From Bacilli bacterium (lineage in GTDB: Bacteria > Bacillota_I > Bacilli_A > RFN20 > CAG-826), in contig JAGBLL010000070.1 in the NCBI GenBank assembly GCA_017635465.1, positions 1-34,278 of the forward strand: DNA of 34,278 nucleotides, given 5' to 3'. A program made the position numbers and the translations under genes. Shown one piece after another: positions 1 through 34,278 of this stretch (positions are counted from its first letter, which is position 1; the number at the start of each line of letters is the position of its first letter). Under the pieces are notes generated by a model that was not told where the DNA came from, did not search any database, and was given only the letters and a program-made list of their open reading frames with translations.

Positions 1-1014
1 ACCAACGGAAACAGTGATGTGGAATTTTGGATAATCTTTGAATTTGCATTCAGAGATAGCTTTACGATATCTTTCACCAATACGGAGTAGTTCTTCTTCA
101 CTAATATCTCTAAAGCAGACAACATATTCGTCTCCACCCCAACGGCAGACAAATGCTTCTTTTTCTTGTGATAAGATTTCTGCAATCTTTACTAAGACAA
201 CGTTACCAAATAAGTGACCATATGTGTCATTAACTGTTTTAAATGAGTCAACGTCAACGAATAAGCAACCTAAGGTTGTCTTATCAGTTTTATTTTGATA
301 TGTCTCGTCTAAGAATTTGGCTAAGAAGTTTTGATTAGCTAAACCAGTCAAAGAGTCGTGCATAGAAGCGTATTTGAAGTTTTCTGTATAACCTCTTAAA
401 CGCTTAGCGGCGATATGTCTCACTAATTCCGCAAAATAACCAAGCGCTAAAGAGACGAAATAGATTAATGTTAAACGGATTCTTAAGTTAACAGAGAAGA
501 CAGCGATTTGTCCATCGATATAAACTGGAGTGCCACCTGCTTGAGAAGCAGCTTGCTCAGCAGCGTATTTTCTAAAATCCGCTAAAGGCCACCAGAAGAA
601 AGCAACCATAGCTAATGCTACTGGGATGACAACGGCAAATCCTTCAATTAAACCAAATGTAATAAAAGAGAATGCAGGGATTAATAAAATCCAAATATGT
701 AAGAACCCATCTGGACCACCATCATAGCAGAGGTAACAGAAGAAGACGACCATCAGCCCCATAAATACACGACGCCAAATGTTTTGACGTTTGTTAACAA
801 AAATTGTTAATAAGAACGTTGATAGACAGATGACACAAACAGCGGTCATAATGATACCGAATGTCTTATCTGTGTCTTTAATTAAGTGTGTAATCGAAGC
901 AACAAGAGAAATAAAGAAAAGCAACGCGGATAAAACGCAGACTAAGAATGACTGTCTAAAATTGTCATTCAAAAGACCATCAGTCGCTTTGTTGATAAAA
1001 TTTTTGTATTTCAT
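1..1014 (-). CDS. Membrane-anchored GGDEF diguanylate cyclase, C-terminus cut by window edge
   Basis: Reading the minus strand from ATG at 1014 gives 338 codons without a stop, so the gene continues beyond base 1. Residues about 20-200 hold five or six hydrophobic segments (roughly 22-42, 52-72, 83-120, 122-143, 181-198), followed by a GGDEF domain from about residue 214. Visible motifs are HDSLTGLAN (219-227), the metal-binding FVDVDSFKTVNDTYGH (252-267) and the active-site loop GGDEY (293-297). Proteins of this family condense two GTP into cyclic di-GMP at the membrane. Tyr replaces the usual Phe of GG(D/E)EF, and no RxxD inhibitory site precedes the loop. The residues that bind metal and GTP are present, so activity is plausible. 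It is transcribed divergently from the ECF gene. No good ribosome binding site is seen; AAGG lies 15 bases before the ATG. Confidence 0.88.
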   Translation of the reverse strand, partial: MKYKNFINKATDGLLNDNFRQSFLVCVLSALLFFISLVASITHLIKDTDKTFGIIMTAVCVICLSTFLLTIFVNKRQNIWRRVFMGLMVVFFCYLCYDGGPDGFLHIWILLIPAFSFITFGLIEGFAVVIPVALAMVAFFWWPLADFRKYAAEQAASQAGGTPVYIDGQIAVFSVNLRIRLTLIYFVSLALGYFAELVRHIAAKRLRGYTENFKYASMHDSLTGLANQNFLAKFLDETYQNKTDKTTLGCLFVDVDSFKTVNDTYGHLFGNVVLVKIAEILSQEKEAFVCRWGGDEYVVCFRDISEEELLRIGERYRKAISECKFKDYPKFHITVSVG

Positions 1015-1042
1015 TTTGATATTTAATTGCCTTCGCTCTTTT

Positions 1043-1051
1043 ATTATAACA
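1043..1051 (-). promoter_or_regulatory. Extended -10 promoter element for the GGDEF gene
   Basis: The minus strand reads TGTTATAAT, a perfect extended -10 (TGn plus TATAAT), about 29 bases before the start codon. The -35 region (about 1066-1071, TTAATA) is poor, which is typical of extended -10 promoters. Confidence 0.6.
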
Positions 1052-1112
1052 ACTCGTTTATTTATTATTAAATACTTTTTGATTTTTGTCACTCATTTTT
1101 GTTTATTATTGC

Positions 1113-1169
1113 TTTAAAAGAGATGTCGCTTTATGTATAATCAATCTCGTTTATAGGTAAATATACCTA
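1113..1169 (+). promoter_or_regulatory. Promoter and small palindrome before the ECF transporter gene
   Basis: TATAAT lies at 1136-1141 with a weak TTTAAA -35 at 1113-1118 (17-base spacer). Downstream, TAGGTA-AATA-TACCTA (1154-1169) is a perfect 6-base inverted repeat that abuts the ribosome binding site (AAAGGA, 1169-1174). It could be an operator or a small hairpin limiting translation. Neither role can be shown from sequence alone. Confidence 0.4.
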
Positions 1170-1180
1170 AAGGATTAATT

Positions 1181-1786
1181 ATGAAACAAAAGTTTGATAC
1201 AAGAACAATTGTGATTACTGGCCTTCTATTGGCCTTGGAAGTCATCTTCCAAACATTAGGTAATCATATTCAATTCCCTTTGTTACCCGCCAATATCAAT
1301 CTCACATTAGTGACAGTGGTTTTAGCCGCTGTTTGGTGTGGTCCAATTTCAGCGATGATTTTGGGATTTTTTAATGGCATCATGGCGTTATTTTCACCAT
1401 CAACATTAGCGATATTTATGCCAATTAGTCCTGTTGGAACTGTTGTTGTGTGCTTATTAAAATGCACAATTGCTGGTCTAGTGGCTAGCCTTATTTATCG
1501 CGGATTTAATAAAATCAACCGCATCGTAGGTATGACCGCTGGTGTGATATTAGCAAGCGCGACTGTACCAATTGTTAATACAGGTTTATTCTCCGTTGGT
1601 TCTCTTATCTTCTTTAGACCATTCTTAGAAAGTGGTGTTAATGAGACTTTCCCAAATATTGGAGCCTTCCTCGTCTTTGGTGTTATTGGTCTTAACTTTA
1701 TCGTTGAAATCGTAACAACTGTTTTAATTGCGCCACCATCTGCCGCTATTGTTTTAGGTAGAAGAGTGAAAAATCCAGAAGCTTAG
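1181..1786 (+). CDS. ECF transporter S component (substrate-binding membrane subunit)
   Basis: The 201-residue protein is almost wholly hydrophobic with about six membrane segments and a short charged start (MKQKFDTRTIVITGLLLALE). A basic N-terminus leading into a helix of the form IVxxGLLxALE is typical of S components of energy-coupling factor vitamin transporters (DUF3816/ECF S superfamily). Such subunits bind a vitamin and dock on a shared EcfA-EcfA'-EcfT module. No module genes are in this window, which fits group II systems where the S gene is encoded apart. No riboswitch is visible in the roughly 40-base leader, so the substrate (folate, pantothenate, riboflavin or other) cannot be assigned. 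The gene is divergent from the GGDEF gene and ends in TAG 38 bases before rarA. Confidence 0.75.
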   Translation: MKQKFDTRTIVITGLLLALEVIFQTLGNHIQFPLLPANINLTLVTVVLAAVWCGPISAMILGFFNGIMALFSPSTLAIFMPISPVGTVVVCLLKCTIAGLVASLIYRGFNKINRIVGMTAGVILASATVPIVNTGLFSVGSLIFFRPFLESGVNETFPNIGAFLVFGVIGLNFIVEIVTTVLIAPPSAAIVLGRRVKNPEA

Positions 1787-1789
1787 TCT

Positions 1790-1825
1790 TTGTTTTTGTT
1801 GGCAATTATCGTTATCATATTGATA
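1790..1825 (+). promoter_or_regulatory. Probable leaderless promoter of rarA
   Basis: TTGTTT (1790-1795), a 17-base spacer and TATCAT (1813-1818) form a good vegetative promoter. Only six bases separate the -10 from the ATG at 1825, so transcription should begin at or very near the start codon. There is no Shine-Dalgarno sequence. Confidence 0.5.
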
Positions 1826-3075
1826 TGCAAAAACCTTTAGCGGATCTTTTAAGACCAGAATCTTTACAAGATATGGTGGGTCAACACCATCTTTTAGATG
1901 ATGGTACTGTCTTTAGAAAAAGCATTGATTCTAATCACATTACCAACATGGTTTTTTATGGTCCTCCAGGTGTTGGTAAAACAACACTCGCGAATATCAT
2001 TGCGAAAAATTCCAATTTATCTTTATATAAATTAAACGGCACTAATGCATCAATTGATGACATCAAAAATGTCATAAAAGAAGCTGATAGTTTCTTAAAT
2101 CACCAAGGTGTTTTGCTTTATTTGGATGAAATCCAATATCTTAATAAGAAACAACAGCAATCACTTTTAGAATTCGTTGAATCTGGCGATATCACATTAA
2201 TTGCCTCCACAACAGAAAACCCATATTTTTATGTCTATCCCGCTTTATTATCTCGTTGCACAGTTTTCGAATTTAAAGCTTTAAAAGTTGACGATATCAA
2301 AGAAGGCATATTAAAAGCTTGTGATAAATTAGGCTTAAAGATTAACGATGACGCTTTAGAAACGTTAGCGTTAGCCTCTAATGGTGACATGCGTAAAGCG
2401 CTCAATAATTTAGATTTCATCTTTGGAGCGCTTAATCAAACTAGACTCATTGATAACGATTTAGTTAAAGGTCTAATTGATAAAGCTAATATTGCTTATG
2501 ATCGAAGCGAAGATAAACACTTTGATACATTGAGTGCCTTTATGAAATCTTTAAGAGGTAGTGACCCAGACGCAGCGATATTCTATTTAGCAAAGTTACT
2601 TAAAGGTGGAGATATCATTGCCGCTTCACGTAGGTTATTGTGTTCAGTGAGTGAAGATGTCGGTTTAGCCTATCCTCAACTCATTCCAATTGTCAAAGCT
2701 TGCGTTGATAGTGCTCTACAACTTGGCATGCCAGAAGCGAGACTACCACTCGCCAATGCGACGATATTAATTGCTACCGCTCCAAAGAGCAATAGTGCTT
2801 ATTTAGCTATCGATTCCGCAATGATGGATATTGATCAAGGTAAAGGCACAACTGTACCAAGAAATTTACAAAATACCCACTTTGATGGTGCGGACGCTAA
2901 AATTAAAGGACAGCACTATATTTACCCACATGACTTTGAAAATCATTATGTCGAACAACAATATCTTCCTGATGATTTAAAGAAGAGAAAATATTATATT
3001 CCACAAGAAAATAAAAATGAGCAATCATTTAAAGAATATTGGGATAAAATCAAGAAAAATAATAAGAAAAAATAA
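1825..3075 (+). CDS. rarA: Replication-associated recombination protein A (RarA/MgsA), AAA+ ATPase
   Basis: This 416-residue clamp-loader-like AAA+ ATPase acts at stalled replication forks, where the family interacts with single-strand binding protein and unwinds duplex ends. The N-terminus PLADLLRPESLQDMVGQHHL is characteristic. Walker A GPPGVGKTT has its Lys at residue 52, Walker B LLYLDEIQ has D101-E102, and sensor 1 lies in STTENP. The C-terminal half carries the MgsA tetramerisation region, including SEDVGLAYPQ and the tail YPHDFENHYVEQQYLPDDL. Length is normal for the family. It is followed after two bases by the next gene, so the two are probably co-transcribed. In Bacillus, rarA lies near aspS; here it is at the other end of the same general neighbourhood. 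Confidence 0.96.
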   Translation: MQKPLADLLRPESLQDMVGQHHLLDDGTVFRKSIDSNHITNMVFYGPPGVGKTTLANIIAKNSNLSLYKLNGTNASIDDIKNVIKEADSFLNHQGVLLYLDEIQYLNKKQQQSLLEFVESGDITLIASTTENPYFYVYPALLSRCTVFEFKALKVDDIKEGILKACDKLGLKINDDALETLALASNGDMRKALNNLDFIFGALNQTRLIDNDLVKGLIDKANIAYDRSEDKHFDTLSAFMKSLRGSDPDAAIFYLAKLLKGGDIIAASRRLLCSVSEDVGLAYPQLIPIVKACVDSALQLGMPEARLPLANATILIATAPKSNSAYLAIDSAMMDIDQGKGTTVPRNLQNTHFDGADAKIKGQHYIYPHDFENHYVEQQYLPDDLKKRKYYIPQENKNEQSFKEYWDKIKKNNKKK

Positions 3076-3077
3076 TT

Positions 3078-3992
3078 ATGGATTCATTAAAAACACTGAT
3101 GGATAAAAAGCAATATGAATTAGTCTTGAAGATTACAGAAAATTCTCAAGATTCTTTAAGTTTGTTTTATCGTTTAAGTGCCTTACTCGCCGTTAATCGC
3201 ATTAACGATGCTTTATCTTTAATTAAAGAGAAAAGACAGTACCTAATTTCTAAACCAGGTATCTTAATGAAAATCCATATTGAAATTCTTTGTATGATGG
3301 CTAAATTCGATGAAGCTTATGAAGAGCTTAATTACTATAAAGAATTACCATATGAAAACCAACAAACAGAAGAGTTATTAAGATATTTACCAAAATACAT
3401 TAGAGAAGAAGAATTAAAGTTCTATAAACGTCGAGAAGTAGGTCAAGAAGAAATTAGAAAAAAGTTGCTCAGTAAGAATGATGCTGATGTTTTAACAGCC
3501 TTAGATGCAATTAGAGGACAAGACTTACAATCCTTCCTTTTACCAATTCTTAATATTTTAAAAATATATCCAAGGCAAATGATTCGTTCTTATGCTTTAC
3601 TTCTTTTAGTGGCTAAATCTTACGACAAAGTTGTCTCCTATTTATCACAAGGTCAATTAATTGAAATTAAACCTTCTGAATTAAAAGATCCGTTTGTCTT
3701 ACCAAATATTGGTGATATTGAGGCAATTTCGCAGTTATTCCAAAATGCTTTTCATAATCCTTCATTAGCCCAAAATGCGATTAACATTCTTTCTTCGTAT
3801 TTGATTTACATCTACCCAAATTCTATTAATTATTCCGCTGATCAACTAATTGTTATCTTTGGCTTTTTAGCGGAAGATCTTTTAAAAACCAATGATGTTG
3901 ATTTAGATAAGATGTGCGCTTTAAGGAATCTCAATAAACAAGAAATACAAGAAGAAATTAATAAAATTAAAGCGTTACTGGAAGATTTTTAA
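3078..3992 (+). CDS. Hypothetical helical repeat protein (TPR-like, resembles DUF3196)
   Basis: This 304-residue soluble, helix-rich protein has no signal peptide and no catalytic motif I recognise. The N-terminal 130 residues read like tetratricopeptide-type helical pairs (ALSLIKEKRQYL, DEAYEELNYYKELP), and the remainder is also predicted helical. The style resembles the DUF3196 family of Mollicutes, but I recall that only loosely. It starts two bases after the rarA stop without its own clear ribosome binding site, which suggests coupled translation. A terminator follows at 4019. A scaffold or assembly role would fit a repeat protein, but nothing in the sequence assigns a function. Confidence 0.7.
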   Translation: MDSLKTLMDKKQYELVLKITENSQDSLSLFYRLSALLAVNRINDALSLIKEKRQYLISKPGILMKIHIEILCMMAKFDEAYEELNYYKELPYENQQTEELLRYLPKYIREEELKFYKRREVGQEEIRKKLLSKNDADVLTALDAIRGQDLQSFLLPILNILKIYPRQMIRSYALLLLVAKSYDKVVSYLSQGQLIEIKPSELKDPFVLPNIGDIEAISQLFQNAFHNPSLAQNAINILSSYLIYIYPNSINYSADQLIVIFGFLAEDLLKTNDVDLDKMCALRNLNKQEIQEEINKIKALLEDF

Positions 3993-4018
3993 TTTCAAAA
4001 AGTTCTTTATAAGAAACT

Positions 4019-4047
4019 ACAAGTGCTTTGTGCTTGTTTTTTATTTT
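4019..4047 (+). terminator. Rho-independent terminator after the rarA operon
   Basis: ACAAGTGC-TTT-GTGCTTGT forms an 8-base-pair stem (two G-U pairs) with a three-base loop, followed by TTTTTTATTTT. Confidence 0.75.
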
Positions 4048-4063
4048 ACACACGTGCTATATT
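4034..4063 (+). promoter_or_regulatory. Promoter for tig, overlapping the upstream terminator
   Basis: An extended -10, TGCTATATT, ends at 4063. TTGTTT at 4034-4039 lies 18 bases upstream and is embedded in the terminator T-tract. CGTG (4053-4056) and CACG (4068-4071) form a short inverted repeat around the -10. No CIRCE (HrcA) or CtsR site is recognisable. Confidence 0.5.
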
Positions 4064-4100
4064 ATTACACGCACATAACTTGAAAGGATAAATATTAATC

Positions 4101-5378
4101 ATGGAAAGAAAAGTAACCAAGTTAGAACATTGCCATACCGAAGTATTAGTGAATGTTGACAAAGATTTATGGAAAAAAGCCCAAACAAAAGCTTTCAATA
4201 AACTTGCCGCTAATGTGACGGTTCCTGGCTTCCGCAAAGGCAAAGCCCCAGCTAACATGCTCAAAGGCCGTGTCGATCAAATGAGAGTCTTTAATGAAGC
4301 CATCAACGATGTCTTACAACCTGTGTATGAAGACGTATTAAGAGAAGAAAAAATTCAACCAATGGCTAGACCATCATTCGATGTCACAAAATTGAGTGAA
4401 GAAGAATTAGAAGTCAAAGTGACTATTGCCACACGTCCAGAAGTTGAACTCGGTAAATATACTGATTACAAATTAGGTAAAGAAAAAGTGGAAGTTACCG
4501 ATGAAGAAGTCGATGCTTCTATTGAAGCTTTAAGAAAACAAAATGCAACCATCGCTCCAAAAGATGGTCAAGCCGAAAAAGGTGACACAGTTGTCATGGA
4601 CTTCGAAGGTTTTGTCGAAGGTGTCCCATTTGAAGGTGGCAAAGCCGAAAACTATGAATTAGAACTCGGTAGCGGCGCTTTCATCCCAGGTTTTGAAGAC
4701 CAATTAGTGGGTGCTTCCGCGGGCATTGAAGTGGAAGTTAAAGTCAAATTCCCAGAAAACTATGGTCCAGATGAAATCTCTGGTAAAGATGCGACATTCA
4801 AATGCACAATTCACGAAGTGAAACAAAAAGTTTTACCAGCCTTAGATGAAGAATTCATCAAAGACTTAAACATCCCAGAAGTCAAAACAATTGACGAACT
4901 CAAAGCTAACCGTAAAGAAGCTTTACAAAAACAAAAAGAAGATGCCGCTAGACAAGCTTACTTAAATAAACTTGTTGATGAAATCAAGAAAGTTTCTAAA
5001 TTCGATATCGCTGAAGAAATCATCGCTGATGAAAAAGAAAATCGTAAGAAAGATATGGAAAATAGACTCAAACAATCCGGTATCGATCTCGAACAATACT
5101 TAGTCTTAACAAAGACCAGCCAAGAAGATTTTGATAAGCAAATGAGCGAAGAAGCTAGAAAAGGCTTAGAATCATTCCTCGTCATGGATAATGTTGGCAT
5201 CAAAGAAAACTTATCCGTTTCTGATGAAGAATTAGACGCTGAACTTACCAAGATGGGCGAACAATACAAGATGAGCTTAGAACAAATCAAACAAGCCTTA
5301 GGTCAACAATTACCTAACTTCAGACACAATATGCTCATGCAAAAGATTGAAAAATTCTTATACGAAAACAACAAGTAA
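4101..5378 (+). CDS. tig: Trigger factor, ribosome-bound chaperone and peptidyl-prolyl isomerase
   Basis: The 425-residue protein has the complete three-domain layout. The N-terminal ribosome-binding domain carries the signature GFRKGKAP (about residues 43-50). The FKBP-type isomerase domain follows (about 150-240; GDTVVMDFEGFVEGVPFEGG and LGSGAFIPGFEDQLVG). The C-terminal chaperone arms extend from about 250 to the end. It binds L23 at the polypeptide exit tunnel and shields nascent chains. The gene uses more C-ending codons than its neighbours, in keeping with high expression. AAAGGA lies about 13 bases before the ATG, a longer spacing than usual. lon follows after 22 bases with its own strong ribosome binding site, pairing folding with degradation. 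Confidence 0.98.
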   Translation: MERKVTKLEHCHTEVLVNVDKDLWKKAQTKAFNKLAANVTVPGFRKGKAPANMLKGRVDQMRVFNEAINDVLQPVYEDVLREEKIQPMARPSFDVTKLSEEELEVKVTIATRPEVELGKYTDYKLGKEKVEVTDEEVDASIEALRKQNATIAPKDGQAEKGDTVVMDFEGFVEGVPFEGGKAENYELELGSGAFIPGFEDQLVGASAGIEVEVKVKFPENYGPDEISGKDATFKCTIHEVKQKVLPALDEEFIKDLNIPEVKTIDELKANRKEALQKQKEDAARQAYLNKLVDEIKKVSKFDIAEEIIADEKENRKKDMENRLKQSGIDLEQYLVLTKTSQEDFDKQMSEEARKGLESFLVMDNVGIKENLSVSDEELDAELTKMGEQYKMSLEQIKQALGQQLPNFRHNMLMQKIEKFLYENNK

Positions 5379-5400
5379 TTACTATTAAGGAGGTATTTTC

Positions 5401-7728
5401 ATGAACGAAAGACCCCAAACATTAACATTACCATTACTACCTACGCGTAGTTTTGTCCTCTTCCCAAGCACGATTCAACCAATCGAAGCGGGAAGAGTAT
5501 TCTCTATCAATGCCATTCACGCAGCGCATTTACAAGCCGATTCGCTTTTATTTGTCGCTTGCCAAAAGAACCCAAATGACGAAGTCATCGATTTCGATTC
5601 TATTTATCATGTTGGTTCTTTATGCCGCATTGTCTCAATCATCGAAAAAGGTGATTTAGTCCGTGTGAGAGTGGACGTTGTTGAAAGAATCGTTTTAAAC
5701 GAAATCTCTTTCGACCAAGTTAATGGCTATTATGTCGCTAATGCGACTGTTAATAATGTGCCAATGGTGGATGATCTCACAAATGAATCACTATCACGCG
5801 CCATTGTTGATAAGTTAAATAACTTACCGAATGTCTTATCATTATTAAATAAATCCACTCTTAACCAAATTAACAAAGTTAAAGACGCTGTTTCTTTATG
5901 CTACATCTTAGCGAGCAATCTTCAATGCTCAACTGAAGAAAAGCAAGCCATTTTAGAATGCAACAATGTCAATGACTTAATGGGTAAAATCTTATTACTC
6001 ATCTCCGGAGAACAAACCAAAGCGCAAATTGATGAAAACATTGCTAACTCAGTGAGAGAATCAAGTGAAAAAGCGCAAAAAGAATATTTCTTAAGAGAAA
6101 AATTAAAAGCGATTAAGAAAGAACTTGGTGAAAATACAGATGGTCAAAATTCTCCTGAATCTATCTTAGAAAAGTTAGAAAAGAATCCTTATCCAGAAAA
6201 CATCAAAAAGAAAGTTAAAGCGGAACTTTCTAAATTCGATATGATGCCTCAAGGCAGTTTAGAAGCCGCTTTAATTCAAAGCTATTTAGATGTTTTGATG
6301 AACATCCCATGGTGGGAAAAGACCGAAGATGATGAAGACCTAAAACATGTTGAATCAATCTTAGACGAAGACCATTATGGCTTAGAAGAACCAAAGAAGA
6401 GAATTGTCGAATATTTAGCCATTAAGAAATTAACTGGTAACTTAAAATCCCCAATTCTTTGTTTCTACGGTCCTCCAGGTACAGGTAAGACTTCTTTAGG
6501 TAAATCCATCGCTAGAGCGTTAGGAAGAAAATTCTTCAAAGCTTCTTTAGGTGGTATTTCTGATGAAGCGGAAATACGTGGTCATAGAAGAACATATGTC
6601 GGCGCTCTCCCAGGCCGTATTATTCAAGGCATGAGAAAAGCCGGAGTGACTAACCCAGTATTTTTACTCGATGAAGTCGATAAACTCGCTTCTAGCTACA
6701 AAGGCGACCCCGCCAGTGCGTTATTAGAAGTCTTAGACCCAGAACAAAATACACAGTTCAACGATAACTATGTCGAAGAACCATACGATTTAAGCGATGT
6801 CTTATTCATTTGTACTGCGAACTATTTAGAAAATATTCCTGGTCCATTAAGAGATCGTTTAGAACTCATTCAATTATCTTCTTATACCGAAATCGAGAAG
6901 ATGCATATTGTTAAGGAACACTTAATCAAAAAGCAAATCGCTCTTAACGGTTTAAAAGAAGACCAAGTCGTCTTTGAAGACGATGCCTTAAGATTCATCA
7001 TCCGTTCTTATACTAGAGAAGCGGGTGTTCGTGAACTTGAAAGAAAGATTGCTTCTTGCTTAAGAAAAGTCGCGGTTAACTTTGTTAAAGATCCTAATAT
7101 TGGGGTGACCACAATTAATGTGGACAAAGTTAAAGAATTCTTAGGTGTCCCATTCTTTGAAGACACACAAAAAGAAAAAGAACCACAAGTCGGTGTTGTT
7201 ACTGGCTTAGCCTATACTGAATATGGTGGCGATATCTTACCAATCGAAGTAAATTACTTTAAAGGTAAAGGTGCGCTGATATTAACTGGCCACTTAGGTG
7301 ATGTTATGAAAGAATCAGCTTCTATTGCCCTTGACTATGTCAAGAGTAACGCTGAAGAATTCAAAGTTGATCCGGATATCTTCGCTAATAACGATATCCA
7401 TATTCACGTCCCAGAAGGGGCTGTTCCAAAGGATGGTCCAAGTGCGGGTGTAGCGATGACTTGTGCGATTATTTCTTGCTTAAGTAAACGTCCAGTATCT
7501 CCTGATGTTGCGATGACTGGTGAAGTGACCTTAAGAGGACAAGCTTTACCAATCGGTGGCTTAAGAGAGAAATCACTTGCCGCTTTAAGAAGTGGTATTA
7601 AAAAGATTGTCGTTCCAAAAGACAATAAGAAAGATGTTGAAGAACTTCCTAAGGAAGTTAAAGAATCACTTCAAATCGTCTATATGTCTTCAGTGGAAGA
7701 CGCTGTCAAAGAAAGTTTTGCTAATTAA
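5401..7728 (+). CDS. lon: Lon ATP-dependent protease (LonA type)
   Basis: This 775-residue cytosolic protease degrades misfolded and regulatory proteins. It has the LonA layout: an N-terminal substrate domain (about 1-200), a coiled region (about 210-310), an AAA+ module (about 320-570) and the protease domain to the end. Walker A GPPGTGKTS has its Lys at residue 363, and Walker B is VFLLDEVDK. The catalytic dyad is Ser681 in PKDGPSAG and Lys724 in LREKSLAALRSG, spaced 43 residues apart as in other LonA proteases. Length matches the family. A near-perfect AAGGAGGT precedes the ATG. The stop overlaps the engB start (TAATG), and a terminator-like hairpin lies just inside engB. Confidence 0.98.
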   Translation: MNERPQTLTLPLLPTRSFVLFPSTIQPIEAGRVFSINAIHAAHLQADSLLFVACQKNPNDEVIDFDSIYHVGSLCRIVSIIEKGDLVRVRVDVVERIVLNEISFDQVNGYYVANATVNNVPMVDDLTNESLSRAIVDKLNNLPNVLSLLNKSTLNQINKVKDAVSLCYILASNLQCSTEEKQAILECNNVNDLMGKILLLISGEQTKAQIDENIANSVRESSEKAQKEYFLREKLKAIKKELGENTDGQNSPESILEKLEKNPYPENIKKKVKAELSKFDMMPQGSLEAALIQSYLDVLMNIPWWEKTEDDEDLKHVESILDEDHYGLEEPKKRIVEYLAIKKLTGNLKSPILCFYGPPGTGKTSLGKSIARALGRKFFKASLGGISDEAEIRGHRRTYVGALPGRIIQGMRKAGVTNPVFLLDEVDKLASSYKGDPASALLEVLDPEQNTQFNDNYVEEPYDLSDVLFICTANYLENIPGPLRDRLELIQLSSYTEIEKMHIVKEHLIKKQIALNGLKEDQVVFEDDALRFIIRSYTREAGVRELERKIASCLRKVAVNFVKDPNIGVTTINVDKVKEFLGVPFFEDTQKEKEPQVGVVTGLAYTEYGGDILPIEVNYFKGKGALILTGHLGDVMKESASIALDYVKSNAEEFKVDPDIFANNDIHIHVPEGAVPKDGPSAGVAMTCAIISCLSKRPVSPDVAMTGEVTLRGQALPIGGLREKSLAALRSGIKKIVVPKDNKKDVEELPKEVKESLQIVYMSSVEDAVKESFAN

Positions 7729-8306
7729 TGATTAACTTTACCAACGCGACATTTATCAAATCATGCCCAAATAGGCAAGAAAGACCTCAGGGAAGCAAAC
7801 CTGAGGTTTTAATCGTCGGTAGAAGTAACGTTGGTAAATCATCATTGATTAATGCTTTAACTAATAAAAAGAAGTTGGCTTTTACTTCATCAAAACCTGG
7901 CCATACGCGCTTATTAAATTATTTTGATATAGATAATCAATTCTTTTTAGTGGACGCTCCTGGGTATGGCTACGCTAAAGGTGGGATTGATCTTGACCGC
8001 TTATTTGGCGAAATGATGGAATCTTATTTCGTTAATAATAATGAATTAAAATTAGTGTTAATTCTTTTAGACGCGAGAAGAGAAGCCACTCCTGAAGATA
8101 TTGAAATCGTTAATTATTGTAAAGAAAACAATATTAATTATTACTTGGTAATAACTAAGACAGACAAGGTCAATCAAAAAGAAAAAGCGGCGCTTAATAA
8201 ACGTTTAAAAGAAAGAGAAATTCCATTTGAACAAGTTTATTACACATCCGCTTTAAAAAGTGGTAGTCTCGACCTTTTGAAAAAAGGGATTGAGAAAAGC
8301 CTATAG
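7728..8306 (+). CDS. engB: Ribosome biogenesis GTPase EngB/YsxC (YihA)
   Basis: The 192-residue TrmE-Era-type GTPase is needed for late assembly of the large ribosomal subunit. The G1 motif GRSNVGKSS (Lys37), G3 DAPGYG, G4 TKTDK and G5 SALK are all present, and the length is typical. The start is set by the TAATG overlap with lon and leaves about 30 residues before G1, as in homologues. lon-engB adjacency is the Bacillus arrangement. Codons 18-28 form an 11-base-pair hairpin followed by four T, described separately, which may limit expression from the lon transcript. The end of the gene contains the -35 box of the valS promoter. Confidence 0.97.
   Translation: MINFTNATFIKSCPNRQERPQGSKPEVLIVGRSNVGKSSLINALTNKKKLAFTSSKPGHTRLLNYFDIDNQFFLVDAPGYGYAKGGIDLDRLFGEMMESYFVNNNELKLVLILLDARREATPEDIEIVNYCKENNINYYLVITKTDKVNQKEKAALNKRLKEREIPFEQVYYTSALKSGSLDLLKKGIEKSL
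7781..7810 (+). promoter_or_regulatory. Terminator-like hairpin inside the engB coding sequence
   Basis: ACCTCAGG (7784-7791) pairs perfectly with CCTGAGGT (7800-7807) across an eight-base loop. AAG and TTT extend the stem to 11 pairs (one G-U), and the 3' side is a four-T run. It lies 53 bases into engB, before the GTPase G1 motif. It could end or attenuate transcripts coming from lon. The T-run is short, so activity is uncertain. Confidence 0.55.
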
Positions 8307-8317
8307 TTTTGTATAAT
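8290..8317 (+). promoter_or_regulatory. Promoter of the valS T-box transcript
   Basis: TTGAGA (8290-8295), a 16-base spacer and a perfect TATAAT (8312-8317) make one of the best promoters in the window. The -35 lies within the last codons of engB. Transcription should start near 8324. Confidence 0.75.
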
Positions 8318-8323
8318 AAGTAA

Positions 8324-8525
8324 GTCCAGTGAAGAAGAGGAGTAATCTATCTCTTCATCAATAGAGAGTCGAGAATGGTGGAAGCTCGATGGTGAGAATA
8401 GATGAAGGTCGCTTTGGAGGAATAGTTGCCTAGCGAAAATAGGTTAAATAAGTGCATCCTTATTGGATGAACTAAGGTGGTACCGCGCATATAGCGTCCT
8501 TAGAATAGGGCGCTTTTATTTTTAG
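8324..8525 (+). ncRNA. T-box leader (tRNA-Val sensing) upstream of valS
   Basis: The conserved T-box core AGGTGGTACCGCG lies at 8475-8487, with the UGGU bulge (8478-8481) that pairs with the acceptor end of uncharged tRNA. Two exclusive structures are visible. The antiterminator pairs CTAAGG (8472-8477) with CCTTAG (8498-8503). The terminator pairs AGCGTCC (8493-8499) with GGGCGCT (8508-8514), followed by TTTTATTTTT. The candidate specifier is GTC at 8408-8410 in the context GAAGGTCGCTTTGG, a valine codon matching the downstream gene. Stem I covers about 8330-8420. Uncharged tRNA-Val is expected to allow read-through into valS. Confidence 0.93.
8493..8525 (+). terminator. T-box attenuator terminator of valS
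   Basis: A seven-pair stem (AGCGTCC with GGGCGCT, one U-G pair) and an eight-base loop are followed by TTTTATTTTT. It shares bases 8498-8499 with the antiterminator, so the two cannot form together. Confidence 0.88.
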
Positions 8526-8535
8526 GAGGGTAGTT

Positions 8536-11130
8536 ATGTTAGATAAACGCTACAATCATCTCGAAGTCGAGAAAGACAAATATCAGAATTGGAAAAGTAA
8601 AGGTTACTTTGCTAGTGGTGATAAAAGTAAAGATCCTTTTAGCATCGTCATCCCACCTCCAAACGTTACTGGTAAACTTCATATCGGTCACGCTTGGGAT
8701 ACGACAATTCAAGACATTATTGTCCGCTATAAAAAGATGCAAGGCTATGATGTTTTATGGCTTCCTGGCTGCGATCATGCCGGTATTGCTACCCAAGCTA
8801 AAGTCATGGAAAAGCTCAGAAAAATGGGCATAGACGTGACGACAATCACGAAAGAAGAGTTTTTGAAGTGGGCTTGGAGTTGGAAAGATGAATACGCTAA
8901 TACCATTCATGAACAATGGGCTCAAATGGGTTTAGCGCTCGATTATAATAAAGAAAGATTCACCCTTGATGAAGGCCTTAATTACGCTGTTAGAACAGTG
9001 TTTGTCACCCTCTATAACAAAGGTCTTATTTATCAAGGTGAAAGAATTATTAACTGGGACCCAGTACAAAAAACCGCTTTATCTAACGTTGAAGTTATTC
9101 ACCAAGATGACAAGGGCTATATGTATTATTTTAAATACCCAGTTGTTGGTAGTGATGACTATTTAATCGTGGCCACAACTAGACCAGAAACCATGTTTGG
9201 TGATGTCTGCGTGGTTGTTAATCCAAAAGATAAAAGATATACAAAATATCATGGAAAGAAGGTTATAAATCCTGCTAACCATGAAGAGTTACCAATCATT
9301 TGTGATGAATATGTTGATATCGAATTTGGTACAGGGGCGATGAAATGTACACCTGCTCATGACCCAAATGACTTTATCATCGGTGAGAAATATGGTTTTG
9401 AAAAGCCTATTATCTTTAATAAAGATGCGACAATGAATGAAAAGTGTGGTCAATACCAAGGTTTAGACAGATTCGTTTGCCGTGAAGAATTAATTAAGAA
9501 TATTGATAAAGAAGGTAACTTTGTTAAAAAAGAAGAAATTGTTCACCCAGTTGGTCATAGTGAACGTTCTAATGCTGTCGTTGAACCAATGCTTTCTAAA
9601 CAATGGTTCATTAAGATGAGACCACTCGCGGAACAAGCTCTTGCTAACCAAAAGAAAGAAAAAGATAAAGTTAATTTCGTTCCTGAAAGATTTGAAAAGA
9701 TCTTTATTCAATGGATGGAAAAAGCCGAAGACTGGTGCATTTCCCGTCAATTATGGTGGGGTCACCAAATTCCTGCTTATTATAATAAGCATACTGGTGA
9801 AGTCAAAGTGCTTATGGATCCTCCAGAAGATAAAGAAAACTGGGTTCAAGAAGAAGACGTTCTTGATACTTGGTTCTCCAGTGCTTTATGGCCATTTTCC
9901 ACAATGGGGTGGCCAAATAAAACCGCGGATTTAGAAAGATATTTCCCAACCGATGTCTTGGTTACCGGTTATGACATCATCTTCTTCTGGGTTTCTAGAA
10001 TGATTTTCCAAAGCTTAGAAATGAATGGCGTTAGACCATTTAAAGAAGTTGTTATTCACGGTCTTGTTAGAGATGAACTTGGTCGTAAAATGTCTAAGAC
10101 ATTAGGCAATGGCGTTGATCCAATGCAAGTCATCGCTGAATATGGCGCGGACGCTTTAAGATATTTCTTAACCACGAACAGCACACCAGGACAAGATATG
10201 CGCTATATCGATGAAAAAGTCCAAGCGGCTTCCAATTATTTAAATAAAATATGGAATAGCGCGCGCTATGTCTTATCAGTTTTAGGTGATGATTATAAAG
10301 AAGTGACCTTAGATAAAGCGAAGATGTCCGCTTTAGATCAATGGATTATTAATAGACTTAATACCACAATTAAAAACGTCACAATGAACATGGATAAATA
10401 TGACTTTAATGCGGCTAGTAATCATTTATATAACTTTGTTTATGATGATTTCTGCTCACAATATTTAGAGATGTCTAAAGTCGCTTTAAATAGTGATAAT
10501 GAAGAAGCTAAAAACATTACTAAAGCCGTGTTAATTAAGTGTTTGAAGAATATTATTCTTCTTATCTATCCATACACTCCATTTATCGCTGAAGAATTAT
10601 ATTGCTCATTACCAAGCCATTTAGATTCAGTCATGCTTGAAACTTATCCAGTTTACGAAAATGATTTAGTCAATTTTGATAAAGACAATCAAGTCGACCT
10701 ATTATTTAATCTCATTAAGGATGTGAGAAACTATAAGATCGAAAACAAATTAGCGCCTAATGCTAAACTTGACTTATCTTTATTAATTAAAGAAGAAGTC
10801 TTCTCTGATTTCTTAGTTTATTTAAGAAGATTTACTTTCTCTGATGTGAAGTTGCTTAATAATGACGAACATGTCGATGGTGAAGGTCATGTCTATAATG
10901 AAGCAGAGCTCTATATTGCTAGTAATGACAATAAAGATGAGCTTCTCGCTAAATTAGATAAAGACATCGAAACACTCACTAATGAGATTAAAAGATGCGA
11001 AAACATGCTCAACAATCCTAACTTTATTAATAAAGCCCCAGAAGCGAAAGTTTCTCTTGAAAGAGAAAAACTTGCTAAACATCAAGAGAACTTACAAGTT
11101 TTATTAGAAAAAAGAAAGAAAATTGCATAA
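8536..11130 (+). CDS. valS: Valyl-tRNA synthetase
   Basis: The 864-residue class I synthetase charges tRNA-Val. HIGH lies at residues 49-52 within PPPNVTGKLHIGHAWD and KMSKT at 518-522. Between them is the editing domain, with TTRPETMFGD and the GTGAMKCTPAHDPNDF segment, and then the WCISRQLWWGH region. The C-terminus ends in the charged coiled-coil arm usual for ValRS (about 800-864). Length is normal. The start has AGGAGG eight bases upstream. Expression is controlled by the T-box leader. A terminator follows at 11150. Everything needed for aminoacylation and editing appears intact. Confidence 0.99.
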   Translation: MLDKRYNHLEVEKDKYQNWKSKGYFASGDKSKDPFSIVIPPPNVTGKLHIGHAWDTTIQDIIVRYKKMQGYDVLWLPGCDHAGIATQAKVMEKLRKMGIDVTTITKEEFLKWAWSWKDEYANTIHEQWAQMGLALDYNKERFTLDEGLNYAVRTVFVTLYNKGLIYQGERIINWDPVQKTALSNVEVIHQDDKGYMYYFKYPVVGSDDYLIVATTRPETMFGDVCVVVNPKDKRYTKYHGKKVINPANHEELPIICDEYVDIEFGTGAMKCTPAHDPNDFIIGEKYGFEKPIIFNKDATMNEKCGQYQGLDRFVCREELIKNIDKEGNFVKKEEIVHPVGHSERSNAVVEPMLSKQWFIKMRPLAEQALANQKKEKDKVNFVPERFEKIFIQWMEKAEDWCISRQLWWGHQIPAYYNKHTGEVKVLMDPPEDKENWVQEEDVLDTWFSSALWPFSTMGWPNKTADLERYFPTDVLVTGYDIIFFWVSRMIFQSLEMNGVRPFKEVVIHGLVRDELGRKMSKTLGNGVDPMQVIAEYGADALRYFLTTNSTPGQDMRYIDEKVQAASNYLNKIWNSARYVLSVLGDDYKEVTLDKAKMSALDQWIINRLNTTIKNVTMNMDKYDFNAASNHLYNFVYDDFCSQYLEMSKVALNSDNEEAKNITKAVLIKCLKNIILLIYPYTPFIAEELYCSLPSHLDSVMLETYPVYENDLVNFDKDNQVDLLFNLIKDVRNYKIENKLAPNAKLDLSLLIKEEVFSDFLVYLRRFTFSDVKLLNNDEHVDGEGHVYNEAELYIASNDNKDELLAKLDKDIETLTNEIKRCENMLNNPNFINKAPEAKVSLEREKLAKHQENLQVLLEKRKKIA

Positions 11131-11149
11131 TTTTCGGACAAAATCGAAA

Positions 11150-11184
11150 AAAGCCTCCTACTAACAATATAGGAGGTTTTATTT
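11150..11184 (+). terminator. Terminator hairpin after valS that also holds the next gene's ribosome binding site
   Basis: CCTCCTA (11154-11160) pairs with TAGGAGG (11170-11176). AAAG/TTTT extends this to an 11-pair stem with a nine-base loop, followed by TTTTATTT. The AGGAGG in the 3' arm is eight bases before the ATG at 11185. A second, weaker hairpin (TTTTCG/CGAAAA, 11131-11150) lies immediately upstream. Confidence 0.75.
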
Positions 11185-11367
11185 ATGAACTACACATTAC
11201 TGACAAAAGAAGAAATGGAAAACCATTATGTGGGAGAAGCAATTACAGTGACAGCGGTGATGGCGCTTCTATGCGCCGCTATTGTGGCGGTTGTCATCTA
11301 TCGTTTGTTCCGCTCTAACAAGGGTGGAGTCAACATTCCAGGTGGCTGGAAGTTCTCTTGGAACTAA
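11185..11367 (+). CDS. Small single-pass membrane peptide, 60 residues
   Basis: I do not recognise this gene. The first 18 residues are polar (LLTKEEMENHYVGEA), followed by one hydrophobic segment at about 19-41 (AITVTAVMALLCAAIVAVVI) and a basic glycine-rich tail (RSNKGG, IPGGWKFSWN). The LTKEEM...VG pattern before a hydrophobic segment resembles double-glycine leader peptides of small secreted peptides, although the pair here is VG rather than GG. No processing or immunity gene is adjacent. AGGAGG lies eight bases upstream of the ATG but inside a hairpin. Its stop overlaps the radC-like ATG (TAATG), so translation of the two is probably coupled. A plain small membrane protein is the safer description. 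Confidence 0.65.
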   Translation: MNYTLLTKEEMENHYVGEAITVTAVMALLCAAIVAVVIYRLFRSNKGGVNIPGGWKFSWN

Positions 11368-12062
11368 TGGCTAAGATTCAAGATTTAGGTTTCTTAGAAA
11401 GACCCAGAGAAAAAGCCGAACGTTTTGGAATTGATAAGCTAACTGATTCTGAGCTTTTAGCGTTAATCATTAATGTCGGGACTATTGGTCATTCATCATT
11501 AGATATTGCTAGAGAAATGATGAGAGAAGCCAAGTCTTTGAACACATTAATTGGTAAACCATATGAATATTATTTATCTTTTAAAGGCATTAATAAGGTT
11601 AACGCTTTAAAGCTCACTGCGGTCTTTGAAATATTAAAAAGAATTAATGAAAAACAACAGCTCATTTATGAAGAGAATAACGCTGTTACAAGCGAGTCAT
11701 TATTTAGAAGATACAGTCTTTCATTAACTGGTTTAGCGCAAGAAAATTTCATATTAGTTATTCTTAGTAAGAATAAACAAATCATTTTTGAAACGACATT
11801 GTACAAAGGAGATGACGTTTGTGCGGTTGTTTCTAGTAGAGAAATTATTCGTTTATTAAGCATCCATAACGGTTACTATTTTTATCTCATTCATAACCAC
11901 CCAAACGGCAGTCTTGAGCCAAGTAAAAGTGATATAGATTTTACTAACTCCATTACCGAGAAAGCAGAAAAGATAGGGGTTAAACTATTGGATCATATAA
12001 TCATTACCGATAAAGACTATTATTCTTTTCTTCAAGCATCTTTAACAAAAGAATGGAATTAA
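11367..12062 (+). CDS. radC: RadC-family JAMM/MPN protein (UPF0758)
   Basis: The 231-residue product has the usual two parts: an N-terminal helix-hairpin-helix region (about 1-95; REKAERFGIDKLTDSELLAL) and a C-terminal JAMM metalloprotease-like domain. The metal motif is HNHPNG at residues 176-181, with S186 and D189 completing H-x-H-...-S-x-x-D. The family was named for DNA repair, but its biochemical role is still unsettled. The first ATG (11367) overlaps the stop of the membrane peptide gene. A TTG at 11358 would add three residues but has no support. No separate ribosome binding site is visible, which fits coupling. One base separates its stop from the next gene. Confidence 0.93.
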   Translation: MAKIQDLGFLERPREKAERFGIDKLTDSELLALIINVGTIGHSSLDIAREMMREAKSLNTLIGKPYEYYLSFKGINKVNALKLTAVFEILKRINEKQQLIYEENNAVTSESLFRRYSLSLTGLAQENFILVILSKNKQIIFETTLYKGDDVCAVVSSREIIRLLSIHNGYYFYLIHNHPNGSLEPSKSDIDFTNSITEKAEKIGVKLLDHIIITDKDYYSFLQASLTKEWN

Positions 12063-12063
12063 A

Positions 12064-12369
12064 ATGTCAATTAGTGAATTTAGATACAATCGAAGAAGAA
12101 AACATTATTCATATTCTTTTAATAAACATAATTCACGTGTGGATAATATTCTTCTGACAACTAAACCATATAGGAAAAGACATCAACATTTGGAAAAGAA
12201 TGTTAAGTTATATAAACATCCTAATCCAAATAGTAATAAGCAAGCTTATATAATTCCTATTGTTTACAACGATGATGAAGCATCATTTGATTCTAAAGAG
12301 TTAAAATGGCAATTTCATCCAAATGATAAACGTAAAGTTAAGCGGATTAAAAAGAAAAGAAAAAAATAA
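12064..12369 (+). CDS. Small basic hypothetical protein, 101 residues
   Basis: The product is very basic: RYNRRRKH near the start and an all Lys/Arg/Ile tail (KRKVKRIKKKRKK). It has a central YKHPNPNSNKQAYIIP segment and no hydrophobic stretch or signal peptide. It begins one base after the radC stop, so it belongs to the same transcript. Such composition suggests RNA or DNA binding, but I see no recognised domain and assign no function. Its A-rich 3' end supplies, on the opposite strand, the U-tract of the minus-strand element described next. The two transcripts would therefore be convergent and overlap there. Confidence 0.68.
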   Translation: MSISEFRYNRRRKHYSYSFNKHNSRVDNILLTTKPYRKRHQHLEKNVKLYKHPNPNSNKQAYIIPIVYNDDEASFDSKELKWQFHPNDKRKVKRIKKKRKK

Positions 12370-12420
12370 AAAATGCCGGCAGTGAAGCACATCAATTAAG
12401 ACTGCATTATCCGGCAAAAA
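12362..12420 (-). ncRNA. Candidate minus-strand small RNA element, copy 1 (hairpin plus U-tract)
   Basis: On the minus strand, TGCCGG (12416-12411) pairs with CCGGCA (12379-12374). An inner GCA/TGC stem encloses a 13-base loop (12390-12402; plus-strand CATCAATTAAGAC). The hairpin is followed by T6-A-T6 (12373-12361), an ideal terminator tail on this strand only. A candidate promoter lies upstream on the minus strand: TTTACA (12445-12450) with TTTAAT (12422-12427), or TTGTAT (12450-12455) with TATGAT (12427-12432). Copy 2 repeats the design. The function is unknown. Confidence 0.55.
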
Positions 12421-12462
12421 TATTAAATCATATTTCATCAGTGATGTAAATACAATGTCAAT

Positions 12463-12515
12463 AAAAAAGTCAGCTCGAAGCGCATCAATTAAGACCGCTA
12501 TATCAACTGACTAAA
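12463..12515 (-). ncRNA. Candidate minus-strand small RNA element, copy 2 (hairpin plus U-tract)
   Basis: AGTCAG/CTGACT (12512-12507 with 12473-12468) replaces the outer stem of copy 1 base for base. The inner stem is GCG/CGC instead of GCA/TGC, a compensatory change. The 13-base loop (12483-12495) is identical to copy 1. A six-T tail follows on the minus strand (12468-12463). ATTTACAT lies 28 bases before the stem, as against 27 in copy 1, with a weak TTGAAT -10 (12519-12524) 17 bases from TTTACA. The whole unit looks duplicated. Confidence 0.55.
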
Positions 12516-12577
12516 TTAATTCAACCACATTAATCTAATTATGTAAATGCAAAAAAAGCAATTTCTCAAATTTATAG

Positions 12578-12606
12578 TTGAACGCTTTTATAACTTATGT
12601 TATATT
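12578..12606 (+). promoter_or_regulatory. Strong promoter of the rplU operon
   Basis: TTGAAC (12578-12583), a 17-base spacer and TATATT (12601-12606) preceded by TGT (extended -10). Transcription should begin near 12613. The non-coding stretch 12370-12713 is accounted for by the two minus-strand elements, this promoter and the rplU leader; nothing else is visible in it. Confidence 0.8.
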
Positions 12607-12610
12607 ACAT

Positions 12611-12708
12611 GCGTTGTCGCCTCACTAGCTACAACCGCATAGAAAAGGTTTACGAAACTTTATTAAGTGCCTTAATAGCGAGTACTTAGTGATTAAACAA
12701 AAGGAGGG
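12611..12708 (+). ncRNA. Structured rplU leader (probable ribosomal protein L21 leader)
   Basis: Three hairpins are visible in the roughly 100-base leader. GCG-TTGT pairs with ACAA-CGC with one bulged C (12611-12640). AAAGGTTT pairs with AAACTTT across ACG (about 12645-12661). TATTAAG pairs perfectly with CTTAATA across TGC (12661-12677). A structured L21 leader is known upstream of rplU in Bacillota and is thought to mediate autogenous control. I recognise it by position and structure rather than by a full consensus match. Confidence 0.6.
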
Positions 12709-12713
12709 ACATT

Positions 12714-13022
12714 ATGTACGCAATTATTGAAACTGGTGGAAAACAAGTTCGCGTGGAAGTTGGTAGCAAAATCTACGTCGAAAAACTCGATGCCGAAGTC
12801 GGTTCTACAATTACCCTCGACAAAGTGCTCTTAATCGGAGACAAAGCTGTCAAAGTTGGTAACCCATATGTTAAGGGTGCTAGCGTTAACGCTAAAGTCG
12901 AGAAACAAGGCAAAGGCAAAAAAATCCGCGTCTTCAAGTACAAAGCAAAGGCTAACGAACACAAGACCATTGGTCATCGTCAACCATATACTTGCTTAGT
13001 TATTGAAGCAATCAATGCCTAA
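12714..13022 (+). CDS. rplU: Large ribosomal subunit protein L21 (bL21)
   Basis: The 102-residue protein begins [17 protein letters not shown], the L21 hallmark, and ends with the RNA-binding [14 protein letters not shown] segment. It binds 23S rRNA in the large subunit. Length is standard. AGGAGGG precedes the ATG. The operon rplU-prp-rpmA is the conserved Bacillota arrangement, with two bases between rplU and prp. Expression is likely controlled by the structured leader upstream. Confidence 0.99.
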
Positions 13023-13024
13023 TC

Positions 13025-13336
13025 ATGATAAAAGTGATTATTGGCCGTGCATCTAATAACCAAATAAACTTCTTAGAAGTTAATGGTCACGCTAATTCAG
13101 CTGAATATGGACAAGATCTTGTCTGTGCGGCAGTGAGTGCAGTGGTGACTGGAGGGTTCAATAACTTAGTTAACGTAAAGGATTACGAAATTAAGTTAGA
13201 AGAAGGACATGCTTATTTCAAAAGTGAACGTCCATTAGATGCGCATGATGAAGTAGTGATTGAAACTATCGTGTGTGGGTTAAACACTATACATGAATCA
13301 AATCCTAAATTCATCGCTATCAAAACCGATAAGTAA
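13025..13336 (+). CDS. prp: Ribosomal-processing cysteine protease Prp
   Basis: The 103-residue protease removes the N-terminal extension of ribosomal protein L27. Catalytic His22 lies in VNGHAN and Cys34 in DLVCAAVS, the same positions as reported for the Staphylococcus aureus enzyme. The gene sits between rplU and rpmA as in other Bacillota. Its substrate, the extended L27, is encoded immediately downstream and carries the expected cleavage motif, so enzyme and substrate are co-transcribed. It replaces what older annotation calls a YsxB-like hypothetical. Confidence 0.96.
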   Translation: MIKVIIGRASNNQINFLEVNGHANSAEYGQDLVCAAVSAVVTGGFNNLVNVKDYEIKLEEGHAYFKSERPLDAHDEVVIETIVCGLNTIHESNPKFIAIKTDK

Positions 13337-13360
13337 TTCGGTAGAAAAGAGGAATTAAAG

Positions 13361-13645
13361 ATGTTATTTAAATTAAATCTCCAACTCTTTGCTAGTAAAA
13401 AAGGTGTCGGTTCCACAAAAAACGGACGTGATTCTGCTGGTCGTAGACTTGGCGCAAAAGTCGCCGATGGACAATGGTGCCATGCAGGTAGCATTATCTA
13501 CCGTCAAAGAGGAACAAGAATTTACCCAGGTGTTAACACCAAAAAAGGTAAAGACGATACCATCTTCGCCACATGTAATGGTGTTGTGAAGTATGAACGT
13601 TCTGGCAAAGACAGAACAGTCGTGAAAGTCGTTCCACAAGAATAA
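13361..13645 (+). CDS. rpmA: Large ribosomal subunit protein L27 (bL27) with cleavable N-terminal extension
   Basis: The 94-residue precursor starts [20 protein letters not shown]. The segment KLNLQLF-A matches the Prp cleavage site, with cutting expected after Phe10 to expose ASKKG. The mature N-terminus reaches the peptidyl-transferase centre, so processing is probably essential. The rest ([27 protein letters not shown]) is canonical L27. AGAGGAA lies upstream of the ATG. A strong terminator follows, which closes the rplU operon. Confidence 0.99.
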
Positions 13646-13663
13646 TTGACAAAATTAAACATT

Positions 13664-13690
13664 AAGACCACAAATTAGTGGTCTTTTTGT
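13664..13690 (+). terminator. Rho-independent terminator of the rplU-prp-rpmA operon
   Basis: AAGACCAC and GTGGTCTT form a perfect eight-pair stem around AAATTA, followed by TTT. Confidence 0.88.
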
Positions 13691-13702
13691 ATGCTTTTCT
13701 TA

Positions 13703-13708
13703 TATAAT
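13703..13708 (+). promoter_or_regulatory. -10 element of the obgE promoter
   Basis: A perfect TATAAT lies 20 bases before the obgE ATG, right after the rpmA terminator. No convincing -35 is visible; the region at the right distance is the terminator arm. Confidence 0.5.
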
Positions 13709-13728
13709 AGAAAAGAAAGAAGAATTTT

Positions 13729-15006
13729 ATGTTTATCGACCGTGCAGTTATTGAAGTAAGAAGTGGTAAAGGTGGCGATGGCGCCATTGCCTTTTTACGT
13801 GAAAAATATGTTGCTAAAGGTGGCCCTGCTGGTGGTAACGGCGGTCGTGGTGGCTCTATATTCTTAAGAGCTAGTAAAACTATCAATACATTATTCAATT
13901 TCCGTCATAGCAAAACATTCATTGCTAATGATGGTGAAAAAGGTGGCATTAAAAACCAATATGGCAAATACGCTGAAGATGTCATTGTCGATGTCCCAAT
14001 TGGTACAGTTGTCTATCTTGAAGAAGGCAAAGAATTCCTTGGTGATCTTAATGAAGGTGGCAAGATGATTAGAGTGGCTAAAGGTGGTAGAGGTGGAAGA
14101 GGTAACTCTTGCTTCAAAAGTTCCACTAATAGAGTCCCTAAGATTGCCGAAAATGGTGAACCAGGAGAAAGAAAAAGATTAATTCTCGAATTAAAATTAT
14201 TAGCCGACGTCGGTTTAGTGGGTTTTCCAAGTGTTGGTAAATCTACACTTTTAAGTGTAGTCAGCGCTGCTAAACCAGAAATCGCTGATTATCCATTTAC
14301 CACAATTACACCAAATCTTGGTGTTGTCTCCGTTAAAGATGGTTCCTCTTTCGTTATGGCGGACTTACCAGGATTAATTGAAGGTGCCCATTTAGGTAAA
14401 GGCTTAGGTTTACAGTTCCTTAGACACATCGAAAGATGCCGTTTAATCGTTCATGTGATTGATTTATCTGAAACAGGTAGAGATCCATATAACGATTATG
14501 TGGTTATTAATAAAGAACTTGAACAATATGGCTTTGCTTTAGATAAACGCCCACAAATCATCGTTGCTTCTAAAATGGATGAAGAAGGGGCTAAAGAAAA
14601 ACTTGCTAAATTAGAAAAACAAATCGGTCAAGAAATCATTCCTATCAGTGCGATAACGGAAGAAAATATCGATAAGTTATTATATAAGTGCTCTGAAACT
14701 CTTAAGAACACTCCATTATTCCCACTTTATGATGAAAAAGAAGAAGACCTTGACCATAAGACATACACTCTTGAAGATGAAGAGCCATTCTTCATCATTA
14801 GGAGAATCGACGCTCATACATGGTCAATAGAAGGCGATAAAATGCTCAAGTTCTATAAGATGACCAACATCTCTACTGATGAAGGCATGATGGTCTTAAT
14901 GAGTAAGATTCGTTCATTAAGAATCGATGATGAACTTGAAAACCGTGGTGCGGAAGACGGAGATACTGTCATCCTTGATGACTTTGAATTTGAATACGTG
15001 AGATAA
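13729..15006 (+). CDS. obgE: GTPase ObgE/CgtA
   Basis: The 425-residue GTPase is involved in large-subunit assembly and stress control. The glycine-rich Obg fold covers about residues 1-157 (GGPAGGNGGRGGSI, GGRGGRGNSCF). The G domain follows, with GFPSVGKST (Lys171), DLPGLIEGAH and ASKMD. The C-terminal OCT domain covers about 345-425 (FFIIRRIDAHTWSIEGDKM, NRGAEDGDTVILDDFEF). All three domains are complete. nadE starts two bases after the stop. Obg proteins bind ppGpp in some species, a possible functional link with the relA gene downstream. Confidence 0.98.
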   Translation: MFIDRAVIEVRSGKGGDGAIAFLREKYVAKGGPAGGNGGRGGSIFLRASKTINTLFNFRHSKTFIANDGEKGGIKNQYGKYAEDVIVDVPIGTVVYLEEGKEFLGDLNEGGKMIRVAKGGRGGRGNSCFKSSTNRVPKIAENGEPGERKRLILELKLLADVGLVGFPSVGKSTLLSVVSAAKPEIADYPFTTITPNLGVVSVKDGSSFVMADLPGLIEGAHLGKGLGLQFLRHIERCRLIVHVIDLSETGRDPYNDYVVINKELEQYGFALDKRPQIIVASKMDEEGAKEKLAKLEKQIGQEIIPISAITEENIDKLLYKCSETLKNTPLFPLYDEKEEDLDHKTYTLEDEEPFFIIRRIDAHTWSIEGDKMLKFYKMTNISTDEGMMVLMSKIRSLRIDDELENRGAEDGDTVILDDFEFEYVR

Positions 15007-15008
15007 AT

Positions 15009-15749
15009 ATGAAATTAGCGAATTATTTAAAAGAAATTGAACAATTCTTAAAGAATTATTTGGAGGAGACACACTGCGATACTTATATCTTAGGTATATC
15101 TGGTGGTGTTGATTCTTCTTTATGCGCAGCATTAGCGAAAAACGCTGTTGGTAAAGATCGTTTATTGTGTTTAATCATCCCAATTGAAAGCCAAAAAGCT
15201 GATGAAGATGACGCTAAATTATTAGCCAAAGAACTTGATTTAAATTATGTCGTTATTGACGCTAGTGAAATATTTAATAGCTACGTTAATACATATAAGA
15301 GTCTTGGTCAAGAATTTGACCGTAGCACTTTAGGAAATTTAAAAGCCCGTATTAGAATGAGTATTTTATACTCATATGCACAAAAATATCGCGGCTTAGT
15401 TATCGGTACAGATAACGCTGATGAAAGATATACTGGCTATTTTACTAAACACGGGGATGGTGCATGCGATATCTTACCAATTGCCCATTTATTAAAAGGC
15501 GAAGTGGTTGAAGCTTCTAAAATATTAGGCATTAGTGATTATCTAGCCGAAAGAGTGCCAACCGCTAGTTTATATGAAGGGCAAACTGATGAACTCGAAA
15601 TGGGTGTCACATATAAAGATTTAGATAATTACATCCTTGGTGGTAAGGTGGATGAAGTTACTGAAAAGCGCATCCAACATCTCCATAAAATAAGTGAACA
15701 CAAAAGAGTGGCCACTCCAATGCCAAAAGAGTTCAATAGAGGTGAATAA
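15009..15749 (+). CDS. nadE: Ammonia-dependent NAD synthetase
   Basis: The 246-residue enzyme amidates nicotinic acid adenine dinucleotide to NAD+ using ATP. The N-type ATP pyrophosphatase loop SGGVDS lies at residues 31-36. The family segments GNLKARIRMSILYSYAQ and GTDNADERYTGYFTKHGDGA follow. There is no glutaminase domain, so ammonia is the likely nitrogen donor. It follows obgE directly, and its stop overlaps the start of a tiny membrane protein gene (TAATG). Confidence 0.96.
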   Translation: MKLANYLKEIEQFLKNYLEETHCDTYILGISGGVDSSLCAALAKNAVGKDRLLCLIIPIESQKADEDDAKLLAKELDLNYVVIDASEIFNSYVNTYKSLGQEFDRSTLGNLKARIRMSILYSYAQKYRGLVIGTDNADERYTGYFTKHGDGACDILPIAHLLKGEVVEASKILGISDYLAERVPTASLYEGQTDELEMGVTYKDLDNYILGGKVDEVTEKRIQHLHKISEHKRVATPMPKEFNRGE

Positions 15750-15847
15750 TGAAGGTTAATAAATTAGAGACAATCATCATATCTAGTTTACTGAGTGCCT
15801 TAGCAATATTGCTTTTCCTATTTCTCTTCATTCTCACTAACTTATAA
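15749..15847 (+). CDS. Tiny single-pass membrane protein, 32 residues
   Basis: The ATG overlaps the nadE stop (TAATG), and AGAGGTGA lies a few bases upstream, a good ribosome binding site. The product is a polar start (MKVNKLE), one continuous hydrophobic helix (about residues 8-30, rich in Leu, Ile and Phe) and a stop after TNL. ruvA begins 17 bases later. The overlap, binding site and uniform hydrophobicity argue for a genuine small membrane protein. The length is too short for homology-based assignment, and the function is unknown. Confidence 0.6.
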   Translation: MKVNKLETIIISSLLSALAILLFLFLFILTNL

Positions 15848-15863
15848 ATAAGAGGTAATAAAC

Positions 15864-16415
15864 ATGATTTATTCTTTAAAAGGCAAAGTTTTAATGACTG
15901 ACGGTGATACAGTAGTGATTGACGTCCATGATGTCGGCTACCAAGTTTTAGTCAGTCATATTAGCGAATACGAAATTGGTCAAGAAGTGTTTTTATACAC
16001 TTATAACGTTATTAGAGAAGATGAACAATATTTAGTGGGCTTCTCATCTTTAGATGAAAAGAAAGTTTTCTTAGCCTTAATCAAAGTTAAAGGTTTAGGA
16101 CCAAAAACTGTTATTGGTGCATTAAGCGCAACCACAGTGGATGGTGTGAAAAACGCCATTGCCTCAAATAACGTTGCTTATTTAAAGAAATTGCCTGGCA
16201 TTGGTGCTAAAGCCGCAAGTCAGATTATCCTCGACTTAAAAGGTGAATTAACTGGTACCAAAGGTGATCCAGGTGTTTATGATGAAGTTTATGAAGCTTT
16301 AAAAGAATTAGGTTTCAAAGGTGCGGCTATTGACCGCGTACTTGCGACAATTAATGAAAAAGATGTTGCTCCAGAAGAAATCTTACGTCTTGCTCTAGCA
16401 AAATTAAGGAAATAA
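15864..16415 (+). CDS. ruvA: Holliday junction branch migration protein RuvA
   Basis: The 183-residue protein binds four-way junctions as a tetramer and loads RuvB. Domain I is an OB fold ([17 protein letters not shown]). Domain II has two helix-hairpin-helix motifs ([16 protein letters not shown] and [20 protein letters not shown]). The short C-terminal domain III that contacts RuvB covers about 135-183 ([17 protein letters not shown]). GAGGTAA lies before the ATG. ruvB starts one base after the stop. Confidence 0.98.
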
Positions 16416-16416
16416 T

Positions 16417-17427
16417 ATGTCAAGATTATTAGATGCTAATCGTAACAATAATGAAACTCAAGAAGAATTAAGTCTAAGACCACAGACATTAAATGAATAT
16501 ATTGGTCAAAAAGATTTAAAAGCTAATCTTCAAGTTTTTATTGGTGCCGCTCTTCATAGAGATGAACCATTAGACCATATCCTTTTATATGGCCCTCCAG
16601 GATTAGGTAAAACAACATTAGCCTATGTCATCGCTAATGAAATGCACGCTAATATCCATTTTGTTAATGGTCCTGCTTTAGAAAAACCAGGTGATTTAGG
16701 AGCAATATTAAGTAATTTAAATAAAGATGGTGGCGATATAATTTTTATTGATGAAATTCATAGATTACCTAGAATTGTTGAAGAAACTCTTTATAACGCC
16801 ATGGAAGATTTTAAATTTTCAGTTGTTATAAATAGAGATACAAGCGCAAGAACTTTAACTATAGATTTACCGCCATTTACCTTAATTGGCGCAACCACCC
16901 GAGCGGGTAATTTAAGCGCCCCTCTTAGAAGTAGATTTGGTATCTCAGAAAAACTCAATTTCTACGACATTGATGAATGCGTCAAAATCGTTAAAAGAAC
17001 CGCAAAAGTATTCAATACAACTATTGAAGATGCTGCCGCTTTAGAAATTGCTAAACGCTCACGTGGCACCCCGCGTATCGCTAATAGATTATTTAGACGT
17101 GTTCGTGACTTTGCTAATTATGCAGGTCAAGACCATATTACTGTAAATGACGCTCTTCAAGCCTTAAAAGCACTTAAAGTTGATGAACTAGGCTTAGATG
17201 ATGTTGACATTAGATATTTAAAAACAATTATTGAAAGATTTAAGGGAGGACCGGTTGGACTAGATACTTTAGCTAGTGCTATCGGTGAAGAAATTGATAA
17301 TTTAGAAGATGTTTACGAACCTTATTTACTACAAATCGGCATGATTGATCGAACTGCTAGAGGTAGAGTGGCAACTGATAAAGCCTATAAACATCTTAAG
17401 ATTAATTATCAAGAAAAATTATTTTAA
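16417..17427 (+). CDS. ruvB: Holliday junction branch migration helicase RuvB
   Basis: The 336-residue AAA+ motor drives branch migration with Ruv[13 protein letters not shown] opens the conserved region. Walker [10 protein letters not shown] has Lys65, and Walker [10 protein letters not shown] has D112-E113. The sensor segment [18 protein letters not shown] and the C-terminal winged-helix domain ([28 protein letters not shown]) are complete. No ruvC is nearby, as in other Bacillota, which use RecU. A terminator follows. Confidence 0.99.
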
Positions 17428-17456
17428 TAATTTTACCTATTAGACTAACCACTAAT

Positions 17457-17488
17457 GAACAAGATTTAAATTCTTGTTCTTTTATTTT
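17457..17488 (+). terminator. Rho-independent terminator after ruvB
   Basis: GAACAAGA and TCTTGTTC form a perfect eight-pair stem around TTTAAAT, followed by TTTTATTTT. Confidence 0.85.
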
Positions 17489-17510
17489 GGAATAATCGGA
17501 GATAAAAATA

Positions 17511-17539
17511 TTGAATTACTTATGTAATTAGAGTATAGT
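17511..17539 (+). promoter_or_regulatory. Promoter of secDF
   Basis: TTGAAT (17511-17516), a 17-base spacer and TATAGT (17534-17539). The leader of about 50 bases contains a small hairpin, TCGCT-TGCG-AGCGA (17551-17564), before a strong AGGAGGAG at 17582-17589. Confidence 0.65.
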
Positions 17540-17594
17540 ATTGAATGACGTCGCTTGCGAGCGAATGCATACACACGTATTAGGAGGAGAAAAT

Positions 17595-20294
17595 ATGCGT
17601 AGATTATGGTCACACATTGTCATTGCGGCTACTTCGCTATTGATGGTTGGGGCAACATTTGCCACCGTAGTTACAAATATTAATAGTAATATCGAATTTG
17701 AGAAAGGTCGTGAACTCGTTTTCCGCGTTTCCAATAAAGACGCTGATGGTAACGTTGATAAAGATTATGTCTTTACTGATAATACCGCCGTTAATGAAAC
17801 CGCGAAAATCATGGAAAAGAGATTAGCCAATGCTAACGTTTCCCGTTATCAAGTTGAAACCCAAGGTTATGACACCATTAAAGTTTCATTTGTGCAAGAT
17901 ACCGACCAACAATATGAAATTATTCAAAATTATCTTTCTTTCAACGCTACTTTAGCCATTTCTAACTCTAAAGATACCTTAGCGTTATCAAACGAATTCC
18001 TTGATTCTAAGAAAGATGCTTATATGGAAACTTCTGAAGGCTATCCAGCCATCATTATTCCAATCAATAAAGATAACGAATTATTCCAAGCTGTCTATAC
18101 AGAAGCTAAGGAAATGAGTGATAACAACACTGGTGAAGTCAAAGAAGAAAAAGAAGCAGCGGAAGGTGAAGAACCAGAAACAGTCAATCATGCTTACTTA
18201 TATCTCTGGTATGACTACATCCAAGATTATTATTCATACAGCAAAATCGATCAAAATTCTCCTGATACATACGATGCGACAATCGCTAGCAAGGTCTTAA
18301 TGACATTTGATGCTGCTAATCCATTCTCCGATGAAGATCAAACAGCATTAAGAGCTTACGTCAATCCAACAAATAGCGATGATGAAGAAGTCACCGCTGA
18401 AAATTTAAGAAAGGCTTATGAAAACGCCCGTTACTACGTTAACTTACTTAACGCTGGTAAAATGGACTACCACGTTGAATTCTTATTCTCTCAAAGAGCG
18501 GAATTCCTCGTTGAAAGCTTAGTTTCCTTAGATACACATGAAACAATTGCTTGGAGCAGAACATTTGTTGCAACATTATGCGCAATTGCCGTCATTAGTT
18601 TATTACTCATCTATTTCTATAGATTAGGTGCTAGTAGTGTGGCAGTCACATCAATTGTTTCCACATTCCTTGGCTTATTATTTGTCGTCCTTTTAGGCGC
18701 TGAATATAACATTGCTGGCTTAGTCGGTTTAGTGGCCTTAGGCTTAACAAGTGTCATCTCTGGCATTGTCTATTTAAATAAATTTAAAGAAGAATGCTAT
18801 CGTGGTAGAACTCTTAAGAAAGCTAATTCTGAAGCCGCTAAAAAAGCATTATTGCCAACTGTCGACTTACATGTCGTTTTAGTGGCGATGGGTGTTGCCT
18901 GCTACTTATTAGGTGGTGTCATCATGAAATCATTCGCTGTTGTCACTATCTTAGGTGGCATTGCTTCCTTATTATTAAACCTTCTTGGTTTACGTGGCTT
19001 AATGTGGTTAGTGACAAACGAACAAGGCTTAACAGGCCGCTACGACTTATTTGATGTCGCTGAAGATCAAGTCGCTGATCCTTTAAAAGTCGTTGATGAA
19101 AACGAAGAAAACGCTGCTCCAAAGCAAGTTCACGAAAAGAACTTCACAAAGCATAAAAAAGCTGTTGGTATTACCGCCATTGTCTTATTTGTTGCCAGCG
19201 TTGCCACATTAGTGACATTCGGTATTGTCAATAAGGGTAGTGTTTACCAATCCACAAATCCAAATGGCAATAGCCAAGTCTATTTAGAATATACTTCTGA
19301 AATCGCTAATAACACCGCTTTAAAAGCCGATGTTAAAGATAAAATTGATAACATTCTTGCCTATTCTTCATTAAAAGATCAAAAATTAAGCGATATTGTC
19401 GAAGTGGAAACATATGATTATGTGACCAAATACGATAGCACTAAATCCGGCACAAGAACTGTTTATTATGCTTATTACCGTTTATCTTTCAATCAATATT
19501 TAAAAGGCACAGAAGTCATTAAATATAACGACACAGAAAGAAATATTTCTTTCGAAACTCCAGTTAGTGATTTCTTCACCGTTGATGAATTAGATAGCGT
19601 TTCCGGTGCCGCTTTATCTCTTCCAGCATCTCTTAAAGTCTCTTTAAAAGATAGCGTGAGAATTAATGCTGACCAACCACAATTCGTTAAACTTGCTTTA
19701 GCAACAGCAGTGGGTATCGCTATCAGTGCTTTATATCTCTTATTACGTTATCGTTTAAGCCGTGGCTTAGCCTCATTGATCATTCCAGTGGCTGTTACTG
19801 GTATTACCGCTGGTTTATTCTCAGCCTTACATTTCTTACCAGTCACTTCTTATGTCAGTGTGGCCTTACCATTCGTCGCTATCTTCTCATTAGCAATCGC
19901 CATTATCTTTATGAATAAAGAAAGAGAAATGGTCTTAGATGATAGAACTAGAGACAATTCTGTTGAAGCAAGAAATGCTTTAATGGTCAAAGCCACATCA
20001 TTAGCCAGTACACCAATTACTATTTCCTTCATCATGGCGTTATATCTTGGTGTTAACTTCTTTGGTTTCTTCTATACCTCAGTCAGTTACATCTTCTTAG
20101 CCATCACAATAGGTGTTTGCTTCGCAATTGGCTTAACCCTTGTCTGCTATGGTCCATTAGCTCAAGTCTTCTATAAAGCCTTCTCTGGTATTAAAGTGTT
20201 CAAGCCAAGAGAAAAGAAAAAGAAAGCACGCCCAGTTCGCGTTAAGAAATCAGCCGAACCTGAAGAAGCAATCTTTATTGGTATTAACGATTAA
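17595..20294 (+). CDS. secDF: Divergent fused protein-export component SecDF
   Basis: The ATG at 17595 follows AGGAGGAG and gives 899 residues; an in-frame ATG at 17541 lies too close to the -10 and has no ribosome binding site. SecDF assists Sec translocation from the outer face of the membrane. The SecD half has TM1 (about 7-27), a P1 domain (EFEKGRELVFRVS; IMEKRLANANVSRYQV and QGYDTIKVSF, matching SecD) and five more helices (about 323-475). The SecF half repeats this from about 530. Both intramembrane motifs that carry the conserved Asp/Asn (normally VDANV and NDTIVVFDR) are replaced by hydrophobic residues (TSVISGIVYLNK from 385, and SLAIAIIFMNKERE). The position between ruvB and recJ supports the call. 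At 899 residues it is longer than Bacillus SecDF (about 740). Confidence 0.88.
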   Translation: MRRLWSHIVIAATSLLMVGATFATVVTNINSNIEFEKGRELVFRVSNKDADGNVDKDYVFTDNTAVNETAKIMEKRLANANVSRYQVETQGYDTIKVSFVQDTDQQYEIIQNYLSFNATLAISNSKDTLALSNEFLDSKKDAYMETSEGYPAIIIPINKDNELFQAVYTEAKEMSDNNTGEVKEEKEAAEGEEPETVNHAYLYLWYDYIQDYYSYSKIDQNSPDTYDATIASKVLMTFDAANPFSDEDQTALRAYVNPTNSDDEEVTAENLRKAYENARYYVNLLNAGKMDYHVEFLFSQRAEFLVESLVSLDTHETIAWSRTFVATLCAIAVISLLLIYFYRLGASSVAVTSIVSTFLGLLFVVLLGAEYNIAGLVGLVALGLTSVISGIVYLNKFKEECYRGRTLKKANSEAAKKALLPTVDLHVVLVAMGVACYLLGGVIMKSFAVVTILGGIASLLLNLLGLRGLMWLVTNEQGLTGRYDLFDVAEDQVADPLKVVDENEENAAPKQVHEKNFTKHKKAVGITAIVLFVASVATLVTFGIVNKGSVYQSTNPNGNSQVYLEYTSEIANNTALKADVKDKIDNILAYSSLKDQKLSDIVEVETYDYVTKYDSTKSGTRTVYYAYYRLSFNQYLKGTEVIKYNDTERNISFETPVSDFFTVDELDSVSGAALSLPASLKVSLKDSVRINADQPQFVKLALATAVGIAISALYLLLRYRLSRGLASLIIPVAVTGITAGLFSALHFLPVTSYVSVALPFVAIFSLAIAIIFMNKEREMVLDDRTRDNSVEARNALMVKATSLASTPITISFIMALYLGVNFFGFFYTSVSYIFLAITIGVCFAIGLTLVCYGPLAQVFYKAFSGIKVFKPREKKKKARPVRVKKSAEPEEAIFIGIND

Positions 20295-20299
20295 TTTAT

Positions 20300-20329
20300 A
20301 AGGCTGCCCAAAAAGCGGCCTTTATTTTA
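20300..20329 (+). terminator. Rho-independent terminator after secDF
   Basis: AAGGCTGC pairs with GCGGCCTT (one T-G pair) around CCAAAAA, followed by TTATTTTAT. It ends only eight bases before the recJ ATG. Confidence 0.8.
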
Positions 20330-20336
20330 TAAAATT

Positions 20337-21902
20337 ATGGAATCTTTATTAAATAGACTATTAAATTACTATCAAATTGATGAAAATGACTATCAAAAAA
20401 TCATCGCTCCAGTCGATGAGACTAATTTTGCCGCTGGCCATCAATTTAAAGATATTGATAAATGCGTTGAATTAGTCAAAACCGCGATGAAAGAAAATAA
20501 AAAGATCTTCATATATGGGGATTATGACTGTGATGGCATTATGTCGATATCGATTTTAGTGAAGATGTTTAGCTATTTTAATTATCCAGTTGCTTACCAT
20601 GTTCCTAATAGATATTTAGATGGTTATGGTTTAACCGTTAAAAGAGCTGAAGAAATAGTGGAAAATGGCTATGAATTATTAATTACAGTTGATAATGGTG
20701 TCACCGCTTTTGACGGCATTAAATACGCTAAAGAGCATGGCTTACAAGTTTTAATATTTGATCACCATCAAACTGACGATGTTTTACCTGAAGCTGATTA
20801 TATCCTTCATCCAGTTGTTTCTAATTTTGGTGAAGTGGCAACTAGTGCAGGTTTTGTAACGTTTATGTTTGCTAAAGAATGTTTAGGTAGATTTGATCAA
20901 TATCTTGCCACTTTAGCGGCCATTTCTGTCGTTAGTGATATGATGCCGCTTAGAAGTTATAACCGTAATTTATTACGCGTGGTCATCGCTAAATATAAAG
21001 AAAATTCTTTCTTTAATATTGACTTATTAAGAGAAAAAGAACCATTTAACGAAGTGGCGATTGGTATGAAAATCGCTCCAAAAGTTAACGCTGTTGGTCG
21101 TTTAGTGGAAGATGATAATTTATTATCTAAAACAGTATTATTCTTCACTAGTGATGATAAACAATTACTTTTAAACTACAACGAATGGATAAATGAAATA
21201 AATAACGAAAGAAAAGATATCACTAAAACCGCTGTGGAACATAGTAAAGAAATCGATACTAGTACACCAGCCATTATGACTGTTATTGATGAAAAAGAAG
21301 GTATTATCGGTTTAATCGCTAATTATTTTGCTAAAAAATATCATAAACCAACAATTATCTTCGCTCTTGATAGCACTGGTGAAGTTTATAAAGGCTCATG
21401 CCGCGCTCCAAAAGGATTTAATGTCGTTGATGCTTTTAATACATTAGATAAATATTTATTGACCGCTGGAGGACACGCTTCCGCTGGTGGTTGCTCTGTT
21501 AGTAAAGAATATTTTGAAGAATTTAAAAAAGCCTTTAATGACTTAGCGGCCTCTACTCCAATTATTGAAGAAGAGGAAGAATCAATCGATTTATATATTA
21601 ATGAAATCAACCGTGAAAATTACGAATTAGTGGAATCATTTTCTCCTTTTGGAGAAACATGGCAGTCCCCACGTTTCAAATTATCACATATTAGAACGCA
21701 GTCATTGTTATATTCAAGAGACTCACAGCATATCCTAACAAGCATTGGCAATAATGCACGTTTGACTGGTTTTTATTTCCCAAAAGAAAAGGTCAGTGAA
21801 AACCAATTTGTTGATATGATTGGTACACTCCGTTTATCGACATATTATAACAATGTAACTGTCGAATTTTTAATTAGTGAGATATTAGGAAGCACAAAAT
21901 AG
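20337..21902 (+). CDS. recJ: Single-stranded-DNA exonuclease RecJ (DHH family)
   Basis: This 521-residue 5'-3' exonuclease is used in recombination and mismatch repair. The DHH domain shows IYGDYDCDGIMS, ITVDNGV and FDHHQT (D142-H143-H144), and the DHHA1 region shows GGHASAGGCSV. A C-terminal OB-like part follows. It is shorter than E. coli (577) and Bacillus (about 786) RecJ, so the extra C-terminal domain of Bacillus is absent. No ribosome binding site precedes the ATG, and a terminator ends eight bases before it. TATAAA at 20328-20333 could drive a transcript with almost no leader. recJ before relA is the conserved Bacilli order. Confidence 0.93.
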   Translation: MESLLNRLLNYYQIDENDYQKIIAPVDETNFAAGHQFKDIDKCVELVKTAMKENKKIFIYGDYDCDGIMSISILVKMFSYFNYPVAYHVPNRYLDGYGLTVKRAEEIVENGYELLITVDNGVTAFDGIKYAKEHGLQVLIFDHHQTDDVLPEADYILHPVVSNFGEVATSAGFVTFMFAKECLGRFDQYLATLAAISVVSDMMPLRSYNRNLLRVVIAKYKENSFFNIDLLREKEPFNEVAIGMKIAPKVNAVGRLVEDDNLLSKTVLFFTSDDKQLLLNYNEWINEINNERKDITKTAVEHSKEIDTSTPAIMTVIDEKEGIIGLIANYFAKKYHKPTIIFALDSTGEVYKGSCRAPKGFNVVDAFNTLDKYLLTAGGHASAGGCSVSKEYFEEFKKAFNDLAASTPIIEEEEESIDLYINEINRENYELVESFSPFGETWQSPRFKLSHIRTQSLLYSRDSQHILTSIGNNARLTGFYFPKEKVSENQFVDMIGTLRLSTYYNNVTVEFLISEILGSTK

Positions 21903-21909
21903 ATTTTTG

Positions 21910-21925
21910 TGCGATAATAGATTTA
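21910..21925 (+). promoter_or_regulatory. Extended -10 and probable leaderless start of the lipoprotein gene
   Basis: TGCGATAAT (21910-21918) is an extended -10, and the ATG at 21925 follows six bases later. There is no Shine-Dalgarno sequence and no clear -35. The geometry is the same as at rarA. Confidence 0.45.
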
Positions 21926-22602
21926 TGAAGAAGACTTTATTAGCCTTAATTCCCACCCTTTTAATGATTAGTGCTTGCGATGGCTCTAGTTTTAAGGTGG
22001 ACTTCTTAAACGGCATCTCTCATGAACCAGGTATGGAAAATCAAAGCACACCATATAGCTACGCTAGTGTGGCTTATTCATACACTGTTAATAGTTCATA
22101 TGATGTCAGTGCCCTTAATAAAGTCACATTCACTTTTAAAAATATTAATGTCTCAGATTCTGATGTCGTCAATGTTGAAACGATTAAGTCATATATTGAT
22201 TGTCCTAATCCTAATTTCACATATACCATTGGTGAAAACGTTAAACATTTCGGCACTAAAAATGATGGCTTTGCCTTTTTAGGCAATGATTATAACGATG
22301 AATATGGTCAGATTACATTTAACGTTTCTGAACAAATTAAAAATGTCACCGTTAAAGTCAAACAATATTCATATTTAAAAACTGCATTTAATGAAAATAA
22401 ATTAATCGTTGATGAAGATGTTGCGATTGGCTGTAACGACATTGGATTTATCAAAATTGATAAGCCAATATTTAACGAAGATCAAAATGAAATCATTAAC
22501 GACACTACATGCGCTTTCGCCTTTAGTGAACCCACTAATACAATCACCATTAAAGCGGGTAGAAAACGCGCTATATTAGAAGAGATTAATTTTTATTACT
22601 AA
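21925..22602 (+). CDS. Secreted lipoprotein of unknown function
   Basis: The ATG at 21925 gives 225 residues and opens with a lipoprotein signal: MKK, a hydrophobic core and the lipobox ISAC with Cys18. A GTG at 21907 would add six residues before the signal and is unlikely. The mature part is rich in aromatic, Asn, Asp and Thr residues. It has an alternating pattern suggestive of beta-sandwich structure (SALNKVTFTFKNINV, GQITFNVSEQIKNVTVKVKQ, TNTITIKAGRKRAILEEINFYY end region). No enzyme motif is visible. It is expected on the outer face of the membrane. It may be a surface binding protein, but I assign no function. Base composition matches its neighbours. Confidence 0.75.
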   Translation: MKKTLLALIPTLLMISACDGSSFKVDFLNGISHEPGMENQSTPYSYASVAYSYTVNSSYDVSALNKVTFTFKNINVSDSDVVNVETIKSYIDCPNPNFTYTIGENVKHFGTKNDGFAFLGNDYNDEYGQITFNVSEQIKNVTVKVKQYSYLKTAFNENKLIVDEDVAIGCNDIGFIKIDKPIFNEDQNEIINDTTCAFAFSEPTNTITIKAGRKRAILEEINFYY

Positions 22603-22639
22603 AATAGATAATAGAAATATTCTTAATATCGCTTTTTAG

Positions 22640-22667
22640 TTGTTTTAACATGTAAAAATGTTAAGAT
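22640..22667 (+). promoter_or_regulatory. Candidate promoter with internal palindrome before the ABC exporter genes
   Basis: TTAACAT (22645-22651) and ATGTTAA (22658-22664) form a perfect seven-base inverted repeat around GTAAAA, extended to nine pairs with one wobble. It overlaps a possible promoter (TTGTTT at 22640-22645, 16 bases, TAAGAT at 22662-22667). A palindrome in a promoter spacer is typical of a repressor site, but the promoter match is weak. Nothing else is visible in 22603-22688. Confidence 0.4.
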
Positions 22668-22688
22668 TTTACACATATAGAGGAAATT

Positions 22689-24476
22689 ATGCTCTTTGGA
22701 AAACATGTTAACCGTTATTATCTAAAATATTTATGGCTATTCATCTTCGGGATAGCCGCTTTAATCGCGGTTGATTATATCCAATTATTTATTCCTAAAT
22801 ATTTAGGTGAAGTTGTCGATATCTTACAAACTAATGGTGACACTAATCGCATATTCACATTAGGCTTTTACGTTTTAGCAGTCGCTGGTGGAATGTTTTT
22901 AGGTAGATTTTTATGGCGTGTCACTTTATTTAACGCTGCTTTCCGCATCGAAGCGGATATGCGTCATAAGATGTTTTTAAAAGCGGAAGCTCTTCCAAGA
23001 CAATATTATCACGATAATAAAGTCGGTAGTGTCATGAGCTGGTTCACTAATGACTTAGAAACAATTAGTGATTATTTTGGTTGGGGAACAGTGATGATTA
23101 TCGATTCACTTTTCCTATCAGTTATTACCGTTATTGAAATGATTAGACTTGACTTTGTCATGTCTATTATTTGCTTCTTGCCTGTCATTTTAATTATCAT
23201 TTGGGGCGCGATTACTGAAAAATATATGGCCTTAAAATGGGAACAAAGGCAGAAAGCATATGATGAATTATATGATTTCTCGCAAGAGAATTTCACTGGT
23301 ATTCGTGTCATTAAAGCGTTTGTCAAAGAGACAAAAGAAATACATGCATTCGCAAAAGTAGCGAAGAAAAACGCTGATGTTAATGTCTCATTTGCCAGAT
23401 TATCAGTCATCTTTGATGTCGTTATTGAAATTATTATTGCGACTATGCTCGCTATTGTTTTGATATTTGGTGGTTGGTTTGTCTATTTATTTAACCATGA
23501 TCAAACATTTATCTTCTTTGGTTATGAAGAAAAAATTACCGCCTCCAAATTAGTGGAATTTATTGGCTATATGGATATTTTGATTTGGCCAATGATTGCT
23601 TTAGGACAAGTTGTACCAATGCGCTCAAGAAGCAAAGCTTCTCTAAAGAGAATATCTGCTTTCTTAGATAGCGAAATCACTGTTCATAGCCCTAAAAACG
23701 CGATTAAATTAGATGAAGTTAAAGGCAATATCTCATATCGTAATTTCAATTTTAAATATCCAACATACGAGGCAATTAATTTAAAGAATATCAACCTTGA
23801 TATCAAAGCGGGTGAATCTGTTGGTGTTGTTGGTAAAATCGGCAGTGGCAAGACAACATTAGTTAACGTCTTATTAATGCTCTATAACGTTGAACCAGAT
23901 ACTTTATTTATCGACGGGCATGACATCATGTCTTTAGATATTGATTCATTAAGAGATCATATCGCTTATGTCCCTCAAGATAATTTCCTTTTCTCTGATT
24001 CTATCGAACATAATATTAATTTCGGTTTAGAAAATGGTACTGAAGAAACAGCGAGAATGGGGGCAATATTTGCTGGTGTTGATGATGATGTTAGATGCTT
24101 TAATAAAGGCTATCAAACGATATCTGGAGAAAGAGGCGTAACTCTTTCTGGTGGTCAAAAGCAACGAATATCAATTGCTAGAGCCTATGTAAGAAACGCT
24201 CCTATTTTGATTTTAGATGACTCCGTCAGTGCGGTTGACACTAAAACAGAAGAAACAATTTTACGCAATATCACTAACGAAAGAAAAGGTAAGACCACTT
24301 TAGTGGTGGCCTCTCGTATATCAACAGTTAATCATTTAGATAAGATTATCGTTTTAAACGATGGTGAAGTCGAAGCTTTTGATTCGCCTAAAAACTTATT
24401 AAAGATTTCTCCAACTTATCAAAAGATGGTTAAACTTCAAGAACTTGAAAGTGAAGTGGAAGGAGGTAAAAAGTAA
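22689..24476 (+). CDS. ABC exporter half-transporter with degenerate ATP site (subunit 1)
   Basis: The 595-residue protein has an N-terminal six-helix exporter domain (about 1-310) and a nucleotide-binding domain (about 345-595). Walker A GKIGSGKTT has Lys388 and the signature LSGGQ (486-490) is intact. The catalytic Glu after Walker B is Asp511 (LILDDSVSAVD), and the switch His is Ser542 (VVASRIST). This is the pattern of the non-hydrolysing subunit of heterodimeric multidrug-type exporters such as BmrCD or TM287/288. AGAGGA precedes the ATG. The stop overlaps the start of subunit 2 (TAATG). The substrate is unknown, and there is no C39 peptidase domain. Confidence 0.92.
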   Translation: MLFGKHVNRYYLKYLWLFIFGIAALIAVDYIQLFIPKYLGEVVDILQTNGDTNRIFTLGFYVLAVAGGMFLGRFLWRVTLFNAAFRIEADMRHKMFLKAEALPRQYYHDNKVGSVMSWFTNDLETISDYFGWGTVMIIDSLFLSVITVIEMIRLDFVMSIICFLPVILIIIWGAITEKYMALKWEQRQKAYDELYDFSQENFTGIRVIKAFVKETKEIHAFAKVAKKNADVNVSFARLSVIFDVVIEIIIATMLAIVLIFGGWFVYLFNHDQTFIFFGYEEKITASKLVEFIGYMDILIWPMIALGQVVPMRSRSKASLKRISAFLDSEITVHSPKNAIKLDEVKGNISYRNFNFKYPTYEAINLKNINLDIKAGESVGVVGKIGSGKTTLVNVLLMLYNVEPDTLFIDGHDIMSLDIDSLRDHIAYVPQDNFLFSDSIEHNINFGLENGTEETARMGAIFAGVDDDVRCFNKGYQTISGERGVTLSGGQKQRISIARAYVRNAPILILDDSVSAVDTKTEETILRNITNERKGKTTLVVASRISTVNHLDKIIVLNDGEVEAFDSPKNLLKISPTYQKMVKLQELESEVEGGKK

Positions 24477-26239
24477 TGTCAGACGATAATGAAAAGCTTT
24501 TTGGTGACAAGAAAATTCCTTCCAAAGTAATGTTTAAACGCATTGCTCACTACGTGATTCCTGAATGGAAGTCATTTACTTTTGCTTTCTTATTAATCTT
24601 AATCAATGTTGGTTTAGATATTATTCTTCCTTTATTTATTTCTAAATTCACCGACGCTGTCGCTGACTTTAATACTCCTTTAGCCTATATCTTAGGTTTA
24701 TCTTTTGGTTGGCTTGGCGTTTCTATTTGTTCACAAATCTTAATTTATTTTGAAAGCATGATTTTACAAAAAACTGGTCAAAGAATCGTCTATAAATTAA
24801 GAGTGGAAGTCTTTGAACACATTGAACATATGTCTCAAAATCAGTTCAACACAATGCCTGTTGGATCATTAGTGACACGTGTTGCTAATTACACGACATC
24901 GATGAGTGATTTATTCACTAACGTCTTAGTTATGTTACTACGTAACATTTTAACTATCATTGGTGTTTATATCATCATGTTCATTTTGTCTTGGAAATTG
25001 TCTTTAGTTTTATTAGCTTTTGTTCTAGTGGTCTTTATTGTTTCCATGATCTTTAGAGTGGTGGTCACAAAATTATTTAGACAAGAAAGATCTTATACAT
25101 CTGATTTAAATACTTTCTTAAATGAAAATCTTTCTGGCATGAAGATTATCCAAATCTTCAATCAACAAAAACGTAAAGAAGACGAATTCAATGTTAAAAA
25201 CAAACAATTAAGAAACACCAAATTCAAAGTCTTGATGGCGTTTGCTTTATATCGTCCGTTTATTACATTTGTTTATTTTAGCGCTTTAGCGGTCACCTTC
25301 TTCGTGGGTGTAAAACTCAACTTAAGAGCGGGTGAAATAGTGGCCTTCTATCTCTATTTAAGTAGATTCTTTAACCCTGTACAAAATATCGCTGATCAAA
25401 TTAATCAAATTCAAAAAGCGACGACAAGTAGTGAGCGTTTATTTAACCTTCTTGATGTTCCTCCAGAAGTCGTTGATAAAGAAAATCCAATCGTTATGGA
25501 CCACTTTGAAGGCCGTATCGAATTTAAAAATGTTTGGTTTGCTTATGAATCAGACGAATGGATTTTAAAAGACGTTTCCTTTACTATCGAACCACGTCAA
25601 ACAGTGGCCTTTGTGGGTGCGACTGGCGCAGGTAAAACAACAATTTTATCTTTGATAGTGAGAAATTATTCCATTCAAAAAGGTCAAATTCTTTTAGATG
25701 GCGTAGATATTAACGATATCGAGATTCATTCATTAAGAAAAGCGGTTGGACAAATGCTTCAAGATGTTTTCCTATTCTCTGATACGATTAGAAATAATAT
25801 TACCCTTCATGATGAAGAATATACCGATGATGAAATTAATAAAGTCTGTCAATATGTGAACGCTGATAGCTTCATAAATAAATTAGAACAAGGTTTAGAC
25901 ACGCCTGTTTTAGAAAAAGGCGATAATTTCTCACAAGGTCAAAGACAATTATTATCTTTCGCTAGAACTGTTTTACATAAACCACAAATACTGATTCTTG
26001 ATGAAGCGACCGCTAATATCGATACAGAAACAGAAAAATTAATCCAAGATTCTTTAGAAAAGATTAAAAATATCGGTACAATGCTCGTCGTTGCTCATAG
26101 ATTATCAACTATCCAAAACGCTGATCAAATTATTGTTTTAAATCATGGTGAGGTCATTGAAAAAGGTACACACCAAAGCCTTTTAAAACAAAAAGGCTAC
26201 TATCATAAACTCTACCTCTTACAGTTTAAAAACGACTAA
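24476..26239 (+). CDS. ABC exporter half-transporter with catalytic ATP site (subunit 2)
   Basis: The 587-residue partner has the same layout: six helices (about 25-310) and a nucleotide-binding domain (about 345-587). Walker A is GATGAGKTT. Walker B ends in the catalytic pair D509-E510 (LILDEATANID), and the switch His541 (VVAHRLST) is present. Its signature is altered to FSQGQ (485-489). Together with subunit 1 this gives one complete ATP site (its Walker motifs plus the LSGGQ of subunit 1) and one degenerate site. A heterodimer is therefore strongly implied. It exports an unknown hydrophobic compound, lipid or drug. The transcript appears to end at the AU-rich hairpin downstream. Confidence 0.92.
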   Translation: MSDDNEKLFGDKKIPSKVMFKRIAHYVIPEWKSFTFAFLLILINVGLDIILPLFISKFTDAVADFNTPLAYILGLSFGWLGVSICSQILIYFESMILQKTGQRIVYKLRVEVFEHIEHMSQNQFNTMPVGSLVTRVANYTTSMSDLFTNVLVMLLRNILTIIGVYIIMFILSWKLSLVLLAFVLVVFIVSMIFRVVVTKLFRQERSYTSDLNTFLNENLSGMKIIQIFNQQKRKEDEFNVKNKQLRNTKFKVLMAFALYRPFITFVYFSALAVTFFVGVKLNLRAGEIVAFYLYLSRFFNPVQNIADQINQIQKATTSSERLFNLLDVPPEVVDKENPIVMDHFEGRIEFKNVWFAYESDEWILKDVSFTIEPRQTVAFVGATGAGKTTILSLIVRNYSIQKGQILLDGVDINDIEIHSLRKAVGQMLQDVFLFSDTIRNNITLHDEEYTDDEINKVCQYVNADSFINKLEQGLDTPVLEKGDNFSQGQRQLLSFARTVLHKPQILILDEATANIDTETEKLIQDSLEKIKNIGTMLVVAHRLSTIQNADQIIVLNHGEVIEKGTHQSLLKQKGYYHKLYLLQFKND

Positions 26240-26266
26240 TTTTGAGTTTTTATAATATCTAGTCTT

Positions 26267-26297
26267 TATTTTCTTTTAACATTAAAGAAAATGTTTT
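26267..26297 (+). terminator. AU-rich terminator after the ABC exporter genes
   Basis: TATTTTCTTT (26267-26276) pairs with AAAGAAAATG (26284-26293), giving ten pairs with one wobble around TAACATT, followed by TTTT. It is low in GC, so efficiency is uncertain. Confidence 0.5.
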
Positions 26298-26309
26298 AAG
26301 ATATAGGGT

Positions 26310-28523
26310 ATGGAAAATAATAAGGCTCCCATTAATGGTGGTTATCCACTTCATACATTTCAAGAAGTTGAAGACATCTACATGCTTTATATTTCTTCTA
26401 AAGAAGATAGAGCGAGAATTGAAGATGCCTATCATTTTATTTTGGAAAAGCATGAAGGCCAAACTAGAAAATCTGGTGAACCTTATTACCATCATTTAAT
26501 TGAAGTTGCTTATATCTTAGCCTCCCTTCAATCTGGCCCTAATACAATTATTGCTGGTTTATTACATGACGTTGTTGAAGATACTGATGTCACTGTAGAA
26601 GATATCAAAAAGAGATGGGGCGAAGAAGTCAGCCGTATCGTTGACGCTTTAACTAAGATTCAACGTTTAAAACTATCTAAAATCACAAGCGAAGAATTTG
26701 AAGCGGAAGATCACCGTAAGATTTTCCTTGGCATGGCTAAGGATATCCGTGTCATCTTAATTAAACTCGCTGATAGATTACATAACTTAAGAACATTAGG
26801 TGCTCTTTCTAGAGAAAGACAAATCGCTATTTGTAAAGAAACAATGGAAGTTTTCGCTCCTATCGCTGAACGTCTTGGTTTAGATGTCATTAAAGGTGAG
26901 ATGGAAGATTTATGCATTTCTTATCTTGAACCAGAAAAAGTCGCAGAAATTAAAAAATTATTATCCAAAAAGACTAAAGTTTTACAAAAATCATTAGATG
27001 GCTTAAAGAAAAGAATCGCTGATGTCTTATTTGAAAAGAAGATTCCTTTTGAAATTTCTTCAAGAGTCAAATCTATTAATTCTATATATAGAAAGATGTA
27101 TGTCAAAGGTCATCCATTTGAGGAAATCTATGATATTTTAGCCCTTCGTATCATTACTGAAACTGAAATTCAATGCTATGAAATCTTAGGTTTAATCCAT
27201 CAGATGTATAAGCCAGTTCCTGGTAGATTTAAAGACTATATCGCGATGCCAAAACCAAACATGTATCAATCATTACATACGACAGTTGTCGGTGGTGATG
27301 GTAACTTCTATGAAGTGCAAATTAGAACTAAAGAAATGGATAGCATCGCGGAAACCGGCATTGCTGCCCACTGGGCATATAAAGAAGGGGTTTATAACTC
27401 CCAACAAGAACAAAAAGAAATTGAAAATAAATTACACTGGTTCAGAGAATTCGTCTCTCTTTCTAGTGAATCAGAAGGTGAAAACGCCTCTGAATATATG
27501 GATAACTTAAACCGTGATATCTTTGAATCTCACGTTTATGTCTTTACCCCAAAAGGTAAAGTTGTTGAACTACCAAGTGAAAGCACACCAGTTGACTTTG
27601 CTTATCGCGTGCACACTAAGGTGGGTGACCAATGCGTTGGCGCTCTTGTCAATGGTGTGATGGTCCCATTAAACACCGTTTTAAAAACCGGTGACATGGT
27701 GGAAATTAAAACTAATAAGAATTCCCCGGGACCAAGTGAGGGTTGGTTAGATTTCGTTGCCTCCTCTAACGCTAAATCGGCGATTAGAAAATATATCGCT
27801 AAGAAAAACGCGGAAATTATGAGGGAAGATAGAATCACCAAAGGCAAACAGAGCTGTATCGATGCTTTCCATGAACGTGGTGTTGAAGAAGCGGAAATGA
27901 TGAAAATGTTAGATTCTGACAAAGTTTTAAGTCATTATAACGTGCCAGATGTTGATTCATTATTCGTCGCTGTGTTTGGTAGAAAACCAACTGCGAATGC
28001 CTTAATTGATTTTCTTCATATTAAGCGTCCAGTTAATCTTTCACCTAACCTTATTAAAAGAAGAAACGCTAAAAATGATGGTTGCCCAGTTTACTGCAAA
28101 GGTGCTGGTAAGATCGCTATTGGTTTAGCTAACTGCTGCACACCTGTTCCAGGTGATGATATCGTTGGCTATATTACACGTGGCAAAGGCATTAGTGTTC
28201 ATAGAAGAAACTGTCCAAACATCGTTAACGAAACAGAAAGACTTCTTGAAGTCTTCTGGAGAGATGATATTGAATTTGCCACTTATCCAGTTGATATCGC
28301 TATTGAAGCTAGCGATAGAAATAACTTATTGATGGACATCATGGCGATATTAAATAACGCGAAAGTTGGTGTTGATAATTTACATGCGCGTAAAAACGCT
28401 CAAAACTTATCTGCAACCATTACCGCGACTATTATGGTGAGCGACGCTAAACGCTTACAAGATATTTGTGTTTTATTAAAAGGTATTACCGGTGTCTACC
28501 GTGTGGACCGTGTCATTCATTAA
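26310..28523 (+). CDS. relA: Bifunctional (p)ppGpp synthetase/hydrolase (Rel)
   Basis: The 737-residue stringent-response enzyme makes and degrades (p)ppGpp. The HD hydrolase domain has LLHDVVEDTD (H86-D87). The synthetase domain shows GRFKDYIAMPKPNMYQSLHT, with the RFKD form found in bifunctional Rel enzymes. TGS (VYVFTPKGKVVELPSESTPVDFAY), the zinc-finger-like segment (ANCCTPVPGDDIVGY, HRRNCPN) and a C-terminal ACT domain complete it. Both activities look intact. No ribosome binding site is visible. A possible TAAGAT -10 (26297-26302) lies seven bases before the ATG. hisS follows directly, as in Bacillus apart from the missing dtd. Confidence 0.97.
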   Translation: MENNKAPINGGYPLHTFQEVEDIYMLYISSKEDRARIEDAYHFILEKHEGQTRKSGEPYYHHLIEVAYILASLQSGPNTIIAGLLHDVVEDTDVTVEDIKKRWGEEVSRIVDALTKIQRLKLSKITSEEFEAEDHRKIFLGMAKDIRVILIKLADRLHNLRTLGALSRERQIAICKETMEVFAPIAERLGLDVIKGEMEDLCISYLEPEKVAEIKKLLSKKTKVLQKSLDGLKKRIADVLFEKKIPFEISSRVKSINSIYRKMYVKGHPFEEIYDILALRIITETEIQCYEILGLIHQMYKPVPGRFKDYIAMPKPNMYQSLHTTVVGGDGNFYEVQIRTKEMDSIAETGIAAHWAYKEGVYNSQQEQKEIENKLHWFREFVSLSSESEGENASEYMDNLNRDIFESHVYVFTPKGKVVELPSESTPVDFAYRVHTKVGDQCVGALVNGVMVPLNTVLKTGDMVEIKTNKNSPGPSEGWLDFVASSNAKSAIRKYIAKKNAEIMREDRITKGKQSCIDAFHERGVEEAEMMKMLDSDKVLSHYNVPDVDSLFVAVFGRKPTANALIDFLHIKRPVNLSPNLIKRRNAKNDGCPVYCKGAGKIAIGLANCCTPVPGDDIVGYITRGKGISVHRRNCPNIVNETERLLEVFWRDDIEFATYPVDIAIEASDRNNLLMDIMAILNNAKVGVDNLHARKNAQNLSATITATIMVSDAKRLQDICVLLKGITGVYRVDRVIH

Positions 28524-28533
28524 GGAGAAACTT

Positions 28534-29823
28534 ATGTTAACAAACAATGTTAAAGGTACTCATGATATTATTGGCGAAGAAAGTAACGGCTTTGCCTATA
28601 TCGAAAATTTATTAAGACAAATATGTGAATTATTTGCGTATAACGAAGTTAGACCTCCAGTCATTGAACATAGCGAACTATTCGTGCGTGGTGTTGGTGA
28701 TGGTAGTGACATCGTTAGAAAAGAAATGTATACATTCAAAGATAAAGCGGATCGTTCAATCACATTAAGACCAGAATTTACCGCGGGTATCATGAGAATG
28801 ATTGTCCAAAATAAATTATTAGCCACAAATGAACTTCCATATAAGGTTTACTATAACGGTCCTGTTTTCCGTTATGAAAGACCACAACTTGGTAGATATC
28901 GTCAGTTCAACCAATTCGGTGTGGAAGCTGTTGGCAACAATTCTCCTGAAATCGATGTTGAAGTTATCACCTTAGCCTATACAATTTTAAGTTCTTTGAA
29001 CTTAGCAAACGTTAAAGTCTTAATTAATACATTAGGCGATGACGATTCTAGAAACGCTTATAAAGACGCTTTAAAAGGCTATTTTGCTAAGCATCTCGAC
29101 CATATGTGTCCTGACTGCCATAGCCGTTTTGAATTAAATCCTTTAAGAATCTTAGACTGCAAAGTTCCTGAGGATCAAGAAATCGTAAAAGATGCGCCTA
29201 AGATGAAAGATTATCTTAGTGACGCCGCTAAAAGTAGATTTGCTAAAGTCTTAGAACTTTTAGATGCTTTAGATATCCCTTACGAAGTAGATGATACTTT
29301 AGTGAGAGGCTTAGACTATTACGCTGAAACAGTTTTTGAATTCCATTACACCAGTAAAACTGGTAACGATTACGGCGCAATTGGCGCAGGTGGCCACTAT
29401 GACAAATTAGTTAAAGAATTAGGTGGTCCAGATGCCGCTGGTGTGGGATTCTCCTTTGGAGTTGAAAGACTTTATAGCGTTCTTAAGGATGACGATTTAT
29501 TCCCACACTGTATCAATACACCAGTGGAAGTTTATATTATGCCATTAGGCGAAAAAGCCAAAGTTATGGCCGCTCAGGTCGCTAGTGAACTCCGTTTAAG
29601 CGCTTATCGCACAGATGTCTGCTTTGAAGATGTTAAACTCGGTAACATGTTCAAGCGCGCGGAAAGAAAAGGCGCGAAAGTGGCGGTCATTATTGGTGAA
29701 GACGAAGTCGCTAAAGAAGAAGTCGTCATTAAAAACTTAGCTACAACGGAACAAAAGAGTTGTCCGTTAGATAAATTAATTGAAACCATTTCCGAAGAAA
29801 TTGGAAATGAAGTTTGTGAATAG
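28534..29823 (+). CDS. hisS: Histidyl-tRNA synthetase
   Basis: The ATG at 28534 has AAGGAGA upstream, overlapping the relA stop. An upstream GTG at 28492, inside relA, is not credible. The 429-residue class II enzyme shows KGTHDIIG at the start, TLRPEFTAGIMRMI (motif 2 region), the histidine-specific RGLDYYAETVFEF and GAIGAGGHYDKL, and GVGFSFGVERL (motif 3). The C-terminal anticodon-binding domain covers about 335-429 (VEVYIMPLGEKAK). It ends in TAG, and aspS follows after 23 bases. No T-box is present in this short gap. Confidence 0.98.
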   Translation: MLTNNVKGTHDIIGEESNGFAYIENLLRQICELFAYNEVRPPVIEHSELFVRGVGDGSDIVRKEMYTFKDKADRSITLRPEFTAGIMRMIVQNKLLATNELPYKVYYNGPVFRYERPQLGRYRQFNQFGVEAVGNNSPEIDVEVITLAYTILSSLNLANVKVLINTLGDDDSRNAYKDALKGYFAKHLDHMCPDCHSRFELNPLRILDCKVPEDQEIVKDAPKMKDYLSDAAKSRFAKVLELLDALDIPYEVDDTLVRGLDYYAETVFEFHYTSKTGNDYGAIGAGGHYDKLVKELGGPDAAGVGFSFGVERLYSVLKDDDLFPHCINTPVEVYIMPLGEKAKVMAAQVASELRLSAYRTDVCFEDVKLGNMFKRAERKGAKVAVIIGEDEVAKEEVVIKNLATTEQKSCPLDKLIETISEEIGNEVCE

Positions 29824-29846
29824 AATTCACAAGGTAGGTATTATTT

Positions 29847-31565
29847 ATGGAAAGAAGTCATTACAGCAATGAACTAGGCCTTAATAATGTCGGTGAGAAA
29901 GTCTCATTATTAGGCTGGGTCAGCAAAAGAAGAAACCTCGGTTCCTTATTATTTATCGATTTAAGAGACCGATACGGTTTAATCCAAATCGTTGTTAACG
30001 ATGGAGTGGAAATTCCAGATGTTAGAAACGAATACGTCATTCAAGTGAAAGGTGAAGTCGCTAAAAGAAGTGTGGCCAATCCTAAACTTAAAAGTGGTGA
30101 AATCGAAGTTATCGCTAGTGAAATTATCGTTTTAAACACAGCGAAAACTACACCAATTATCGTCGCTGACGATACTGATGCATTAGAAGATACAAGACTT
30201 AAATATCGTTATCTCGATTTACGTCGCCCATGCATGAAGAAATATTTTGATGTAAGAGACACAATCAAGATGACTACACATAACTTCATGCACCGTCACA
30301 ATTTCATAGAAATTGAAACACCAATGTTATGCGCATCCTCACCAGAAGGCGCGAAAGAATATTTGGTGCCGTCCCGTGTGCATAAAGGCCAATTCTACGC
30401 TCTTCCTCAAAGCCCACAAATGTTTAAGCAATTATTAATGGTTGCGGGTTTTGAAAGATATTATCAAATTGCTAGATGCTTTAGAGATGAAGACTTAAGA
30501 GCGGACAGACAACCAGATTTCACACAAATCGATATTGAAACTTCTTTCTTAGATCAACAACAATTCTTAACTTTAATGGAAGAACTCATTAAAGATATCT
30601 TTAAAGCCACAGTGGGCTATGATGTTCCATTACCACTTAGACAAATGACTTATAAAGAAGCTATGGAACGTTTTGGTAGCGATAAACCAGATACGAGATT
30701 TGGTATCGAATTAAATAATATCAAAGATATATTTAAAAATACGACATTCTCTGGCTATCAAAGTGCTGAAGCAATTAAAGCCATTGTTGTAAACGATGTT
30801 GCTGATAAGACATCAAGAAAAGCTATTGACTCCTTAACTCTTGAAGCTAAGAAGTACGGTTTAGGCGGTTTAACAGTCCTTAAGAAGGAAAACGGGGAAT
30901 TAACCGGTTCCTTCGTTAAATTCCTTTTAGAAGAGGAAATTAAGGCCTTAAACGAAAGATTAGCGCTTAAAGATAATGACATAATAATCATCGCCGCAGG
31001 CAATGATAATCGTGTTACGCCTTTATTAGGTGCGTTAAGATTAAAATACGGTCGTGAACTTGGTCTCATCAAAGAAGGAACATATGATTTATTATGGGTC
31101 ATTGACTTTCCAATGTTTGAAAGAGACGTGGAAAGTGGAGCAATCGTTGCTACTCACCATCCTTTCACCCGTCCTAGAGATGAAGATGTCAAATACTTAG
31201 ACACCGATCCAACCAAGGTCTTAAGCTATGCTTACGATATCGTTATTAATGGTTATGAAGCTGGTGGTGGTACCTTACGTATCTTTAACCAAGATATGCA
31301 AAGAAAAATCTTTGAAGTCTTGGGCCTTAAAGATGAAGAAATTAAAGAGAGATTCGGTTACTTTGTTGACGCTCTTCAATATGGCACACCTCCACACGCT
31401 GGTATGGCCTTCGGTCTTGATAGACTCGCGATGATTTTAGGTGGTACAGATAACATTAGAGACGTTATCGCCTTCCCTAAGAATCTTGCCGCAGTTGATC
31501 CAATGACCAACGCGCCAACTAACGTTACACAGGCGCAACTTGATGAATTAGGTATCAAATTCTAA
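29847..31565 (+). CDS. aspS: Aspartyl-tRNA synthetase, bacterial type
   Basis: The 572-residue class IIb enzyme has an N-terminal OB-fold anticodon domain (about 1-105; VSLLGWVSKRRNLGSLLFIDLRD in part). The catalytic core carries QSPQMFKQLLMVAGFERYYQ and CFRDEDLRADRQPDFTQ. A bacterial GAD insertion follows (about 275-410), then the motif 3 segment GMAFGLDRLAMILGG. The GAD domain marks the bacterial type. I cannot tell from sequence whether it also charges tRNA-Asn. The hisS-aspS pair is a conserved Bacilli operon. Confidence 0.98.
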   Translation: MERSHYSNELGLNNVGEKVSLLGWVSKRRNLGSLLFIDLRDRYGLIQIVVNDGVEIPDVRNEYVIQVKGEVAKRSVANPKLKSGEIEVIASEIIVLNTAKTTPIIVADDTDALEDTRLKYRYLDLRRPCMKKYFDVRDTIKMTTHNFMHRHNFIEIETPMLCASSPEGAKEYLVPSRVHKGQFYALPQSPQMFKQLLMVAGFERYYQIARCFRDEDLRADRQPDFTQIDIETSFLDQQQFLTLMEELIKDIFKATVGYDVPLPLRQMTYKEAMERFGSDKPDTRFGIELNNIKDIFKNTTFSGYQSAEAIKAIVVNDVADKTSRKAIDSLTLEAKKYGLGGLTVLKKENGELTGSFVKFLLEEEIKALNERLALKDNDIIIIAAGNDNRVTPLLGALRLKYGRELGLIKEGTYDLLWVIDFPMFERDVESGAIVATHHPFTRPRDEDVKYLDTDPTKVLSYAYDIVINGYEAGGGTLRIFNQDMQRKIFEVLGLKDEEIKERFGYFVDALQYGTPPHAGMAFGLDRLAMILGGTDNIRDVIAFPKNLAAVDPMTNAPTNVTQAQLDELGIKF

Positions 31566-31573
31566 CAATTGGT

Positions 31574-31588
31574 TATAACGTAGTTATA
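31574..31588 (+). promoter_or_regulatory. Palindrome between aspS and tkt
   Basis: TATAAC-GTA-GTTATA is a perfect six-base inverted repeat 50 bases before the tkt ATG. No terminator is visible after aspS, and no full promoter fits the palindrome. It may be an operator, or chance in an AT-rich gap. Confidence 0.3.
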
Positions 31589-31637
31589 CAAAAACTAATT
31601 AACTACTAAATAATTACTACTCAGAAAGGGAATTATC

Positions 31638-33608
31638 ATGAACAAAAATGATCAATTAGCAATCGCAACAATTCGTTCCTTATGCATTGACACAATCAAC
31701 AAAGCCAACTCTGGTCACCCAGGTATGGCATTAGGCAGCGCACCTGCTCTTTACACATTATTCACAAGACATTTAGTGGCCACTCCAAAAGATAGCAAAT
31801 GGTTCAATAGAGACCGTTTCGTTCTTTCCGCCGGTCACGCTAGTGCGCTTTTATACACAATGCTTCATTTAAGTGGATATAAGATTTCCATGGACGATAT
31901 GAAGCAATTCCGTCAAATCGACTCCTTAACACCAGGTCACCCAGAATATGGTTGGACTGATGGCGTGGATGCCACAAGCGGTCCTTTAGGACAAGGTATC
32001 TCTCAAGCCGTTGGTATGGCGATGGCGGAACAAATGGTCAATAAGCTTTATAGCTTTGGCGATGACGTTTGTAATCACTACACATACGCTTTATGTGGTG
32101 ATGGCTGCTTACAAGAAGGTATCTCTCAAGAAGCTATTTCCTTAGCGGGCCACTTAAAACTCAATAAATTCATCCTTTTATATGACGCTAACCAAGTGAC
32201 ACTTGATGGTGCTCTTGATTTATCTTTCTCAGAACAAGTTAAAGCAAGATTCTTAGCCTCTGAATGGGATGTCTTAGAAGTCGCTGATGGTAACGATGTC
32301 GACGCTATTGATGCCGCTATTAGCAAAGCTAAAAAGAGCAAAGACAAACCAACAATGATTATGATCCATACCATTATCGGTTATGGTTCTGCTAAACAAG
32401 GCACAAACAAAGTGCATGGTAATCCATTAGGCGCAGAAGATGGTAAAGCCGCTAAATTATCTTATGGCTTTGACCACGAAGACTTCTATGTCCCACAAGA
32501 AGTTTATGATTTATTCAAAAACACCTTTGGTGCTCGTGGTGAAAAAGCTTTAGAAGCTTATAACAAGAAATTAGAAGCCTTAAAAGCTGATAAGAAAACA
32601 AAAGATGAATATGATCGCTTCATCTCCTTAAACGGTGTTGATGTTGATAAATATTTACCAGGTGTTTATCCAGACTTCCAAGAAGGCAGCGCTAAATCAA
32701 CACGTGTCGCCTCTGGTCAAGCATTAAATTATTTAATGCTCTCTATGCCAAACCTCTATGGTGGTTCCGCTGACGTTGCTGGTTCCGTTATGACTAAACT
32801 TGATAATGGTGCTAACTTCGATGCCAATAATAGAGGTGGACATAACATCAACTGGGGTATTCGTGAATTTGCGATGGCCAGTGCTCAAAACGGTATGTTA
32901 TTACATGGTGGTGTCCGTTCCTATGTTGGTGCGTTCTTTGTCTTCTCTGATTATATGAAACCAGCCATTAGAATGGCTTGCTTGAGTCATGTTCCTGCTA
33001 TCTATTTATTATCTCACGATAGTATCGCCGTAGGCGAAGATGGTCCAACACATCAACCAATCGAACAATTAGCGATGTTACGTTCTATTCCAAATATGGA
33101 CGTCATTAGACCAGCCGATGAAAGAGAAACTTATGGTGCTTGGTTTGCCGCTTTACAAAGTAAGAACCATCCAACCGCCATCATCTTATCTCGTCAAAAC
33201 TTACCATTATTAAAAGAATCTGATGGTGAAGCTCTTAAGAAAGGTGCCTATGTTGTTTCTAAAGAACAAAAGAAAGCAGATTTCGTTTTAATCGCGACAG
33301 GTAGTGAAGTCTCTTTAGCGGTTTCCGCTCAAGCATTATTACTTGAAAAAGGCATTGATGTGAGAGTCGTCTCTATGCCATGCTGGTCATATTTTGAAAA
33401 GCAAGATGAAGCATACAAAAACGAAGTTATCAATCTTCCAAGAGAAAAATGTGTCTCTATTGAAATGCTTTCAACCTTTGGTTGGGCTAAATACGCCGCG
33501 ACAAACATTGGCTTAGATCAATTCGGTGCTAGCGCGCCTGCAAAAGATGTCTTCAAGAAATTCAACTTCACTCCAGAATATGTTGCTAGTGTCGTTGAAA
33601 AACTCTAA
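31638..33608 (+). CDS. tkt: Transketolase
   Basis: The 656-residue thiamine-diphosphate enzyme moves two-carbon units in the pentose phosphate pathway. N-terminal motifs include ANSGHPGMALGSAP and HPEYGWTDGVDATSGPLGQG. The cofactor motif is GDGCLQEGISQEA to YDANQVT. The pyrimidine domain has SHDSIAVGEDGPTHQPIEQL, and a C-terminal domain is present. Length matches the family. AGAAAGGGA precedes the ATG. It stands alone between aspS and a terminator, and no other pentose-phosphate gene is in the window. Confidence 0.98.
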   Translation: MNKNDQLAIATIRSLCIDTINKANSGHPGMALGSAPALYTLFTRHLVATPKDSKWFNRDRFVLSAGHASALLYTMLHLSGYKISMDDMKQFRQIDSLTPGHPEYGWTDGVDATSGPLGQGISQAVGMAMAEQMVNKLYSFGDDVCNHYTYALCGDGCLQEGISQEAISLAGHLKLNKFILLYDANQVTLDGALDLSFSEQVKARFLASEWDVLEVADGNDVDAIDAAISKAKKSKDKPTMIMIHTIIGYGSAKQGTNKVHGNPLGAEDGKAAKLSYGFDHEDFYVPQEVYDLFKNTFGARGEKALEAYNKKLEALKADKKTKDEYDRFISLNGVDVDKYLPGVYPDFQEGSAKSTRVASGQALNYLMLSMPNLYGGSADVAGSVMTKLDNGANFDANNRGGHNINWGIREFAMASAQNGMLLHGGVRSYVGAFFVFSDYMKPAIRMACLSHVPAIYLLSHDSIAVGEDGPTHQPIEQLAMLRSIPNMDVIRPADERETYGAWFAALQSKNHPTAIILSRQNLPLLKESDGEALKKGAYVVSKEQKKADFVLIATGSEVSLAVSAQALLLEKGIDVRVVSMPCWSYFEKQDEAYKNEVINLPREKCVSIEMLSTFGWAKYAATNIGLDQFGASAPAKDVFKKFNFTPEYVASVVEKL

Positions 33609-33636
33609 TCTAAACTAATAAAACACAAACATAGAG

Positions 33637-33665
33637 AAGTGGAGAAATCCACTTTTCTTTTATTT
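33637..33665 (+). terminator. Rho-independent terminator after tkt
   Basis: AAGTGGA and TCCACTT form a perfect seven-pair stem capped by a GAAA tetraloop, followed by TTCTTTTATTT. Confidence 0.88.
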
Positions 33666-33669
33666 ACCT

Positions 33670-33698
33670 TTGCTAAACGAATATATTTAAGATATATT
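33670..33698 (+). promoter_or_regulatory. Promoter of the Asp23-family gene
   Basis: TTGCTA (33670-33675), a 17-base spacer and TATATT (33693-33698). GTAGGT lies about eight bases before the ATG. Confidence 0.65.
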
Positions 33699-33715
33699 AT
33701 TAGTAGGTAGATATT

Positions 33716-34057
33716 ATGGCAGACTACGTCTATATTGAAAATTATTCTAAAAAAGGCAAAATCGCTATCTCACTAAATGTTTTTGACGCCTTAGTGACTA
33801 ATGCTTTAGGCAATGTTTCTGGTATCTCTATGAGTAGCGCTCATATGAAGAAGAATCAAAAGATTCGTTTAAATAGACCAGTGCAAACAACGATTAGACG
33901 TGGTATCGTCCATGTTTGGGTTGCCGTTGATGTCGCTAAAGGCACAAATTTACAAGATGTGACACGCAATATCCAAGATGAGATTGCAAACTCTTTCTTA
34001 ATGGCAACAGAACAAGTACCATTTGACGTTCAAGTCAAAGTTATATCAATTATTTAA
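33716..34057 (+). CDS. Asp23/Gls24 family envelope-stress protein (YqhY type)
   Basis: The 113-residue protein matches the Asp23/Gls24 (DUF322) family: GKIAISLNVFDALVTNALGNVSGI at the start, the central GIVHVWVAVDVAKGTNLQDVTRNIQDEI and the end VPFDVQVKVISI. Members are cytosolic and often tied to cell envelope or lipid metabolism. In Bacillus, yqhY sits directly before nusB, which fits the partial gene downstream. Its own promoter and the tkt terminator show it begins a new transcript. It has no membrane segment. Confidence 0.88.
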   Translation: MADYVYIENYSKKGKIAISLNVFDALVTNALGNVSGISMSSAHMKKNQKIRLNRPVQTTIRRGIVHVWVAVDVAKGTNLQDVTRNIQDEIANSFLMATEQVPFDVQVKVISII

Positions 34058-34076
34058 TCTAACTAAGTCTTTTTTT

Positions 34077-34278
34077 ATGGAAAAAATATCTCGTAACCAA
34101 GAAAATTTCATTATCATGACCGTCATTTATGACGAGATTGCTGATCAAACCAGTAGTCGCACTAATAACTTTCGTGATGTCAATGAAATCATTACTGGTA
34201 TGACCGATGAAGGCCTTACTTTTGAACAACATAGTGCGTACGTGCAAAACATGATTTCCACAACATTAAACAACTATG
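34077..34278 (+). CDS. nusB: NusB-like transcription antitermination factor, 3' end cut by window edge
   Basis: The open frame runs from ATG at 34077 to the window edge, giving 67 residues. The start SRNQENFIIMTVIYDEI corresponds in place and character to the first helix of NusB (usually SRR...A...LY). Its position directly after the Asp23-family gene is the Bacillus order yqhY-nusB. Only the N-terminal helices are visible and identity is low, so the call relies mainly on context. There is no ribosome binding site in the 19-base gap, which holds a seven-T run. Coupled translation with the upstream gene is unlikely at this distance. Confidence 0.62.
   Translation, partial: MEKISRNQENFIIMTVIYDEIADQTSSRTNNFRDVNEIITGMTDEGLTFEQHSAYVQNMISTTLNNY

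Follow-up and report, generated by a model that had tools for sequence, protein, structure and literature searches.

To our knowledge, few families of RNA antitoxins that act by binding a protein are known, and in these the RNA is encoded upstream on the same strand; nor do we know of a type III toxin-antitoxin system with a convergent layout. Type III toxins are endoribonucleases with the MazF fold, and a small RNA blocks their active site; they are encoded in an operon behind a set of RNA repeats and a terminator, the repeats being cut by the toxin itself (PMC5086642). A structured non-coding RNA likewise binds and neutralises a toxic protein in the AbiF system, where the RNA is known as RCd22 (Rfam RF03085; PMC12373285). 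A search of open-licence papers found none on a convergent MazF-fold/RNA system.

The window, by which we mean the whole 34,278-nucleotide stretch of contig JAGBLL010000070.1 from a member of the Bacilli (assembly GCA_017635465.1), contains a locus that resembles these systems and departs from them in its layout. We consider it likely that positions 12064-12547 form one cassette, a type III-like toxin-antitoxin system in which a MazF-fold toxin is silenced by hairpin RNAs that are convergent with it and transcribed separately. It is read as a cassette because the protein gene, ORF101, is gained or lost together with the RNA units and because a convergent RNA gene of this kind is found opposite most of the homologues inspected; silencing by RNA fits since type III toxins combine the MazF fold with control by RNA. 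The features of the locus are as follows.

12064-12369, plus strand: ORF101, a putative MazF-fold toxin of 101 aa, basic, with R7, H14, T32 and D88 conserved (from homologues, alignments, AlphaFold2 and Foldseek).
12360-12373, minus strand: U-tract of unit 1, reading TTTTTTATTTTTTT on the minus strand and overlapping, on the opposite strand, the final lysine codons and the stop codon of ORF101 (read from the sequence).
12374-12416, minus strand: RNA unit 1, a putative antitoxin RNA beside the toxin stop codon; hairpin TGCCGG...CCGGCA around the core GTCTTAATTGATG (covariance model R1, E 5e-12, the unit being in the model's seed).
12422-12450, minus strand: promoter of unit 1, TTTACA (12450-12445), 17 nt, TTTAAT (12427-12422), from the letters and with comparative support.
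12463-12468, minus strand: U-tract of unit 2, six T (likewise read directly).
12468-12512, minus strand: RNA unit 2; hairpin AGTCAG...CTGACT with the same core as unit 1 (R1, E 8e-15, also in the seed).
12519-12547, minus strand: promoter of unit 2, TTTACA (12547-12542), 17 nt, TTGAAT (12524-12519), again with comparative support.

With the type III systems ToxIN/AbiQ, CptIN and TenpIN this locus shares a MazF/Kid-like fold (here predicted), a small structured RNA that adjoins the protein gene and has a terminator, several RNA units for each toxin, and specific protein-RNA pairs. It differs in that the RNA genes lie downstream in convergent orientation and that each has a promoter and a U-tract to itself. 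There is no tandem-repeat precursor in the window, and no upstream RNA repeat array was found in the 5′ flanks of distant members. The RNAs are hairpins or three-way junctions; nested hairpins explain the covariation, and a pseudoknot such as known type III antitoxin RNAs form is not evident from the nested structures alone. The protein is also short, about 100 aa, and is matched neither by the ToxN model nor by other Pfam families; ToxN_toxin (PF13958) finds nothing in the window genome, though it does find real ToxN in another genome of the set (G099). The latter gene, L106 (G099:C23:460-975), is a true ToxN-family toxin, and classical type III systems therefore occur in the same bacterial family. 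The AbiF system resembles the arrangement proposed here in that a structured non-coding RNA binds and neutralises a toxic protein, but it involves another protein family, its RNA lies upstream on the same strand, and it has an Rfam model whereas the present units match none.

Both units lie in the gap between the end of ORF101 (12369) and the start of the rplU leader (12623), unit 1 only 4 bp past the ORF101 stop codon and unit 2 a further 94 nt away. The original prediction had recognised two minus-strand elements at 12374-12416 and 12468-12512, and these coordinates, the common core, the outer stems that differ yet both pair, and the six T directly after each unit were all confirmed. It had also described the 13 shared bases as an identical loop; the sequence is indeed common to both, but it is mostly paired and folds on. 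In each RNA, a predicted outer stem opens into an internal loop, beyond which come a GC(A/G)/(U/C)GC stem, a bulged G and a GUC/GAU stem capped by a UUAAUU hexaloop (ViennaRNA z-scores of -2.5 for unit 1 and -2.75 for unit 2), and comparative structures contain a conserved two-pair GA/UC element between the outer and inner stems.

The TTTACA box and possible -10 box noted before each hairpin are supported as promoters by a comparison of 34 units, 65% of which match the -35/-10 consensus at 9/12 or more positions, against 3.7% of random places. The spacer is 17 nt in 22/34 units and the -10 box ends 5-6 nt before the unit in 27/34; in both window units it ends 5-6 nt before the stem. A generic promoter/terminator consensus scan called neither unit because its fixed rules need A at -10 position 2 and loops of at most 8. 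A few units are without their own promoter and seemingly sit on a common transcript, namely a unit of G002 behind another unit, and the L095 pair. This tandem pair of units (L095 2821-2910) stands behind one promoter, nearer to the classical type III antitoxin repeat layout.

Further copies with compensatory stems, anticipated in related genomes, were looked for and found. Units are present in the congeners G002, G008, G013 and G014, and in the G008 copy GCC/GGU replaces GUC/GAU, a compensatory change. The units fall into three types: A (as in the window), B (core ACCC-UAAU-GGGU-GGGA) and C (GAUU...UCGUA). The argument that compensatory change reflects a selected structure was borne out, with 25 cells changed on both sides of a pair in the A/B alignment (A5, 14 units) against 8.0 in shuffles (0/500), and 14 such cells against 4.0 (0/500) in that of the sister type C (A6, 12 units), these shuffles ignoring relatedness. 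In the comparative structures, which were written from the same sequences as those tested, 93-94% of cells are paired, compared with at most 48% in slid versions. Covariance models R1 and R2 match 17 and 18 of 224 family genomes, respectively, and each weakly detects the units of the other, so that the A/B and C types are probably one RNA family. Rfam gave matches in the gap below gathering scores only, with no family for the units, in keeping with the earlier view that the RNA was unrecognised; on 20 related loci it found tRNA and the L21 leader only. GTCTTAATTGATG occurs exactly a third time in the window genome (G000:C131:2034-2046, L003), where it caps a perfect terminator-like hairpin without unit flanks; this copy is not matched by R1 and is probably a coincidence, and the printed one-mismatch copies of the 13-mer bear no resemblance to a unit.

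Could the hairpins be mere terminators, or a repeat element with no product of its own? Each ends in a U-tract, copies occur at several sites, and the exact 13-mer at G000:C131 caps an ordinary terminator-like hairpin. The promoters at fixed spacing argue against this, as does the little room for any other transcript to end there on the minus strand, and the units are paired with one protein family far above control (see below); we regard this explanation as very improbable.

The ORF101 protein is rich in lysine and arginine. No credible match to it was found in Pfam, NCBIfam, PHROG or PADLOC, or by sequence in the PDB, and Pfam gave none for its subfamilies. The AlphaFold2 model built from 21 homologues has a pLDDT of 92.6 and a pTM of 0.81, and all 50 best PDB matches listed by Foldseek are MazF-family toxins; against viral structures, the best named matches are PemK/MazF-like. 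A model of a remote member, whose alignment has just two sequences, L058 and L060, in common with that of the first, reaches a pLDDT of 93.8 and again matches mostly MazF proteins, with the type III toxins CptN (4rmo) at rank 3 and ToxN (4ato) at rank 28. With Foldseek E-values of 0.1-0.7 and TM of about 0.6, these matches point to a common fold, as distinct from close kinship or an active RNase. Aligned as a profile with MazF proteins from the same order, ORF101 gives a weak match (E 0.048) that falls in the expected register, with H14 on the arginine of the R-P motif and T-T on S-S; hhalign against one ToxN sequence gave no match. We predict from these models that ORF101 has a MazF/PemK-like endoribonuclease toxin fold. 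The likeness to type II MazEF/PemIK systems lies in this predicted fold. ORF101 differs in being without an adjacent protein antitoxin gene, its neighbours being radC and the RNA units; it is also less than 20% identical to those proteins, and in the weak alignment H replaces the MazF R of the R-P motif. PemK_toxin (PF02452) does not match ORF101 and finds another gene of the window genome, at G000:C100.

Homologues of ORF101 were found in 34/224 family genomes, up to four per genome. The profile detects further members elsewhere in the class, in families other than this one; in the window genome it detects five. Subfamilies are about 25-30% identical. Common to them are an H ahead of strand 2, often as H-P, a T/S motif at which strand 3 ends, an N-P and a C-terminal D; most also have a lysine tail. 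H14 is invariant in 61/61 aligned members, and 58/61 have T or S at position 32. In the phylum sample members were seen in this class only; these matches are the ones already given by the search of the class, which may dominate the draw. Searches of plasmids, phages and viral contigs with the ORF101 protein found none, and it is not evidently a phage or plasmid gene there. A contig scan with alignment A2 gave named relatives that are metagenome assemblies from uncultured Bacilli and Erysipelotrichaceae, most of them of ruminant-stomach origin.

Comparison of gene order ties this protein to the RNA units. In 13/15 congeners the rplU leader comes straight after radC, with neither ORF101 nor units, while G002 and G013, which have units between radC and rplU, have ORF101 there too, as in the window genome. 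In G014 ORF101 and units occur together at another site, behind a transporter solute-binding protein gene. ORF101 and the units are gained or lost as a whole cassette, and radC-rplU, where such cassettes are found in other genera too (L052, L055, L074), is a recurrent site for them. In the window the cassette is inserted between radC and the L21 leader (RF00559, 12623-12696, plus strand) that precedes rplU, with ORF101 on the radC side; elsewhere in the window, a T-box leader (RF00230, 105.8 bits; 8320-8504, plus strand) precedes a valyl-tRNA-synthetase-like gene (8536-11130). The original prediction read the units as a duplicated gene for an RNA of roughly 50 bases. The size (about 45-50 nt), the hairpin, the promoter and terminator of its own and the two copies are all supported; the idea of free-standing small RNA genes was dropped once ORF101 had been found as protein partner, in favour of one cassette. 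The earlier guess that the constant core may bind a protein is likewise supported, although the partner had been overlooked and ORF101 seen only as the end of an operon.

The 3′ flanks of most homologues inspected contain a minus-strand promoter, a hairpin and a U-tract whose end coincides with the stop codon or falls just inside it. A strict neutral detector found a convergent unit at 22/42 homologues compared with 3/169 control ORFs. With a relaxed detector the figures are 42/65 homologues and 40/307 controls (p = 8e-17), the related sequences not being independent and the 13% control rate calling for care with single cases; a unit on the toxin's own strand after the gene was found at 0/65. 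Many detector misses show a unit by eye, some homologues are without a clear one, and all five members in the window genome have a convergent unit on reading. RNA size and shape follow the subfamily: hairpins of about 45 nt stand beside ORF101-like proteins, the ‘HPAYVFLEKGN’ subfamily has units of 70-100 nt, one of them folding as a three-way junction, and others are found elsewhere. In four loci (L050, L051, L075, L076) the toxin ORF extends at its 3′ end into the hairpin, so that lysine-tail codons double as the opposite-strand terminator. Three toxin-family members (L178, L180, L181, in G590, G524 and G529) have as neighbour, on the opposite strand, what looks like an XRE-like helix-turn-helix gene, and there the convergent RNA is less clear or absent.

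On the protein tree of the ORF101 subfamily there is one switch between A/B and C as the type of the proximal RNA, the type call being weaker for L046 and L047. The branch concerned has support of 94/96 and is present in all 200 bootstrap trees, and 0/500 shuffles gave as low a number of switches. G000, G002 and G013 have paralogues of both clades, each beside the matching RNA type. Such a match would be expected if each RNA were recognised by its own protein, and simple inheritance of the cassette in one piece would also give it.

These observations bear on the main rival explanation, in which the RNAs act in cis like those of type I systems, by antisense pairing with the 3′ end of the toxin mRNA, and do not bind the protein. 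In the B. subtilis type I systems txpA/RatA and bsrG/SR4 the small RNA is likewise convergent at the 3′ end of the toxin gene and overlaps it (PMC7430163). Read-through from the toxin gene would here be complementary to both units, and the RNA overlaps the ORF end in L050, L051, L075 and L076. However, those toxins are hydrophobic peptides of 30-83 aa controlled by RNA pairing with their mRNA, whereas ORF101 is a basic protein of 101 aa with a predicted MazF fold; most units end at the stop codon or past it, the second unit of the window being 94 nt further off; and the stems covary around a conserved internal core, in RNAs whose type tracks the protein clade. We therefore judge antisense action unlikely. 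Alternatively, ORF101 could be a partner of another kind, a regulator or chaperone that forms with the RNA a ribonucleoprotein having some other task. The protein is very basic and is inherited together with a structured RNA, and likeness of fold does not prove RNase activity; a toxin is nevertheless the better fit to the sporadic distribution, the several divergent copies per genome, the gain and loss of the cassette, and a MazF fold with conserved His and Thr/Ser, which makes a non-toxin partner improbable.

Some units stand without an intact ORF101-like gene alongside. An orphan C-type unit and a weak A-type-like unit lie in tandem beside a 65-aa toxin-family fragment at G000:C14:71669-71798 (L208, L154, L150). 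The units of G008 converge on a divergent ‘HPSISI...THS’ protein that is broken in G005. At L130 and L131 (G179, G184) an A-type unit faces an ORF6N-like gene, which by its motif may encode an ORF6N-domain protein, with no family toxin between. Orphan units of this kind could protect the cell against toxins that it no longer carries.

Under the toxin-antitoxin reading that we favour, we infer that the units are transcribed and that ORF101 is a toxic, RNA-cutting protein, which the two RNAs of about 45-50 nt would bind and silence. Each RNA would start at about the first base of the stem and end in its own U-tract; it would thus be made ready-sized and in excess, with no cutting of a repeat precursor, unlike in ToxIN. 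The part recognised by the protein would be the conserved internal loop (GA/UC pair and bulge) and apical helix, leaving the outer stem free to change. If RNA synthesis were to stop, for instance upon phage infection, the short RNAs might decay first and the toxin would be freed.

On balance we lean towards a broader view, in which ORF101 belongs to an unnamed large superfamily of MazF-fold toxins of about 100 aa that spans several families of one class, each subfamily having its own convergent, individually promoted hairpin or three-way-junction RNA, along with possibly protective orphan units. This would be a separate architecture beside types I, III and VIII. If true, convergent, ready-sized RNAs of 45-100 nt, many matched pairs and several copies in a small genome would offer a natural set for studying the inhibition of MazF-fold RNases by small RNAs and the shifts in their specificity. 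A protein family of uncultured rumen and gut bacteria that none of the libraries searched recognises would also receive a name, and the genomes of these bacteria may carry phage-defence or addiction modules that annotation now misses.
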